From Allobosea sp. TND4EK4 (GTDB lineage: Bacteria > Pseudomonadota > Alphaproteobacteria > Rhizobiales > Beijerinckiaceae), in NCBI RefSeq assembly GCF_900156025.1, contig NZ_FTMO01000001.1, forward strand, positions 930,001 to 994,000: a stretch of DNA of 64,000 nucleotides, given 5' to 3'. Shown here in pieces: positions 1 through 64,000 of this stretch. The notes under the pieces are model-generated. The model saw only the letters and a list, made by a program, of their open reading frames with translations, ran no database searches and had not been told where the DNA came from. Every line of letters begins with the position of its first letter. Within the stretch, counting starts at the first letter, position 1. The position numbers were made by a program, and so were the translations under genes.

Positions 1-762
1 CCCCTGTTCCTGACCTCGGCGCGGGCCGTGATCGCGGCGCTCCTGGGCGGCGCCTGCCTTCTTCTGCTGCGCCAGACGATGCCGAGGCGCACCGACCTGA
101 TCCCGCTTGCGATCGTCTCGCTGGGTGTCGTGATCGGCTTCCCGCTGCTGACCGCGCTGGCGCTGCAGCACATCACGGCGGCGCGCTCGATCGTCTTCAT
201 CGGCCTGCTGCCGCTCTCGACTGCCCTGTTCGGCGTGCTGCGCGGCGGCGAGCGGCCCAAGCCCGCCTTCTGGCTGTTCTCGGTCCTGGGCAGCGCCACG
301 GTGGCCGGCTTCGCGCTCGCCCATAGCGAGGCGGGCTCGCTCGGCGGCGACCTGCTGATGATCGGCGCGGTCCTGCTCTGCGGGCTGGGCTATGCGGAGG
401 GGGCGGCACTCTCCCGGCGGCTGGGCGGCTGGCAGGTGATCTCATGGGCCCTGCTGCTGTCGCTGCCGGCGATGGCGGCGCTGGCCCTGCTGCAATGGCC
501 GAACTCGTGGAGCGGGGTCGGCACGCCGGCCTGGCTCGGGCTCGCCTATGTCTCGGTGTTCAGCATGCTGGTCGGCTTCGTGTTCTGGTATCGGGGCCTC
601 GCGCTCGGCGGCATCGCCGGAGTCGGGCAGCTCCAGTTGCTGCAGCCCTTCCTCGGGCTGCTGCTTGCCGCGCTCATCCTGCACGAGCCGGTTGCCTGGA
701 CGATGATCGCGGCGACCGGCGTCGTGGTGCTGAGCGTGGCCGGGGCGAAGCGCTTCGCCTGA
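1..762 (+). CDS. EamA/DMT-family transporter (5' end outside window)
   Basis: This is an inner-membrane exporter-like protein of the drug/metabolite transporter superfamily. The reading frame is open from base 1, and the translation before the first internal ATG (PLFLTSARA) already matches the family, so the true start lies upstream of the window. The visible 253 residues are almost wholly hydrophobic, with about eight membrane spans in the usual EamA pattern of two repeated halves. The second half carries the common VFWYRGLALGG and a proline-flanked LLQPFLGLLLA span. EamA proteins export small metabolites or amino acids, but the substrate cannot be read from sequence. The gene ends 12 bases before the convergent cupin gene. 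Confidence 0.85.
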   Translation, partial: PLFLTSARAVIAALLGGACLLLLRQTMPRRTDLIPLAIVSLGVVIGFPLLTALALQHITAARSIVFIGLLPLSTALFGVLRGGERPKPAFWLFSVLGSATVAGFALAHSEAGSLGGDLLMIGAVLLCGLGYAEGAALSRRLGGWQVISWALLLSLPAMAALALLQWPNSWSGVGTPAWLGLAYVSVFSMLVGFVFWYRGLALGGIAGVGQLQLLQPFLGLLLAALILHEPVAWTMIAATGVVVLSVAGAKRFA

Positions 763-774
763 GCCTGCCCGTCC

Positions 775-1302
775 TCAGCCCGGATGCTTGTGGATCGGAT
801 CGACCCAATAAACCGATTCCGGTTTCTCGACCGGATCGACATCGGTGATGTTGACCACCACCGCCTCGTTGTCCGAGCGCACGAGGACGCATTCCAGCAC
901 CTCGTCGGGCTTGGCGTTGATCTCCTGATGCGGGACATAGGGCGGGACATAGATGAAGTCGCCCGGCCCGGCCTCGGCGACGAATTCGAGCCGCTCGCCC
1001 CAGCGCAGCCGCGCCCGGCCGCGCACGACATAGATCACGCTCTCCAGCGCGCCGTGATGGTGCACGCCGGTCTTGGCGTCCGGCTCGATCGAGACCGTGC
1101 CGGCCCAGATCTTCTGCGCGCCGACGCGGGCATGATTGATCGCCGCCTGCCGGAACATGCCCGGCGTCTGCGCCGTATTGGGGTCGAGCTGGTCGCCCTT
1201 GATGACGCGCACGCCGTCATGTTTCCAGCGCGGCTCGCCATCGTGATGGTGATGGAGATGGCCTTCGCCATCATGCGAGTGCCCGTCATTGCCGCCACAC
1301 AT
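775..1302 (-). CDS. Cupin-domain protein with His-rich N-terminus
   Basis: A 175-residue single-domain cupin. Cupin motif 1 is seen around residues 81-87 (HHH then E87), and motif 2 around 113-126 (PGDFIYVPPYVPHQ, with H125), so the metal-binding His/Glu set is present. The first 30 residues are unusual: they contain HSHDGEGHLHHHHDG, a likely metal-binding leader. The start chosen is the ATG at 1302, directly before MCGGNDG; an upstream in-frame extension to 1446 is low-complexity and arginine-rich and is unlikely to be translated. The substrate is unknown; similar small cupins act as dioxygenases, isomerases or metal-responsive binding proteins. The gene is convergent with the exporter at 1-762. 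Confidence 0.8.
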   Translation of the reverse strand: MCGGNDGHSHDGEGHLHHHHDGEPRWKHDGVRVIKGDQLDPNTAQTPGMFRQAAINHARVGAQKIWAGTVSIEPDAKTGVHHHGALESVIYVVRGRARLRWGERLEFVAEAGPGDFIYVPPYVPHQEINAKPDEVLECVLVRSDNEAVVVNITDVDPVEKPESVYWVDPIHKHPG

Positions 1303-1448
1303 CGGTCGTCTCCCGGTTCGGCCGACATTCTCGTCCGATCGGCGCGGTTGGCAACCCTCGGCGAAGGCCGGCAGCCAAGCCTGTCGGCCCCGAAGACGTT
1401 CGCTCGCCGTGCAGCACCGCGGCAGGCGGGAGCAGCGGCGGGCCAACG

Positions 1449-1473
1449 AAAAAGCCGCCCCAATCGGAGCGGC
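1449..1473 (-). terminator. Displaced original terminator of tRNA-Thr
   Basis: Read on the minus strand, an 8-bp stem (GCCGCTCC / GGGGCGGC, one G-T pair) with the loop GATT is followed by TTTTT. It lies just downstream of the displaced tRNA-Thr 3' end at 1495-1512, where the tRNA's terminator would have been before the island integrated. Confidence 0.65.
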
Positions 1474-1494
1474 GTTGAACCCTGGCGCAGAGAA

Positions 1495-1512
1495 AATGGT
1501 GCGCTTGAGGGA
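1495..1512 (-). other. Distal attachment site of the island (displaced tRNA-Thr 3' end)
   Basis: The plus strand reads AATGGTGCGCTTGAGGGA. The 3' end of the tRNA-Thr gene at 6643-6660 reads AATGGTGCCGCTTGAGGGA, so the two differ only by one missing C. The copy is in direct orientation, lies on the 3' side of the tRNA at the far end of the island from the integrase, and is followed by a tRNA-type terminator. This is the classical layout for tRNA-targeted integration. Confidence 0.7.
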
Positions 1513-1823
1513 GCCCCGATTTCTTCATAACTGTATGCTTGTAAATGCTTTCATTGTTCATTCATCGGCCCGGCACCAACGATACTACCAACAAAACCGA
1601 TGACTGCTCCGGGTAATATGCGCATATCGGCGGTCGAAGCGGCCCTTCCCAGCGTTGGAGCAGTTGCTCTGCCGTGAACGAGCCGAATGACGATGCGCTC
1701 GGGCCTATGCCTTTCAACTCCGTCAGCTCTGCCGCTGGCTTGGAGCCGGTTCCCCGACCTTAAACGAGGCTTCACTAGTTGTCCGGTTTGATGCCTCGGC
1801 ACTAGTTCAAGGACCGCGACGCG
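1513..1823. other. Island left end, no gene recognised
   Basis: About 310 bases lie between the distal attachment site and the endonuclease gene. They are locally AT-rich near 1525-1600. Short frames are open on both strands, but none has a recognisable product. The stretch presumably holds the promoter of the endonuclease gene; an AGGA about nine bases before its ATG is a plausible ribosome binding site. Confidence 0.5.
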
Positions 1824-2540
1824 ATGGCCACCGAGCACCTGATCCCCGCCGACCTCTGGGACAAGTACGAAATCAAGGAATGGCGGAATGCGACCGGCGT
1901 CCTGACGACCGCTTGCCCCAGGGAATGGGAGGATGTTGTTGACGTGTTGCGAGGCTTCAAGCTCCTCGCGTCGGAGATCCGGGTCGGCGGTGGCAACCGC
2001 TCCCTGATCAGTCAGCGCATCGACAAACCTCTGTATGCCAAGGGCTGGGTCGAGAAGAAATTCGAGACCGCGATCGAGGTGGACAAGGCGAGGATCGAAA
2101 GCCCGACGCACGCGGTCGACTGCTTCAAAGGCGGAGTGGCTGTCGAGATGGAGTGGAACAATAAGGACCCATTCTTCGATAGGGACCTCAACAATTTCCG
2201 CCTTCTGTTCGATCTCAGAGCGATCCAGGTCGGCATCCTGATAACGCGTTCCTGGGACCTGCAGGCTGTCTTCAAAAGGATTGGAAAGGGCTCCTCCTAT
2301 GGAAAGCCCACAACACACCATGGCAAACTTTGGCCGAAGGTAGAGGGCGGTGGCGGTGGCGGTTGTCCGGTGCTGACGTTTGCCATCAAACCATCGCTGT
2401 TCGTCGATGACGGCGAACAGGCATACCTCGATCTCAAGAAGCAGCAGGATGATGCCAAGGCAGCAAAGGCCGCTTCGGAGAAAGCCCGTAAAAAGGCAGG
2501 CCTGCCTGTCGAAGAAGATGACGAGGACGAAGAAGCCTAA
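1824..2540 (+). CDS. BglII/BstYI-family type II restriction endonuclease
   Basis: A 238-residue protein whose centre matches the BglII/BstYI endonuclease family: D99, then eight residues, then E108-M-E110, followed by WNNKDPFFDRDLNNFRLLF and a GILITRSWDL strand. In BglII the matching active-site pattern is D-x8-E-x-Q; here the third position is Glu. Enzymes of this family are dimeric and cut palindromic GATC-centred sites; the exact target here is not readable from sequence. The C-terminus (from about residue 203) is a highly charged Lys/Ala then Asp/Glu tail. The gene runs tail-to-tail into the methyltransferase gene, with their stop codons overlapping by four bases, as expected for a restriction-modification pair. 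Confidence 0.82.
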   Translation: MATEHLIPADLWDKYEIKEWRNATGVLTTACPREWEDVVDVLRGFKLLASEIRVGGGNRSLISQRIDKPLYAKGWVEKKFETAIEVDKARIESPTHAVDCFKGGVAVEMEWNNKDPFFDRDLNNFRLLFDLRAIQVGILITRSWDLQAVFKRIGKGSSYGKPTTHHGKLWPKVEGGGGGGCPVLTFAIKPSLFVDDGEQAYLDLKKQQDDAKAAKAASEKARKKAGLPVEEDDEDEEA

Positions 2541-3223
2541 TCGGCGACGCGAACCTGAGAGTGGTTGGCGTACGTCTTCCACGTCGGCTCATAGGTCTCG
2601 TCGGCCTGATTGCCCCAGACCGTCCAGCCCTTGCGGACGCCGCGGCCGAACATCTCAAGGTAGGGACCGGGCGAGCATGACTCAATGAGCTTGTATTGCT
2701 CGTCGGGCTTGCGTGAGTGCTCCCGCTTCATAGTCTGAATCATATTGACCTGCGTGCGGCCAGGCCGGAGCGTACGGGCGTTTTTTCCCCTCACCCCGAA
2801 CAGCAGAAGCTCGGTCACGTTGCGGAAATAGAAGCCGACGCCGCGGCCATCGGAACCGCCATCCTTACGGATCTTGTGCCAGACGACGTTCGCTTTGTAT
2901 TGGAATCCCCACGCCTTCATGACGTCAAGACCGTCGGGGAGAAGCGCGTTTGGAACCCAAAGATAGAGATGGGCCGTGACCTCGGCGACGTCGGCGACAG
3001 GGAGCTTCTTGATGTCGTCGAGCGTCATCGTCCCGTAGCGGTTGAGACGCTTATGCTCGGGGGCGACCTTGCCGGTGGAATTCTGGAACCGCCATGGCGG
3101 GTCTGCCATGATCGTGCTGAAAAACTCGCCGTTTGTCATTGCGAGAAGGTCCGCCGATGGGTCGCTCTGGTGAATTTTGTCCAGCACAATTCCGCTCCAC
3201 ATCAAGTGATTCGTGTCTAGCAT
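2537..3223 (-). CDS. MT-A70 family DNA adenine methyltransferase
   Basis: A 228-residue protein of the MT-A70 class of N6-adenine methyltransferases. The catalytic DPPW lies at residues 41-44 within FSTIMADPPWRFQ, followed by YLWVPNALLPDG, WHKIRKDGG and a C-terminal LEMFGRGVRKGWTVWGNQ, all typical of the class. It uses S-adenosylmethionine to methylate adenine in a short DNA target; paired with the convergent BglII-like enzyme it is the likely protecting methylase. The start at 3223 gives about 40 residues before DPPW. A later ATG (M29, at 3139) would still leave the whole domain. The expected target is a GATC-containing site, but this is inferred only from the endonuclease family. Confidence 0.85.
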   Translation of the reverse strand: MLDTNHLMWSGIVLDKIHQSDPSADLLAMTNGEFFSTIMADPPWRFQNSTGKVAPEHKRLNRYGTMTLDDIKKLPVADVAEVTAHLYLWVPNALLPDGLDVMKAWGFQYKANVVWHKIRKDGGSDGRGVGFYFRNVTELLLFGVRGKNARTLRPGRTQVNMIQTMKREHSRKPDEQYKLIESCSPGPYLEMFGRGVRKGWTVWGNQADETYEPTWKTYANHSQVRVAD

Positions 3224-3394
3224 CGGAGGTGGGGGCTGTCCCTGGCTTTCCCATCACAACAAAAAACATTCCGCTGCGACCGGCTGAAGCGGGCGAAAGT
3301 CAGGGCCCCGTAATGGCCTTCGTTCGCAAGCTTTAGGCAGCGACGTTGTTAAGAAATCCGTTCCCCGGTACCCCTGCCATCAAGTGGTGTGCCA

Positions 3395-3970
3395 TCATCG
3401 GGACAGCCTTCCAAGCCGGCCGATCAGCACCGCAAGATGCGCGTTCATCCGGTCCTCGGCTTGGTTCAATTGGGCTTTCCAATGATCGTAGGTCTTCCAG
3501 CGCATCCATTTCGGCTTCGGAACCCAACATGGATCGTCGCCTTTCAGCTTCTTGAACAGGATGCGGTTTCGGCGATCCAAAGTGCGATTCATTGCGCTGG
3601 AAGCGCGCTGCGAGCGATAGGCCACACGGCGATAACGGTCGCGAGCATGAAATCCTGCGCCGCCAAGGGAATAGAGCTTTGCCGCGCGCGAGCCGGTTGC
3701 AGGGCAGATTGCAAACCAGCGCTCGCCGCCGAAGCGGCAGGGTTCGGCCTCCAGCCGGAAGCTCTGATCGAAGGGCACGCCGTTGCATCGATATGTAAGT
3801 GCGAGACTCCCAGATGACTCTCCTTCCAGTGTGACGGTGGCGCGAATCCATCCCACGGGCTCGCCATCGCGGCTCCAGCTCCAGCGGAAGGGGCCGCGAT
3901 AGCCCTTCCCCGCGAGCACAACGCGATGCACGTCCAGTCTCAGTCCATCGTCGACAACTGGCCATGCCAT
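3395..3970 (-). CDS. Island protein of unknown function with degenerate zinc-ribbon layout
   Basis: A 191-residue protein that resembles a conserved family of unknown function often seen on alphaproteobacterial islands and prophages. Visible elements are a tryptophan-rich first third (FRWSWSRDGEPVGWIRA), a beta-rich middle, then RWFAICPATGSRAAKLY, GAGFHARDRYRRVAYRSQR and a charged helical C-terminus. In related proteins, as I recall them, the middle holds two Cys-x2-Cys pairs of a zinc ribbon. Here only one Cys of those positions remains, so metal binding is doubtful. No function can be assigned. The gene follows the winged-helix gene in the same direction, 149 bases downstream. Confidence 0.55.
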   Translation of the reverse strand: MAWPVVDDGLRLDVHRVVLAGKGYRGPFRWSWSRDGEPVGWIRATVTLEGESSGSLALTYRCNGVPFDQSFRLEAEPCRFGGERWFAICPATGSRAAKLYSLGGAGFHARDRYRRVAYRSQRASSAMNRTLDRRNRILFKKLKGDDPCWVPKPKWMRWKTYDHWKAQLNQAEDRMNAHLAVLIGRLGRLSR

Positions 3971-4119
3971 CTCAGCTTACCGAAATTTCTTGGCTAACCC
4001 ACATTTCAATCAATCGACCGTCACGCGCAGGTTCGCGGGCTTCCTTAGGCAGGACGTAGCTATAGGTGTGTCGAGCTTGCCGAGCTGCCGGGCGGCGCGG
4101 CCGACAATTTCACGTGTCG

Positions 4120-4599
4120 TCAGTGGCTTGCCGGCTTCACGGCGTAACGCGGCGTATCGTGCTGCGGCGGTTGAAGCGAGCCGTTGACGGCTCTGAATTG
4201 AGCCGTTGACGGCTTCGACTTCAGCCCTTGGATCGGATGCGGCTGCCAACGCAGAAAGTCCTTTCCTGCTGGCATGCCCGGTTCCTCTGGAAATGCCGTC
4301 AGCGCATAGACCGAAGCCCGCCTCGCTTTTGGGCCTCGGATGCGCCCGACCCGGACGACGCGCAGCCATCCGCGATCGACTAAGTCGGCTAGCGCCTTGC
4401 TCGCGGTGTTCCGGGCGCAGGCCACCAGCATCGTTGCCGAGCGGTCGCTGATCTCGAAAGCGTTCGGCTCCAACGGTCGATACCGCGTCAATAAGTTGAC
4501 CAGCAGTGCCTGCGCCACGGGCGTCAGCGTCGTCCAGGCGGGAATGCTCATCCAGGCGAAATAGATGCGCGCATGCGGTCTGTCCGTCGGCCGGGGCAT
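4120..4599 (-). CDS. Winged-helix DNA-binding island protein (possible 3' frameshift)
   Basis: A 159-residue protein. Residues 15 to about 105 look like a winged helix: IPAWTTLTPVAQALLVNLL, then a Thr/Ala recognition-helix-like segment and a DRGWLRVVRVGRI wing. Such proteins sit beside integrases on many rhizobial islands and are probably regulators. The C-terminal 35 residues look unstructured. In the other minus frame, downstream of a repeated 15-base palindrome (4178-4214), the translation includes KPLTTREIVGRAARQLGK, which looks more like real protein and continues to 4010. A frameshift near 4200 is therefore possible, and the intact gene may have ended at 4010. The gene lies 20 bases after the excisionase-like gene and is probably co-transcribed with it. 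Confidence 0.6.
   Translation of the reverse strand: MPRPTDRPHARIYFAWMSIPAWTTLTPVAQALLVNLLTRYRPLEPNAFEISDRSATMLVACARNTASKALADLVDRGWLRVVRVGRIRGPKARRASVYALTAFPEEPGMPAGKDFLRWQPHPIQGLKSKPSTAQFRAVNGSLQPPQHDTPRYAVKPASH
4178..4214. repeat. Two identical palindromes 22 bp apart
   Basis: GAGCCGTTGACGGCT occurs exactly at 4178-4192 and 4200-4214. Each holds the inverted repeat AGCCGT-TG-ACGGCT. The 22-bp period is about two helical turns and is not a multiple of three, although the repeat lies in the coding region of the winged-helix gene. It could be an operator pair or a short duplication that shifted the frame. Confidence 0.55.
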
Positions 4600-4619
4600 G
4601 ATACTGCCGCGCGCTCACG

Positions 4620-4820
4620 TCACGCCGCCCGCTTGTCATCGGCGGTCTGCGAAAGCGCATCGATATAGCGCTGGATTTCACTTGCGCGGACAAAACTGCG
4701 CCGGCCATTGCGGACAATCGCCAAGCGGCCTGCGGAGACTTCCTGATAGCCGCGCGTCAACCGTAAGCCGGCGAGCGTGAATGCGTCACGAATGGGATAG
4801 AGGCGGTCAATGGTGTTCAT
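4620..4820 (-). CDS. AlpA-like excisionase / helix-turn-helix protein
   Basis: A 66-residue basic protein with the length and pattern of AlpA/MerR-type excisionases. A short helix (LYPIRDAFTLAGL) is followed by an RNGRRSFVRASEIQRYIDAL segment, the usual wing and helix ending such proteins. On integrated islands these proteins direct integrase excision or repress its promoter. It is encoded on the same strand as the integrase and lies downstream of it, separated by one small unknown gene. The start at 4820 is the only ATG that keeps the whole domain. Confidence 0.7.
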   Translation of the reverse strand: MNTIDRLYPIRDAFTLAGLRLTRGYQEVSAGRLAIVRNGRRSFVRASEIQRYIDALSQTADDKRAA

Positions 4821-4927
4821 GAGATTTCGGACCCTTATGAATTCGCCTGATTTCGTCAGCGACCGGAATCTCGCATCTCATAGGGCGGCGCGTAACCGCC
4901 GCCACCGACTTGTCCGCAACTGGTGCC

Positions 4928-5227
4928 TCAAATGTTTGTTTTTGTTGACAGAAACCGCCTAAAACTTGTCGGCGAAGGAACCAGCCTGCGATTCTCCCTC
5001 AGCCACACCGACATATGATAGATCGCGGCCCTTCTGTCGCTCAAAAGGAAACTGGGATCGCAGCTCAGTGCTGTATACGCTTCTTCCAAGTCTTTCGTGG
5101 CCCGACCCGGCTTTACCCAGCGGTTTCCGTATTCAAATTGAGACTTTATAAGCTCAACGTCGGCCATGTTTTTTTTGATATTGTCTCTCAGCCAGCCTTG
5201 GTCCCGAAAGACCCTCCGCTGCTTCAT
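4928..5227 (-). CDS. Small hypothetical protein downstream of integrase
   Basis: A 99-residue basic protein that I do not recognise. It starts four bases after the integrase stop, in the same direction, which suggests co-transcription and coupled translation. Its sequence (for example NNIKK-like basic stretches, WVKPGRATKDLEEAY, SVWLRENRRLVPS) shows no membrane span or signal peptide and has several Trp residues. Codon use is less GC-rich than in the core genes, as expected for island cargo. It could be a small accessory of integration or a defence-related cargo gene; nothing in the sequence decides between these. Confidence 0.45.
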   Translation of the reverse strand: MKQRRVFRDQGWLRDNIKKNMADVELIKSQFEYGNRWVKPGRATKDLEEAYTALSCDPSFLLSDRRAAIYHMSVWLRENRRLVPSPTSFRRFLSTKTNI

Positions 5228-5231
5228 CTTT

Positions 5232-6470
5232 CTAGCTGGCTTTCATGGCGACGATTTTGGCTCCATCCCGCCAGGCGTCCAATTGATCCGCCCACCAAGC
5301 GGCCATAGTCACGCGCTCTCGCCAATGCTCGCCGCGCGCATACGCCCGACGAACCGCATCGGGGTCTTGGTGCGCCAGCGCCCGCTCTATCGCGTCCGAG
5401 CTGAAACGGCCGCTTTCGTTCAGCAACGTCGAGGCAGCAGCGCGGAAGCCGTGCGAAGACATATCATCCTGCCCGTAACCCATGCGGCGCAGCGCACCAT
5501 TCAGGGTGTTTTCCGATATTGGACGTTGCTCCACCGTTCGTCCTTCACCACCGCTGGTGCCATATCCCGGAAACACCAGCTTGCCGCCTCCGGTGATCTC
5601 TCGCAATTCGGACAGGATCGCCAACGCCTGCGGTGGCAATGGCACGCGATGCTCTTTCCGCATTTTCATTCGCGCGGAAGGGATCGTCCAAAGGGCATTC
5701 TCCAGATCGATTTCCCGCCATTCGGCAAATCGAAGTTCGCCAGGGCGCGGGAACAGATAGGCCATCAATTTCAGAGCGGCGACGGTTGAAGGTTGCCCCT
5801 GAAAGCTGGCAATGGCTCGCATCAAGCCACCAAGCTGAACCGGATCGGTGATTGCGGCGCGATGCTTCACCACCGGGGCAGATATGGCGCCTCGCAACGC
5901 GGAAGTTGGATCGCCACTGGCACGCGCGGTGGCGACGCCATAGCGAAACACTTCGCCGATAACAGCGCGCAGGCGTTTGGCGGTTTCCAGCCTGCCCTTG
6001 CGCTCGACCTTCTTCAAAACGTCGAGAATCTCCGGCGCGCTGATTTCGGTGATCGGTCGATGGCCAATGCTCTCGTTGGCGAGGCCATGCAGCCATTCGA
6101 GCTTGGCGAGAGTGTTGACGGCTTTTTGCTCGCGCCGCTTTTTCTCCAGCACTTCGTTGGCGACCAGGGCGAAGGTTGTCGCGCTGCTTGTTGTCGCCGC
6201 CCGCTTGTCCAAGCGCTTCTGTTCAGATGGATCACGATCGGCCGCGAGCAAGGCGCGAGCGGCCTTCCGGCGGTCGCGAGCGTCAGCGAGGCTCAATTCT
6301 GGATAAGAGCCCAGCGCCATGAGCTTCTGCTTGCCACCAAAGCGATAGGCGAAGCGCCACAGCTTGGAACCAGTCGGCATGATCCAGAGCTGAAGCCCTT
6401 CGCCGTCCGAACGTTTGACGATTCCAGCGCCCGGCTTCGCGTTCATGATCGTCGCGTTGGTCAGGGGCAT
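5232..6470 (-). CDS. P4-type tyrosine site-specific integrase
   Basis: A 412-residue tyrosine recombinase. The N-terminus has the DUF4102-type arm-binding domain of P4-like integrases (KRSDGEGLQLWIMPTGSKLW, then LGSYPELSLADARD). The central SAM-like domain follows, and the catalytic domain shows the Arg of FPRPGELRFAEW, HGFRAAA (H-x-x-R), the Lys-bearing hairpin RKEHRVPL, the His of ALAHQD and the Tyr of AVRRAYARGEHW. It would catalyse recombination between the tRNA-Thr 3' end and the island's attachment site. The ATG at 6470 begins MPLTNATI, matching the family's usual N-terminus; the longer open frame to 6920 runs through the tRNA gene and is not coding. The gene lies 173 bases from the tRNA. 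Confidence 0.92.
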   Translation of the reverse strand: MPLTNATIMNAKPGAGIVKRSDGEGLQLWIMPTGSKLWRFAYRFGGKQKLMALGSYPELSLADARDRRKAARALLAADRDPSEQKRLDKRAATTSSATTFALVANEVLEKKRREQKAVNTLAKLEWLHGLANESIGHRPITEISAPEILDVLKKVERKGRLETAKRLRAVIGEVFRYGVATARASGDPTSALRGAISAPVVKHRAAITDPVQLGGLMRAIASFQGQPSTVAALKLMAYLFPRPGELRFAEWREIDLENALWTIPSARMKMRKEHRVPLPPQALAILSELREITGGGKLVFPGYGTSGGEGRTVEQRPISENTLNGALRRMGYGQDDMSSHGFRAAASTLLNESGRFSSDAIERALAHQDPDAVRRAYARGEHWRERVTMAAWWADQLDAWRDGAKIVAMKAS

Positions 6471-6594
6471 GTTGGTATCCCGCTTCCAAGGCCGCGATGC
6501 ATACCAACATTGATACCAACGCACTCGCTGGTTGTTGGCGAACGCGGCCGGACGCCAACGAAAGGATTCTCGCCGAAAACACCCAAAAAGCAAT

Positions 6595-6619
6595 AAAAAA
6601 CCGCCCGTTTCCGAGCGGC
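6595..6619 (-). terminator. Terminator of tRNA-Thr, supplied by the island
   Basis: On the minus strand, CCGCTCG-GAAA-CGGGCGG forms a stem with a GNRA-type tetraloop followed by TTTTTT. It lies about 25 bases after the CCA end of the tRNA, inside the island's right end, and would now end transcription of the rebuilt tRNA. Confidence 0.75.
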
Positions 6620-6641
6620 TGCGAACGTCTACGAAAAGAGG

Positions 6642-6660
6642 AATGGTGCCGCTTGAGGGA
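6642..6660 (-). other. Proximal attachment site within tRNA-Thr 3' end
   Basis: This is the block shared with 1495-1512 apart from one base. It covers the CCA end, the acceptor 3' strand and the start of the T-arm, which is the usual crossover target of P4-type integrases. Confidence 0.65.
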
Positions 6661-6719
6661 TTCGAACCCCCGACCCCCTCATTACGAATGAGGTGCTCTA
6701 CCAGCTGAGCTAAAGCGGC
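6644..6719 (-). tRNA. tRNA-Thr (anticodon CGT)
   Basis: On the minus strand the 76-base gene has a perfect 7-bp acceptor stem (GCCGCTT / AAGCGGC), the D-arm AGCTCAGCTGGTAGAGC, the anticodon stem CCTCA / TGAGG with loop TTCGTAA (anticodon CGT, threonine codon ACG), a T-arm with GGTTCGAATC and an encoded CCA. Its 3' end is the integration site of the adjoining island. Confidence 0.96.
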
Positions 6720-6807
6720 GACGCCGGCAGCCTCTACCAGCACTGCCGATTCTTGGCAAGGCGAACAATTCCCGGCGAGGCGATGTCGCGCTTTCGCCGG
6801 CTGCCCG

Positions 6808-7752
6808 TCAGGGTTTGCGCAGCTTCTCCGTCTCGGGCTTCTCCTGGCCGAGGGCGACGATGCCGCGGCGGATAGCCCGCGTGCGGGTGAAGTGCTTGTG
6901 CAGCGTCTCGCCGTCGCCATAGCGGATGGCGCGGGTGAGGATGGCGAGATCCTCGTTGAAGCGCCCGAGCATCTCCAGCACCGCCTCCTTGTTGTGGAGG
7001 AAGACGTCGCGCCACATCGTCGGATCGGATGCGGCGATGCGGGTGAAGTCGCGGAAGCCGCCGGCGGAGAACTTGATCACCTCGGACTGCGTCACCGCCT
7101 CGAGATCCTCGGCCGTGCCGACGATATTGTAGGCGATGAGATGCGGCAGGTGGCTGGTCACCGCGAGCACGAGGTCATGATGCTGGGCGCCCATCACCTC
7201 GACGATGGCGCCCATGCCCTCCCAGAGCTGGCGCGTCTTCGCGACGGCCGCCGGGTCGGTGCCGTCCGGCGGGGTCAGGATGCACCAGCGGTTGAGAAAG
7301 AGGCTGGGGAAGCCGGCATCCGGCCCCGAATTCTCGGTGCCGGCCACCGGATGAGCCGGCACGAAGAAGACGCCTTCGGGCAGATGCGGCGTCACGGCAT
7401 CGACGACCGACGCCTTGACGGAGCCGACATCCGAGAGGATGGCGCCGGGCTTCAGATCGGCCGCGATCTCGGCCGCGACCTCGCCGCAGGCGCCGACCGG
7501 CACGCAGAGGATGACGTGGTCGGCGTCGCGTGCCGCCTCGGCGGCCGTCTCGGCGACGATATGGCCAAGGCCGAGCTCGCGGGCGCGCTGCCGCGCGGCC
7601 TCGTCCCGATCGGCCAGCACGATGGCGCCGGCGAGGTTCAGCTCCTTCGCGGCGCGCGCGATCGAGGAGCCGATCAAACCAACCCCGATGATGGCGAGGC
7701 GGGCGAAGACGGGCTCGGCCCGACGCGGCGCGAAACTCTCCGGAGCGGACAT
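6808..7752 (-). CDS. tyrC: Prephenate/arogenate dehydrogenase family protein
   Basis: A 314-residue NAD(P)-dependent dehydrogenase of tyrosine biosynthesis, which oxidatively decarboxylates prephenate or arogenate. The Rossmann motif G-V-G-L-I-G lies at residues 23-28. The family signatures DVGSVKASV, FVPAHPVAGTENSG, TSHLPHLIAY and the substrate-site GGFRDFTRIAASDP follow. The length is that of the stand-alone form with no chorismate mutase or ACT fusion. It lies 10 bases downstream of hisC in the same direction, with a chorismate mutase gene further upstream, so the three encode consecutive or parallel steps from chorismate to tyrosine and phenylalanine. Preference for prephenate or arogenate cannot be read from sequence. 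Confidence 0.92.
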   Translation of the reverse strand: MSAPESFAPRRAEPVFARLAIIGVGLIGSSIARAAKELNLAGAIVLADRDEAARQRARELGLGHIVAETAAEAARDADHVILCVPVGACGEVAAEIAADLKPGAILSDVGSVKASVVDAVTPHLPEGVFFVPAHPVAGTENSGPDAGFPSLFLNRWCILTPPDGTDPAAVAKTRQLWEGMGAIVEVMGAQHHDLVLAVTSHLPHLIAYNIVGTAEDLEAVTQSEVIKFSAGGFRDFTRIAASDPTMWRDVFLHNKEAVLEMLGRFNEDLAILTRAIRYGDGETLHKHFTRTRAIRRGIVALGQEKPETEKLRKP

Positions 7753-7762
7753 CAGCGCCTGC

Positions 7763-8869
7763 TCACCTGGTTCCAGCCATGAAATCCGAGAGCGCGGCGA
7801 CGACCAGCCGGTTCGCCTCCTCCGAGCCGATGGTCATCCGCAGTGCGTCCGGCAGGCCATAGCCGCCGACGGCGCGCAGGATCAGCCCGCGCTGGGTCAG
7901 AAAGGCATCGGCCTCCTTGGCCGTCCGGCCCGGATCGTGCGGGAAGTGGATCAGGATGAAGTTGCCGACCGAGGGCGTGACCTCGAGGCCGAGCTTCTCG
8001 ATCTCGGCCGTGGTCCAGGCCAGCCATGCGTCGTTGTGCTCGATCGCGGCCGCGACATGCGCCTCGTCGGCGATGGCGGCCGCACCGGCCTCGATCGCCG
8101 CGCCGTTGACGTTGAAGGGGCCGCGGATGCGCTCCAGCGCGTCGACGACATGGGCGGGGCCGCAGAGCCAGCCGATCCGGAGATTGGCGAGGCCATAGAT
8201 CTTCGAGAAGGTGCGCGTCATCACGACGTTCTCGCTCTCGGCGACGAGTTCGAGGCCCGACGCGTAGTCGTTGCGACGGACGTACTCGGCATAGGCGGCA
8301 TCGAGCACGAGCAGCACGTGCGGCGGGAGGCCGGCCTGCAGGCGCTTGACCTCGTCGAAGGGCAGGTAGGTCCCGGTCGGGTTGTTGGGATTGGCCAGGA
8401 AGACGATCTTCGTCTTCGGCGTCACCGCCGCGAGGATGCCGTCGACATCGGCAGTGTAGTCCTTCTCCGGCACCACGACCGGCTTGCCGCCGGCCGCCAG
8501 GATCGCGATGCGGTAGACCAGGAAGCCGTACTGGCTGTAGACGCCCTCGTCGCCCTCGCCGAGATAGGCCTTGGTGACCAGCTCCAGCAATTCATCCGAG
8601 CCGTTGCCGCAGATGATGCGGGCCGGATCGAGGCCGTAGCGGCCTGCGATCGCCTGCTTCAGCTTGGTCGAGGAGCCGTCGGGATAGAACTCGAGCTTGC
8701 CTGCCAGGCCAGCGAAGGCCTCGACCGCCTTCGGGCTGGGGCCAAGCGGGGTCTCGTTGGAGGAGAGCTTGTGCAGCTTCACCCCGGCCGGCGCATTCGA
8801 CTTGCCGGGAACATAGGCCTGAATCTCGAGGACACCGGGACGGGGGGTGGGGCGGGAGGCTGCGGACAT
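7763..8869 (-). CDS. hisC: Histidinol-phosphate / aromatic amino acid aminotransferase
   Basis: A 368-residue fold-type I, PLP-dependent aminotransferase of the HisC subfamily. Visible motifs are [12 protein letters not shown] (31-46 region), [16 protein letters not shown], the cofactor-binding NPNNPTGT (160-167), DAAYAEY, and the PLP lysine K223 in [16 protein letters not shown]. It converts imidazole-acetol phosphate to histidinol phosphate. In Hyphomicrobiales the copy beside tyrC probably also, or mainly, transaminates aromatic oxo-acids or prephenate. The start at 8869 (MSAASRP) is chosen because the longer open frame runs through a palindromic repeat and the neighbouring gene. Confidence 0.9.
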
Positions 8870-8899
8870 CGTCTTGGCTTTCGGGTTCCATCCCCGCGC

Positions 8900-8993
8900 C
8901 GTCATCCCGGACGGAGCGAAGCGGAGATCCGGGATCCATGCCGGAACGGTCAGGCATGGATCCCGGGTCTCCCTTCGGTCGCCCGGGATGGCG
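8900..8993. repeat. Palindromic intergenic repeat, family A copy 1
   Basis: The stretch begins GTCATCCCGGACGGAGCG and ends with the inverted match CGCCCGGGATGGC; the inner arms are GGGATCCATGCC and GGCATGGATCCC. It can fold into one long hairpin. Close relatives are at 37391-37484 and 38731-38838. It fills the gap between the chorismate mutase and hisC genes. Confidence 0.8.
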
Positions 8994-9006
8994 GCGTCGA
9001 GGTGAT

Positions 9007-9864
9007 TCAGAGCAAGGGCATGAGGACTGACGAACGGACGGATTTGACGGCGAAGCGGGCGGCATGGCTGCCGACCTCGGCAAAATCGCTGAGGCCGGCA
9101 GGGGCGAGAGCGGACCGGATGACGGCTTGATCGACCTCGCCGGACGCGGCCACCAGCAGCGAAAGATGGGACCCGTCCGCCGCGGAGGCCGAGACCTCGG
9201 CGAGATGCTCGGCGAGCCCGTGCCTCAGCGCATCCGACCAGCGCTCGACACGGGCCGCATAAAGCACGATCTCGCGCACCGCCGCGTCGGCAAGCGGCTT
9301 GGCGACGCAATAGACCGGCGTGCCGGCCGGATGGTCCGGCCGCTCGATGAAGGGCAGGCGCGCGATGATCTTGGGCGCGTCCGGGCCGATCAGGTCGCGC
9401 CACCAGATGCCGGCGCTGGCACCCTGGTCCATGCGGAAGATGCCGAGATCGCCGGCCGATTCCGCGACGGCGCGGATAACGGCGCGCGCATCCTCATGCG
9501 GCACGAAGGGCACGGTGAAGCCGAAATGGAACCGGGCGGAATCGCGCATCGCAGGATCGCCGCCGGAGACATCGGCATGAACCGAATAATGCGCCTGCAC
9601 ATAGGTGAAGGTGGCGATGATGATGCGCCAGATGCCCTCGACCGTATCGAGCGGCAGCAGGCCCTTATGGCGCAGCGCCAGCCGCTTCATCATGTCGGCC
9701 TCACGGCCGGGACGGAAGGCGGAGCCCGACGCCTGCGTCTTCTTCACGGAGATCAGCGTCTCGATGATCTGCGAGCGCTCCATCAGCAGCGCATGCATCT
9801 CGCTGTCGATGCGGTCGATGTCGGCGCGCAGATCGGCAAGGGTCGTTGGGGCGGCTTCGGTCAT
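9007..9864 (-). CDS. Chorismate mutase (AroQ class)
   Basis: A 285-residue protein whose first 90 residues are an AroQ-type helical chorismate mutase: [19 protein letters not shown] with R13, R30 and K41 at the positions of the AroQ catalytic residues, then [16 protein letters not shown]. The enzyme rearranges chorismate to prephenate. The remaining 190 residues form a second domain, probably regulatory, that I cannot name with confidence; it has no prephenate dehydratase TRF motif. A separate pheA lies at 55287. The chosen start (9864) begins MTEAAPTT directly before the mutase domain. The gene is followed by a palindromic repeat, then hisC and tyrC on the same strand. Confidence 0.85.
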
Positions 9865-10035
9865 GGCAGGCGCGCGTTCCGGAGGGGCCACGCTCCTTAG
9901 CGCCCCGGCCGCGCCTTGGCAAAGCCGGCTCACGCAGTGCCGCGTTGACAGCGGCGCGCCGGCGCGGCATCGCTAGTTCGATTTTCCGAACGCTTGGACC
10001 GGCAAGACAAATACCACCCCGCCGAGACGGACGAG

Positions 10036-11205
10036 ATGAGCGATCTTTCTCCCAGCCTGGCCGACCCGCTGAAAGAGGCCAACGAACCGTCGAGCCTCGT
10101 CGCCCGCTTCGGGCCGGAGGCGCCGCTGCTGATGGATTGCGGCGCCGTGCTCGACCGCTGGCAGATCGCCTACCAGACCTATGGCGAGCTGAATGCGGCC
10201 AGGTCCAATGCAATCCTGGTCTGCCACGCCCTGACCGGGGACCAGTATGTCGCCAGCCGCAACCCGATCACCGGCAAGGGCGGCTGGTGGACGGCGATGA
10301 TCGGGCCGGGCAAGCCGATCGACACCGACCGCTACTTCGTCATCTGCGCCAATGTCATCGGCGGCTGCACCGGCACCACCGGCCCGGCCTCGACCAACCC
10401 CGAGACCGGCAAGCCCTGGGGCCTCTCCTTTCCGGTCGTGACGATCCGGGACATGGTGCGGGCGCAGGGAGCCCTCATCGATCATCTCGGCATCGAGACG
10501 CTGTTCTGCGTCGCCGGCGGCTCGATGGGCGGGATGCAGGTGCTGCAATGGGCGGCAAGCTATCCGGGCCGCGTCTTCTCGGCGCTGCCGCTGGCGACCG
10601 GCGCCAAGCATTCGGCGCAGAACATCGCCTTCCACGAGGTCGGGCGTCAAGCCGTGATGGCCGATCCGGAATGGCGCGGCGGGCGCTACCTCGAAGAGGG
10701 CACGCGGCCGTCCAAGGGGCTTTCGGTGGCGCGGATGGGGGCGCATATCACCTATCTCTCGGAGCAGGCGCTGCACCGGAAGTTCGGCCGCAAGCTGCAG
10801 GACAGGGAGGCACCGACCTTCTCCTTCGATGCGGACTTCCAGGTCGAGAGCTATCTGCGGCATCAGGGGCTCTCCTTCGTCGAGCGCTTCGACGCCAATT
10901 CCTATCTCTACGTCACGCGCGCTATGGATTATTTCGACCTCGCGGCCGACCATGATGGCGTGCTCGCGAAGGCCTTCGCCGGGACGAAGACGCGCTTCTG
11001 CGTCGCCTCCTTCACCTCGGACTGGCTGTTCCCCACCGCCGACTCGCGGGCGATCGTGCACGCGCTGAACGCCGCCGGCGGGTCGGTCTCCTTCGTAGAA
11101 CTGGAAAGCGACAAGGGCCACGACGCCTTCCTGCTGGAAGAGCCGAACCTGTTTGCCACGACGCGCGGCTTCATCGGCGCGGCGGCGCGGGCACGGGGGA
11201 TTTGA
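10036..11205 (+). CDS. metX: Homoserine O-acetyltransferase
   Basis: A 389-residue alpha/beta hydrolase-fold acyltransferase that makes O-acetyl-homoserine (some MetX enzymes use succinyl-CoA) for methionine synthesis in the cytoplasm. Visible motifs are [21 protein letters not shown], the nucleophile elbow GGSMGGMQ with S163, the Asp in FTSDWLFPT and the His in SDKGHDAFL, giving a complete Ser-Asp-His triad. The start at 10036 (MSDLSPSL) fits family alignments better than the upstream in-frame ATG at 9994. No SAM-II riboswitch is visible in the leader. metW follows after a 131-base palindromic repeat. Confidence 0.93.
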
Positions 11206-11223
11206 GGATGAGCACTTGCCCCA

Positions 11224-11354
11224 GTCATTCCGGGGCGGCCCGCAGGGCCGAACCCGGAACCCACGACCGGGCGCCCCCTGTTGTGCAGGTGTTTGTCAGT
11301 GCGAAGCCCAGTCGTGGGTTTCGGGTTCTTCGCTGCGCGAAGCCCCGGAATGAC
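11224..11354. repeat. Large palindromic repeat between metX and metW (family C)
   Basis: The element opens with GTCATTCCGGGGC and closes with GCCCCGGAATGAC. Further inside, AACCCACGAC pairs with GTCGTGGGTT, so it forms a long interrupted hairpin. Its 3' edge ends only about 15 bases before the metW start and adjoins the AAGG that may serve as its ribosome binding site. Confidence 0.75.
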
Positions 11355-11368
11355 AAGGTTTGTGCATC

Positions 11369-11989
11369 ATGACCCTCCCCGACCATACCAACCGCATCGA
11401 CCTCAGGCTCGTCGCCGAGATGGTGCAGCCCGGCACGCGGGTGCTCGATGTCGGCTGCGGCGACGGGGCCCTGCTGGCACTGCTGTCCGAGACCCGCGGC
11501 GTCGATGCGCGCGGCATCGAGCTGTCGCGCGAGGGCGTGGCCGATTGCGTGGCGCGGGGACTCTCGGTGATCCAGGGCGACGCCGATACCGATCTGGTCG
11601 ACTATCCGGACGACAGCTTCGACTACGTCATCCTGTCCCAGACCATCCAGGCGACGCGCAATCCGCGGTTCGTGCTGGAGCAGATGCTGCGGATCGGCCG
11701 GCGCGCCATCGTCTCCTTCCCGAATTTCGGGCATTGGCGGATGCGCTCGCAGATATTCTTCCGCGGGCACATGCCGGTGACGGACGCCCTGCCCTATGCC
11801 TGGTGGGACACGCCCAACATCCATTTCTGCACGATCCGCGATTTCGTGACGCTGTGCGAGATCGTGGGTGCGCAGAAGGAGCGCGCCGTCGCGCTCGATG
11901 CCGCCGGCGGACGCGTCGGGGTCAAGGCGCCCTGGTGGTTCTGGAACCTGTTCGGCGCGCAGGCGGTGTTCCTGCTGAAGCGGGGGTGA
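11369..11989 (+). CDS. metW: Methionine biosynthesis protein MetW
   Basis: A 206-residue class I SAM-dependent methyltransferase-like protein. The SAM-binding VLDVGCGDG lies near residue 25, followed by RGIELS, QGDADTDLVDYPDDSFDYVILSQ (broken here by numerous acidic residues), VSFPNFGHWRMR and WWDTPNIHFCT, a set diagnostic of MetW. MetW is encoded with MetX in proteobacteria and is needed for, or stimulates, homoserine acylation; no methyl acceptor is established. The start at 11369 (MTLPDHTN) is preferred to an upstream in-frame ATG at 11360 because of spacing from AAGG. Confidence 0.92.
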   Translation: MTLPDHTNRIDLRLVAEMVQPGTRVLDVGCGDGALLALLSETRGVDARGIELSREGVADCVARGLSVIQGDADTDLVDYPDDSFDYVILSQTIQATRNPRFVLEQMLRIGRRAIVSFPNFGHWRMRSQIFFRGHMPVTDALPYAWWDTPNIHFCTIRDFVTLCEIVGAQKERAVALDAAGGRVGVKAPWWFWNLFGAQAVFLLKRG

Positions 11990-12061
11990 TCCTTCTCCCT
12001 CGGGAGTGAAGGTGGCACGGCGAGCCCGTGACGGATGAGGGAGAGCCCTGTCCGAAACAGG

Positions 12062-12085
12062 AAAAGGGCCGCTCGCGCGGCCCTT
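12062..12085. terminator. Bidirectional terminator between metW and clpB
   Basis: AAGGGCCGC-TCGC-GCGGCCCTT gives a perfect 9-bp stem flanked by A and T residues. It lies between the convergent metW and clpB genes. Outer arms GGATGAGGGA / TCCCTCATCC around it suggest that it is part of a further palindromic repeat (about 12030-12095). Confidence 0.65.
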
Positions 12086-12115
12086 CCCTCATCCGTCTGC
12101 TCTGCAGACACCTTA

Positions 12116-14734
<2,619 letters not shown>

Positions 14735-14830
14735 GCGTGTCACTCCGCCCGCAGGCACGCCCCGAAGCGACGTTCAGCCCGCTGCCCTTTCAGTCAGGTA
14801 GGGCGCCCTCGAGGCCACCCTTCGCTCTGA

Positions 14831-14858
14831 AGATAGTGTGGCATTCGCGCAACGAAAG
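14831..14858 (-). promoter_or_regulatory. Possible RpoH-type promoter for clpB
   Basis: On the minus strand, CTTTCG, 16 bases, then CTATCT lie about 100 bases before the clpB start. Alphaproteobacterial RpoH sites are roughly CTTG ... CYTATNT, so this is a partial match, made plausible mainly by clpB being a heat-shock gene. Confidence 0.3.
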
Positions 14859-14906
14859 GGGGTGCGACGCAATTGACCGAAGCTGCCGCGCAGGCCCAGA
14901 TCGCGC

Positions 14907-15221
14907 ATGGCCGGGACCAAGCGACAGCAGGCGATTCGCAAGGCGTTGAGGGCGCTCGCGCCAGGCATTCCGCTGTCCGACGCCGAGGCCGTGCTGACAC
15001 TGGCGGAGCGGCGCCACATGAAGGACCTGCCGCCCTCGACCACGCTCTGGCTCGCGCTCGGCAGCCATGTCCGCCACGTCCACACCGACTACGAGCGGCT
15101 GCTCGGCGAAGGCTACGACCGGGACGCCGCGCGTTTCTTCGTTGCCGCCGAGACCGATGCTGTGCTCGCCGGCTGGGGCTGCCAGCGCTCGGTCAGCGAC
15201 GGCGACGATGCCGAGGATTGA
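14907..15221 (+). CDS. DUF2293 domain protein
   Basis: A 104-residue protein of the DUF2293 family, recognised by the pattern LWLALGSHVRHVHTDYERLL followed by GYDRDAARFFVAAETDAVLAGWGC (positions about 48-92). The first 45 residues hold a short basic helix and an ALRALAPGIPLSDAEAVLTLA helix. The function of the family is unknown; it is cytoplasmic and has no catalytic motif that I can name. It is transcribed away from clpB and lies 82 bases before the MOSC gene. Confidence 0.8.
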   Translation: MAGTKRQQAIRKALRALAPGIPLSDAEAVLTLAERRHMKDLPPSTTLWLALGSHVRHVHTDYERLLGEGYDRDAARFFVAAETDAVLAGWGCQRSVSDGDDAED

Positions 15222-15303
15222 TCGAAACCGACACGGAAATTGAACTGCGGCAGCGGCTTTCCCGCGCTATCAAACGCGTCTTGCCACGAAAGGCGGACCG
15301 CCG

Positions 15304-16083
15304 ATGCGCATCGAGATGCTCTACCGCTATCCCGTGAAGGGCCTCTCGCCCGAGCGGCTGGACACCGCCGAGCTGACGGCAGGCGGCTATTTTCCGGGTG
15401 ACAGGCTCTTCGCCATCGAGAACGGGGCCTCGGGCTTCGACCCGGCGGAGCCGGTCCACCAGCCCAAGATCAAATATCTCATGCTGATGCGGGACGAGGC
15501 CCTCGCCCGGCTGCGCAGCCGCTACGAGGATGCGCGCGACGAACTTGTCATCCGGCAGGACGACCGGGAGGTGCTGCGGGCCGCAACGGCAACTGAAGAG
15601 GGGCGCGCAGCGATCACGCGCTTCTTCCAGGGCTTCATCCCCGATTCGCTGCGCGGCGTGCCGAAGCTGCTGGCCGCGCCGCCGGCCTATCGCTTCACCG
15701 ATTCCCGCTCCGGCTTCGTCTCGATCATCAACCTCGCGAGCGTCGCCGATCTGGAGCAGCGCATCGGGATGGCGGTCGATCCGCGGCGTTTCCGCGGCAA
15801 CCTGCTCGTCGGCGGCCTCGATGCCTGGGCCGAGAACGATCTGGTCGGGCAGGACCTCGCCGGGCCGGAAGGCTTGCGGCTGCACGTGATCAAGCGGATC
15901 GAGCGCTGCGCGGCGACGAATGTCGACCCCGAGACCGGCGCACGCGACCGGCAAATCCCCAAAGCGCTGATGAAGACTTACGGCCATGTCGATTGCGGCA
16001 TCTATTGCAGCGTCATCACCGGCGGCAGACTCGTTCCCGGGAGCCTGCTGACTCCGGTCCCAGCCGAAGCGGCGAGCACCTAG
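15304..16083 (+). CDS. MOSC domain protein
   Basis: A 259-residue protein with the MOSC N-terminal beta-barrel (LYRYPVKGLSPE at the start, then GDRLFAIEN) and a C-terminal MOSC domain. The MOSC part has RRFRGNLLV, WAENDLVGQ and the cysteine-bearing RIERCAATNVDPETG. MOSC domains bind the molybdenum cofactor or transfer sulfur; stand-alone proteins of this type are often N-hydroxylated base reductases or related enzymes, but the substrate is unknown here. It ends just before a strong hairpin terminator at 16091. Confidence 0.88.
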   Translation: MRIEMLYRYPVKGLSPERLDTAELTAGGYFPGDRLFAIENGASGFDPAEPVHQPKIKYLMLMRDEALARLRSRYEDARDELVIRQDDREVLRAATATEEGRAAITRFFQGFIPDSLRGVPKLLAAPPAYRFTDSRSGFVSIINLASVADLEQRIGMAVDPRRFRGNLLVGGLDAWAENDLVGQDLAGPEGLRLHVIKRIERCAATNVDPETGARDRQIPKALMKTYGHVDCGIYCSVITGGRLVPGSLLTPVPAEAAST

Positions 16084-16090
16084 CCCAGCA

Positions 16091-16114
16091 AAAAGGGCCC
16101 TTTCGGGCCCTTTT
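16091..16114. terminator. Bidirectional rho-independent terminator
   Basis: AAAAGGGCCC-TTTC-GGGCCCTTTT forms a perfect 10-bp stem with A/T tracts on both sides. It separates the convergent MOSC and DUF4167 genes and could end transcription from either. Confidence 0.9.
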
Positions 16115-16142
16115 CAAAGTCGCTCATGCCGGGAGCATCAGC

Positions 16143-17216
16143 TCACTCGGTCGGCCCGTCCGTGTCCGACCCCAGCGCATCCATGACCTCGCGCGGCGAG
16201 CGGCGGCGGCGGGTGCGCTTGGGCGCCTCGGCCGAAGCCTCATCGGCGGCCTGGGCCGGGGCGGAAACCGGGGGCTCCGCCGCGACGGGCTCGGCCGGCA
16301 CGGTGCGCACCGGGTTGGTCAGGAAGGACGGCAGCGCGGACGCGACGTCGTCGGACTCGGGCTCCGGCTGGCGCTCGCGGCGCGGGCGACGCTCCGGGCG
16401 CGGGCCGCGCTCGGGACGCTCGAAGCTGCGCTCGCCAATCGCCTGGGGCTGGTTCTGCGGCGCGGTCTCGGCGTTGAAGCCGGCCTCGTCACTACCGCCG
16501 ACCGGGATATCCGAACGCGGCGCGTCCGGGCGGGGTGCATAGCCGCCCTGCCCCTGCTCCCCATTGCGGTCGAAGCGGCGCTCGCCCCGGTCCTGCTGCG
16601 GGTTGCGGTCCTGCTGGGGGTTGCGGTCGAAGCGACGATCGTTGTTGAAGCGCTCGCGGCGGTTCGGGCGGTCGAAACGCTGCCCGCCCTGCTGCTGGCC
16701 GTCGAAACCCTCGCCGCCTTCGCCGCGCTGGCCGTTCTCACTGCGCTGGCCGCCCTCGACCCGCTGCCCGCCATGGCCGTTGTAGCCATTGCCGTTCACA
16801 TGGCCGTTCTGACCGCGGAAATCAGGCTGCGGTCCGGCTCCCGAGGCGAAACCGCCCTGGCCGTCGTCCTCGCCGTCCTCATCGACCTCGTCCTCGACAT
16901 CGACGAAGGCGCGATTCGGCGGGAAGGTGTGGCCGAACTGCTGGGTCATCTGTTCCTGAGCCGCCAGCAGGATACGGTAATAGTGCTCGGCATGCTGGAA
17001 GTAGCTCTCCGAAGCGACCGTGTCGCCCGAAGACTGCGCGTCACGGGCCAGCTGCAAGTATTTCTCGGCGACATTCTGCGCCGTACCCCGAACCTTCACA
17101 TCCGGTCCGTTGGACTCGTAGCTGCGCTGCAACGGGTTTGGAGATTTGCGATTGCCGTTGTTGTTGTTGCCGTTGTTGTTACGGCCGCGCATACGCCGGT
17201 TCTGACCTGGTCTCAT
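16143..17216 (-). CDS. DUF4167 protein, disordered Gly/Asn/Arg-rich
   Basis: A 357-residue protein. Residues 1-95 are the conserved DUF4167 domain (MRPGQNRRMRGRNN at the start, then KSPNPLQRSYESNGPDVKVR and AEHYYRILLAAQEQM). The rest is a long low-complexity, probably disordered region with repeated RFDRN, QQDRNPQQDR and GGQR segments, ending in an arginine-rich KRTRRRRSPREVMD motif. The composition suggests RNA or nucleic-acid binding, which is an inference; the family has no known activity. In Hyphomicrobiales it characteristically follows prmC, as here. The short nucleotide repeat around 16597-16633 encodes the NPQQDR duplication. Confidence 0.9.
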   Translation of the reverse strand: MRPGQNRRMRGRNNNGNNNNGNRKSPNPLQRSYESNGPDVKVRGTAQNVAEKYLQLARDAQSSGDTVASESYFQHAEHYYRILLAAQEQMTQQFGHTFPPNRAFVDVEDEVDEDGEDDGQGGFASGAGPQPDFRGQNGHVNGNGYNGHGGQRVEGGQRSENGQRGEGGEGFDGQQQGGQRFDRPNRRERFNNDRRFDRNPQQDRNPQQDRGERRFDRNGEQGQGGYAPRPDAPRSDIPVGGSDEAGFNAETAPQNQPQAIGERSFERPERGPRPERRPRRERQPEPESDDVASALPSFLTNPVRTVPAEPVAAEPPVSAPAQAADEASAEAPKRTRRRRSPREVMDALGSDTDGPTE

Positions 17217-17597
17217 TCGCGTCTGTCTCGCGCTTCTTAAATCAAAGCAACCGGGGCGTCGTCATGCGCGTTTCGACATGCGGCGGGTTGCGACGCCGTG
17301 TCGGGCTGAGTGAACCTGAAGGGACCTTGCGCCGTTCGTGGTCTTCACGCGCTCTTATTCCAAAGGGGTTTCCAAACCCCAACAGCCGCGGGGCGCCGCC
17401 TGCGCCCTTTCTCGATCCGGCGCATCGGATATGTCGTCACGGACAATTGCCCGAAAACGACCTGGCTTGAGCTAACCTACCGATCAATGGGGCTGCCCAA
17501 GGCTCCGGCTCCGATGCCGCCAGCTTCGGCTGACTTGGTGCATAGCCGCTTTCGGGCGCTTCTCCAAGCGAAATCGACCGAAAACCTGTGCGTATCT
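17217..17597. other. 381-bp intergenic region between prmC and the DUF4167 gene
   Basis: No gene is recognised here. The region must hold the promoter of the DUF4167 gene. It contains a short perfect inverted repeat, GGGGTTT-CC-AAACCCC, near 17367-17382, without a following T-run, so it is not a standard terminator. Confidence 0.5.
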
Positions 17598-18455
17598 TCA
17601 GGCAGGGGCGAAGATCAGCGCGCGCTCGTGCCCTCCGAGATCGTTCCGGCTGCCCTTGAATTCAAGCCCTCCGGCACACATCAGCGCGACGACATCGTCC
17701 TTTTGGCCCGCGCCGATCTCGAAGACGACGAAGCCTTCCGGCTTCAGCAGCGCCGGGAGCGTTCGAGCGAAATGGCGATAGGGGGCGAGCCCATCCTCGC
17801 CACCATCGAGCGCGAGACGCGGATCGTGATTCTTGACCTCGGGCGCCAGCGTGTCGATCTCGGCGGAGGGGATATAGGGCGGATTGGACACGATCACGTC
17901 AAAAGCACCCGCCAGCCCCTTGCTCCAGTCTCCCTGCTGGAAACGGGCACGATCAGCCGCGCCGTTGCGGGCGGCATTTCCCGCGGCGGTCAAGCAGGCC
18001 TCATCCGACACGTCGATGCCCAGGCCCCTGGCGCGCGGCAGCTCGCTGAGCAGCGCGATCAGCAGGCAGCCCGTTCCGGTGCCGAGATCCAGGATCGAGA
18101 GCGCCTCGCTGCGGCGCGCGCCGATCTGCCGAAGCGCGGCCTCGACGATCGTCTCGCTGTCAGGGCGCGGCTCCAGCGTCGCCGGCGACAGTTGGAAGGT
18201 CAGGCCCCAGAATTCACGCTCGCCGATGATACGCCATGTCGGCTCGCCGGCGAGGCGCCTTTGGGCGTAGCGAGAGAGAAGCATGCCCTGCTCCGGCGCG
18301 AGGCGGGCGTCAGGATCGAGACCGCGCGTGGCGAGAACGGTCTCCAGCATGATCCGCGCATCGAGCCCGGCGTTTTCAAGGCCCGCGGCAGCGAAGGCCG
18401 AAACGAGAAGGCGCCGCGCTTGCCTCACGGTGAGCGCGGCGCCGGATTCGAACAT
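17598..18455 (-). CDS. prmC: Peptide chain release factor N5-glutamine methyltransferase
   Basis: A 285-residue SAM-dependent methyltransferase that modifies the glutamine of the GGQ motif in release factors. The N-terminal helical domain (1-85) is followed by the SAM-binding DLGTGTG at 123-129 and the catalytic NPPY at 191-194, then GEDGLAPYRHFAR, which is typical of PrmC. The start at 18455 (MFESGAAL) is chosen because the longer frame runs through the small secreted-protein gene. Its substrate gene prfA lies just upstream on the same strand, separated by that small gene. Confidence 0.92.
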   Translation of the reverse strand: MFESGAALTVRQARRLLVSAFAAAGLENAGLDARIMLETVLATRGLDPDARLAPEQGMLLSRYAQRRLAGEPTWRIIGEREFWGLTFQLSPATLEPRPDSETIVEAALRQIGARRSEALSILDLGTGTGCLLIALLSELPRARGLGIDVSDEACLTAAGNAARNGAADRARFQQGDWSKGLAGAFDVIVSNPPYIPSAEIDTLAPEVKNHDPRLALDGGEDGLAPYRHFARTLPALLKPEGFVVFEIGAGQKDDVVALMCAGGLEFKGSRNDLGGHERALIFAPA

Positions 18456-18493
18456 CGCGGGTGCCGAGGCGTCGAGCCTCGGCGAGCCGGCAA

Positions 18494-18751
18494 TCAGTTC
18501 CTGCCCGCACCCTGCATCTTGCGGTCCATACAGCCGCGCATCTTGGTGTTGATCGACTTCTTGCTTTCGCGCGAGCCGCTCATTTCCATGCGGCAGGCCT
18601 TTCTGGCCTGAGCCTCGGTCATCGAATTCTGCAGCGCGGCCGGCTCCCCGGAAGTCATCTTGCGGAACACGCGCTCCTGCGCCTGCGCGCCGCCGGTTAC
18701 CGCCAGCGTCATCAGGCCGGCCATCGCGAACATCGAAAAGGTCTTGAGCAT
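18494..18751 (-). CDS. Small secreted protein, PsiF-like layout
   Basis: An 85-residue protein with a clear signal peptide (MLKTFSMFAMAGLMTLAVTG, then GAQAQ cleavage context near residue 25), so it is exported to the periplasm. The mature part is basic and Met-rich, with two cysteines 21 residues apart in KACRMEMSG ... RGCMDRKMQ. This spacing resembles the PsiF repeat, but similarity is weak and the assignment is tentative. It lies between prfA and prmC on the same strand. A GGGGGG about ten bases before the ATG is the likely ribosome binding site. An upstream in-frame ATG at 18793 would add 14 non-hydrophobic residues and destroy the signal peptide. Confidence 0.6.
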   Translation of the reverse strand: MLKTFSMFAMAGLMTLAVTGGAQAQERVFRKMTSGEPAALQNSMTEAQARKACRMEMSGSRESKKSINTKMRGCMDRKMQGAGRN

Positions 18752-18826
18752 TGGAGGGTCCCCCCATGTCTGGTGTCGATGCTTCTTCAACACCGGGACA
18801 GCGGTTTTGTTTCACGTCCCGTTGCG

Positions 18827-19909
18827 TCATGCCGCGCTCTCCGCCAGCAGGGCGGCCTGATGCTCGGCCGTCAGCGCATCGACGATGTCGTCGAGCACCA
18901 GGCCCTGCATCATCTCGTCGAGCTTGTAGAGCGTCAGGTTGATGCGGTGGTCGGTGACGCGGCCCTGCGGGAAGTTGTAGGTGCGGATGCGCTCGGAACG
19001 GTCGCCGGAGCCGATCTGCGAGCGACGGTCGGCCGACCGCTCGGCGTCGATGCGCTGGCGCTCCATGTCGAAGAGCTTGGCCCGGAGCAGTTCATAGGCG
19101 CGCGCCTTGTTCTTGTGCTGGGAGCGCTCGTCCTGAACCAGCACCACGGTGTTGGTCGGGATATGGGTCAGGCGCACGGCCGATTCGGTCTTGTTGACGT
19201 GCTGGCCGCCGGCGCCGCCGGAGCGCAGCGTGTCGATGCGGATATCGCCATCGTTCAGCGCGACGTCGACCTCGCTCGCCAGCGGCAGGGTCGCGACGGT
19301 CGCAGCGGAGGTATGGATGCGCCCGCTCGCCTCGGTATCCGGCACGCGCTGGACGCGATGGACGCCCGATTCGAACTTCAGCCGGGCATAGACGCCGCGG
19401 CCATTGATCTCGGCGATGACCTCCTTGTAGCCGCCGACCGTGCCTTCGCTCTCGGAGAGCACATCGACGCTCCAACCCTTCTGGGCAGCGTAGCGCTGAT
19501 ACATGCGCAGCAGATCGCCGGCGAAGAGCGAAGCCTCGTCACCGCCTGTGCCGGCGCGGATTTCGAGAATGACGCCGCGCTCGTCGGCCGCGTCCCTGGG
19601 CAGCAGCGCGATCAGGATCTCGCGGGATTTCGCCTCGAATTCGGCGCGCGCCTCGTCGCGCTCCTCATGGGCAAGCTCGCGCAGTTCCGGATCCGTCGCG
19701 GGGTCGTCGATCAGCGCCTGCGCGCCGTCCAGCGTCGCCCGAGCCTGACGCCAGGCGCCGATGGCGGCGACGACGGGATCGAGCTCGGACAGTTCGCGGG
19801 CGAGCTCGACGGTGCGGACCGGATCGCTGGCATGGTTGATCTCGTCGGTCGCGGCCGCATGGCGGGCGACGATGCCGTCGAGGCGGTCTTCGGGAAGCTG
19901 CAGGGACAT
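18827..19909 (-). CDS. prfA: Peptide chain release factor 1
   Basis: A 360-residue class I release factor, the usual RF1 length. It has the stop-codon-reading region [16 protein letters not shown] (RF1-type P-x-T at residues 190-192) and the peptidyl-hydrolysis GGQ at 234-236 in [18 protein letters not shown]. It recognises UAA and UAG on the ribosome. RF2 would have SPF in place of P-x-T. It is encoded downstream of ptsP and upstream of prmC, whose product methylates its GGQ glutamine. Confidence 0.96.
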
Positions 19910-19972
19910 GGGTGGGACTCTGGAAACGGAGAAACAGGCTCGACAGGCGGCGGGGGCGCGGCTCGAGCGTCG

Positions 19973-22240
19973 CTAGACCGGAACCTTGAACTCGGAGGCG
20001 AAGGCGGCCAGTTGCGGCCGCAGACTGGTCGCTCCCTCGGGCGAGGCCAGCATCCAGTCGAGCCGCTCGCGGAGCTTGCCGGTGTCGAGCGCCCGGAGCA
20101 TGGCCCGGATCGGGCCGATCGAAGCCGCCGACATCGAGAAGCCGCGATAGCCCAGGCCGATCAGCGCCATCGCCTCCAGCGGCTTGCCCCCCATCTCGCC
20201 GCAGACCGTCACGGGGCAGTCGGATTCCGTCGCTGCCTCGACGATCCGGCGAAGCGCCCGCAAGGCTCCGACGCCGAGCGGATCGAACCGGTCGGCCACG
20301 CGCTTGTTCTCGCGGTCGGCGGCGAAGAGAAACTGCATCAGGTCGTTGGTGCCGATCGACAGGAAGTCGGCCTCCCGAGCGATCTCCGGCAACTCGAACA
20401 GCAGCGACGGCACCTCGACCATCACCCCTACCCGCAGATCGCGCGGCGGAGCGACGCCCTGCTTCTCCAGCATCGCCTGCTCGCGATGCAGGATCATGCG
20501 GGCGCGGCGGAATTCGTCCGTGGTCGCCACCATGGGCAGCATGATCTTGAGGTCGCGGCCCGCCCCGGCCCGCAGCATCGCCCGCATCTGCGCCCGCAGC
20601 AGGCGCGGCTTGTCGAGGCCGATGCGGATCGCCCGCCAGCCCAGCGCAGGGTTCTCCTCCTCGATGCGCTCCATATAGGGCAGCACCTTGTCGCCGCCGA
20701 TATCGAGCGTGCGGAAGGTGACGGGGCGGTCCTGCGCCGCGTCGAGCACCGCGGCATAGAGCGCCTGCTGCTCGCTCGTGGTCGGCATGTGCTGGGCGAC
20801 CATGAATTGCAGCTCGGTGCGGAACAGCCCCACGCCGGCCGCGGCGGTGGCGTCGAGGTTCGGCATGTCGACGATCAGCCCGGCATTGATCTGCAGCGTG
20901 ATCGCGACGCCGTCCCTGGTGACGGAGGGCTGGGCCTTGAGCTTCTCGTACTGCTTCTGCTTGCGGGCCCTGAGCCGCGCCTTGTCCTTGTAGGCGTTCT
21001 CGACGTCGGGCTGGGGGCGGATCTGCACCTCGCCGGCCTGGCCGTCGACGATCACCGCATCGCCCGGCTGGACCAGCGCGGTCGCGTTGACGACCTCGCC
21101 CACCGCCGGAATGCCTAGCGCGCGCGCGACGATGGCGATGTGGCTGGTCGGCCCGCCCTCCTCCAGCACGAGGCCGCGCAGCCGCCCGCGATCGTAGTCG
21201 AGCAGCGCGGCGGGTCCCATCGAGCGCGCGACCAGAATGGCGTTCTCGGGCATCTCCTCCCGGGCGACGCCGTTGGCGCGGCCGGTCAGCGTGCGCAGCA
21301 GCCGGTTGGCGAGGTCGTCGAGATCGTGCAGGCGCTCCCGCAGATAGGGGTCGGTCTGGCGCAGCATCTTGGCGCGAGTATCGGACTGGACGCGCTCGAC
21401 CGCCGCCTCGGCCGTCAGGCCGGTCATGACGACCTCGCGCATGCGGCGCAGCCAGCCCTGATCGTGGGCGAACATGCGGAAGGTTTCCAGAACCTCGCGG
21501 TGCTCGCCGGTATGGGCGACGTCGCCGCGCTCGATCAGCTCGTCGATCGAGGCGCGCATCTGGCCGATCGCATCCTCCAGACGCTTCACCTCGGCGGCCG
21601 GATTCTCGGCAATGAGGTTGGTGATCGCCACGCGCGGTTCGTGCAGCACGGCATGGCCGAGGCCGACGCCGTCGGCCAGCACGACGCCGACGCCATGGAT
21701 CGGCCGGTCGAGGCCGATCGAGGAGCCGGGCAAGGCGAGCGACTTCAGCCCGCCGGCCGCGATCATCTCGGCCATGATCATGGCCGTGGTCTGGAGCGAC
21801 TCGATCTCCTCCTCGCTGTAGACGCGGGAGGCGCGGTTCTGAATGACGAGCACGCCCATCACGGCGCCGCCGCGCAGGATCGGCACGCCGAGGAAAGAGC
21901 GGTAGATCTCCTCGCCCGTCTCTGGCCTGTAGGAGAAGGAGGGATGGGCCTGCGCGTCCGACAGGGCGAGCGGCTCGGCCTCGCTGGCGATCAGGCCGAC
22001 GAGGCCCTCGCCGGCGCGCATCGTGGTCAGATGGACCGCTTCGCGGTTGAGGCCCTCGGTGGCGTAGAGTTCGAGCGAGCCATCGTCGCGCAGGACATAG
22101 ACGGAGCAGACTTCGGCAACGAGGTTGCCGGCGATCAACACGACGAGACGGTCGAGCCGCTCCTGCGGACTGATCGACGCCGCCATCACCTCGCGGAGGC
22201 GGCGCAGCAGAACGCCCGGTCCCCCGAGAGCGCCTCGCAT
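19973..22240 (-). CDS. ptsP: Phosphoenolpyruvate-protein phosphotransferase, nitrogen PTS enzyme I
   Basis: A 755-residue Enzyme I-Ntr. An N-terminal GAF domain (about 20-165, with AEVCSVYVLRDDGSLELY) precedes the HPr-binding and phosphohistidine domain (LEEGGPTSHIAIVARALG) and the PEP-binding barrel (FRTELQFMVAQHMPT, VTFRTLDIGGDKVLPY, FLSIGTNDLMQF, CGEMGG). It starts the nitrogen PTS phosphorelay (EINtr to NPr to EIIANtr) that links carbon/nitrogen status to regulation. The start at 22240 (MRGALGGPG) precedes the GAF domain as usual. It leads the ptsP-prfA-prmC run on the minus strand. Confidence 0.94.
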   Translation of the reverse strand: MRGALGGPGVLLRRLREVMAASISPQERLDRLVVLIAGNLVAEVCSVYVLRDDGSLELYATEGLNREAVHLTTMRAGEGLVGLIASEAEPLALSDAQAHPSFSYRPETGEEIYRSFLGVPILRGGAVMGVLVIQNRASRVYSEEEIESLQTTAMIMAEMIAAGGLKSLALPGSSIGLDRPIHGVGVVLADGVGLGHAVLHEPRVAITNLIAENPAAEVKRLEDAIGQMRASIDELIERGDVAHTGEHREVLETFRMFAHDQGWLRRMREVVMTGLTAEAAVERVQSDTRAKMLRQTDPYLRERLHDLDDLANRLLRTLTGRANGVAREEMPENAILVARSMGPAALLDYDRGRLRGLVLEEGGPTSHIAIVARALGIPAVGEVVNATALVQPGDAVIVDGQAGEVQIRPQPDVENAYKDKARLRARKQKQYEKLKAQPSVTRDGVAITLQINAGLIVDMPNLDATAAAGVGLFRTELQFMVAQHMPTTSEQQALYAAVLDAAQDRPVTFRTLDIGGDKVLPYMERIEEENPALGWRAIRIGLDKPRLLRAQMRAMLRAGAGRDLKIMLPMVATTDEFRRARMILHREQAMLEKQGVAPPRDLRVGVMVEVPSLLFELPEIAREADFLSIGTNDLMQFLFAADRENKRVADRFDPLGVGALRALRRIVEAATESDCPVTVCGEMGGKPLEAMALIGLGYRGFSMSAASIGPIRAMLRALDTGKLRERLDWMLASPEGATSLRPQLAAFASEFKVPV

Positions 22241-22421
22241 CGATCTCAGCCCTCCGCCAGCCTCCTCAGCCATCGACGACGCGATGCCTGCCCGGATCCT
22301 GAGTCGCCCACCCGGATCATTCCGCCTTCTAGCGACCAAAGGCAGCGTAGGGCAAGCCTGCTCGGACGGCAGCACGAGCCGGCAGGCCGCGAGCCGCCGT
22401 AAATGCCCGGCCGATCGGGCT

Positions 22422-23984
22422 TCAGTTGCGGACGATGGTGAGGCGTGCCTTGCTTTTCCCGTCCGTTCGGCGGGACGGCGGCTTGCCGGCCGGCGATGCT
22501 CCAGACCGGGTCTTTCCCTTCGCCGTGCCCGCTCCGGCTTTGGCGCGCCCGGCCGCGACCGCCTTGCCGCGAATCTCGATCGGCCAGGATCGCGGTTCTT
22601 CAGGCGCGTCGCGGGCGAGCGCGAGCGCGTCGAGATAGCGCTGCGTCCACCAGTCGATGTCGGTGGCCGCGATGGTCCGGTACAGCGCCTCGAACCGGCG
22701 GATGCGCTCGGATTTCGGCATCGCCAGGGCCGTGCGGATCGCGTCCCCGACTTCGTGGATGTCGTAGGGATTGACGATCAGCGCCTCACCCATCTGCTGC
22801 GCGGCGCCAGCGAAACGCGACAGCACGAGCACGCCCGGATCGGCCGGGTCCTGCGCCGCGACATATTCCTTGGCGACGAGGTTCATGCCGTCGCGCATGG
22901 GGGTGACGAGCCCGACCTGGGCGCGGCGGTAGAAACCGGCGAGCGCGCTGCGCGAATAAGCCTTCTTCACCACGCGGATCGGCGTCCAGTCGAACTCGCC
23001 GAGCTGGGCGTTGAGGCGGCCGGCGACCTCGTCCGACTGGCGGTCGAGCTCGGCATATTCGGGCACATCGCTGCGCGAGGGCGGCGCGATCTGCAGCATG
23101 CCAACGCGGCCGCGCTGGTCGGGATGGCTGCGCAGGAACTGCCCGAACGCCTCGAGCCGCTGAACGATGCCCTTGGAATAATCGAGCCGGTCCACGCCGA
23201 TCACCAGCTTGCGCTCGCCGAGCGATTCCTTCGTCGCCCGCAAGGGTGTTGCCGCCTGCCGCACGGAGGCAGCGGCAAGCCGCCTGAAGGCGTCGACGTC
23301 GATGCCGATCGGGAAGGCGCGCACGACCGTCTTGCGCGTCCCGAGCCTTGCCGTTCCCGCCTCGGCACGGGCCCCGCAGAGCGACACAAGGCCGCCCATC
23401 AGGTTGCGGGCATCGACCTCGGTCTGCATGCCGATCAGGTCGTAGGAGGTCAGCGTCCGGATCAGCGTCGTGCTGAACGGCAGGGCGCCGAGGACATCGG
23501 CGGATGGCCACGGGATGTGATGGAAATAGCCGATCCGGTTGGAGATGCCGCGGCGGCGCAGCTCGGAGGCCAGCGGGATCAGGTGATAATCGTGGATCCA
23601 GATCACGTCGTCGGGCTGGATCAGCCCGGCGAGAGCGCGGGCAAAGCGGCGGTTGACGCCAAGATAGCCCATATAGTCGGCGCGGCTGAATTCGGTCAGG
23701 CCGAGCCTGTAATGCATGATCGGCCACAGCGCCCGGTTGGAGAAGCCGAGATAATAGCTCTGGCGCTCCGCCTCGCTGAGATCGGTCAGGGCGTAGGTGA
23801 CATTGCCGCGCTGGACCTGCTTCACATCCTGTGCCGAGCCATCGCCGATCTTGCCGCTCCACCCGAACCAGAGGCCGCCACGCTGCTCCAAGGCCTCGCG
23901 CAGTGCGACCGCGAGCCCCCCCGCCGTCGCCTTCTCGTTGCGATCGGGTACGGTGACGCGGTTCGAGACAACGACAAGACGCAT
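22422..23984 (-). CDS. otsA: Trehalose-6-phosphate synthase (OtsA)
   Basis: A 520-residue GT20 glycosyltransferase that joins UDP-glucose and glucose-6-phosphate. Visible motifs are [10 protein letters not shown] at the start, [35 protein letters not shown] and [17 protein letters not shown]. The last 50 residues or so form a Lys/Ala/Gly-rich basic tail ([15 protein letters not shown]) not present in Escherichia coli OtsA and probably disordered. The start at 23984 gives the family's N-terminus. It is transcribed divergently from otsB, with EcfG-like promoter elements between them. Confidence 0.94.
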
Positions 23985-24035
23985 CTGGGCAACTGCTCCG
24001 GTACGAGGATGAGGGCGGAATTTCGTGCCCTGGCA

Positions 24036-24062
24036 GGAACAGAACGCCGCCGGGGACGTAAT
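24036..24062 (+). promoter_or_regulatory. EcfG-like promoter toward otsB
   Basis: On the plus strand, GGAAC at 24036-24040, 16 bases, then CGTAAT from 24057: a perfect -35 and a partial -10 match to the EcfG pattern. It overlaps the opposite-strand site for otsA and lies about 200 bases before otsB. Confidence 0.35.
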
Positions 24063-24068
24063 GTTTCC
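24043..24068 (-). promoter_or_regulatory. EcfG-like (general stress) promoter for otsA
   Basis: On the minus strand, GGAAAC, 16 bases, then CGTT lie about 60 bases before the otsA start. The EcfG consensus is GGAAC-N16/17-CGTT, so this is a near match (GGAAA, 17 bases, CGTT). Trehalose genes are classical targets of the alphaproteobacterial general stress response. Confidence 0.5.
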
Positions 24069-24258
24069 AAGGCTTGGCCGCATACGTGGCAGCGCGATGT
24101 CGGCTTTGCGACCCAGACAGGTCCTGCATGGTAGTCCGGGAGCCAAGCGGGACGATATGAGCTATGCTGTTGCCTGCGGACCGCATGAACAGGCAGCTCG
24201 GCCGCCGAGAGATCGAAAAGCCGTTCTTCTGCCGCGTTTAGCCTCAAGATGAAGAACG

Positions 24259-25059
24259 ATGACGATATTTCGAGAACCAGATATTTCGACTGCCCACCCG
24301 GACATGGCCGCGGCAGGGCCGGAGATTGCTCTCTTCCTCGATTTCGACGGGACGCTCGTCGAGATCGCGCCCTCGCCGGACGATGTGAAGCTCGACCGCC
24401 GGGTGGCTCCGGCGCTCGACGCGCTGCGCCAGAGTCTCGGCGGCGCGCTGGCGCTCGTGTCGGGCCGGCCGATCTCCTTTCTGGACAAGACGCTCGAGCC
24501 GTACCGCTTCGACATCGCCGGCTTGCACGGCGCCCAGATCAGGCTCGGCGACACGCTTCGCTCGCAAGCCGACGAGCCGCCTCAGATCAACGAGGCGCTG
24601 CGCGATCTCGTCCGCTTCGCCAACAGCCATGTCGGCATCATCGTCGAAGACAAGCGCATCTCCATCGCGCTGCACTGGCGGCTGGCGCCGCACCTGCACG
24701 ACGAAGCGCTGGACCTGATGCGACAGACCGCGGCGAAGCTCGGCCCGGCGGTCAGGCTGCAGGAGGGCAAGGCGGTCGCCGAGATCGTGCCGGCCGGCGC
24801 CAGCAAGGGCAACGCCATTTCCTGGCTGATGACGACGCCGCTCTATGCCGGGCGCCGCGCCGTCTTCATCGGCGACGACATCACCGACGAGGCCGGTTTC
24901 GAGGCCGTCAACGCGATGGGCGGCCTCTCGATCCGGATCGGCAGCGACCATGACAGCCGCGCGCAACTGAGGCTGGCGTCGCCGACCGCCCTCAGGCACA
25001 TCCTGCTCGACGCCGCCGATAACGGCCGGCTGACCGCCGAGAGCTTTTCCCGGGACTGA
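24259..25059 (+). CDS. otsB: Trehalose-6-phosphate phosphatase (OtsB)
   Basis: A 266-residue HAD-superfamily phosphatase that removes phosphate from trehalose-6-phosphate. The nucleophile motif is D28-F-D30-G-T in LFLDFDGTLVEI; SGRPISFLDK, IAGLHGAQIRLGD, KGNAISWLM and the acidic motif IGDDITDEAGFEAVN complete the HAD set. The start is the ATG at 24259. The gene is 5' to the GH15 gene with a gap of only four bases, so the two are probably one operon, opposite to otsA. Confidence 0.93.
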   Translation: MTIFREPDISTAHPDMAAAGPEIALFLDFDGTLVEIAPSPDDVKLDRRVAPALDALRQSLGGALALVSGRPISFLDKTLEPYRFDIAGLHGAQIRLGDTLRSQADEPPQINEALRDLVRFANSHVGIIVEDKRISIALHWRLAPHLHDEALDLMRQTAAKLGPAVRLQEGKAVAEIVPAGASKGNAISWLMTTPLYAGRRAVFIGDDITDEAGFEAVNAMGGLSIRIGSDHDSRAQLRLASPTALRHILLDAADNGRLTAESFSRD

Positions 25060-25063
25060 CTCG

Positions 25064-26905
25064 ATGACTGTAACGACCACGGCCGCGGGGCAGCACTCTG
25101 CCTCGCTCGACCTCGGCGTGATCGGCAATTGCTCGATCGCCGCGCTCATCGACCGGCGCGCCCGGATCGTCTGGGGCTGTTTTCCGCGCTTCGACCGCGA
25201 CCCGGTCTTCAGCGCGCTGATCGACAACGAGGCCGATGACGGGGATGCGGAGGCCGAGAAGGGGGTCTTCGGGATCGAGCTCATCGGCATGACGCGCTGC
25301 GAGCAGAGCTATCTGGACAACACCGCGATCCTGTCCTCCGTGCTCTCGGACGATCTGGGCAACGCGATCGAAATCCTCGATTTCGCGCCGCGCTTCCTGC
25401 GCTACGAGCGCTTCTTCCGCCCGCCGCAGCTGGTGCGGCGCGTGCGGCTGGTTTCCGGCCGGCCGCGCATCCGGGTCGTCGTGAAGCCCGCCCTCGGGAT
25501 CGGCGAGGCCCCCGACGAGATCACCCGCGGCTCCAACCATGTCCGCTTCGTCGGCGCCGACCAGACGATCCGCCTGACGACCAACGCGCCGCTCTCCTAT
25601 GTCGTGGAGGGCACGCCCTTCGCGGTGGACCACACCTATTCCTTCTTCATCGGCTCGGACGAGGCGCTCCGGGCCGAGATCGAGACCACCTCGCGCGAGT
25701 TCCTCGACAAGACGACGGATTACTGGCGCGACTGGGTGCGCTCGCTCTCCCTGCCCTTCGAGTACCAGAGCGAGGTGATCCGCGCCGCGATCACGCTGAA
25801 GCTCTGCTCCTTCGAGGAAACGGGCGCGATCGTGGCCGCGCTCACCACCTCGATCCCCGAGGCGCCCGGCACGCAGCGCAACTGGGACTACCGCTTTTGC
25901 TGGCTGCGCGACGCCTATTTCGTCGTCCACGCGCTCAACCGCCTGGGCACGACGCGAACGATGGAAGACTATCTCGGCTTCATCAAGAACATCGTCGACA
26001 GCTTTACGGAGAGCGGCGCCGAGCACCTGCCGCCGCTCTATCCGATCACGCGTGGCGGTACCCTGACCGAATTCGAGGCGGCGAACCTGTCAGGCTATCG
26101 CGGGCACCGGCCGGTGCGCTTCGGAAACGGGGCCGCGACCCAGATCCAGAACGACGGCTATGGCGCCGTCGTTCTGGCGGCGACGCATTCCTTCTTCGAC
26201 AGGCGTCTGATCCAGCCCGGCAAGGAGGCGCTGTTCGCGCAGCTGGAGCATATGGGCGACAGGGCTCTCGCCGTCTTCGACAAGCCCGATGCCGGGCCAT
26301 GGGAGCTGCGCGAGAAGGAGGCCGTGCATGCCTTCTCCAGCGTGATGTGCTGGGCGGCCTGCGACCGGCTGGCGAGGATCGCCGGAACGCTCGGCCGGGC
26401 CGACCGCAAGGATTACTGGAAGACCGAGGCCAAGCGGCTGAAGGCGACCATCGCGGCGCGGATCTGGAACGACGCCAAGGGCCATTTCGTCTCGACCTTC
26501 GACGGAGAGGACCTCGACGCCACGCTGCTGCTGCTGGCCGAACTCGGCTTCGTCAAAGCGGACGATTCCCGTTTCATCGCCACCGTCGACGCCATCGGAC
26601 GCGACCTGAAGCGTGGCGACCTCTTGCTGCGCTACGCGACGCAGGACGATTTCGGCTACATGCACACCGGATTCCTGATCTGCGCCTTCTGGTATGTCGA
26701 TGCGCTGAACGCCATCGGGCGAAGCGAGGAGGCCAAGGAACTCTTCGGCCGCATCCTTCAGCGCCGCAACAGCTTCGGCCTGCTCTCGGAAGACGCAGAC
26801 CTCAAGACCGGCGAGCTCTGGGGCAATTTCCCGCAGACCTATTCCCATGTCGGCCTGATCAACTGCGCGATGCGGCTGAGCCGGAACTGGGAAGAGGCGT
26901 TCTGA
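25064..26905 (+). CDS. Glycoside hydrolase family 15 protein (glucoamylase/trehalase-like)
   Basis: A 613-residue GH15 protein. The N-terminal beta-sandwich (1-230) begins LGVIGNCSIAALIDRRARIVWG-like sequence; the (alpha/alpha)6 barrel follows with NWDYRFCWLRDAYF, the LPPLYPI strand, NDGYGAVVLA and the catalytic-base region GELWGNFPQTYSHVGLINCA near the C-terminus. Bacterial cytoplasmic members hydrolyse alpha-glucans or trehalose. There is no signal peptide, and placement right behind otsB suggests trehalose or maltooligosaccharide turnover; the actual substrate is inferred only. Confidence 0.88.
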   Translation: MTVTTTAAGQHSASLDLGVIGNCSIAALIDRRARIVWGCFPRFDRDPVFSALIDNEADDGDAEAEKGVFGIELIGMTRCEQSYLDNTAILSSVLSDDLGNAIEILDFAPRFLRYERFFRPPQLVRRVRLVSGRPRIRVVVKPALGIGEAPDEITRGSNHVRFVGADQTIRLTTNAPLSYVVEGTPFAVDHTYSFFIGSDEALRAEIETTSREFLDKTTDYWRDWVRSLSLPFEYQSEVIRAAITLKLCSFEETGAIVAALTTSIPEAPGTQRNWDYRFCWLRDAYFVVHALNRLGTTRTMEDYLGFIKNIVDSFTESGAEHLPPLYPITRGGTLTEFEAANLSGYRGHRPVRFGNGAATQIQNDGYGAVVLAATHSFFDRRLIQPGKEALFAQLEHMGDRALAVFDKPDAGPWELREKEAVHAFSSVMCWAACDRLARIAGTLGRADRKDYWKTEAKRLKATIAARIWNDAKGHFVSTFDGEDLDATLLLLAELGFVKADDSRFIATVDAIGRDLKRGDLLLRYATQDDFGYMHTGFLICAFWYVDALNAIGRSEEAKELFGRILQRRNSFGLLSEDADLKTGELWGNFPQTYSHVGLINCAMRLSRNWEEAF

Positions 26906-26916
26906 ACGTTAACCTC

Positions 26917-27001
26917 CGTCATTGCGAGGCGCGAAGCGAGGAAGCAATCCAGGGGTGTCGAGCGAGACATTCTGGATTGCTTCGCTGCGCTCGCAATGAC
27001 G
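26917..27001. repeat. Palindromic intergenic repeat, family B copy 1
   Basis: CGTCATTGCGAG at the left pairs with CTCGCAATGACG at the right. The inner arms GAAGCAATCCAG and CTGGATTGCTTC also pair. The element lies between the convergent GH15 and M20 genes; relatives are at 28290-28385 and 40050-40136. Confidence 0.85.
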
Positions 27002-27008
27002 GCCCGGC

Positions 27009-28214
27009 TCACTCAACCTTCGCGGCCGCCCGCATCACGGCCAGGGCCAGTGTCTGCGCCGCGGGCACGAGGCTCTCCACCTCCAGGAACTCGTCCGGCG
27101 TATGCGCCATGCCGCCGGTCGGGCCGACGCTGCACAGCGTCGGCGTGCCCTGCGCGGCGGTGAAGCCGGAATCGGCGCAGCCGCCGGTGAATTCGGCGAC
27201 GACGTCGATGCCGAAGCTGGAAGCGGCCTCGCGATAGGTGTCGTAGAGCGCGGCCGATTCCGGGGAGCGCTCCAGCGGCAGGAACTCCCCCTTGATCGTC
27301 AGAGCCGCACGCGTGCCGGCGACCTCCGGGGTCTCCACGATCGCCCTGATCTTGCCGACCATCTCGTCGCGCTGGGCAGCGGTGACATAGCGCAGATCGA
27401 TCTCGCACCAGGCGCTGGGGGCGATGGTGTTGACGGTCTGGCCGCCGCCGATCAGCCCGACATTGACGGTGATGCCCTTCTCCAGATCGGTCAGGCCCTG
27501 GAGCTTGGGGATCTTGTGGCCGAGATCGACGATGGCCGAGGCGCCCTTCTCGTAGTTGGCGCCCGAATGGGCCGGCTTTCCGGTGAAGTCGGCGCGCATG
27601 AAGACCCCGCCCTTGCGCCCGCTGGTAACCGACTGGCGCTTGTCGGCGGCCGATGAGGCGCCGGCCGGCAGGCGGCTGGGCTCGGCATTGAAGACGCAGC
27701 GGGATTCGCGCGCCGCGGCCTCGATGACCGGCCGGGACGAGGGCGAGCCGATTTCCTCGTCGCTGGTCGTCAACATGGTGAGCGGGGCGGCCAGCCCGCC
27801 GCATTCGGCGAAGGCGGCGGCGACGAAGGCCTCGATCACCAGGCCGCCCTTCATGTCGGCGACACCCGGGCCATAGGCGCGCGCGCCCTTGATGGTGAAG
27901 GGCCTGCGCGCTGGCTCGCCCTGAGGGAAGACCGTGTCGCGATGGCCGAGGAGCAGCACAGGGCGCTGGTCGTTGGCGGCAGGATTGGCGAGACGCGCCT
28001 TGACCGCATCGCCATAGCGGCTGTCGGGCAGGATCTCGACGGCGAGCCCGTTCGCCTCGTGGAACCTGGCGATCACGGCGCCGGCCCGGTCGACGCCCGC
28101 CTTGTCGTAGGAGCCGGAGTCGGTATCGACCAACTCGCGCAGCAGCGCGATCATGCCTTCCTTGCGGCTGGCGAGCCAGTCGACGACCTTCTTTTCGGCA
28201 GGGGTAAGCGACAC
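27009..28214 (-). CDS. M20-family metallopeptidase (glutamate carboxypeptidase-like)
   Basis: A 401-residue dinuclear zinc hydrolase resembling carboxypeptidase G2. Zinc-site motifs are LLLGHRDTVFPQG (His, Asp), GPGVADMKGGLVI (bridging Asp), TSDEEIGS (Glu pair) and a late GGMAHTPDEFLEVES His. The lid domain for dimerisation lies in the middle (about 180-300). It cleaves C-terminal glutamate from peptides or folate-like compounds, but substrate is not readable. A GTG start at 28214 is chosen because an AGGAG sits about eight bases before it and it begins SLTPAEKKVV; further upstream the frame runs into a palindromic repeat. Confidence 0.85.
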   Translation of the reverse strand: MSLTPAEKKVVDWLASRKEGMIALLRELVDTDSGSYDKAGVDRAGAVIARFHEANGLAVEILPDSRYGDAVKARLANPAANDQRPVLLLGHRDTVFPQGEPARRPFTIKGARAYGPGVADMKGGLVIEAFVAAAFAECGGLAAPLTMLTTSDEEIGSPSSRPVIEAAARESRCVFNAEPSRLPAGASSAADKRQSVTSGRKGGVFMRADFTGKPAHSGANYEKGASAIVDLGHKIPKLQGLTDLEKGITVNVGLIGGGQTVNTIAPSAWCEIDLRYVTAAQRDEMVGKIRAIVETPEVAGTRAALTIKGEFLPLERSPESAALYDTYREAASSFGIDVVAEFTGGCADSGFTAAQGTPTLCSVGPTGGMAHTPDEFLEVESLVPAAQTLALAVMRAAAKVE

Positions 28215-28289
28215 GGGGGCAGGCTCCTGATGGATGATGCGGAAGCGTAGACCGGTTCCATGAGGAACTGAACACCTCTCCGTGCCTGC

Positions 28290-28385
28290 CGTCATTGCGA
28301 GCGAAGCGAGGCAATCCAGAAGAACCGGGCGAACGCCGAGCCCCGTTCTTCTGCAGTCCTTCGTCGGCTGCGCCGCCTCGCCATG
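28290..28385. repeat. Palindromic intergenic repeat, family B copy 2 (degenerate)
   Basis: The left arm CGTCATTGCGAGCGAAGCGAG and GCAATCCAG match family B well. The inner arms CAGAAGAAC / GTTCTTCTG pair, but the right outer arm (from about 28350) has decayed. Confidence 0.6.
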
Positions 28386-28408
28386 GCACGGCGCGCTGCC
28401 CTGGGACG

Positions 28409-28436
28409 AAAAGGGCCGCGGCTTTCGCCGCGGCCC
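28409..28436 (-). terminator. Terminator of the catalase gene
   Basis: On the minus strand GGGCCGCGGC-GAAA-GCCGCGGCCC forms a perfect 10-bp stem followed by TTTT, about 25 bases after the catalase stop codon. Confidence 0.9.
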
Positions 28437-28461
28437 GATCAACTGCCCGCTGAGGCCGAGC

Positions 28462-29991
28462 TTACTCCGCCGCTTCCTGCGGGGTCGCCGGGGTCACCGA
28501 GATCGCCGGGCGGGCCTTGCCGTCGGCCTTGGCGAGCGCGCGGCGCACGCCGTTGCCGTAATCCGGATGCACCCTGTCGAAATGCGCGAGCTGGCGCTCC
28601 TCGATCTCCTGCGGGATGCCGCCCATCGCCGCGGCGATGTTGGCGAAGAGGCGCTCCTTCTGGCCGGCGTCGAACAGCTCGAACAGCGCGCGCGGCTGGC
28701 TGTAGTCGTCATTGCCGATGCGGTGGTTGTAGCGGTCCGCATCGCCCGAGATCCGCAGCGGCGGCTCCTTGGCGGAGGGCGCCTCGACGGGGCCGCCGAA
28801 GGAGTTCGGCTCGTAATAAGCATTCGGGTTGCCCGTCTTGATGCCGCCATAGACGTTCATCTGCCCGTCGCGGTGGTAGTGATGCACCGGGCATTTCGGC
28901 TGGTTGACAGGGATCGTCTCGTAATGCGTGCCGAGCCGGTGGCGATGGGCGTCGGCATAGGAGAAGATGCGCGCCTGCAGCATCTTGTCCGGCGAGAAGC
29001 CGATACCGGGGACGATGTTCGACGGCGAGAAGGCGGCGTTCTCGACCTCGGTGAAATAGTTCTCCGGGTTGCGGTTCAGCTCCATCACGCCGATGTCGAT
29101 CGGCGGGTACTCGCCATGCGGCCAGACCTTGGTCAGGTCGAAGGGGTTGTAGGAGGTCTTCTCGGCGTCCAGTTCGGGCATGATCTGGACCTGGACCTTC
29201 CACTTCGGGAATTCACCGCGCTCAAGCGCGTTGTAGAGGTCCTCCTGCGTGGACTCGCGGGTCCTGCCGATGACCTTCTCGGCTTCCTCGTTGGTCCAGT
29301 GCTTGTGGCCCTGCATCGTCTTGAAGTGGAACTTCACCCAATAGCGCTCGCCATTGTCGTTCCAGAACGAATAGGTGTGCGAGCCGTAGCCGTTGATGTG
29401 GCGCACATCGGTCGGCAGGCCGCGATCCGACATCAGGATCGTCACCTGATGCAGGCTCTCGGGGCTCAGCGACCAGAAATCCCACATCGCGGTCGGCGAG
29501 CGCATGTTGGTCTTGGGGTGGCGCTTCTGGGTGTGGATGAAGTCGGGGAACTTCACCGGGTCGCGGACGAAGAAGACCGGGGTGTTGTTGCCGACGAGGT
29601 CCCAATTGCCTTCCGGCGTGTAGAACTTGATGGCGAAGCCGCGCACGTCGCGCTCGGCGTCGGCAGCGCCCATTTCGCCGGCCACGGTCGAGAAGCGCAG
29701 CAGCAGCGGAGTCTCGGCGCCCGGCTGGAGCGCCTTGGCCTTGGTGTATTTCGAGATGTCGCCGGTGATCTTCAGCGTGCCATAGGCACCCCAGCCCTTG
29801 GCATGGACGGCGCGCTCGGGAATGCGCTCGCGGTTCTGGTGGGCGAGCTTCTCGATCAGCTGGTAGTCCTGCAGCAGCACTGGGCCGCGCGAGCCGGCCG
29901 TGATCGAGTTCTGGTTGTCCGGGATCGGCGCGCCGGCCGAGGTCGTCATGGTGGCGCCAGCTTGCGGGTTCTTCGGATCATAGGCGGACAT
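28462..29991 (-). CDS. Monofunctional haem catalase
   Basis: A 509-residue small-subunit catalase that breaks down hydrogen peroxide. The catalytic His is H63 in [13 protein letters not shown], the Asn region is [21 protein letters not shown], and the haem-ligand Tyr is in [20 protein letters not shown]-binding and clade features such as [11 protein letters not shown] are present. No signal peptide is seen. The start at 29991 (MSAYDPKN) has GGGAGAG upstream. It is divergent from an oxyR gene with a 138-base shared regulatory region, so peroxide induction through OxyR is likely. Confidence 0.95.
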
Positions 29992-30108
29992 GAGGACTCT
30001 CCCTTCCAGAAAAGCGATGTGCAGCGCCGTAAGGCGCCTCGGCTTGGAATTGGAGGAACTAACAATCCTTTGTGACGACAATGTCCAATACCGTTTACGG
30101 CCATCCAC

Positions 30109-30120
30109 GATAAGTTTATC
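30109..30120. promoter_or_regulatory. Inverted repeat in the catalase-oxyR intergenic region
   Basis: GATAA-GT-TTATC is an inverted repeat ending nine bases before the oxyR ATG. Position and AT-rich palindromic form fit an OxyR half-site or autoregulation site, but the full four-box OxyR consensus is not evident. Confidence 0.4.
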
Positions 30121-30129
30121 AAATCACCG

Positions 30130-31077
30130 ATGATCACCTTGAAGCAGTTGCGCTATTTCGCGGCGCTGGGTCGCCAGCGGCATTTCGGCCGCGCCGCTCA
30201 GGAGTGCCATGTCAGTCAGCCGGCCCTGTCGCTCCAGATCCAGGAGCTGGAGGCGGAGCTTGGCTGCCAACTCGTGGAGCGGCGGCGAGGAGCCGTCGCG
30301 CTGACCGAGATGGGCGCCGAGATCGCCGAACGCGCCCAGCGCATCCTGCTGGAGGCGAGCGACCTCGTCGATCACGCGCGCCAGCGGCGCGGCACGCTCG
30401 ATGGACCGCTCGATCTCGGCGTCATTCCCTCGATCGCGCCCTATCTGTTGCCGGCCACCCTGCCCCTGCTGCAGAAGCGGCATCCCGCGCTGCAATTGAG
30501 ATTGCGAGAGACGCAAACGGCGACGCTGCTGGACGAGCTCGCCGAGGGACGGCTCGACGTCGCGCTGCTCTCCCTGCCGATCGAGCGCGCCGGCATCGCC
30601 ACGCTCCCGCTCTTCGACGACCCGTTCCTGCTCGCGGTCCCGCAGACGCCGCAGGCGCATCTCCCACCGCTCGATCCGCGCGCCGGCATCACGGGCGAAA
30701 CCCTGCTGCTGCTGGAAGAGGGGCATTGCCTGCGCGACCAGGCGCTGAGCGTCTGCGGCGCCGTGCCCGGCGGCTCGCGGCGCCAATATGGCGCCTCCAG
30801 TCTCTCGACGATCATGCAGATGGTGGCCAACGGCTTCGGCACGACCCTGATGCCGGCCATGGCTCTGCCGGTGGAGTTCCGGCCCGACATGCCAGTGAAG
30901 CTCTTCCGTTTCGCCTCTCCCGGCCCCAGCCGCTCCATCGGCCTTGCCTGGCGGCGCAATTCGGCGCGCCGGGCGGATTTCGAGGCGCTGGGCGCGGTGC
31001 TGTCGGAGGTCGGACAAGCCCTGACCGCACGCTCTCCGGCCGCGGCGGAAGACGATGTGGTGGCGCTCCCCGTCTAG
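30130..31077 (+). CDS. oxyR: Peroxide-sensing LysR-family regulator OxyR
   Basis: A 315-residue LysR-type regulator. The winged helix-turn-helix occupies residues 1-60 (LRYFAALGRQRHFGRAAQECHVSQPALS). The effector domain carries LEEGHCLRDQALSVCG with C200 and C209, which correspond to the redox-active pair C199/C208 of Escherichia coli OxyR, so disulfide-based peroxide sensing is well supported. It is divergent from the catalase gene, its expected target. It is convergent with the chromate transporter genes, whose last stop lies eight bases downstream. Confidence 0.94.
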   Translation: MITLKQLRYFAALGRQRHFGRAAQECHVSQPALSLQIQELEAELGCQLVERRRGAVALTEMGAEIAERAQRILLEASDLVDHARQRRGTLDGPLDLGVIPSIAPYLLPATLPLLQKRHPALQLRLRETQTATLLDELAEGRLDVALLSLPIERAGIATLPLFDDPFLLAVPQTPQAHLPPLDPRAGITGETLLLLEEGHCLRDQALSVCGAVPGGSRRQYGASSLSTIMQMVANGFGTTLMPAMALPVEFRPDMPVKLFRFASPGPSRSIGLAWRRNSARRADFEALGAVLSEVGQALTARSPAAAEDDVVALPV

Positions 31078-31084
31078 CGGGCGC

Positions 31085-31624
31085 TCAGGCCAGCCCTGCC
31101 AGCCAGACCAGCACATAGCCCGCCGTCCCAACGGCCATCGGCACCAGCGGATTGACCTTCGAGCGATAGGTCACGAGCGCGGTCGCAGCCGTGATCGCGT
31201 AACCGAACAGGCCCGCATCGGCGGCCAGGGTCGCGACCGCGCCGCTCGCCAGCATCAGACCGAGGGCGATGGGGACCAGCGCCAGCGTGACGATCCTCAC
31301 TGCGCCATTGTCGCTCCAGCGCCGCAAGCCCCGGCCGCAGGCGAGCGCCAGCAGCGAGGACGGCACCAGCATCGCCAGCGTCGCCACGAGCAGGCCCGGC
31401 GTTCCGGCAACCTGCCAGCCGATGATGCTGGCCAGCATGACGTTCGGGCCCGGCGCCGTCTGGGCGATGGCGAAGAGCCGCGCGAACGTCGGCGCGTCCA
31501 TCCAGGCCAGAAGATCGACGACCTGCCGGTGTATCTCCGGCACCACCGCATTGGCGCCGCCGATCGCCATGAGGGAGATCGTGCCGAAGGTGACGGCGAG
31601 TTGGGTGAAGACGCCCCGCTGCAT
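31085..31624 (-). CDS. Chromate transporter, ChrA half (second subunit)
   Basis: A 179-residue inner-membrane protein of the CHR family, short-chain type. It has about six hydrophobic spans and the family motifs FGTISLMAIGGANAVVPE and AQTAPGPNVMLASIIG. Short-chain CHR proteins occur as pairs, with both halves required for chromate efflux. The start overlaps the stop of the first half by one base (TGATG), giving translational coupling. The real substrate could be another oxyanion. Confidence 0.9.
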   Translation of the reverse strand: MQRGVFTQLAVTFGTISLMAIGGANAVVPEIHRQVVDLLAWMDAPTFARLFAIAQTAPGPNVMLASIIGWQVAGTPGLLVATLAMLVPSSLLALACGRGLRRWSDNGAVRIVTLALVPIALGLMLASGAVATLAADAGLFGYAITAATALVTYRSKVNPLVPMAVGTAGYVLVWLAGLA

Positions 31625-32190
31625 CAGCGGCGCCTCGCCGCAAAGGTCGCCGCCGCCAGGCCGAGCGGCACGAGCACGAGCAAGGAGGGCAGCATCGGCA
31701 GCCGCAGCACGCCGACCGCGAGGAAGGCCGCGGCCGCCATCCCCCAGCCCCAGGGGGCGAGCCCGGCACGGCTCATCAGCCGCAGGGCGGTGCCGAGGAT
31801 CAGGCCGGCGGCGCTGGCGGCGGCGCCCGTCAGTGCGACCTGCGTCAGCGGATGGGAGGAGAAGGCGTCATAGATATTGGCAAGCGCCACCAGCGACAGC
31901 AGCGGCATCGCCATCAACGCGAAGACACAGGCGAGCGCGCCGGGCACTCCCCGGAAGCGGTCGCCCAGCACCACGGCGGCATTGACGGTGTTGGCACCGG
32001 GCAAGGCCTGGCAGATGCCCATCAGCTCGGCATAGGCGCGATCATCCAGCCAGCCGCGCTCGGCGACGATGATATGGCGCGCGATGGGCCCGACGCCACC
32101 GAAGCCCATCAGGCCGATCTTCAGAAAGCCGGTGAAGAGAGCGGGCAACGAAGGCGGCCCGGCCTGGGCGGCTTGCGGCATCTGGGGCAT
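31624..32190 (-). CDS. Chromate transporter, ChrA half (first subunit)
   Basis: A 188-residue CHR-family membrane protein, partner of the adjoining half. After a short Pro/Ala-rich N-terminus it shows FLKIGLMGFGGVGPIARHII and ICQALPGANTVNAAVVLG, the CHR signatures, and about five or six spans. It is the promoter-proximal gene of the two-gene unit. The start at 32190 (MPQMPQAA) is the only well placed ATG. Confidence 0.9.
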   Translation of the reverse strand: MPQMPQAAQAGPPSLPALFTGFLKIGLMGFGGVGPIARHIIVAERGWLDDRAYAELMGICQALPGANTVNAAVVLGDRFRGVPGALACVFALMAMPLLSLVALANIYDAFSSHPLTQVALTGAAASAAGLILGTALRLMSRAGLAPWGWGMAAAAFLAVGVLRLPMLPSLLVLVPLGLAAATFAARRR

Positions 32191-32345
32191 GGGCGGGAGG
32201 TCCGATGGGCTCGGCCGCTTGGACCATGGCCCGCCATCCTCCGCAACGGTGTACCCCGCATGGCTGCTCGCGGGTAGGCACGGCCACCGGGACGGAACCC
32301 TGGAGGCTGCCGCACCGTTACCGTCAGCCCATCCTGAGAGACATC

Positions 32346-32858
32346 ATGTCGCTGTTCAGCCGCGTCCTCTACATCGTGATTTCGCTCACGCTGCTTTGCG
32401 CCTCCGTCACCCTGATCGGGGTCGCCGTCTGGCGCGCGGCCGCAAGCTTCCTCGCCGGCGAAGCGGCGCTGGAGACGATGCTCGACGGCATCGGGCTCAT
32501 CATCATCGCGGTCGCGGTCGCCGATGTGGGGAAGTTCCTTTACGAGGAGGAGGTCGTCTCCGATCGCGAGTTGCGGCGCCCCTCGGAAGCGCGCGGCTCG
32601 CTGACCAAGTTCATGACGATCATGATCGTGGCGCTCTCGCTGGAGTCGCTGGTGCTGATCGCCAAGACCTCGCGCGAGACGATGGGCAACATCGTCTATC
32701 CCGGCCTGCTCATGTCGATCGCCGTCCTGGCTTTGGTGGGGCTCGGGCTGTTCCAGCGGCTCAGCCAGTCCACCACGGCCAGTGTCTCGCCCGAGCTGGA
32801 TGAAAAGGACGAGGAGGGAGAGAGGAAGGAGCCGCCGCGGCGCGAGGAACGGCGCTAG
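32346..32858 (+). CDS. Conserved hypothetical membrane protein
   Basis: A 170-residue protein with about four hydrophobic spans (residues 5-28, 45-62, 92-108 and 120-140) and a charged, Glu/Arg-rich cytoplasmic tail (ELDEKDEEGERKEPPRR). I do not recognise a family of known function; no catalytic or binding motif is visible. The acidic EEEVVSDRELRRPSEARG loop after the second span is well suited to lie in the cytoplasm. It is divergent from the chromate transporter genes and convergent with the DinB gene. The upstream in-frame ATG at 32205 overlaps the chrA promoter region and was not used. Confidence 0.7.
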   Translation: MSLFSRVLYIVISLTLLCASVTLIGVAVWRAAASFLAGEAALETMLDGIGLIIIAVAVADVGKFLYEEEVVSDRELRRPSEARGSLTKFMTIMIVALSLESLVLIAKTSRETMGNIVYPGLLMSIAVLALVGLGLFQRLSQSTTASVSPELDEKDEEGERKEPPRREERR

Positions 32859-32878
32859 AGGCGCCCCGAGCAGCAGCG

Positions 32879-33385
32879 TCAGCGCGGCTCGTCGACCAGG
32901 AACAGATCGGTGTCCTCCGGCCTGGCACCGGCTGCCGTCAGCATCGCATGGATCTGCCCGCGGTGATGCGCCTGATGGTTGAAGAGATGAGCGATGACGA
33001 AGCCCCGCGGCTTGCCGATCTCGCGACCGGCCGAGCCGGAATACCAGATCAGGGTTCCGCGCAGCCAGTCGGCGCCGACCGTCGCGGCCCAATCGAGGAT
33101 CGCCTGATCGCGCTGGCGCCGGCGGGCACAGAAATGGGTCCAGCCCTCGAAATAGCTGGCTGAATCGCGCCCGCCGACCGAAGGCTTTTCCGAGCCGGTC
33201 AGGCGGCTCAGCCAGACCTCGTCCGCCCAGAGGAGATGGTTGAACGTGCCGTGGATCGACCTGAAGAAGGCGCCCCGGTCGAGCTTGCGGGCCTCGTCGC
33301 CGAGTGCCTCGGCCGCCGCCATCAGGCTCGCATTCTGCCAGGCATTGTAGCGGGCCATGGTGCGGACGAATTCGGGATCGACCAT
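32879..33385 (-). CDS. DinB-family protein
   Basis: A 168-residue four-helix DinB/YfiT-like protein. The metal-binding histidines expected in the family are visible: H in IHGTFNHLLWADEVWLSRL and two in HLFNHQAHHRGQIHAML. Members are thiol-dependent S-transferases or stress proteins that bind nickel or zinc; the substrate here is unknown. It lies 12 bases downstream of the FAD oxidoreductase gene on the same strand and is probably co-transcribed with it. Confidence 0.88.
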   Translation of the reverse strand: MVDPEFVRTMARYNAWQNASLMAAAEALGDEARKLDRGAFFRSIHGTFNHLLWADEVWLSRLTGSEKPSVGGRDSASYFEGWTHFCARRRQRDQAILDWAATVGADWLRGTLIWYSGSAGREIGKPRGFVIAHLFNHQAHHRGQIHAMLTAAGARPEDTDLFLVDEPR

Positions 33386-33397
33386 GGCCGGCTCCTC

Positions 33398-34621
33398 TCA
33401 GATGATGTTGGCCTCCGCGAGCGGCCGCCCCGCCAGGATGCGCGCGTGCCCGAGATCGGCAAGGTCGAGCGAGCGATAGCCGCCATGCGCGATGTGCTCG
33501 GCAAGCCCGCGCCCGACGGCCGGAGATTGCTGCAGGCCATGGCCGGAGAAGCCGTTGGCGAGATAGAGGTTCGGCATGCCGACCGCGGGGCCGACGATGG
33601 CGTTGTGGTCGAGCCCGCACATATCGTAGGGGCCGGCCCAGGCACGGCCCGGCCTGATCTGCTCGAAGGCGGGGATGCGATGCGCGAGCGGCATCCACAC
33701 CGCCTCCTCGAAGAAGGGCCAGTCGACATCCTCGACGGTCGGATCGGTCTCGACCCATTCGACATCCTGCTCCGGCGTCAGCGGCGAGCAGGATCCGATG
33801 AAGAGCTGCCCTTCGGCCGTGCGCTGCCCCTCGGGCCGGCACCACGCGCCCGTCGTATCGATCAGCAGCGGGCAGTTCCCGACATCGCCCTTGCAGGTGA
33901 AGGTGAAGATGTAGCGCTTCATCGACTTCACGGGGATGTCGATGCCGGCGGTGGCGGCCAGCCGGGCGCCATGGGTGCCGCTCGCGTTCACCACGGCCCC
34001 GCAGGCGATGCGGCTGCCGTCGGCCAGTTCGACAGCCGTGACGCGGCCGCCTTCGGTGACGTAGCTGATGACCTCTCCCTGCCGATAGTCGACGCCGAGG
34101 CTGCGGGCCTTCTTGCGAAAGGCTTGCAGCAGCGCCCAGCCGTCGAACCAGCCTTCACCGCTGACGCCATAGGTGCCGCAGGCAAGGTCGTCGGTGTTCA
34201 GCCAGGGGAATTTGCTGCGCAGCATATCTGCAGCATAAAGCGCGATGTCCGCACCCTCCTGCTGCTGAAGTCGCTGGTTGGCCTCGAGTATTTTCGCGCC
34301 GTCCGCATCGGCGAGATAGAGATAGCCGCCCTCGTGCAGGTCGATGGCCGGGACCTCGCCATCGACGGCGAGATGTTCCCCGATGCTGCGCAGGAACCCG
34401 ATGCCATGCAGCGAGATGCGGATGTTCACAGCGCTGGAGAACTGCTGGCGGATCGAGGCGGCCGAGAGCGCCGAAGCCGAGTAGCGATAGGTCGGGTCCT
34501 TCTCGATCACCACGACCTTGCCGGAGAAGCCCGGGTCGGCGGCAAGGTGATAGGCCACCGACGAGCCGATCGCGGCCCCGCCGCAGATGACGACGTCGGC
34601 GGTCTCGGAGACGGGCGGCAT
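33398..34621 (-). CDS. FAD-dependent amino acid oxidoreductase (DAO family)
   Basis: A 407-residue flavoprotein of the D-amino-acid-oxidase/sarcosine-oxidase family. The FAD dinucleotide site is ADVVICGGAAIGSSVAYHLA at the N-terminus, with VVVIEKD after it. Late motifs include AGPYDMCGLDHNAIVGPA and LYLANGFSGHGLQQSPAVG, where such enzymes hold the flavin. The neighbouring aldehyde, glutaryl-CoA and CoA-transferase genes suggest an L-pipecolate oxidase or related step of lysine breakdown (AmaA-like role), which is inference. The start at 34621 has GAGG eight bases upstream; an alternative ATG lies at 34657. Confidence 0.85.
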   Translation of the reverse strand: MPPVSETADVVICGGAAIGSSVAYHLAADPGFSGKVVVIEKDPTYRYSASALSAASIRQQFSSAVNIRISLHGIGFLRSIGEHLAVDGEVPAIDLHEGGYLYLADADGAKILEANQRLQQQEGADIALYAADMLRSKFPWLNTDDLACGTYGVSGEGWFDGWALLQAFRKKARSLGVDYRQGEVISYVTEGGRVTAVELADGSRIACGAVVNASGTHGARLAATAGIDIPVKSMKRYIFTFTCKGDVGNCPLLIDTTGAWCRPEGQRTAEGQLFIGSCSPLTPEQDVEWVETDPTVEDVDWPFFEEAVWMPLAHRIPAFEQIRPGRAWAGPYDMCGLDHNAIVGPAVGMPNLYLANGFSGHGLQQSPAVGRGLAEHIAHGGYRSLDLADLGHARILAGRPLAEANII

Positions 34622-34691
34622 GGGTGGCCTCGGGAGCGGTTGGTGACTTTGGCGCATGAATGACGCGAGAGAGAGCGCTTGTCGAGTGGCC

Positions 34692-35606
34692 TCAGGGGCG
34701 AAGCCCGCACTCGGCCAGCAGCCAGTCGCGGAAGGCCGTGACGGTCGGCAGGCCCGCCTTCTCCACGGGATAGACCAGATAGTAGCCCTGCTCGCCCGTG
34801 ACCGGCCGGTCGACCGGGATCACCAGCGCCCCCGAGCGCAGCTCCTCCTCGACAAGGAAGCGCGGCACGATGGCAAGGCCGAGCCCCGCGACCGCCGCCT
34901 GCGCCACCATGGCGAACTGCTCGAAGCGCGGGCCCATCAAGGCGCGTTGCGGCGGCAGGCCCTGGCGTTCGAGCCAGTTCGCCCAGGCGCGCGGGCGCGT
35001 CGATTGCTGCAGCAGCGGCACCTTCAGCATGTCGGCCGGTTCGGCGAGGCCGAAGCGCGCGACCAGCGCCGGTGAGGCCACCGGCACGATCTCCTCCCCC
35101 ATCAGCCGGTGCAGCCTGGCGCCCGGCCAGATCGGCGCGCCGAAATGGATCGCGGCGTCGAGCGGTTCGCGGCCGAAATCGAAGGGCACGAGCTTGCTGG
35201 CGAAGTTGATGGTGATGCCGGGATGCGCCTCGGTGAAGCGCGGCAGGCGGGGGATCAGCCAGCGCGTGCCGAAGGTCGGCAGGCTGGCGAGGTTGAGCAC
35301 GCCCGCCGCTCCGCGAAACGCCATCGCCGAGACCGTCGCCGCCGCGAGGCGCGAAAGCCCGTCGCGGATGTCGGCGGCGTAGGCGGCGCCGGCCGCCGTC
35401 AGGCTGACGCGCTTCTTCGCGCGCTCGAACAGCGCGACGCCGAGCCCCTTTTCGAGCTGGGCGACCTGCCGGCTGATCGCTCCTTGCGTGAGGTTCAGCT
35501 CCTCCGCGGCGCGGGTGAAGCTGCCATGGCGCGCCGCCGCCTCGAAGGCGGCGAGCGCCGAAAGCGAGGGCACCGAGAGGCGGCCGGGGATAAGGCTGTC
35601 ATCCAT
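34692..35606 (-). CDS. LysR-family regulator (GcvA-like)
   Basis: A 304-residue LysR-type regulator with the winged helix at 10-70 (LSALAAFEAAARHGSFTRAA, ISRQVAQLEKGLGVALFERA). The effector domain has FGTRWLIPRLPRF and AVAGLGLAIVPRFLVEEEL, the pattern of the GcvA-like branch. It lies between the FAD oxidoreductase and the aldehyde dehydrogenase genes, divergent from the latter, and probably controls both. The ATG at 35606 is chosen over a TTG two codons upstream. A perfect inverted repeat (35616-35629) lies just upstream. Confidence 0.88.
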   Translation of the reverse strand: MDDSLIPGRLSVPSLSALAAFEAAARHGSFTRAAEELNLTQGAISRQVAQLEKGLGVALFERAKKRVSLTAAGAAYAADIRDGLSRLAAATVSAMAFRGAAGVLNLASLPTFGTRWLIPRLPRFTEAHPGITINFASKLVPFDFGREPLDAAIHFGAPIWPGARLHRLMGEEIVPVASPALVARFGLAEPADMLKVPLLQQSTRPRAWANWLERQGLPPQRALMGPRFEQFAMVAQAAVAGLGLAIVPRFLVEEELRSGALVIPVDRPVTGEQGYYLVYPVEKAGLPTVTAFRDWLLAECGLRP

Positions 35607-35615
35607 GAGCAATAT

Positions 35616-35629
35616 TCACCAAGTGGTGA
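35616..35629. promoter_or_regulatory. Inverted repeat upstream of the lysR gene
   Basis: TCACCA-AG-TGGTGA is a perfect 6-bp inverted repeat ten bases before the LysR ATG, in the divergent promoter region shared with the aldehyde dehydrogenase gene. It is a candidate operator. Confidence 0.45.
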
Positions 35630-35709
35630 GAACATATCGGTTGCCCCCGGCGGGCGGAAGAGGGCATTGTCAGGCGATGTCGGGGTATCGTTTGTCGCCC
35701 CGATACGAG

Positions 35710-35813
35710 CCCTCATCCTGGGGAGCCGCGGCACGCGGCGTCTTGAAGAATGTCCAGACGGTTCTGGAGCATCCTTCAAAGACGCAAGCTGCGCTTGCTC
35801 CTCAGGATGAGGG
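35710..35813. repeat. Palindromic intergenic repeat, family E
   Basis: CCCTCATCCTGGGGAGC at the left pairs imperfectly with GCTCCTCAGGATGAGGG at the right; inner arms GCGTCTTGAAG and CTTCAAAGACGC also pair. It sits in the lysR-aldehyde dehydrogenase gap. Confidence 0.8.
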
Positions 35814-35844
35814 CTGTGGTTTTCCGGCGATCAGGATAGTGCAG

Positions 35845-37365
35845 ATGACCACCTCCCTTCCCCAGGACACGCTCGCCCTGCTCAAGCGCCTCGGCGTGTC
35901 CGACGCCGCCTATGCGCAGGCCGGGCTGTCGGCGCGCTCGCCGATCACCGGCGAGACGGTCGGGACGCTGCGGGAGACGACTCCTGCGGAAGCCGATGCC
36001 GCCATCGGCCGGGCGCAGGCCGCCTATCTCGCCTGGCGCAAGATACCGGCGCCGCGCCGCGGCGAGTTCGTGCGCCTGCTCGGCGAGGAGCTCCGGGCGG
36101 CGAAGGCCGATCTCGGTCTGCTGGTGACGCTCGAAGCCGGCAAGGTCACTTCCGAGGGCCTCGGCGAGGTCCAGGAGATGATCGACATCTGCGATTTCGC
36201 GGTCGGCCTGTCGCGCCAGCTCTACGGCCTCACCATCGCGACCGAACGGCCGAACCATCGGATGATGGAGACCTGGCACCCGATCGGCGTCGTCGGCGTC
36301 ATCTCGGCGTTCAACTTCCCGGTCGCGGTCTGGTGCTGGAACGCGGCGCTCGCCTTCGTCTGCGGCGACAGCGTCGTCTGGAAGCCGTCCGAGAAGACCC
36401 CGCTGACCGCGCTCGCCGTGCAGGCCATCGTCGAGAAGGCGATGAAGCGCTTCGGGCCTGAAGCGCCCGCCGGCCTCTCCGAGGTGCTGATCGGCGCCCG
36501 CGAGATCGGCGACATCCTGGTGCAGGACCACCGTGTGCCCGTCGTCTCCGCCACCGGCTCGACCCGCATGGGCAAGGAAGTCGGCCAGAAGCTCGCCGCC
36601 CGCTTCGCCCGCGCCATCCTGGAACTCGGCGGCAACAATGCCGCGATCGTCGCACCCTCCGCCGATCTCGACATCGCGCTGCGTGGCATCGCCTTCGCGG
36701 CGATGGGCACCGCCGGCCAGCGCTGCACCACGCTGCGCCGGCTGATCGTGCATGAAAGCGTCTACGACCAGCTCGTGCCGAAGCTTGCGAAGGTCTATGC
36801 CAGCGTCAAGATCGGTGATCCGCGCGCGGCGGGCGTGCTGGTCGGCCCGCTGGTCGACGAGGCCGCCTATCAGGGCATGCAGAAGGCACTTTCCGAGGCC
36901 AAGGCCGAGGGCGGCACTGTCCATGGCGGCGACAAGGTCGATGTCGGTTCCGGCGGCTTCTATGTCCGCCCGGCGCTGGTCGAGATGCCGAGTCAGTGCG
37001 GCCCGGTCGAGCGCGAGACCTTCGCGCCGATCCTCTATGTGATGAAGTACAAGACGCTGGACGAGGCGATCGCGATGCAGAACGCGGTGGGCGCCGGCCT
37101 CTCCTCCTCGATCTTCACGCTGAACATGCGCGAGGCCGAGGTGTTCGTTTCCGACGAGGGCTCCGATTGCGGAATCGCCAACGTCAATATCGGCCCGTCC
37201 GGCGCCGAGATCGGCGGGGCCTTCGGCGGCGAGAAAGAGACCGGCGGCGGCCGCGAGGCCGGCTCCGATGCCTGGAAGGCGTATATGCGCCGCGCCACCA
37301 ACACGCTGAACTACGGCACCACGCTGCCGCTGGCGCAGGGCGTCAGCTTCGACGTGGATGCGTGA
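35845..37365 (+). CDS. Aldehyde dehydrogenase, L-aminoadipate-semialdehyde/piperideine-6-carboxylate type
   Basis: A 506-residue NAD-dependent aldehyde dehydrogenase of the ALDH7 (antiquitin) group. Catalytic residues are E260 in LELGGNNAAIV and C294 in GTAGQRCTTLRRL, and the family-specific end PSGAEIGGAFGGEKETGGG with SDAWKAYMRRATNTLNYG is present. The enzyme oxidises aminoadipate semialdehyde (piperideine-6-carboxylate) to aminoadipate in lysine catabolism. The start at 35845 (MTTSLPQD) follows the palindromic repeat and gives the normal family length. It lies upstream of glutaryl-CoA dehydrogenase on the same strand. Confidence 0.88.
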   Translation: MTTSLPQDTLALLKRLGVSDAAYAQAGLSARSPITGETVGTLRETTPAEADAAIGRAQAAYLAWRKIPAPRRGEFVRLLGEELRAAKADLGLLVTLEAGKVTSEGLGEVQEMIDICDFAVGLSRQLYGLTIATERPNHRMMETWHPIGVVGVISAFNFPVAVWCWNAALAFVCGDSVVWKPSEKTPLTALAVQAIVEKAMKRFGPEAPAGLSEVLIGAREIGDILVQDHRVPVVSATGSTRMGKEVGQKLAARFARAILELGGNNAAIVAPSADLDIALRGIAFAAMGTAGQRCTTLRRLIVHESVYDQLVPKLAKVYASVKIGDPRAAGVLVGPLVDEAAYQGMQKALSEAKAEGGTVHGGDKVDVGSGGFYVRPALVEMPSQCGPVERETFAPILYVMKYKTLDEAIAMQNAVGAGLSSSIFTLNMREAEVFVSDEGSDCGIANVNIGPSGAEIGGAFGGEKETGGGREAGSDAWKAYMRRATNTLNYGTTLPLAQGVSFDVDA

Positions 37366-37390
37366 TCGGCAGGCTTTACAACATCCGCGT

Positions 37391-37484
37391 CGTCATCCCG
37401 GCCGGAGCGAAGCGCAGAGCCGGGATCCATGCCTGAACCGTCCGGCATGGATCCCGGCTCTCCCTCCGGTCGCCCGGGATGACG
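37391..37484. repeat. Palindromic intergenic repeat, family A copy 2
   Basis: CGTCATCCCGGCCGGAGCG to CGCCCGGGATGACG, with inner arms GGGATCCATGCC and GGCATGGATCCC. It is closely similar to the copy at 8900-8993 and sits between the aldehyde dehydrogenase and gcdH. Confidence 0.85.
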
Positions 37485-37514
37485 CCGCCAACAGGTTCAA
37501 GGGAGAGACCAGAC

Positions 37515-38711
37515 ATGGCCGGCAGCCACAAGCTCGCGAAATTCACCTGGGACGATGCCTTCCTGCTCGACGAGCAGCTCACCGAAGACGAGCGGCTGAT
37601 CCGCGACACGGCGCGCGACTACGCGCAGGAGAAGCTCGCACCCCGAATCCACGACGCCTATCTCGACGAGAAGACGGATCGCTCGATCTTCAACGAGATG
37701 GGCGCGCTCGGGCTGCTCGGCGTGACCGTTCCCGAGGAGTATGGCTGCGCTGGCGCCAACTACGTCTCCTACGGGCTCGTTGCCCGCGAGGTGGAGCGCG
37801 TCGATTCGGGCTACCGTTCGATGATGAGCGTCCAGTCCTCGCTCGTGATGTATCCGATCTTCGCCTATGGCAGCGAAGAGCAGCGCCAGAAGTACCTGCC
37901 GAAGCTGGCCTCGGGCGAATATGTCGGCTGCTTCGGCCTGACCGAGCCGGATGCCGGCTCGGACCCCGGCGGCATGAAGACCCGCGCCGAGAAGGTCGCC
38001 GACGGCTACCGGCTGACCGGCTCCAAGATGTGGATCTCGAACTCGCCGATCGCCGACGTCTTCGTCGTCTGGGCGAAGTCGGCCGCGCATGACAACCAGA
38101 TCCGCGGCTTCATCCTCGAAAAGGGCATGAAGGGCCTCTCCGCGCCGAAGATCGGGGGCAAGCTCTCGTTGCGCGCCTCGATCACCGGCGAAATCGTCAT
38201 GGATGGCGTGATCGTGCCGGAGGACAACCTGCTGCCGAACGTCTCGGGGCTCTCCGGCCCGTTCGGCTGCCTCAACCGTGCCCGCTACGGCATTTCCTGG
38301 GGCGTGATGGGCGCCGCCGAAGACTGCTTCCACCGGGCGCGCCAGTACGGGCTCGACCGCAAGCAGTTCAACAAGCCGCTGGCCCAGACGCAGCTCTACC
38401 AGAAGAAGCTGGCGGACATGCTGACCGAGATCACGCTTGGGCTGCAGGGCTCGCTCCGCGTCGGCCGGCTGATGGACGAGGGCAGGATGGCCCCGGAAAT
38501 GATCAGCCTCGTGAAGCGCAACAATTGCGGCAAGGCGCTCGACATCGCTCGCCAGGCCCGCGACATGCATGGCGGCAACGGCATCCAGATCGAATACCAG
38601 GTGATGCGCCACGCCGCGAACCTCGAGACGGTGAACACCTATGAGGGCACGCATGACGTCCATGCGCTGATCCTCGGCCGGGCGATCACCGGGCTGCAGG
38701 CGTTCTTCTGA
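37515..38711 (+). CDS. gcdH: Glutaryl-CoA dehydrogenase
   Basis: A 398-residue acyl-CoA dehydrogenase that oxidises and decarboxylates glutaryl-CoA to crotonyl-CoA, with FAD. The subfamily pattern is strong: [70 protein letters not shown] and the catalytic E377 in [27 protein letters not shown] lies upstream of the ATG at 37515. Its neighbours (aldehyde dehydrogenase of lysine catabolism and a CoA transferase) support a lysine/glutarate degradation role. Confidence 0.94.
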
Positions 38712-38730
38712 GCCCTACCCACCCCCTCCA

Positions 38731-38838
38731 CGTCATTCCGGGCGACCGCAGGTCGACCCGGGATCCATTCCGGAGCATCGCCAACTGGCGATCAGGCATG
38801 GATCCCGGCTCTCCGCTTCGCTCCGGCCGGGATGACGG
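38731..38838. repeat. Palindromic intergenic repeat, family A copy 3
   Basis: CGTCATTCCGGGCGACCGC to GCTCCGGCCGGGATGACGG, with GGGATCCATTCC / GGCATGGATCCC inside. It is the longest family A copy and fills the gap between gcdH and the CoA transferase gene. Confidence 0.85.
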
Positions 38839-38853
38839 CACGGATCGAGCCTG

Positions 38854-40041
38854 ATGATCCCCACCGCTCCCCTCGCAGGCCTGCGCGTGCTCGAGCTGGC
38901 ACGCATCCTCGCCGGACCCTGGATCGGTCAGCTGCTGGCCGATCTTGGCGCCGATGTCGTCAAGGTCGAGGCGCCGGAGGGCGACGACACGCGCAAATGG
39001 GGCCCGCCCTTCATCGAGGGCGTGGACGGGGACAACCTCTCGGCCGCCTATTTCCACTCCGCCAATCGCGGCAAGCGCTCGATCACGGCCGATTTCCGCA
39101 CCCAGGAAGGGCAGGCGCTGGTCAGGCGTCTCGCCGCCCATGCCGATGTCGTGGTGGAGAATTTCAAGGTCGGTGGGCTCGTCAAATACGGGCTCGACGC
39201 GGTCTCGCTGCGCAAGACGTTTCCTCGCCTGATCTATTGCTCTGTCACCGGCTTCGGGCAGGACGGCCCCTATGCGCCGCGCGCCGGCTACGACTTCCTG
39301 GTCCAGGGCATGGGCGGGCCGATGTCGGTCACCGGGGAGCCGGAGGGCGCGCCGATGAAGGCGGGCTACGCGGTCGCCGACATCTTCACCGGCCTCTATG
39401 CCTCGACCGGCATCCTGGCGGCCCTGCGCCGCCGCGACCAGACCGGAGAAGGCGCGAGCCTCGACATGGCGCTGCTCGATACGCAGATCGCCGTGCTCGG
39501 CAACCAGGCGATGAACTATCTGGTCGGCGGCCAGCCTCCGGCGCGGCTCGGCAATGCGCATCCCAACATCGTGCCCTATGATGTGTTTCCGGTCGCCGAC
39601 GGGCATATCATCATCGCCACGGGCAATGACGGGCAGTGGCGCAAGCTCTGCGAGGTGCTGGGCGAGCCGGGGCTCGCCGAACATCCGCACTACTTCGACA
39701 ACCGCTCGCGCGTGGCAAATCGCATCGCCTTGACGGAACAGCTGCACGGGCTCTGCCGGCGGCATGCCAAGCGCGATCTGCTGGCAGCCCTGGAAAGGGT
39801 CGGCGTTCCCGCCGGGCCGATCAACGATATCGGGGAGGTCTTCGCCGATCCGCAGGTGGTGGCGCGCGGCGTCAAGGTCGACCTGCCCCACGAGGCGGCG
39901 AAGGCGGGTACGGTTCCGACCATCGCCTCGCCGATCGTCATGGACGGCGTGCGGCAGGTGGCAGGGCGCCCGAGCCCGCGCCTCGGCGAGCATGAAGACG
40001 AAATCCTGAACGACCCGGCCTGGGGCGGGCCGGCGCGATGA
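38854..40041 (+). CDS. Class III CoA transferase (CaiB/BaiF), probable succinyl-CoA:glutarate CoA transferase
   Basis: A 395-residue class III CoA transferase. Family motifs are LRVLELARILAGPWIGQLLA, LGADVVKVEAP, NRGKRSITADF, VVVENFKVGGL, GYDFLVQGMGG and, later, GNDGQWRKLC and VPAGPINDIGEVF. The catalytic Asp is in SLDMALLDTQIA. In this family glutarate-CoA transferases are regularly encoded next to gcdH; here it follows it directly, so activation of glutarate with succinyl-CoA is the likely role. This specificity is inferred from context. Confidence 0.85.
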   Translation: MIPTAPLAGLRVLELARILAGPWIGQLLADLGADVVKVEAPEGDDTRKWGPPFIEGVDGDNLSAAYFHSANRGKRSITADFRTQEGQALVRRLAAHADVVVENFKVGGLVKYGLDAVSLRKTFPRLIYCSVTGFGQDGPYAPRAGYDFLVQGMGGPMSVTGEPEGAPMKAGYAVADIFTGLYASTGILAALRRRDQTGEGASLDMALLDTQIAVLGNQAMNYLVGGQPPARLGNAHPNIVPYDVFPVADGHIIIATGNDGQWRKLCEVLGEPGLAEHPHYFDNRSRVANRIALTEQLHGLCRRHAKRDLLAALERVGVPAGPINDIGEVFADPQVVARGVKVDLPHEAAKAGTVPTIASPIVMDGVRQVAGRPSPRLGEHEDEILNDPAWGGPAR

Positions 40042-40049
40042 CATCCGCC

Positions 40050-40136
40050 CTCATTGCGAGCGCAGCGAAGCAATCCAGGGCGGCAGCGCTCTGTGTCCCG
40101 TGGATTGCTTCGTCGCTGCGCTCCTCGCAATGACGG
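40050..40136. repeat. Palindromic intergenic repeat, family B copy 3
   Basis: TCATTGCGAGCGCAGCGAAG with GCAATCCAGG at the left pairs with GTGGATTGCTTCG and CTCGCAATGACGG at the right. It lies between the CoA transferase and ThDP-enzyme genes. Confidence 0.85.
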
Positions 40137-40159
40137 CAAGGGCAGAGGAAAACAGAACG

Positions 40160-41836
40160 ATGGCCAATCGCACCGGCGGGCAGATTCTCGTCGATCAGCT
40201 CATCCTCCACGGCGCCACTGACGCCTTCTGCGTGCCCGGCGAGAGCTATCTTGCCGTGCTCGACGCGCTGCACGACGCCTCGATGAAGGTGACGATCTGC
40301 CGGGCCGAGGGCGGCGCCTGCATGATGGCGGAAGCGGCCGGCAAGCTCACCGGCAAGCCTGGCATCTGCTTCGTCACGCGCGGGCCCGGCGCCACCAACG
40401 CCTCGCCCGGCATCCACATCGCCGACCAGGATTCGACCCCGCTGATCCTGTTCGTCGGGCAGATCGAGCGCGGCATGCGCGAGCGCGAAGCCTTCCAGGA
40501 GCTCGACTACCGCGCCGTCTTCGGCAGCATGACGAAATGGGCGACGGAGATCGACGACGCCGCCCGCATCCCCGAGATCATCAGCCGCGCCTTCCATGTC
40601 GCCACCTCGGGCCGTCCCGGCCCGGTCGTGATCGCGCTGCCCGAGGACGTGCTGACCGACCTCGCCGATGTGGCGGATGCCGAGCCCTATCAGGTCACGG
40701 AGACGCACCCGTCCCTGCTCCAGACCATCGATCTGCAGAAGCGGCTCTGGGCGGCGAAGAAGCCGGTCGCGATCCTCGGCGGCTCGCGCTGGAACCCGCA
40801 GGCGATCGAGCGCTTCCAGCGCTTTGCCGAGCGCTTCGACCTGCCTGTCGCGGTCTCGTTCCGCCGGCAGATGCTGTTCCCGGCCGATCATCCGAACTTC
40901 GCCGGCGATCTCGGCATCGGACCCAACCCGAAGTTGCTGGCGCGCATCCAGGAGAGCGATCTCGTCCTGCTCGTGGGCGGGCGCCTCTCTGAGATGCCGA
41001 GCCAGTCCTATACGCTGTTCGGCATTCCCAATCCCGGCCGGCCGCTTGTCCATGTCCATCCGGACCCGGAGGAGCTCGGCCGGGTCTACCGCCCGACGCT
41101 GGCCATCAACGCCTCGCCGACCGCCTTCTGCGCCGCGCTCGAAACCGTGCATCCGCCGCAGCAGATCCCATGGGCCGGCGCCGGCGCCGAGGCGCACGAC
41201 GCCTATCTCGCCTGGAGCAACCAGCCCGCCCCCGTCGCCGGCAGCTTCCACCCCGGCGAGATGGTGCGCTGGCTGCGCAGCCGGCTTCCGGAGGACGCGA
41301 TTCTCTGCAACGGTGCCGGCAATTACGCGACCTGGGTGCATCGCTTCCACCGCTTCAACAAGTTCGCGACGCAGCTCGCCCCGACCTCCGGCTCGATGGG
41401 CTATGGCGTGCCGGCGGCCATCGGCGCCAAGCGGCTCTTCCCGGAGCGGACGGTCATCGCCTTCGCCGGCGACGGCTGCTTCCTGATGAACGGGCAGGAT
41501 TTCGCGACGGCCGTGCAATACGACCTCGGCGTGATCGTGATCGTGGTCGACAACGGCATGTACGGCACCATCCGCATGCACCAGGAGCGGCATTATCCGG
41601 GTCGCATTTCGGCGACGACGCTGAAGAACCCGGACTTCGCCGCCTATGCCACCGCCTTCGGCGGCCATGGCGAGCGGGTGGAGACCACCGAGGAGTTCGC
41701 TCCCGCCTTCGAGCGGGCCGTTGCCTCCGGCAAGCCGGCGATCATTCACTGCCTGCTCGACCCGGAAGCGATCACGCCGGCGAAGTCGCTCTCGACGATC
41801 CGCGCGGAAGCCTACGCCGCCCAGGGCAAGGACTGA
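40160..41836 (+). CDS. Thiamine diphosphate-dependent enzyme, acetolactate synthase-like
   Basis: A 558-residue three-domain ThDP enzyme. The PYR domain has HGATDAFCVPGESYLAVLD and the active-site Glu in CRAEGGACMMAEA. The central domain follows (about 185-320). The PP domain has GSMGYGVPAAIGAK and FAGDGCFLMNGQDFATAVQY...NGMYGT with the GDG-x(25)-N metal motif. It resembles the large subunit of acetolactate synthase but no regulatory subunit gene is nearby, so a catabolic decarboxylase or carboligase is more likely. It could act on a 2-oxoacid from the adjoining lysine/glutarate cluster (for example 2-oxoadipate), a guess from context only. Confidence 0.82.
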   Translation: MANRTGGQILVDQLILHGATDAFCVPGESYLAVLDALHDASMKVTICRAEGGACMMAEAAGKLTGKPGICFVTRGPGATNASPGIHIADQDSTPLILFVGQIERGMREREAFQELDYRAVFGSMTKWATEIDDAARIPEIISRAFHVATSGRPGPVVIALPEDVLTDLADVADAEPYQVTETHPSLLQTIDLQKRLWAAKKPVAILGGSRWNPQAIERFQRFAERFDLPVAVSFRRQMLFPADHPNFAGDLGIGPNPKLLARIQESDLVLLVGGRLSEMPSQSYTLFGIPNPGRPLVHVHPDPEELGRVYRPTLAINASPTAFCAALETVHPPQQIPWAGAGAEAHDAYLAWSNQPAPVAGSFHPGEMVRWLRSRLPEDAILCNGAGNYATWVHRFHRFNKFATQLAPTSGSMGYGVPAAIGAKRLFPERTVIAFAGDGCFLMNGQDFATAVQYDLGVIVIVVDNGMYGTIRMHQERHYPGRISATTLKNPDFAAYATAFGGHGERVETTEEFAPAFERAVASGKPAIIHCLLDPEAITPAKSLSTIRAEAYAAQGKD

Positions 41837-41931
41837 GCGGCTGCAAAAAAGTTAACCCAGCGCTGAACCTGTCACGAACCTTTCGCGACCATCGCTCGTT
41901 GTCCTCGCGAGAACGGGCAGGAGATCGTGAC

Positions 41932-42462
41932 ATGGTTCGCAAGGGTTCGGCACGCTGGGGGATCGCCGCTGGAATGATCCTGCTGGGCGCATCGCAGGTG
42001 CAGGCGGCGAACATCTTCGACGATTTCGCGCGGGCCTTTTTCGGGGCGCCGCGGCGCGCGGTCGCGGTCGCGCCGATTGAGACTTACGATCCGCTCAGCG
42101 TGACGGTGAAGCCGAAGCGGCAGTCCTATCCCGAGGTTTCAAGCCGGCCCTCGCCTCCGGTCGTCCAGCTCGATCCGTCCCAGGACCCGAACTGGTATCT
42201 GAAGGATCCGACGCTGCGGCGCGGCGATATCGTCGTCACGGCCGGCGGCGTCATGGTCTATCGGGGGCGCGACGCGGACATGTCAACGAAGGCCGATTTC
42301 GCCGCGCTCGGCGGCAAGGCGGGCGACAAGGGCTGGAAGGGTCAGTTGCAGGCCGCTGCAGCCGGCGGCAGGTCCTTCTTCCGCGACGGGGCGCCGTCCC
42401 GGGCGGCGACGGCCTCGCTCGGCGGCACAACACCGGAGCCGATCGAGACCGCAACCCGCTAA
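41932..42462 (+). CDS. Secreted hypothetical protein
   Basis: A 176-residue protein with a signal peptide (WGIAAGMILLGASQVQA, cleavage near residue 25). The mature part is rich in Pro, Ser and Ala and contains NWYLKDPTLRRGDIVVTAGGVMVYRG, a segment that looks like a short conserved domain, but I cannot name a family. The C-terminal third looks disordered. GGCAGGAG lies ahead of the ATG at 41932. It is convergent with the HdeD-family gene, their stops only two bases apart. Confidence 0.7.
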   Translation: MVRKGSARWGIAAGMILLGASQVQAANIFDDFARAFFGAPRRAVAVAPIETYDPLSVTVKPKRQSYPEVSSRPSPPVVQLDPSQDPNWYLKDPTLRRGDIVVTAGGVMVYRGRDADMSTKADFAALGGKAGDKGWKGQLQAAAAGGRSFFRDGAPSRAATASLGGTTPEPIETATR

Positions 42463-42464
42463 GG

Positions 42465-43067
42465 TCAGGCTTTGGCGCGCACGCCGTCGAAGGTCGAGCG
42501 AATCGCCAGAGCAAGGGCGATCGTGCCCCAGCCCTGGAAGATCAGCTCGATGGCGAGGAAGGTGCCGAGCACCCACAGGCTCGATGCCGGCCATTGCATG
42601 ATGATCAGCCCGCCGAGCACCAGGGTCAGAAGCCCCGAGAACGCGACCCAGCCCCAGAACGGCAGTTGCCGGTTCTGGAAGGCGACGAAGAGGCGCAGCA
42701 GCCCGGTCGCCACGAGCCCGCAGCCGATCAGCAGCGTGAGCGAGGCCGTCGCCACCAGCGGATTGACGAAGGTGACGACGCCGATGGCGAGATACAGCAC
42801 ACCGATGACGAGATGCATCGTGCGGCTCTTCCAGCCCTGATGGCGGAAGGCGTCGGCCAGCACGACGATGCCGCCGACGAAGATCATCGCCCCGAACCAG
42901 ATCGCGCTGGCGAGGCTGAGCAGCGCGACCGCACCGAGCCCCGCCATGCCGAGAACGATGAGCGCGATGCCCGCAGCCATCAGCCAGCCCCAGCTGCGCC
43001 GGAGTGGAACGAGGTGCGTGCCGAGCGAGGGGGCGACGGACGGTGAAGCTTGCGAGGACGTGCTCAT
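42465..43067 (-). CDS. HdeD family membrane protein
   Basis: A 200-residue inner-membrane protein with six hydrophobic spans and the HdeD/DUF308 repeats: GWLMAAGIALIVLGMAGLG, IFVGGIVVLADAF, VIGVLYLAIGVVTFVNP, GLVATGLLRLFVAFQNR and IELIFQGWGTIALALAIR. HdeD is linked to acid resistance in Escherichia coli; the biochemical role is unknown. The start at 43067 (MSTSSQAS) was chosen, as the upstream frame extension is arginine-rich. Confidence 0.88.
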   Translation of the reverse strand: MSTSSQASPSVAPSLGTHLVPLRRSWGWLMAAGIALIVLGMAGLGAVALLSLASAIWFGAMIFVGGIVVLADAFRHQGWKSRTMHLVIGVLYLAIGVVTFVNPLVATASLTLLIGCGLVATGLLRLFVAFQNRQLPFWGWVAFSGLLTLVLGGLIIMQWPASSLWVLGTFLAIELIFQGWGTIALALAIRSTFDGVRAKA

Positions 43068-43200
43068 GCGACCAACTCCGCGAGGCCGCCGCGACAGCCG
43101 CAGCCGCCTCTCCTGTATCAGAGCCCCCCAGCGGATTTTCGTCAATCAAGCCGGGGGATGAGCCGGCGCGTCAGTCGGTCGCGCCGGCCGCTCGCGCCGC

Positions 43201-44154
43201 TCAGCCGAGCTTTTCGGCCACGAGCTTGCGAAGGCTGCGCAGATCCTTGACGAAGCCGCGAATGCCCTCCGCCAGCTTCTCGGTCGCCATCGCATCCTCG
43301 TTCATGGCGAAGCGGAAGGCCTTCTCGTCGAGGTCGAGCTTCGCCGGCGCCTCGCCCGGCGCATCGGGCTTGAGCTTGCGCGGCAGGTCGCCCGTGGCGC
43401 CGGCGAGCTCGTCGAGCAGGCCGGGGCCGATGGTCAGCCGGTCGCAACCGGCCAGAGCCTCGATTTCCCCGGTGTTGCGGAAGGACGCGCCCATCACCAC
43501 CGTGTCGATGCCGTAGGTCTTGTAATAGGCGTAGATGCTGCGGACCGAGATGACGCCCGGGTCGGTTTCGGCCGTGTAGGGGCCGGTCCCGGCCTTGACG
43601 TGCCAGTCGAGGATGCGCCCGACGAAGGGCGAGATCAGGAAGGCCCTTGCGTCTGCGGCCGCGACAGCCTGCGGCAGGGCGAAAAGCAGCGTCAGGTTGC
43701 AGTCGATGCCCTCGGCCTGCAGCATCTTGGCGGCCTGCAGCCCCTCCCAGGTCGAGGCGATCTTGACCAGGATGCGGTCGCGCTCGACGCCGCGCTCCTT
43801 GTAGGCGGCGATGATGGCGCGGGCTTTGTCGAGGGTCGCCTTGCCGTCGAAGGAGAGGTCGGCATCGACCTCGGTCGAGACCCGGCCGGGCACGATCTTC
43901 GTCAGCTCGGCGCCGAAATTGACCGCGAGCCGATCGCAGACGGCCTGCACGGCCTTCTCGCCGCCACCCTGCTTCTTGCCCCAGCCGATGGCCTCGTCGA
44001 CGAGATGGGCATAGGCCGGCGTCTCGACCGCCTTGAAGATCAGGGTCGGGTTGGTGGTGCAATCCACCGGCTTGAGACGGCGCACGGCCTCGATGTCGCC
44101 GGTGTCGGCGACGACAGTGGTCATCTCGCGGAGCTGGTCGAGTTTTGAGGCCAT
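43201..44154 (-). CDS. tal: Transaldolase
   Basis: A 317-residue transaldolase of the TalB type that moves a dihydroxyacetone unit between sugar phosphates in the pentose phosphate pathway. The Schiff-base lysine is K131 in ILVKIASTWEG; CTTNPTLIF, GRVSTEVDADLSFD, CNLTLLFALPQA and SPFVGRILDWH are all present. The barrel is complete and the length is normal. There is no adjoining gene of sugar metabolism. Confidence 0.96.
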   Translation of the reverse strand: MASKLDQLREMTTVVADTGDIEAVRRLKPVDCTTNPTLIFKAVETPAYAHLVDEAIGWGKKQGGGEKAVQAVCDRLAVNFGAELTKIVPGRVSTEVDADLSFDGKATLDKARAIIAAYKERGVERDRILVKIASTWEGLQAAKMLQAEGIDCNLTLLFALPQAVAAADARAFLISPFVGRILDWHVKAGTGPYTAETDPGVISVRSIYAYYKTYGIDTVVMGASFRNTGEIEALAGCDRLTIGPGLLDELAGATGDLPRKLKPDAPGEAPAKLDLDEKAFRFAMNEDAMATEKLAEGIRGFVKDLRSLRKLVAEKLG

Positions 44155-44404
44155 GGTCTGCTAGGGTCCCTTTCTGCGGCGCGGACTCGCGCTGTCATGC
44201 ACGGCCAGGCCTTCCCCGGCAATGTGGCCCCTCCGGCGCGTCATTGCGAGCCTGATCGAGCAAGGCGCCCATGCAGGCGCCCCGGGCCGAACGCATTGAT
44301 GGCATGCCGGGGTGGCACGTTTGCGACAGCGCTTTCATCGAACTGTCGTATACGAGGACTACCGGCACCCGATCCTGACACAGACCCTTCGACGGAGAGA
44401 CGAG
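44155..44404. other. 250-bp intergenic region between tal and the ABC transporter operon
   Basis: This holds a single half-arm of family B palindromic repeat (CGTCATTGCGAG near 44239-44250) and the divergent promoters of tal and the ABC transporter genes. No other gene is seen. Confidence 0.45.
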
Positions 44405-45388
44405 ATGCTCAGCAAGGTCCTCGGCGCGGCGCTGATGCTCGCCCTTGCGACGGCAACGGCGGCCCGGGCGCAGGGCGCCGAAGGCAAGCTCGTGCTCTAC
44501 ACCAGCCAGCCCAATACCGACGCCCAGCAGACGGTCGATGCCTTCAAGGCGAAATATCCGAAGGTCGACATCTCCTTCGTGCGCGACGGCACGCCGCGCA
44601 TCCTGGCCAAGCTCAGAGCCGAATTCGAGGCCGGCGCGCCGCAGGCAGACCTGCTGCTGATCGCCGATTCGGTGACGATGGAAGGGCTCAAGAAGGAAGG
44701 CCGGCTCGAGGCCTACGAGAAGGCCGACGTCTCCGCCTATCCGGCCGGCATCCATGACCCGGCCAAGAGCTGGTTCGCGACCAAGCTGATCACGACCGGC
44801 ATCGTCTACAACACCAAGGCGCCGCTGAAGCCGACGAGCTGGCTCGACCTGACGAAGGCGGAAGCCAAGAACCTCGTCGCCATGCCGAGCCCGCTGAACT
44901 CCGGCGCAGCCCTGATCCATACCATGACGCTGACGGGCAACATCAAGGACGGCTGGGGCTATTACGAGAAGCTGAAGGAGAACGGCGCGCTCGCCGCCGG
45001 CGCCAATGGCGACATCCTGCGCCAGGTCGCCACAGGCGAGAAGCTCTACGGCATGATCGTGGACTTCATGCCGATCCGCGAGAAGGCCAAGGGCGCCCCG
45101 GTCGAGTTCGTCTTCCCGAGCGAGGGCGTCTCGGCCGTGAGCGAACCCGTCGCCATCCTGAAGGGGACCCGGAACCCGGCCGCCGCGCAGGCCTTCATCG
45201 ATTTCCTGCTGTCGAAGGACGGGCAGGAGGTCGCCGCAAAGCAGGGCTATGTACCGGCGCTCGCCAGCGTCGCGCTGCCGGCGGGCTACCCGGCCCGCAG
45301 CGAGATCAAGCTGATGGCCTTCGACGCCGCCAAGGCGCTGGAGGACTCGGCCGCGGCCCGCAAGCGCTTCAGCGGCATCTTCGAGTGA
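44405..45388 (+). CDS. ABC transporter periplasmic substrate-binding protein (ferric-iron type)
   Basis: A 327-residue periplasmic binding protein with a signal peptide (MLSKVLGAALMLALATATA, cleavage after ARA). The mature start GKLVLYTSQPNTDAQQTVDAF is typical of the FbpA/AfuA ferric-binding and related family. The two-lobed fold pattern continues to GTRNPAAAQAFIDFLLS. The Tyr residues normally used to bind iron are not clearly conserved, so phosphonate, thiamine or sugar-acid substrates remain possible. It leads an operon with the double permease gene, 31 bases downstream; no ATPase gene follows. GGAGA precedes the ATG at 44405. Confidence 0.85.
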   Translation: MLSKVLGAALMLALATATAARAQGAEGKLVLYTSQPNTDAQQTVDAFKAKYPKVDISFVRDGTPRILAKLRAEFEAGAPQADLLLIADSVTMEGLKKEGRLEAYEKADVSAYPAGIHDPAKSWFATKLITTGIVYNTKAPLKPTSWLDLTKAEAKNLVAMPSPLNSGAALIHTMTLTGNIKDGWGYYEKLKENGALAAGANGDILRQVATGEKLYGMIVDFMPIREKAKGAPVEFVFPSEGVSAVSEPVAILKGTRNPAAAQAFIDFLLSKDGQEVAAKQGYVPALASVALPAGYPARSEIKLMAFDAAKALEDSAAARKRFSGIFE

Positions 45389-45419
45389 GCCGCGCGCGTT
45401 CGGCAAGGATGCCGGCGCG

Positions 45420-47180
45420 GTGACGCTGGCCGTCGGCCTGCCCCGGAAGCTCCATGGCGCGTCCGGCCTGGCGCTGCGGCGCCGAGGCGCGGCCTGGCGG
45501 GCCCCGCGAGCACCGTTCCTGCCGGCGCTGATCATTCTCGCGGCATTGCTGTTCGGTGCCCTGCCGGTCCTGCGGCTCCTGCTGGCGGCGCTGATGCCGG
45601 GCGGCCGTTTTGCGCCCGAGGCGGCGCTGGAGACGATCACGAGCCGCTCGGCCGTGGCCGCGACGCTGCACAGCTTCGATACAGCCTTCTTCTCGACCCT
45701 CGGGGCGCTGGCCTTGGGCACACTGGTGGCGCTCGCGCTCGGCGTCACCGATCTGCGCGGACGGCGGCCGCTGGCCTTCGGCTTCGTGTTCTCGATGATG
45801 ATCGCGCCGCAGGTCGCGGCGCTGGCCTTCCTCAGCTTGCTCGCCCCGAATTCCCAACTGCTCGCGCTGCTCGGGCTCGCGCCCGCGCCTGGCACGCCCA
45901 ACCCGCTGCTCGGGCGCGGCGGCATCATTCTGGTCATGGCGCTGCACCACGCCCCGCTCGTCGCGATGACGGTCTGGAGCGGCCTGCGCAGCATCCCGCA
46001 TTCGCTGGTGGAGGCGGCGCAGATGGAAGGCGCCGGCCCCGCCACCATCACCGCCCGGATTCTCCTGCCGGTGCTGCGCCCCCAGCTCGCGGCGGCTGCG
46101 CTGGTTGCCTTCGTCGCCGGCATCGGCAATTTCGGCATTCCCGCGCTGCTCGGACTGCCTGTCAATTATCTGACGCTGCCGACGCTGATCTATCGCCGCC
46201 TGTCGAGTTTCGGGCCGGAGAGCCTGCCGGACGTCGCGGCTCTCGCCGTGCTGGTCGGGCTCGTCGCGACCTTCGGCATCCTGGCCGGCATGGCATTGAC
46301 CCGCCGCCAGGGCGGCAGGGTCGAGATCGAGCGCCCGCTCGAACCCTTTTGGCGGCTGGGGCGGGCGCGTGCCTTCGTCGCGGCGGGGCTGTGGGCGGTG
46401 CTGCTGCTCAAGCTCGGCCTGCCTCTGCTGGCGCTGCTCGCAGAAGCGCTGACACCGGCACTCGGCGTGCCGCTCTCCTGGCAGAGCCTGACGCTCGACA
46501 AGTTCGCCGAGGTGCTGCTGCGGCAAAGCGCGACGGTGCGGGCGTTCCGCAATTCCTTCGCCTTCGCGGCCATCGCCGGGATCGTGCTGGCGCTCGGCTC
46601 GATCGCCTTCGCCTTTGGGCTGGAGCGCCGGCTCGGCAAGCTGCGGCGGGTGGTCGAGCTCGTGGTCGAGCTGCCCTATGCGCTGCCCGGCATCGTGCTG
46701 GCGATCGCCTGCATCCTGCTGTTCCTCAAGCCCCTGCCGCTCATCGGCGTCAGCATCTACGGCACGCCCTTCATCATCCTCTTCGCCTATCTCGCCCGCT
46801 TCCTGCCGCTGGCGCTGAAGGCGCCGGTGGCGGCGATGGCGCAGATCGAGGCGCATCACGAGGAGGCAGCGCGGCTCGATGGCGCGGGCACCTGGCAGAT
46901 GCTGCGCTTCATCGTGGCGCCGCTCCTGGCGCCGGCGGCGGCGATCTCGGCGCTGATGGTCTTCCTCGTCGCCTTCAACGAGCTCACCGTCTCGGCGCTG
47001 CTCTGGTCGTCGGGCACCGAGACACTGGGCGTCGTGCTCTTCAGCCTCAAGGAAGCGGGCCTCGCGGGCGAGGCCGCGGCCGTCGCGATCAGCGCCATCG
47101 CCGTGATCCTCGTGGCGATGCTCGGCCTCGACCTGCTCGGACGGCGCCTGACCGCCAACGTCCTGCCCTGGCGGATCTGA
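45420..47180 (+). CDS. ABC transporter fused permease (ferric-iron type)
   Basis: A 586-residue inner-membrane protein with two tandem permease domains of about six spans each, as in FbpB/SfuB. Each half has an EAA loop for the ATPase: EAAQMEGAGPATITARILLP in the first and EEAARLDGAGTWQMLRFI in the second. The start is a GTG at 45420, chosen because it lies close to the previous gene and precedes the first hydrophobic span. No ATP-binding subunit gene is visible, since the next gene is a LysR regulator on the other strand. Confidence 0.88.
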   Translation: MTLAVGLPRKLHGASGLALRRRGAAWRAPRAPFLPALIILAALLFGALPVLRLLLAALMPGGRFAPEAALETITSRSAVAATLHSFDTAFFSTLGALALGTLVALALGVTDLRGRRPLAFGFVFSMMIAPQVAALAFLSLLAPNSQLLALLGLAPAPGTPNPLLGRGGIILVMALHHAPLVAMTVWSGLRSIPHSLVEAAQMEGAGPATITARILLPVLRPQLAAAALVAFVAGIGNFGIPALLGLPVNYLTLPTLIYRRLSSFGPESLPDVAALAVLVGLVATFGILAGMALTRRQGGRVEIERPLEPFWRLGRARAFVAAGLWAVLLLKLGLPLLALLAEALTPALGVPLSWQSLTLDKFAEVLLRQSATVRAFRNSFAFAAIAGIVLALGSIAFAFGLERRLGKLRRVVELVVELPYALPGIVLAIACILLFLKPLPLIGVSIYGTPFIILFAYLARFLPLALKAPVAAMAQIEAHHEEAARLDGAGTWQMLRFIVAPLLAPAAAISALMVFLVAFNELTVSALLWSSGTETLGVVLFSLKEAGLAGEAAAVAISAIAVILVAMLGLDLLGRRLTANVLPWRI

Positions 47181-47193
47181 CGCGGCCTTCGGG

Positions 47194-48123
47194 CTATGGG
47201 GCGCCGGAGCGGGCTTCCGGACGCGCCTCGCCCATCAGCAGGGCCCGGGCCGCCTTCGCCTCCCTGACGATGAAGTCGACGCTGGCTCGCACGCGCGCCA
47301 CATCCTTCAGATCGGCATGCACCAGCAGCCAGAAGGAGCGGGTGATCTGGACGCTCTCCGGCAGCACCGGCACGAGCCGCGGATCGCCCTCCGCCATGAA
47401 ATGGTGGATCACGCCGATACCGGCGCCGGCGACCACCGCGTTCATCTGGGCGATGACGCTGGAACTCTGCAGATGCGCCCGCAGGCCCTTGGCGACCTCG
47501 TCGAGATAATCGAGCTCAGGCGAAAAGATCAGGTCGTCGATATAGCCGATGATGCGGTGCCCGAAGAGGTCCTCGGGGCCCGTCACCGGCGGCATCTGCG
47601 AGAGATAGCCGGGCGCCGCATACAGGCCCAGGCGATAATCGGCGAGCTTGCGCGCGACCACCTTGCCTTCCTTCGGCGGCGCCAGCGTGATCGCGACATC
47701 GGCTTCGCGCTTCGAGAGCGAGAGCAGGCGCGGCATGGCGATGAGCTGGATTTCCAGCCCCGGATAGGCGCTGGCGAACTTGGCCAGGCGCGGCGCCAGG
47801 AAGGCTGTGCCGAAGCCATCGGGCGCGCCGATCCTGACCGTGCCCGACAGCGCCATGTCGGCCCCGCCGATATCGCTCTGGATCGCCAGCGCCTCGGTTT
47901 CCATGCTTTCCGCCTTCGCCAGCAGGCGCTCGCCATGGGCCGTCAGGGTGTAACCCTGCGGCCGGCGCTCGAAGAGCTTCGCCTTCAGCGCCTCCTCCAG
48001 CGCAGTGATGCGGCGGGACACCGTGGCGTGGTCGGCACCGAGGCGGCGGGCGGCCGCCGTCAACCGGCCCGAGCGAGCCACGGCGAGGAAGAAGCGCAGG
48101 TCGTCCCAGTCGAACCGCTCCAA
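47194..48123 (-). CDS. LysR-family regulator of the valine-catabolism operon
   Basis: A 309-residue LysR-type protein: winged helix in residues 1-60 (WDDLRFFLAVARSGRLTAA, HATVSRRITALEEALKAKLF), then an effector domain with VRIGAPDGFGTAFLAPRLAKF. A TTG start at 48123 is preferred because AGGGAGG lies five bases upstream. A longer GTG start at 48162 would run through the inverted repeat of the divergent promoter (48145-48189). It is divergent from mmsA and probably regulates that operon. Confidence 0.85.
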   Translation of the reverse strand: MERFDWDDLRFFLAVARSGRLTAAARRLGADHATVSRRITALEEALKAKLFERRPQGYTLTAHGERLLAKAESMETEALAIQSDIGGADMALSGTVRIGAPDGFGTAFLAPRLAKFASAYPGLEIQLIAMPRLLSLSKREADVAITLAPPKEGKVVARKLADYRLGLYAAPGYLSQMPPVTGPEDLFGHRIIGYIDDLIFSPELDYLDEVAKGLRAHLQSSSVIAQMNAVVAGAGIGVIHHFMAEGDPRLVPVLPESVQITRSFWLLVHADLKDVARVRASVDFIVREAKAARALLMGEARPEARSGAP

Positions 48124-48144
48124 CAGGCCCTCCCTATATTCGCT

Positions 48145-48189
48145 TTTTCGCACGACGAGCACTAGCCGACCGCTATAGCCGTGCGAAAA
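48145..48189. promoter_or_regulatory. Interrupted inverted repeat in lysR-mmsA promoter region
   Basis: TTTTCGCACG at 48145-48154 is matched perfectly by CGTGCGAAAA at 48180-48189, with 25 bases between. The repeat lies between the divergent lysR and mmsA genes and is a likely operator, with each arm perhaps bound by one LysR dimer. Confidence 0.6.
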
Positions 48190-48246
48190 CGAGAATGGTA
48201 GGGAATGATCAGGATTACCGAACCATCAGTTCGTAGGGAGGGCGCG

Positions 48247-49743
<1,497 letters not shown>

Positions 49744-49779
49744 CGCAAGCCAAGACGAACAAGCAAAGACGAGGTGGCC

Positions 49780-50928
49780 ATGTTCTCGCTGTCCGAGGAT
49801 CAGCTCGCCATTCAGGAGATGGCCACCTCCTTCGCCACGGAAACCCTCGCGCCCAATGCGGCACGCTGGGACGAGGAGAAGCATTTCCCGGTCGAGGAGA
49901 TGCGTGCCGCCGCCGCGCTCGGCATGGGCGGCATCTACATCCAGGAAGACGTCGGCGGCTCGGGATTGAGCCGGCTGGATGCGGCGCTGATCTTCGAGGC
50001 GCTGTCGACAGGATGCCCGACGGTCGCGGCCTATATCTCGATCCACAACATGTGCGCCTGGATGATCGACCGCTACGGCGCGGACGAGCAGCGCCAGCGC
50101 TTCCTGCCGAAGCTCTGCACGATGGAGCATCTGGCGAGCTATTGCCTGACCGAGCCCGGCGCCGGCTCGGACGCCGCCGCGCTGAAGACGAAGGCCGTGC
50201 TCGACGGCGACACCTATGTCCTCGACGGGCAGAAGCAGTTCATCTCCGGCGCCGGCGTTTCCGACCTCTATGTCGTGATGGCGCGCACCGGCGAGGCCGG
50301 ACCCAAGGGCATCTCGACCCTCGTCGTCGAGAAGGGCACACCGGGCCTCTCCTTCGGCGCCGAGGAAAAGAAGATGGGCTGGAACGCCCAGCCGACGCGG
50401 GCCGTCATCTTCGAGAACTGCCGCGTGCCCGTCGCCAACAGGCTGGGCCCCGAGGGCATCGGCTTCAAGATCGCGATGGCGGGGCTCGACGGGGGCCGGC
50501 TGAACATCGGCGCCTGCTCCATCGGCGGGGCGCAGAGCGCGCTGGACAGGTCGATCGCCTATGCCAAGGAGCGCAAGGCCTTCGGCTCGGCCATCGCCGA
50601 TTTCCAGGCGCTGCAGTTCAAGCTTGCCGACATGGCGACCGAACTGGAGGCTGCGCGCACCCTGCTCTGGCGCGCGGCGGCGGCGCTCGACGCCAAGGCG
50701 CCCGATGCGACCAAGCTCTGCGCCATGGCCAAGCGCGTCGCGACCGATACCGGCTTTGCCGTCGCCAACGACGCCCTTCAGATCCATGGCGGCTACGGCT
50801 ATCTCGCCGATTACGGCATCGAGAAGATCGTCCGCGACCTGCGCGTGCACCAGATACTCGAAGGCACCAACGAGGTGATGCGGATGATCGTCGCGCGCGG
50901 GCTGGTCGGCCGGGCGAAGGGGAATTGA
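49780..50928 (+). CDS. Acyl-CoA dehydrogenase, probable isobutyryl-CoA dehydrogenase
   Basis: A 382-residue FAD enzyme. Motifs are [52 protein letters not shown] and the catalytic E361 in [13 protein letters not shown]. Placement between mmsA and mmsB identifies the likely substrate as isobutyryl-CoA from valine. The start at 49780 has AGACGAGG before it; a GTG two codons upstream (49774) is possible. Confidence 0.9.
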
Positions 50929-50937
50929 GGGAAGACG

Positions 50938-51249
50938 ATGGGCTTCCTGCGTACCATGGCGACCCAAGCGATCGGCGTGGCCAGCATGGGCGCAGCTGCT
51001 GCCATCCTCGCCAGGTTGTTTGGTTTGGACAAATCCACCGTGATCGTCGGGATGGGCGGTGCTGTGGTCGGTTGGTGTTGTTGCTGGCTCTACGCGGGCT
51101 GGGTCAACACAAAAGAGACCCGATCGCGAGACGCCAATGATGCGCGCCTCACGCGCTCGGCATTGCAGCGGACGGAAATAGACCACGGCATCAGGATCGC
51201 AATGCCGCTTTCTAGCCAGCACAACGATAAGCAAGAGGAGCGACCATGA
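50938..51249 (+). CDS. Small membrane protein within the valine operon
   Basis: A 103-residue protein I do not recognise. The N-terminal 60 residues hold two hydrophobic spans (about 8-27 and 35-55, with CCCWLYAGW) and the rest is hydrophilic. GAGGGAAG lies ahead of the ATG at 50938, and its stop overlaps the mmsB start in ATGA, so translation is probably coupled. These two signals support a real gene, though the C-terminal part has weak coding character. Confidence 0.5.
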   Translation: MGFLRTMATQAIGVASMGAAAAILARLFGLDKSTVIVGMGGAVVGWCCCWLYAGWVNTKETRSRDANDARLTRSALQRTEIDHGIRIAMPLSSQHNDKQEERP

Positions 51250-52133
51250 CCCGCATCGCCTTCATCGGTCTCGGCAATATGGGCGGCCCGATGGCCGGGA
51301 ACCTGGTCAAGGCCGGGCATGAGGTCACGGCCTTCGACCTCGTCGAGGCCTCGCGGCAAGCGGCGGCGGAGCTCGGCGTCGGCATCGCCGGTTCGGCGAA
51401 GGAGGCCGTCTCGGCGGCCGAAATCGTGGTGACGATGCTGCCGGCGGGCAAGCATGTGCTCTCGGTCTGGGGCGACATCCTGCCGGCTGTGAAGCCCGGC
51501 ACGCTGCTGATCGATTCCTCGACGATCGATGTCGAGAGCGCCCGCAAGGCACATGCGCTGGCCGCCGAGCATGGCTGCCCGTCGCTCGATGCGCCGGTCT
51601 CGGGCGGCACCGGAGGAGCCAAGGGCGCCGCGCTGACCTTCATGGTGGGCGGCGCGGAGGATGCCTTCGACCGCGGCGAGCCGATCCTGGCCAAGATGGG
51701 CCGCAAGATCGTGCATTGCGGCCCGGCCGGGAACGGACAGGCGGCGAAGATCTGCAACAACATGATCCTCGGTATCTCGATGATCGGCGTCTGCGAGGCC
51801 TTCGTGCTGGGCGAGAAGCTCGGCCTGTCGCACCAGGCGCTGTTCGACGTGGCCTCGACCTCGTCGGGCCAGTGCTGGTCGCTGACGACCTATTGCCCGG
51901 TTCCGGGGCCGGTCCCGACCTCGCCGGCCAATAACGGCTACAAGCCCGGCTTCGCCTCTGCGCTCATGCTGAAGGACCTGAAGCTGGCGCAGGAGGCGGC
52001 ACAGGGCGCGGGTGCCTCGACGCCGCTGGGCGCCGCTGCCGCGCAACTCTTCGGGCTGCATAATGGCTGGGGCGAGGGCGGCACGGATTTCTCCGGGATC
52101 ATCGATCTGCTGCGGGGCCATGACAAGGCCTGA
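51246..52133 (+). CDS. mmsB: 3-hydroxyisobutyrate dehydrogenase
   Basis: A 295-residue NAD-dependent beta-hydroxyacid dehydrogenase of valine breakdown. The Rossmann motif is FIGLGNMGGPMAGNLVKAGH, the substrate motif is DAPVSGGTGGAKGAALTFM, and the catalytic Lys lies in GNGQAAKICNNMILG. AAGAGGAG precedes the ATG. It oxidises 3-hydroxyisobutyrate to methylmalonate semialdehyde, the substrate of MmsA. Confidence 0.95.
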   Translation: MTRIAFIGLGNMGGPMAGNLVKAGHEVTAFDLVEASRQAAAELGVGIAGSAKEAVSAAEIVVTMLPAGKHVLSVWGDILPAVKPGTLLIDSSTIDVESARKAHALAAEHGCPSLDAPVSGGTGGAKGAALTFMVGGAEDAFDRGEPILAKMGRKIVHCGPAGNGQAAKICNNMILGISMIGVCEAFVLGEKLGLSHQALFDVASTSSGQCWSLTTYCPVPGPVPTSPANNGYKPGFASALMLKDLKLAQEAAQGAGASTPLGAAAAQLFGLHNGWGEGGTDFSGIIDLLRGHDKA

Positions 52134-52210
52134 AGGGCAATAACCAGACGCAAGGCCGTCCGCGCGCTGCGCGCTTGCGTGCCGCCGCCGGGCCGGTTTA
52201 GACCCTTGCC

Positions 52211-53167
52211 ATGACCGACGCCACGCTCCGCCGCGAACGCTCCACCCTGACCGGTTTCGCGGATAACCGGCTCGACCGGCGCGAGGACCTGCGCAACAAG
52301 CCCGATGCGGTCACGGCGCTGCGGCACCGCTCCGATACGCGGATCGCCGCCGTCGCGGGCGAGACGCCGGTGCTCAACCGCACGGGCGAGGACCAGCTCT
52401 CGATCTGGTTCACGCATGGCGAGACCGAGATGCTCGGCCCGGCGCTGGAGGAAATCTTCCTCGGCATGGCGGAGGACGGTTCGCCCCGCTTCGGCCGGCT
52501 GCTGGACCGGTCCCTGATCGAGCCGCTGACGGCGCGGCCTGAGCTGATGCTGACGGACCTGCGCTCCATTGCTCTCAAGGGAATGGTCCCGACCGAGGAG
52601 GTCGGCCCGCTCGGCGAGGCCAAGGCCGTGCTGGACTGGCACGCCCGGCACCGCTTCTGCGCGCAGTGCGGCGGCCCCACCATCGCCGGCGCCTCGGGCT
52701 GGCGGCGCGAATGCACGAGCTGCGGCGCGCTGCACTTCCCCCGCACCGACCCCGTCGTGATCATGCTGGTGACGCGCGGCGAGAGCTGCCTGCTCGCGCG
52801 CCAGTCGCGCTTCGCGCCCGGCATGTATTCCTGCATCGCCGGCTTCGTCGAACCGGGCGAGACGCTCGAGAACGCAGTGCGGCGCGAGAGCTGGGAGGAG
52901 GCGGGCCTGCGCATCGGCACGGTGCGCTATCTGGCCTCCCAGCCCTGGCCGTTCCCCTCCTCGATCATGGTCGGCTGCATCGCCGAGGCGCTGGGCGACG
53001 AGATCACGCTCGACCTGACGGAGCTGGAGGACGGGCGCTGGTTCCCGCGCAGCGAGGTGCTGCAGATGCTGGAGGGGACCCACCCGGACGGCCTCGCCTG
53101 CCCGCAGCATATCGCCATCGCCAGCACGCTGGTGCGGGCCTGGGCCCTTGAGGGCGAGCAGCCCTGA
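52211..53167 (+). CDS. nudC: NADH pyrophosphatase / NAD-capped RNA hydrolase NudC
   Basis: A 318-residue Nudix hydrolase. An N-terminal NUDIX-like domain (1-150) precedes a zinc ribbon (CAQC at residue 155 region, CTSC 18 residues later) and the Nudix box GFVEPGETLENAVRRESWEE. The NudC signature SQPWPFPSSIM follows. It hydrolyses NADH and removes NAD caps from RNA. All zinc and Nudix residues are present. Confidence 0.94.
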   Translation: MTDATLRRERSTLTGFADNRLDRREDLRNKPDAVTALRHRSDTRIAAVAGETPVLNRTGEDQLSIWFTHGETEMLGPALEEIFLGMAEDGSPRFGRLLDRSLIEPLTARPELMLTDLRSIALKGMVPTEEVGPLGEAKAVLDWHARHRFCAQCGGPTIAGASGWRRECTSCGALHFPRTDPVVIMLVTRGESCLLARQSRFAPGMYSCIAGFVEPGETLENAVRRESWEEAGLRIGTVRYLASQPWPFPSSIMVGCIAEALGDEITLDLTELEDGRWFPRSEVLQMLEGTHPDGLACPQHIAIASTLVRAWALEGEQP

Positions 53168-53210
53168 GGCAAGCGCCCTCCCCTGTCCCGGAATCCCCTC
53201 GGAGCCTTGC

Positions 53211-54386
53211 ATGAGCGACCCGGTCCACGCCTTCGTCCCCGGGCCGCGCGCCCATGTCGCCGGCCGGCCCGGCGGCCCACTCTCCGGCCTCACCTTCGCG
53301 GTGAAGGACCTGTTCGACGTCGCCGGCGTGCCGACCGGCGGGGGCAACCACGACTGGGCGGCCGCCCAACCAATTCCGGAACGGCATGCCTGGGCGGTGC
53401 AGCGGCTGCTCGACGCCGGGGCCGACATGATCGGCAAGACGATCACCGACGAGGTCTCGCTCGGCATCCTCGGCGAAAGCGCCTTCGACGGGACCCCGAT
53501 CAACAGCGCCGTGCCCGAGCGGGTGCCGGGCGGCTCCTCCTCGGGCTCGGCGGCAGCGGTCGCGGCGGGGCTGTGCGACACCGCGCTCGGCACCGATACG
53601 GGTGGCTCGATGCGGGTGCCGGCGAGCTTCTGCGGGCTCTACGGCATCCGCCCGACCCATGGCCGGCTCGACCTGACCGGACTGATGCCGCAGGCACCGA
53701 GTTCCGACACCGCCGGCTGGTTCGCGCGCGACGCGCAGACCTTCGCCAAGGTCGGCGGCGTGATGCTGGGCGAGGAGCCGGGACCGCTGCCGACAACGCT
53801 GCTCGTCGCGGTCGATGCCTTCGGCTTCGCCGATCCGGAGGTGGCGCAGGCGCTGCGGCCGATGGTCGAGCGGCTGGCGCGCGTCGTCGGGTCGGCGCCG
53901 CGCGAGGAGATCATGGCACCGCAAGGGCTGTCGGTCTGGGCGCGGGCGCAGCGCTGCCTGCAGCCGGTCGAGGCCTGGGCCACCTTCCGCCCCTGGATCG
54001 AGCAGCACAATCCCCGCATGGCCTTCGGCGTCGCCGCCGGGCTGATCGCCGGCTCGCAGGTCTCCGCCGCCGATCAGGGCTGGGCCGCGCTGATGCGCGA
54101 GGAGGCCCGTGCCCGGCTGCGCCATCTGCTGCCGCCGGGTACGATCCTGTGCCTGCCGACGACGCCGTTTCCCGCCCCGCTGCGCGGGCAGTCGATGCCG
54201 GCGCTGAGGCCGGTGCGCGACCGCATCACCTGCCTGTGTGCACAAGGGGGGCTCGCCGGCCATCCGCAGGTCAGCCTGCCCGGCGCGAGCGTGGACGGCG
54301 CGCCTGTCGGGCTCTCGATCATCGGCGGGCGCGGGACGGATGCCGCCCTGCTCGCCGTCGCCCTCGCCATGGAGAATGCCGCGTGA
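53211..54386 (+). CDS. Amidase (amidase signature family)
   Basis: A 391-residue amidase-signature enzyme. The Ser-cisSer-Lys triad is visible: K32 in LTFAVKDLFDVAG, a Ser in PERVPGGSSSGSAAAV and the nucleophile S133 in LGTDTGGSMRVPASF. At 391 residues it is shorter than AtzE-type amidases. The GTGA overlap with the following AtzH-like gene shows co-translation; that partner is often found with amidases that act on carboxybiuret or oxalurate-type ureides. The actual substrate is unknown. The start at 53211 (MSDPVHAF) is used. Confidence 0.88.
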   Translation: MSDPVHAFVPGPRAHVAGRPGGPLSGLTFAVKDLFDVAGVPTGGGNHDWAAAQPIPERHAWAVQRLLDAGADMIGKTITDEVSLGILGESAFDGTPINSAVPERVPGGSSSGSAAAVAAGLCDTALGTDTGGSMRVPASFCGLYGIRPTHGRLDLTGLMPQAPSSDTAGWFARDAQTFAKVGGVMLGEEPGPLPTTLLVAVDAFGFADPEVAQALRPMVERLARVVGSAPREEIMAPQGLSVWARAQRCLQPVEAWATFRPWIEQHNPRMAFGVAAGLIAGSQVSAADQGWAALMREEARARLRHLLPPGTILCLPTTPFPAPLRGQSMPALRPVRDRITCLCAQGGLAGHPQVSLPGASVDGAPVGLSIIGGRGTDAALLAVALAMENAA

Positions 54387-54781
54387 CCGAGCTGACGCCG
54401 AACCTGCCTGATGTCGTGGCCGAGATCAGCGCGCTGTTCGAGGAGTACGAGCAGGCCTTGATCGACAAGAATGTCGAGGTGCTCGACCGGACCTTCTGGA
54501 ACAGCCCGCACACCATCCGCTACGCCTTCAGCGAGCACGGCTACGGCTTCGACGAGATTCACGCCCATCGCGTCGCCCGCCCGCCCGGCCCCGGCAGCAA
54601 GGAGAAACGGATCAGGCTGGAAATCCTGACGCTCGGGCGCGATGTCGCGACCGTGAACCTCGAATTCAAGCTGCGCGGGCGCGACGCGATCGGCCGCCAG
54701 AGCCAGACCTGGGTGCGCTTTCCAGGTCTCGGCTGGAAGGTCGTCTCGGCCCATGTCTCGACGCTGGAGCCGCGGGGATGA
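54383..54781 (+). CDS. AtzH-like (DUF3225) protein
   Basis: A 132-residue NTF2-fold protein of the AtzH/HpxZ type, with ALFEEYEQALIDKNVEVLDRTFW, RYAFSEHGYGFDEIHAHR and TWVRFPGLGWKVVSAHVS. A GTG start overlaps the amidase stop (GTGA), and its own stop overlaps the next start (ATGA). In related operons (atz, hpx) the protein is encoded with an amidase and may be an accessory subunit or a small hydrolase. Confidence 0.88.
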   Translation: MTELTPNLPDVVAEISALFEEYEQALIDKNVEVLDRTFWNSPHTIRYAFSEHGYGFDEIHAHRVARPPGPGSKEKRIRLEILTLGRDVATVNLEFKLRGRDAIGRQSQTWVRFPGLGWKVVSAHVSTLEPRG

Positions 54782-55278
54782 CCACCGCGGCGGACCCGCC
54801 GGAGGCCGTATCGCCGAAGCTCCCCGAAGAGCTTCGCGCGACCCTCCGGCTCGTGGGTTCGGTCATGCAGGCCGCGTCCGAGCCGTGGTGGATCATCGGC
54901 AGCGCCGCCGTGGCCCTGCATGGAGCAGGATCGATTGCCGTGGCGGATGTCGATGTCGTCCTGAGCGAATGCGATGCGGCGCGGATCAGCGCCCGCCTCG
55001 GCCTTGTCCAGGCTCGCAAGTCGCCGCATCCACGCTTCCGCTCGTCGGCCTTAGTGACTTGGAACGAGACTCCTCTTCCGGTGGAGTTCATGGCCGGCTT
55101 CCATCTGCACGACGGTGACGGCTGGGCGCCCTTGAAGCCGATCACACGCCTCGCCATCGTGATCGACAGCACCGTCCTCTACGCGCCCGAACGGCAGGAG
55201 ATGCAGGAGATCCTGACGCGTTTCGGCCGCCCCAAGGATCTCGAGCGCCGCCGGCTTCTGGTTGCGACGCGCGCCTGA
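54778..55278 (+). CDS. Nucleotidyltransferase-fold protein
   Basis: A 166-residue protein. The N-terminal half has the pattern of a minimal nucleotidyltransferase: IIGSAAVALHGAG, then VADVDVVLSECDA, where the first acidic pair DVD would bind metal. The third acidic residue is less clear, so activity is uncertain; relatives include toxin-antitoxin nucleotidyltransferases and antibiotic-modifying enzymes. It is translationally coupled (ATGA) to the AtzH-like gene, an unusual partner. Confidence 0.65.
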   Translation: MTTAADPPEAVSPKLPEELRATLRLVGSVMQAASEPWWIIGSAAVALHGAGSIAVADVDVVLSECDAARISARLGLVQARKSPHPRFRSSALVTWNETPLPVEFMAGFHLHDGDGWAPLKPITRLAIVIDSTVLYAPERQEMQEILTRFGRPKDLERRRLLVATRA

Positions 55279-55286
55279 GCGCCGCC

Positions 55287-56141
55287 CTACTCAGCCGGCT
55301 CCTCGATGGTGGAGCGGAACTCGCTCGCAGGATAGACGCCCATGATCTTCACCTCCTTGGAGAAGAAGGCGAGTTCGTCGAGCGCGCGGCGAAGCGCCGG
55401 GTCGTCCGGATGACCCTCGACATCGGCGTAGAACATCGTCGCCGAGAACAGGCCGTCGACCATGTAGCTTTCGAGCTTGGTCATATTGATGCCGTTGGTG
55501 GCGAAGCCGCCCATGGCCTTGTAGAGCGCGGCCGGGATGTTGCGGACGCGGAACATCAGGGTCGTCACCGTGCGGGCGCCGCCCTGGCGGGCATATTCCG
55601 GATATTTCGAGAGCACGACGAAGCGGGTGGTGTTGTGCTTCTCGTCCTCGATGTCCTCCATCAGGATGTTGAGGCCGTAGACCTCCGCCGCGATGCGCGG
55701 GGCGATGGCCGCGCGGGTCACGTCGCCGGCCTCCGCGACCTGGCGGGCGGAGCCGGCCGTGTCGGCCGCGACCTCGGCCTTGAGGCCGAGCTTGCGGATG
55801 ATCTTGCGGCACTGGCCGAGCGCATGGATATGGCTCTGCACGGTCTTCACCGTCGCCAGCGTCGCGCCCTCGACGCCCATCAGATGGAAGCGGATCGGCA
55901 GGAAATGCTCGCCGATGATGTGCAGGCCCGAGCGCGGCAGCAGATGATGGATGTCGGCGACGCGGCCGGCGATCGAATTGTCGATCGGGATCATGCCGTA
56001 GCGGGCCGTGCCGTCGCTGACGGCGGCGAGCGCGTCCTCGAAGGTGGCGCAAGGCAGAAGCTCGCAATCCGGAAACACCTGGAGGGCGGCCTGCGAGGAG
56101 AAGGCTCCGGGCTCACCCTGATAGGATACGACGAAGGTCAT
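55287..56141 (-). CDS. pheA: Prephenate dehydratase with ACT domain
   Basis: A 284-residue protein: a prephenate dehydratase domain (about 1-185, with YQGEPGAFSSQAALQVFP, IPIDNSIAGRVADIHHLL and the catalytic Thr in HNTTRFVVLS) followed by an ACT domain (VTTLMFRVRNIPAALYKAM, then NMTKLESYM) for phenylalanine feedback. It converts prephenate to phenylpyruvate. There is no fused chorismate mutase; that activity is at 9007-9864. It lies 22 bases downstream of kdsB on the same strand. Confidence 0.95.
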   Translation of the reverse strand: MTFVVSYQGEPGAFSSQAALQVFPDCELLPCATFEDALAAVSDGTARYGMIPIDNSIAGRVADIHHLLPRSGLHIIGEHFLPIRFHLMGVEGATLATVKTVQSHIHALGQCRKIIRKLGLKAEVAADTAGSARQVAEAGDVTRAAIAPRIAAEVYGLNILMEDIEDEKHNTTRFVVLSKYPEYARQGGARTVTTLMFRVRNIPAALYKAMGGFATNGINMTKLESYMVDGLFSATMFYADVEGHPDDPALRRALDELAFFSKEVKIMGVYPASEFRSTIEEPAE

Positions 56142-56163
56142 GGCAGGCTTTCCGAACTCTGGT

Positions 56164-56895
56164 TCAGGACTTCAGGGCCGCGCGGGCACGGTCCAGATCG
56201 GGAGGGGTGTCGACGCCGCGCGGAACATGATCGACGATCATCACGTCGATCCGCATGCCGTCCTCCAGCGCCCGCAGCTGCTCCAGCTTCTCGCGCAGCT
56301 CGAGCGGCGATTGCGGCAGGCTGACGAAGCGCTCCAGCGCCGCGCGGCGATAGGCGTAGAGCCCGATATGGTGGTAGAGCGGGCCGTCTCCGTAAGGCGC
56401 GGTGGCGCGGGTGAAGTAGAGCGCGCGCAGATGGCCGGGCGCGATCTCGCTGCCGACGAGCTTGACCACGCTCGGTGCCGTCTTCTCCTCCTCGTCGAAA
56501 ATCTCCCCGGCGAGGGTGGCGATATCCACCTTCGGGTCCGCAAGCGGCTTGACCGATTTCGCGATGGCGGACGGGGCAAGCGTCGGAAAATCGCCCTGGA
56601 CATTGACGATGATGTCGTAGCGCCGCTCCGGGTCCAGAATGTCGGCGGCTTCCTTGATGCGGTCGGAGCCGGTCTGGTGGGCGGCGCTGGTCATCACCGC
56701 CTTGCCGCCGGCCGCCTCGACGGCCGCGGCGATCTCGGGCGAATCCGTCGCGACGGCGACGTCTCCCGCGCCGGAGGCGATCGCCCGGCGCCAGACATGC
56801 ACGATCATCGGCTCGCCATGGATGTCGGCGAGCGGCTTGCCCGGCAGGCGTGTCGCCTCCATGCGGGCAGGGATCAGGATCAACGGGTTCTGCAT
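56164..56895 (-). CDS. kdsB: 3-deoxy-manno-octulosonate cytidylyltransferase
   Basis: A 243-residue nucleotidyltransferase that activates KDO with CTP for lipopolysaccharide synthesis. The N-terminus [17 protein letters not shown], then [29 protein letters not shown] and [16 protein letters not shown] are typical. It is divergent from the cytochrome c gene and precedes pheA, a gene order conserved in Hyphomicrobiales. Confidence 0.95.
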
Positions 56896-57096
56896 GTGCG
56901 TCGGCGGGTCCGGTCGGCGGCTCGTGCCGGCGGGCGCGAAGCGTCGAAAAGTCTCGATGGAAGCGCGCTTATACGAGTTGCAATCGGGCGCGCAAAGCGG
57001 TTAAGCAGCATCGAGGCTGGAGCCCTTCCAAGGTCCGGCATTGCGCAATCTCGTCTGACGCATCTTCGCTGCGGCAGGCTTCAGGGTTCGGATACG

Positions 57097-57639
57097 ATGA
57101 ATATCGAGGCCAACAAAGTCGCCGGCGCGCTGCTCTCCACCCTGCTGGTGGTGATGGGGCTCCAGATGGTGTCCGGCATCGTGTTCACCCCGCACAAGCC
57201 GGCCGTGCCGGGCTACGACCTGCCGAGCGCCGAGCCGGCAGCCGGCGGCGCCGCTCCTGCGGCCGCTGTGGAAGACCCGCCGATCGTCGAGCGCCTGGCC
57301 AAGGCCGATGTCGCCAAGGGCGAGAAGGCCACCGCCGCCTGCAAGGCCTGCCACACATTCGACAAGGGCGGCGCCAACAAGGTCGGCCCGCATCTCTACG
57401 GCGTCTACGAGCGCAACGAGGGCACGGTCGAGGGCTTCGCCTATTCCGCCGCGCTCAAGGGCCGCACGGACAAGAAGTGGGACGCCGACGGCCTCGACCA
57501 CTTCCTGAAGAACCCCAAGGCCTATGTGCCGGGCACCGCGATGTCCTTCGCCGGCATCGGCAACGCGCAGACACGCGCCGATGTCGTCGCCTATCTGAAT
57601 ACGCTCGCGGATTCGCCGAAGCCGCTGCCGAAGCCCTGA
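57097..57639 (+). CDS. Membrane-anchored cytochrome c (CycM type)
   Basis: A 180-residue c-type cytochrome. An uncleaved N-terminal anchor (about 8-28, LLSTLLVVMGLQMVSGIVF) is followed by a Pro/Ala-rich linker and a class I haem domain: C82-K-A-C85-H86 binds haem and the Met of GTAMSFAGI is the axial ligand. It resembles CycM, which passes electrons from the bc1 complex to cytochrome c oxidase at the periplasmic face. It ends before a strong terminator. Confidence 0.92.
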   Translation: MNIEANKVAGALLSTLLVVMGLQMVSGIVFTPHKPAVPGYDLPSAEPAAGGAAPAAAVEDPPIVERLAKADVAKGEKATAACKACHTFDKGGANKVGPHLYGVYERNEGTVEGFAYSAALKGRTDKKWDADGLDHFLKNPKAYVPGTAMSFAGIGNAQTRADVVAYLNTLADSPKPLPKP

Positions 57640-57665
57640 GGCTTCCCGCATCGCTGAACGCTTTT

Positions 57666-57691
57666 AAAGCCGGGCCTCGCGCCCGGCTTTT
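57666..57691 (+). terminator. Terminator of the cytochrome c gene
   Basis: AAAGCCGGGC-CTCGC-GCCCGGCTTT forms a perfect 10-bp stem followed by T residues, about 27 bases after the cytochrome stop codon. Confidence 0.9.
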
Positions 57692-57801
57692 GCTTGTCGT
57701 GCCCTGCTCCCGCCATCACCATGGCGAGAATGCCGGCATTGCCGTTCCGGCCCATGCGGGCGACAAGGGAGCGGCGAATCGGACGAAGGAGACGCGAGAC
57801 G

Positions 57802-59670
57802 ATGGCGATGCGCATCACACGCCGCAGGCTGATGGAAGCCGGAGGCGTCATGGCGGCTACGACCGTCCTGCCGGGGCTGCCCGGGTCGGCGCAGGCGCAA
57901 GATGCCGAGGCTCACGGCCTTTCCGTTTTCGGTGAGCTGGCGCTGCCGCGCGACTTCCCGCACTTTGCCTATGTGAACCCGCGCGCTCCCAAGGGCGGCA
58001 CCCTGACGCTGCAGATCAAGCAGGCATCCGGCAACCAGAGCTTCGACACCTTCAACACGCTCAACACCTTCGTGCTTCAGGGCGATGGCGCAGCGGGCAT
58101 GGATGCCTGCTTCGACAGCCTGATGACCGGCTCCGCCGACGAGCCGGGCGCCCTCTACGGCCTGCTCGCCAAGAGCGTCGCGGTCTCGCCCGACCGCCTG
58201 ACCTATCGCTTCCGCCTGCGCCCCGAGGCGCGGTTCCACGACGGCTCGCGCGTCACCGCGCGCGACGTGGCCTTCTCGCTCAACATCCTCAAGGCCAAGG
58301 GCCACCCCTCCTTCCGCCTGCTGCTCGGGGAGGTGGTTTCGGCCGAGGCCGAGGGCGACGACATCGCCGTGGTCAAGCTCGGGCCCAAGCGCAGCCGCGA
58401 CCTGCACCTGATCGTGGCGGGCTTGCCGGTCTTCTCGCAAGCCTACTGGTCGACGCGCGACTTCACCGCCTCGACGCTCGAGCCGCCGCTGGGCTCGGGC
58501 GCCTACAAGGTCGGCCGCTTCGAGCAGGGCCGCTTCATCGAATTCGAGCGTGTCGCCGGCTACTGGGCCAAGGACTTGGCCGTGAATATCGGCCAGAACA
58601 ATTTCGACCGCGTGCGCTGGGAGTATTTCCGCGACCGCCAGGTGGCGTTCGAGGCCTTCAAGAGCGGCATCATCACCTTCCAGGAGGAGTTCACCTCGCG
58701 CATCTGGGCGACGGGCTATGACTTCCCGGCGGTGAAGGAGGGCAAGGTCAAGAAGGAGGCTCTGCGCAAGACCGAACCGGTCGCCTCACAGGGCTGGCTG
58801 TTCAATCTGCGGCGCGAGAAGTTCGCCGATCCTCGCATCCGCGAGGCGCTGGGCCTCGCCTTCGATTTCGAATGGACGCGCAAGACCATCATGTTCGGCT
58901 CCTATGAGCGCATGACGTCCTATTTCGAGAATTCCGATTCCAAGGCGGTCGGCAAGCCTTCGCCGGAGGAGCTCGCCCTGCTTGAACCCTTCCGGGGCCA
59001 GGTGCCGGACGAGGTCTTCGGCGAGCCCTTCCTGCCCCCGGTCTCGGACGGCTCCGGCAGCGATCGGGCGCTGCTGCGCAAGGCCGACGAGATGCTGCGC
59101 GCCGCGGGCTGCAAGCGCGACGGCAACGTGCTGAAACTGCCGAACGGCCAGCCCTTCGAGATCGAGTTCCTCGATTCCAGCCCGGCGCTGCAGCCGCACA
59201 CCCAGCCCTTCCAGGCGAATCTGAAAAAGCTCGGCATCAAGGCCACCTCGCGCCTCGTCGATCCGGCCCAATACCAGCGGCGCACGCAGGAATTCGACTT
59301 CGACATCGTCAGCCAGGCCCTCTCCGGCAGCGCCATCCCGAGCGATTCGCTGCGCATCGTCTATGGCTCCCAGGCGGCGAAGACGCCGGGCTCGCGCAAC
59401 CTCGCCGGCATCGCCAGCCCCGCCATCGACGCGGTGATCGAGACGATCGGCCAGGCCAGGAGCTATGCCGAGGTCGTGGTCGCCGCCAAATGCCTGGACC
59501 GCCTGCTGCGCGCCGGGCGCTACTGGATCCCGATGTGGTGGAACGACCAGACCTGGATCGCCCATTGGGACATGTTCGACCGGCCACGGACCAAGCCGAA
59601 ATTCGGCTCGGGTGCGCCCGGAACCTGGTGGTTCGACGTCGAGAAAGCCAAGCGGATCGGAAAGGCGTGA
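57802..59670 (+). CDS. yejA: Oligopeptide ABC transporter substrate-binding protein YejA
   Basis: A 622-residue extracytoplasmic solute-binding protein (family 5). The N-terminus RITRRRLMEAGGVMAATTVL has an RR pair before a hydrophobic stretch, consistent with a Tat signal and cleavage after AQAQ. Then come HGLSVFGELALPRDFPHFAYV, PLGSGAYKVGRFE, DRQVAFEAFKSG and YWIPMWWNDQTWIAHW, typical of YejA. YejABEF imports oligopeptides such as microcin C. GAAGGAG precedes the ATG at 57802. Confidence 0.92.
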   Translation: MAMRITRRRLMEAGGVMAATTVLPGLPGSAQAQDAEAHGLSVFGELALPRDFPHFAYVNPRAPKGGTLTLQIKQASGNQSFDTFNTLNTFVLQGDGAAGMDACFDSLMTGSADEPGALYGLLAKSVAVSPDRLTYRFRLRPEARFHDGSRVTARDVAFSLNILKAKGHPSFRLLLGEVVSAEAEGDDIAVVKLGPKRSRDLHLIVAGLPVFSQAYWSTRDFTASTLEPPLGSGAYKVGRFEQGRFIEFERVAGYWAKDLAVNIGQNNFDRVRWEYFRDRQVAFEAFKSGIITFQEEFTSRIWATGYDFPAVKEGKVKKEALRKTEPVASQGWLFNLRREKFADPRIREALGLAFDFEWTRKTIMFGSYERMTSYFENSDSKAVGKPSPEELALLEPFRGQVPDEVFGEPFLPPVSDGSGSDRALLRKADEMLRAAGCKRDGNVLKLPNGQPFEIEFLDSSPALQPHTQPFQANLKKLGIKATSRLVDPAQYQRRTQEFDFDIVSQALSGSAIPSDSLRIVYGSQAAKTPGSRNLAGIASPAIDAVIETIGQARSYAEVVVAAKCLDRLLRAGRYWIPMWWNDQTWIAHWDMFDRPRTKPKFGSGAPGTWWFDVEKAKRIGKA

Positions 59671-59675
59671 GGACG

Positions 59676-60068
59676 ATGCAGCCAACAGCGCGCTTGCCGG
59701 GTTCACTCTCGCTGATCCTGCGGCTCGAAGGGGCCGTGCTGGGGGCGATCTGCATCTGGCTCTTCGCCGGGGCGGGCTTCTCCTGGTGGCTTTTCGCCAT
59801 CCTGCTGCTGAGCCCGGACCTCACCATGCTGGGTTATGTCGCGGGGCCGCGCCTCGGCGCGTTCGTCTACAATGCGGGACATAGCTGGCTCGGACCGGTC
59901 TTTCTGGCCGCTGCGGGGCATCTGGCAGGCAGCGCGCTCTGCTTCGCGCTGGCGTGCATCTGGGGGGCGCATATCGGCATCGACCGCGCGCTCGGCTATG
60001 GCCTGAAATACGCGGCGGGCTTCGGCCACACCCATCTCGGCCTGATCGGCCCGGCGGCAAAGGCGTGA
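59676..60068 (+). CDS. DUF4260 membrane protein
   Basis: A 130-residue hydrophobic protein with about four spans and the DUF4260 pattern: [44 protein letters not shown] and [22 protein letters not shown]. Function is unknown. It lies five bases after yejA and eight before yejB, on the same strand, so it is within the peptide-transporter operon. Canonical yej operons have no such gene. The start at 59676 has a TGAGG just upstream. Confidence 0.85.
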
Positions 60069-60075
60069 CCGGCGC

Positions 60076-61161
60076 ATGCTGAGCTACATCGCCCGCCGCA
60101 TCGCGCTGATGGTGCCGACCCTGTTCGGCATCCTGCTGATCTCCTTCGTCATCGTGCAGTTCGCGCCGGGCGGGCCGGTGGAGCGCGTGATCTCGCAGCT
60201 CCAGAACCCCAATGGCGGAGCCGCCGACCGGGTCGGCGGCGGACAGGCGGGCGATGCCGGCGCGCAGGGAGACGGCGGCGCCTATCGCGGCGCGCAGGGG
60301 CTCGACCCCGCCTTCATCAAGGAGTTGGAGAAGCAGTTCGGCTTCGACAAGCCGGCGCCCGAGCGCTTCTGGAAGATGCTGACCGACTATGCCCGCTTCG
60401 ATTTTGGCCGGAGTTACTTCCGCGGTGCGCCTGTGCTGGAGCTCATCAAGGAGAAGCTGCCGGTCTCGGTCTCGCTCGGCCTGTGGATGACGCTGCTCTC
60501 CTACATGATCTCGATCCCGCTCGGCATCCGCAAGGCGGTGCGGGAGGGCTCGCGCTTCGACACCTGGACGAGCGCCGTCGTCATCGTCGGCTACGCCATC
60601 CCGAGCTTCCTGTTCGCGATCCTGCTGATCGTGCTCTTCGCCGGCGGCTCGTTCTGGCAGATCTTTCCGCTCAGGGGGCTGACCTCGGACAACTGGGCGC
60701 AGCTCTCCCTCTTCGGCAAGATCGCCGACTATCTCTGGCACATCGCCCTGCCGGTGACGGCGATGGCGCTCGGGGCCTTCGCGACATCGACGCTGCTGAC
60801 CAAGAACTCCTTCCTCGACGAGATCCGGAAGCAGTACGTCCTGACGGCGCGGATGAAGGGCCTGTCGGAGCGCGGCGTGCTCTACGGGCACGTCTTCCGC
60901 AATGCGATGCTGATCGTGATCGCGGGCTTTCCGGGGGCCTTCGTCAGCGCGCTCTTCGCTGGCTCGCTGCTGATCGAGACCATCTTCTCGCTCGACGGGC
61001 TCGGGCTCCTGTCCTTCGAGGCGATCGTCAACCGCGACTATCCCGTGGTCTTCGCCAATCTCTACATCTTCTCGCTGATCGGGCTCGTCGTGCACCTCGT
61101 CACCGACCTCACCTATAGCTGGGTCGACCCCCGCATCGACTTCGAGACGCGGGAGACCTGA
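60076..61161 (+). CDS. yejB: Peptide ABC transporter permease YejB
   Basis: A 361-residue permease of the DppB/OppB type with an N-terminal span ([19 protein letters not shown]), a Gly/Ala-rich periplasmic segment (about 45-80) characteristic of YejB, and the ATPase-coupling EAA loop [20 protein letters not shown]. Five or six further spans follow to IDFETRET. It forms the membrane channel with YejE. Confidence 0.93.
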
Positions 61162-61163
61162 GG

Positions 61164-62342
61164 ATGAGCGACACGCTGCTTGCCCCCCCGCCGCCGCCGG
61201 GCCTCAGCAGCGAGGCGCCGCTCGCGCCCGCGCAAGCCCGGCAGGGCTGGCTGAAGCTGACCCCGATCAACCGCCGCAGGCTCGACAACTTCAAGGCGAA
61301 CCGCCGCGGCTGGTGGTCGCTCTGGCTGTTCCTCGCGCTTTTCCTGCTCTCCCTGGTCGCGGAGCTCATCGCCAACGACCGGCCCCTGCTCGTCAGCTAC
61401 AAGGGCGAGTGGCTGTTCCCCGTCGCGGTGAACTATCCGGAGGAGAAGTTCGGCGGCTTCCTCGCCACCACCGATTATCGCGACCCGGTCATCGCCAAGG
61501 AGATCGCGGCGAACGGCTTCGCGATCTGGCCGCCGATCCGCTACCGCTACAACACCAACAATCTCGACCTGCCCGTCCCGGCCCCCGCCCCGCCGACCTG
61601 GATGCTGAAGGACGAGCAGTGCAGGCCCATTGCCGAGCGGACCGGCGGGGCGACCTGCCGCGACCTCGAATGGAACTGGCTCGGCACCGACGACCAGGGC
61701 CGCGACGTGGTGGCGAGGCTGATCTACGGCTTCCGCATCTCGGTGCTGTTCGGCCTGATCCTGTGCGGCTTCTCCTCGGTGATCGGCATCGCGGCCGGCG
61801 CGGTGCAGGGCTATTTCGGCGGCTGGACCGACCTGATCTTCCAGCGGCTGATCGAGATCTGGACCTCGATTCCCGCGCTCTACCTGTTGATCATCGTCGC
61901 GGCGATCATCACACCGAGCTTTTTCGTGCTGCTCGGCATCCTGCTGCTGTTCTCCTGGGTCTCGCTGGTGGGCGTGGTGCGCGCCGAGTTCCTGCGGGCG
62001 CGCAACTTCGAATATGTGCGGGCGGCGCGGGCCCTCGGCCTTTCCAACCGCACGATCATGTGGCGCCATCTCCTGCCCAACGCGATGGTGGCGACGCTGA
62101 CCTTCCTGCCCTTCATCCTCAACGGCTCGATCACGACGCTGACCTCGCTCGACTTCCTCGGCTTCGGCCTGCCGCCCGGCTCGCCCTCGCTGGGGGAATT
62201 GCTCGCGCAGGGAAAGGCCAACCTCCAGGCGCCCTGGCTCGGGCTTTCGGGCTTCGCGGTGATCGCGCTGATGCTCTCGCTGCTGATCTTCATCGGCGAG
62301 GCGGTACGCGACGCCTTCGACCCGCGGAAGACGTTCGCATGA
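61164..62342 (+). CDS. yejE: Peptide ABC transporter permease YejE
   Basis: A 392-residue permease of the DppC type. The N-terminal region, with NRRRLDNFKANRRGWWSLW, and a long periplasmic loop (about 70-175) containing KFGGFLATTDYRDPV are typical of YejE. The core starts at WLGTDDQGRDVVARLIYGF and has the EAA loop VRAARALGLSNRTIMWRHLL. The ATG at 61164 lies two bases after the yejB stop. It is followed by the toxin-antitoxin genes instead of yejF. Confidence 0.93.
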   Translation: MSDTLLAPPPPPGLSSEAPLAPAQARQGWLKLTPINRRRLDNFKANRRGWWSLWLFLALFLLSLVAELIANDRPLLVSYKGEWLFPVAVNYPEEKFGGFLATTDYRDPVIAKEIAANGFAIWPPIRYRYNTNNLDLPVPAPAPPTWMLKDEQCRPIAERTGGATCRDLEWNWLGTDDQGRDVVARLIYGFRISVLFGLILCGFSSVIGIAAGAVQGYFGGWTDLIFQRLIEIWTSIPALYLLIIVAAIITPSFFVLLGILLLFSWVSLVGVVRAEFLRARNFEYVRAARALGLSNRTIMWRHLLPNAMVATLTFLPFILNGSITTLTSLDFLGFGLPPGSPSLGELLAQGKANLQAPWLGLSGFAVIALMLSLLIFIGEAVRDAFDPRKTFA

Positions 62343-62377
62343 CCAGTGTGCTAGGATCGCCTACGAGGAGAGAGGCG

Positions 62378-62614
62378 ATGAACAAGATTGTGCGCGAGCA
62401 CTATCCGGTCGAGCGGCTGCCCGAGGATCTGAGGGCAGAGCTGGGGTTGGCGAGGACGGTGACAGTCGTCATTGAGACTGAAGAAGATCAATCGAGAAGC
62501 ACCGCACGCGCCGCGGCCGTTCGCGAATTGCTCGAACACCGCCGCCAACTCGTCCCATCGGTCGATGACCCTGTTGAGCGGGTACGAAAGCTGCGGGACG
62601 AGTGGGACAGCTAG
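62378..62614 (+). CDS. Putative antitoxin of a PIN-domain module
   Basis: A 78-residue protein. The N-terminus EHYPVERLPEDLRAELGLA and TVTVVIETEED look like small antitoxins that pair with PIN toxins; the rest is charged and helical, with the C-terminal VDDPVERVRKLRDEWDS as the probable toxin-neutralising tail. GAGGAGAGAGGCG precedes the ATG at 62378. It lies 35 bases after yejE and seven bases before the PIN gene, the normal antitoxin-first order. Confidence 0.65.
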   Translation: MNKIVREHYPVERLPEDLRAELGLARTVTVVIETEEDQSRSTARAAAVRELLEHRRQLVPSVDDPVERVRKLRDEWDS

Positions 62615-62621
62615 CGGCGCG

Positions 62622-63140
62622 ATGGCACTCATTTATCTCGACGCTTGCGCGCTCATCACGGCGAGAGAAAAGGTCACTCCAGAAAGTCAGGCTTTGGTCA
62701 ATCTCATTGCCGAAGGCGCTGGCGCTGAAACACCTTTCATCACGAGCGATCTCGCGCTCGTGGAGGTTCTGACGAAGCCAATCCAGGGCTTGATAGATCG
62801 GACACCAGATCGAGAGGATGCAACCAAGCGCGCAGATCACGACTGGTACCTTGGCAACCTGGTATCCGATGGCCTGCTCTTGCGAACAAAACCTCTGCAG
62901 AGGGACATTTTGTTGCAGGCCGCATTGATGCGCGCTCGCACTCCGGGCCTGAAGACGCCCGACGCAATCCACGCAGCCACTGCTTATCATTTCGGCTGCA
63001 CGCATTTCGTAACGGGAGACACGAAATTAGTGAAAAGCATCGAACGCGATGAAGCTTGGCTCAATTCTGGGCGCCGCTTCAACTTTGTCGGACTCACCGT
63101 CGCAGCCCTCGACGCGTTAAGAGCCGAGCTGATTTCGTGA
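62622..63140 (+). CDS. PIN-domain toxin (VapC-like ribonuclease)
   Basis: A 172-residue PIN-domain protein. The four acidic catalytic residues are visible: D7 in IYLDACALI, E48 in LVEVLTKPI, D114 in KTPDAIHAATA and D133 in FVTGDTKLV. VapC-type PIN toxins cleave tRNA or rRNA when not held by the antitoxin. Its codon use is less GC-biased than that of the flanking yej genes, suggesting acquisition. Its stop overlaps a possible GTG start of yejF in GTGA (63137-63140), so the module is tightly inserted into the operon. Confidence 0.85.
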   Translation: MALIYLDACALITAREKVTPESQALVNLIAEGAGAETPFITSDLALVEVLTKPIQGLIDRTPDREDATKRADHDWYLGNLVSDGLLLRTKPLQRDILLQAALMRARTPGLKTPDAIHAATAYHFGCTHFVTGDTKLVKSIERDEAWLNSGRRFNFVGLTVAALDALRAELIS

Positions 63141-63142
63141 CG

Positions 63143-64000
63143 ATGCCCCTTCTCTCCGTCGAAGACCTTTCCGTCGCCTTCCGCCAGGGCGGCAGGGAAA
63201 CGCTCGCGGTCGACCACGTCTCCTTCTCCGTCAACCGGGGCGAGACGGTCGCCATCGTCGGCGAATCCGGTTCGGGCAAGTCAGTCTCCGCGCTGTCGAT
63301 CCTGAAGCTCCTGAATTATCCGGCGGCGAGCCACCCCTCGGGGAAGGTGCTGTTCAAGGGGCAGGACCTGATCGCTGCCGACGAGGACGCGATGCGCAAG
63401 GTGCGCGGCAACGACATCACCATGGTGTTCCAGGAGCCGATGACCTCGCTCAACCCGCTGCATTCCATCGAGAAGCAGATCGGCGAGATCCTCGAACTGC
63501 ATAAGGGCCTGCGCGGCGAGGCGGCGCGGGCGCGCACGCTGGAACTGCTCGGCCTCGTCGGCATCCGCGACGCGGAAAGCCGGCTCGGCGCCTATCCGCA
63601 CCAGCTCTCGGGCGGGCAGCGCCAGCGCGTGATGATCGCCATGGCGCTCGCCAACGAGCCCGACCTCCTGATCGCCGACGAGCCGACGACGGCGCTGGAC
63701 GTGACCGTGCAGGCCCAGATCCTGAAGCTGCTCAAGGAGTTGCAGGGTCGGCTCGGCATGGCGATGCTGTTCATCACCCACGACCTCGGGATCGTGCGGC
63801 GCATCGCCGACCGGGTCGTGGTGATGCTGAAGGGCAAGGTGGTCGAGGAAGGGCCGGTCGCGGAGATCTTCGCCAATCCGCAGCATGCCTATACCACGCG
63901 CCTGCTGGCGGCGGAGCCCAAGGGGCGGCCGGAGCCGGTGCCGGCCAATGCGGCGACGCTGCTCGAAGCCGGGCCGATGAAGATCTGGTTCCCGATCAAG
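63143..64000 (+). CDS. yejF: Peptide ABC transporter ATPase YejF (3' end outside window)
   Basis: The first 286 residues of a dual-ATPase protein. Domain 1 has Walker A GESGSGKS at residues 40-47, the Q-loop [13 protein letters not shown], the ABC signature [14 protein letters not shown] and Walker [17 protein letters not shown] with FITHDLGIV. The sequence then starts the linker to a second domain. It would power import through YejB/YejE. The ATG at 63143 is used, but a GTG two codons upstream overlaps the toxin stop. Confidence 0.93.

Follow-up and report, generated by a model that had tools for sequence, protein, structure and literature searches.

A compact, very probably integrative island at tRNA-Thr(CGT) with a predicted RGATCY restriction-modification pair in Allobosea sp. 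TND4EK4

Islands integrated at tRNA genes have been catalogued in the Islander survey, the accessible text of which gives a lower length limit of 2 kb, describes a small deletion in displaced tRNA fragments at the place that concerns us below, and cites attachment-site damage by P4-type integrases (PMC4383910). Restriction-modification (R-M) genes similar to those treated here are known from phages. In the 40-kb temperate Nitratiruptor phage NrS-3, the endonuclease R.Nph3I and the methyltransferase M.Nph3I are encoded by neighbouring genes that run in the same direction (PMC10734518, PMC9723563; available portions), and the experiments given in the available text of the former show that R.Nph3I cuts RGATCY and that M.Nph3I makes RG6mATCY. 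The Mesorhizobium phage Lo5R7ANS (genome of 45.7 kb that encodes a T7-like RNA polymerase) also encodes an R-M pair in one direction, adjoining an annotated integrase gene and a tRNA-Leu. Attachment-site damage at ssrA is reported for P4-type integrases (Williams 2003, Traffic at the tmRNA gene).

In the window, i.e. the whole 64,000-nucleotide stretch analysed here (GCF_900156025.1, contig NZ_FTMO01000001.1, positions 930,001 to 994,000 of the forward strand), an island of about 5.15 kb occupies 1497-6643, bounded on one side by tRNA-Thr(CGT) and on the other by a displaced copy of that tRNA's 3' end. It is very probably an integrative element that its integrase inserted at this tRNA, carrying an excisionase-like gene and, as cargo, a type II R-M system predicted to recognise RGATCY. 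The features of the island and its left flank are the following:

28..762, plus strand: left-flank gene that we take to encode an EamA-like transporter; lies across the same tRNA interval in 18 of the 18 relatives with the interval examined
775..1305, minus strand: cupin gene, left flank; in 45 of the 66 further genomes of the genus it lies apart from this tRNA
1454..1473, minus strand: hairpin resembling a terminator, beyond the far end; may once have served the tRNA as terminator
1495..1512, no strand: far island end, displaced tRNA 3' end without one C (sequence repeat)
1824..2540, plus strand: BglII/BstYI-type restriction endonuclease, R (PF09195, E 3e-40)
2537..3223, minus strand: MT-A70-type adenine DNA methyltransferase, M, with DPPW motif (PF05063, E 8e-30)
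3395..3970, minus strand: 191-aa open reading frame, no function assigned; relatives found in 8 of the 296 further genomes of the order
4120..4599, minus strand: 159-aa open reading frame; weak match to the phage replication-initiation family phrog_270 (E 0.0018)
4620..4820, minus strand: excisionase-like HTH_17 protein, 66 aa (weak profile match)
4928..5227, minus strand: 99-aa open reading frame; no relative or family found
5232..6470, minus strand: tyrosine integrase, 412 aa, with Arm-DNA-bind_3, Phage_int_M and Phage_integrase domains (Pfam PF13356, PF22022, PF00589)
6599..6620, minus strand: terminator-like hairpin (putative role) inside the island, just downstream of the tRNA
6642..6660, no strand: tRNA-side island end, the intact 3' end of the tRNA (sequence repeat)
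6644..6719, minus strand: tRNA-Thr(CGT), the presumed integration target (ARAGORN)

An earlier note, made from the letters of this DNA, had proposed a unit of about 5.1 kb with a tRNA-Thr(CGT) 3'-end copy one base short, an integrase beside the tRNA, an excisionase-like gene and a convergent endonuclease/methyltransferase pair at the far end, all of which our analysis bears out. It had also singled out the locus as a minimal integrase-plus-R-M unit with readable ends; this architecture is confirmed, but the compact unit belongs to a known kind and is a clean example of it, not a new type. The island does not differ in kind from the Islander-type islands as the accessible text of the survey presents them (PMC4383910); its fragment is short and its size small. 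As in NrS-3, R and M are neighbouring genes on an integrating element, but here they are convergent and lie on a 5-kb island (PMC10734518, PMC9723563; available portions). R is 56% identical to R.Nph3I and 58% to its Lo5R7ANS counterpart, and M is 71% identical to both methyltransferases. The integrase is like the P4-type enzymes in the repeated deletion within the displaced fragment and in the terminator beside the site, whereas its target is tRNA-Thr(CGT) and not ssrA. Among publications on R-M systems on mobile elements, on BglII/MT-A70 pairs and on attachment-site damage, a body from which subscription papers were mostly absent, we found none on this element, which is weak evidence.

The displaced fragment is only 15-18 bases long. 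It is in direct orientation to the tRNA and differs from the tRNA-side end solely by the absent C, which by hand count is acceptor-stem position 70 or 71. None of 200 base shuffles of 1-6600 matched an 18-base tRNA-end probe within one edit, a control that is uninformative since the real copy is itself two edits from the probe; the claim for the far end therefore rests on sister elements. The element has a G+C content of 59.2% versus 67.8% for the rest of the window, the lowest among 5.1-kb stretches sampled at 250-base steps. Terminator-like hairpins are not in excess (5 versus a mean of 5.9 in shuffles).

The integrase contains the motifs PRPGELR, HGFR, LAHQD and RAYAR, which we take to be its catalytic motifs. 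Its best NCBIfam match is NF007246/PRK09692, presumably a model of P4-like integrases, at 237.7 bits and thus below the model cut-off of 434. The excisionase-like protein has no Pfam match at E 0.1 and matches HTH_17 at E 0.12 only; at a limit of E 1, HTH_17 matches nine of the nine aligned members, with the window's own protein among them, and relatives are present in several stretches with related integrases. In family profile searches, no island protein matched a transfer or capsid family, so the island would need help to move between cells.

The R and M genes overlap by four bases. In R, D99 and E110 are invariant and E108 is near-invariant among 43 aligned sequences, and these residues presumably correspond to the BglII active site. 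The predicted structure of R (pLDDT 92) gave BstYI as the best PDB match in a fold search (E 1.3e-7), while sequence and profile searches of PDB with R found no endonuclease. Homology to the tested NrS-3 enzymes predicts that R and M are an RGATCY-specific pair, and 57 of 61 R loci also carry an M homologue on their list of open reading frames. Within the element RGATCY occurs twice, once in R and once in M. In the window as a whole there is no clear avoidance of RGATCY that would support the predicted specificity: its words are mildly rare at most (observed versus Markov expectation: AGATCT 9/18.7, GGATCC 12/17.1, AGATCC 17/15.7, GGATCT 13/20.4), and other NGATCN words are low as well (CGATCG 70 versus 102.3 expected, TGATCA 14 versus 29.4).

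We found related integrases at the same tRNA, with a far-end copy one base short, in four other genomes of the genus, and the fragment lies on the correct side of the tRNA in all five elements; identity between their integrases falls as low as 54%. The islands measure about 5.1 kb (G000, that of the window), 35.8 kb (G002), 2.85 kb (G005), 19.3 kb (G014) and 10.5 kb (G058). A scan of G014 and G058 for defence genes detected type III methylase pieces and a Shedu gene in the former and a type III R-M system in the latter; the G002 element looks prophage-like and that of G005 holds little besides the integrase. The tRNA-Thr site thus takes exchangeable cargo. In two further genomes, G043 and G045, a related integrase sits at this tRNA, but neither the examined DNA nor a genome scan showed a short copy. 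By eye, the elements of G005 and G054 resemble decayed remnants.

Some genomes of the genus have tRNA-Thr sites without this integrase (G007, G030, G036 and G018), and G018 forms an empty/filled pair with G005: the two are 79% alike up to 93 bases before the G005 fragment and 86% alike from the tRNA end onward. The exact empty site described in the earlier note, a tRNA followed directly by the terminator at 1449-1473, was not seen: no relative showed the cupin flank beside the tRNA, and the direct empty/filled pair belongs to a sister element. Eight genomes (G028, G001, G027, G056, G061, G038, G035 and G019) share about 20-114 bases beside the tRNA, terminator region included, and no such integrase was found beside the tRNA in them. 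The same 5.1 kb is not shared by all relatives at this place: only 3 of the 67 genus genomes contain PF09195, one being that of the window and the other two having it on contigs without the tRNA. Nor did a closest relative have the island-side sequence behind its tRNA without the genes.

An alternative that we consider very improbable is that the island ends at some other point, such as past the cupin gene, and that 1495-1512 is a chance match. The repeat is short and its 13 fixed letters do recur by chance: a pattern scan of the genus gave 25 matches, 17 of them not tied to this site, and the reversed control gave 8. We nevertheless reject a chance repeat, since the one-base-short copy also ends the four sister elements, and G+C steps from 69% to 55% at the copy. 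A larger element that takes in the cupin gene is likewise unsupported: the gene lies at other places in relatives, but it is present at 86-90% identity in the same 45 of 66 genomes and is therefore host DNA. It is also possible, though the less expected case, that a once-mobile island is now fixed, its damaged far-end fragment no longer recombining and the R-M pair kept as a resident defence. The deletion in the fragment of every element with a far end found, the G043 integrase of this group that lacks the catalytic tyrosine, and the two remnant-like elements would agree with such a fixed state, yet the window's integrase has its motifs, R, M and the excisionase-like protein have open frames, and elements with the same deletion occupy diverged hosts with differing flanks, which argues that integration has gone on repeatedly.

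A separate and later arrival of the R-M pair, through a different route and in an older island that was empty or otherwise loaded, is quite conceivable, if somewhat short of an even chance. Neither gene was found in 16 stretches around related integrases, and the pair occurs in phages and relatives of R in plasmids; on the other side, no repeat or boundary that delimits the pair was noticed among the listed repeats. A profile search of the loci of R-M relatives (L081-L145) found no integrase of this group, so the pairing of this cargo with this integrase is seen once, although phages with annotated integrases carry R-M relatives too.

For insertion at the tRNA, the architecture suggests that the integrase recombined the attachment site of the element with the 3' end of tRNA-Thr(CGT). 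The tRNA would thereby have remained whole, followed by a terminator-like hairpin supplied by the island, and the 3'-end fragment, one C short, would have been displaced to the far end; the HTH_17 protein would aid excision. Going by the tested homologues, we predict that the MT-A70 enzyme methylates RGATCY at its adenine and that the BglII/BstYI-type enzyme cleaves incoming DNA at RGATCY sites that are not methylated. Upon loss of the island, R would cut the host's own RGATCY too, as the homologue and general knowledge of R-M systems suggest, and so stabilise the island.

The one-base deletion is identical in five of the five elements with a far end found, hence random decay does not account for the missing base, and a deletion in the displaced fragments of separate insertions, the feature cited in the Islander survey for P4-type integrases, is seen in these five. 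Related integrases at tRNA-Ala, tRNA-Leu (three), tRNA-Glu and tRNA-Phe showed no distal copy in the stretches examined, so the deletion is not shown at other tRNAs; a match in L156, 28 bases downstream of its tRNA call, was taken for a probable tRNA-boundary effect. We offer as a tentative and rather unlikely idea that a single tRNA-Thr site serves one integrase group as an exchangeable slot, often with defence genes, and that exactly one base is lost from the displaced tRNA fragment as a programmed step of integration and not by decay. Such a deletion could, for example, lock the island in or bar newcomers from using the fragment.

The island shows, complete and on a small scale, an R-M system carried along with an integrase at a tRNA gene. 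Its predicted target, RGATCY, is concrete, and the same site hosts sister elements whose cargo differs and includes defence genes. With one identical deletion in elements whose integrases have diverged this far, the older proposal that integrases damage attachment sites can be put to the test on a tRNA gene.

The island (1497-6643) lies between tRNA-Thr(CGT) and a displaced copy of its 3' end. The features of this region, both of these included, are listed leftwards from the tRNA:

6644-6719, minus strand: tRNA-Thr(CGT)
5232-6470, left of the tRNA: integrase
between the integrase and the next feature: 99-aa ORF
4620-4820: excisionase-like ORF, 66 aa, with an HTH_17 domain
left of the excisionase-like ORF: 159-aa ORF
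3395-3970, between the 159-aa ORF and the methyltransferase: 191-aa ORF
2537-3223, minus strand: methyltransferase (M)
1824-2540, plus strand: endonuclease (R)
1495-1512: copy of the tRNA-Thr 3' end, one C absent (the fragment)

The R and M genes are convergent with a 4-base overlap, and G+C content is 59.2% in 1497-6643 versus 67.8% in the remaining window. The 191-aa protein matched no Pfam, NCBIfam or PADLOC family; it shows a weak match to phrog_26965 (E 0.008), and 8 of 296 further genomes from the order encode a relative. An earlier note had proposed a tRNA-Thr island with an integrase, an excisionase-like gene and a convergent restriction-modification (R-M) pair, and this was borne out by the gene calls, protein families, ends and sister elements at the same tRNA-Thr in four other genomes of the genus (G002, G005, G014 and G058).

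A far-end repeat of 15-18 bases with a gap is weak evidence alone, and the claim was tested on 67 genomes of the genus including the window's own (G000); a base-shuffled control was uninformative. The fragment pattern TGGTGCGCNNGAGGG gave 25 matches, spread over 23 of the 67 genomes, against eight for the reversed control pattern. Of the 25, eight were inspected individually, and five of these are the far end of an integrase-bearing element, on the correct side and in the correct orientation of tRNA-Thr (G000, G002, G005, G014 and G058). The sixth, in G054, lies 1.1 kb from the tRNA, differs from the host tRNA in one of the two variable letters and has no such integrase within 4.4 kb; the last two (G046 and G053) look far-end-like by eye, on contigs other than that of the tRNA. 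The same near-identical, one-base-short copy thus ends four sister elements, as the note's reading of it as the island end would have it.

Relatives of the window integrase (E 1e-60 or better) are present in 18 of the 67 genomes, and seven genomes have an open-frame relative beside the same tRNA-Thr by position: G000, G002, G005, G014, G043, G045 and G058. No such fragment copy was found in G043 or G045, and in the alignment the G043 integrase (G043:C265:11506-12708, L148) is missing the catalytic tyrosine as well as further conserved residues, despite its open reading frame. In G047, a short integrase-like match at the DNA level lies close to the tRNA.

The 3' half of this tRNA is also present as longer copies, of 45-52 bases, at G004:C11:680438-680482, G025:C15:187558-187609 and G059:C78:3641-3685. 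Because the integrase next to these copies is a different one, with 26-27% identity to that of the window, a second element class seems to use the same tRNA-Thr. In G004, a split relative of the window integrase adjoins the longer copy, and both classes look to be in tandem. Window 8897-8996 holds a sequence of about 100 bases that matches its own reverse complement at 84%. Several relatives also carry it downstream of this tRNA region; it may be a repetitive palindromic element.

Sites without such an integrase were found in G007, G030 and G036, with the left-flank transporter, the tRNA and an intervening DksA-like gene, and in G018, with a different gene in its place. Between G018 and G005, sequence similarity is 79% up to a point 93 bases ahead of the G005 fragment; it resumes, at 86%, 7 bases ahead of the tRNA, and in G005 about 2.85 kb separates fragment and tRNA. 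This comparison is a direct test of an empty against a filled site, for a sister element. An empty site with the window's own cupin flank (775-1305) beside the tRNA was not seen in any relative; of the 66 other genus genomes, 45 have the cupin gene, on a different contig or distant from the tRNA. The DksA-like gene occupies the transporter-tRNA interval in 9 of the 18 relatives fetched and other sequence occupies it in the remainder, so the place is variable even apart from this integrase. The window's 763-1496 interval, which holds the cupin gene here, likewise has differing sequence between species.

Defence genes were detected in two of the four sister elements, the defence scan having covered G058 and G014. 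The G058 element (L067:3298-13817) encodes adjacent type III methylase and restriction genes, and that of G014 (L146 with L189) has a Shedu gene and a gene for a UvrD-like helicase, along with pieces of a type III methylase that lie in separate reading frames. The 35.8-kb G002 element looks prophage-like, as judged by eye from its large reading frames, and the G005 element has only the integrase and small ORFs.

R belongs to PF09195 (E 3e-40) and M to PF05063 (E 8e-30). All 43 aligned R sequences share residues D99 and E110, nearly all have E108, and the predicted R model (pLDDT 92) best matches BstYI, followed by OkrAI and BamHI. Since window R and M are 56% and 71% identical to the phage NrS-3 enzymes, for which RGATCY activity is reported, their predicted target is RGATCY. 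According to the available text of PMC10734518, the NrS-3 endonuclease cleaves RGATCY and is blocked by 6mA, and the methyltransferase methylates RGATCY with a preference for GGATCC.

Counting the window's genome, 20 of the 397 genomes from the order have a relative of R; by protein family, 3 of the 67 genus genomes do, and relatives are also present in 13 plasmid and five phage records. We fetched 64 other R places (two being repeats of the same places) and obtained the R reading frame from 61. At 38 of these M converges with R, at 17 it runs in the same direction, at two it diverges, and at four the ORF list contains no M. The window-type integrase was not found in loci L081-L145 around R, searched with a profile of the window's and 16 related integrases run without a positive control, L081-L102 spanning only 2 to 4 kb. 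Phages NrS-3 and Lo5R7ANS have annotated integrases. According to the available text of Oliveira et al. 2014, plasmids and prophages rarely carry R-M systems; the authors also cite movement of such systems on integrating elements. A Beijerinckiaceae MAG has the R-M pair directly next to tRNA-Val (L105:5899-7604), perhaps another tRNA-linked insertion.

Williams (2003) reportedly found that damage to the attachment site is routine for a P4-type integrase. The base missing from the fragment is tRNA position 70 or 71 by hand count. This fits the place of a small deletion in displaced tRNA fragments, as already reported in the available text of PMC4383910. The host-variable fragment letters (TT or AA) are those of the host's own tRNA in all five elements; G014 and G058 differ in them, with integrases 86% identical. 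This agreement is compatible with descent of the fragment from the tRNA of the host, but would likewise arise if an element's site must match its host; the base may be lost at integration or be missing already when the element is carried in.

Our results confirm that the window holds a tRNA-Thr island with clear boundaries, which carries a complete type II R-M system and is of an already known kind. Its recombination steps are putative, and the R-M system, with its predicted RGATCY specificity, would have a role in defence.
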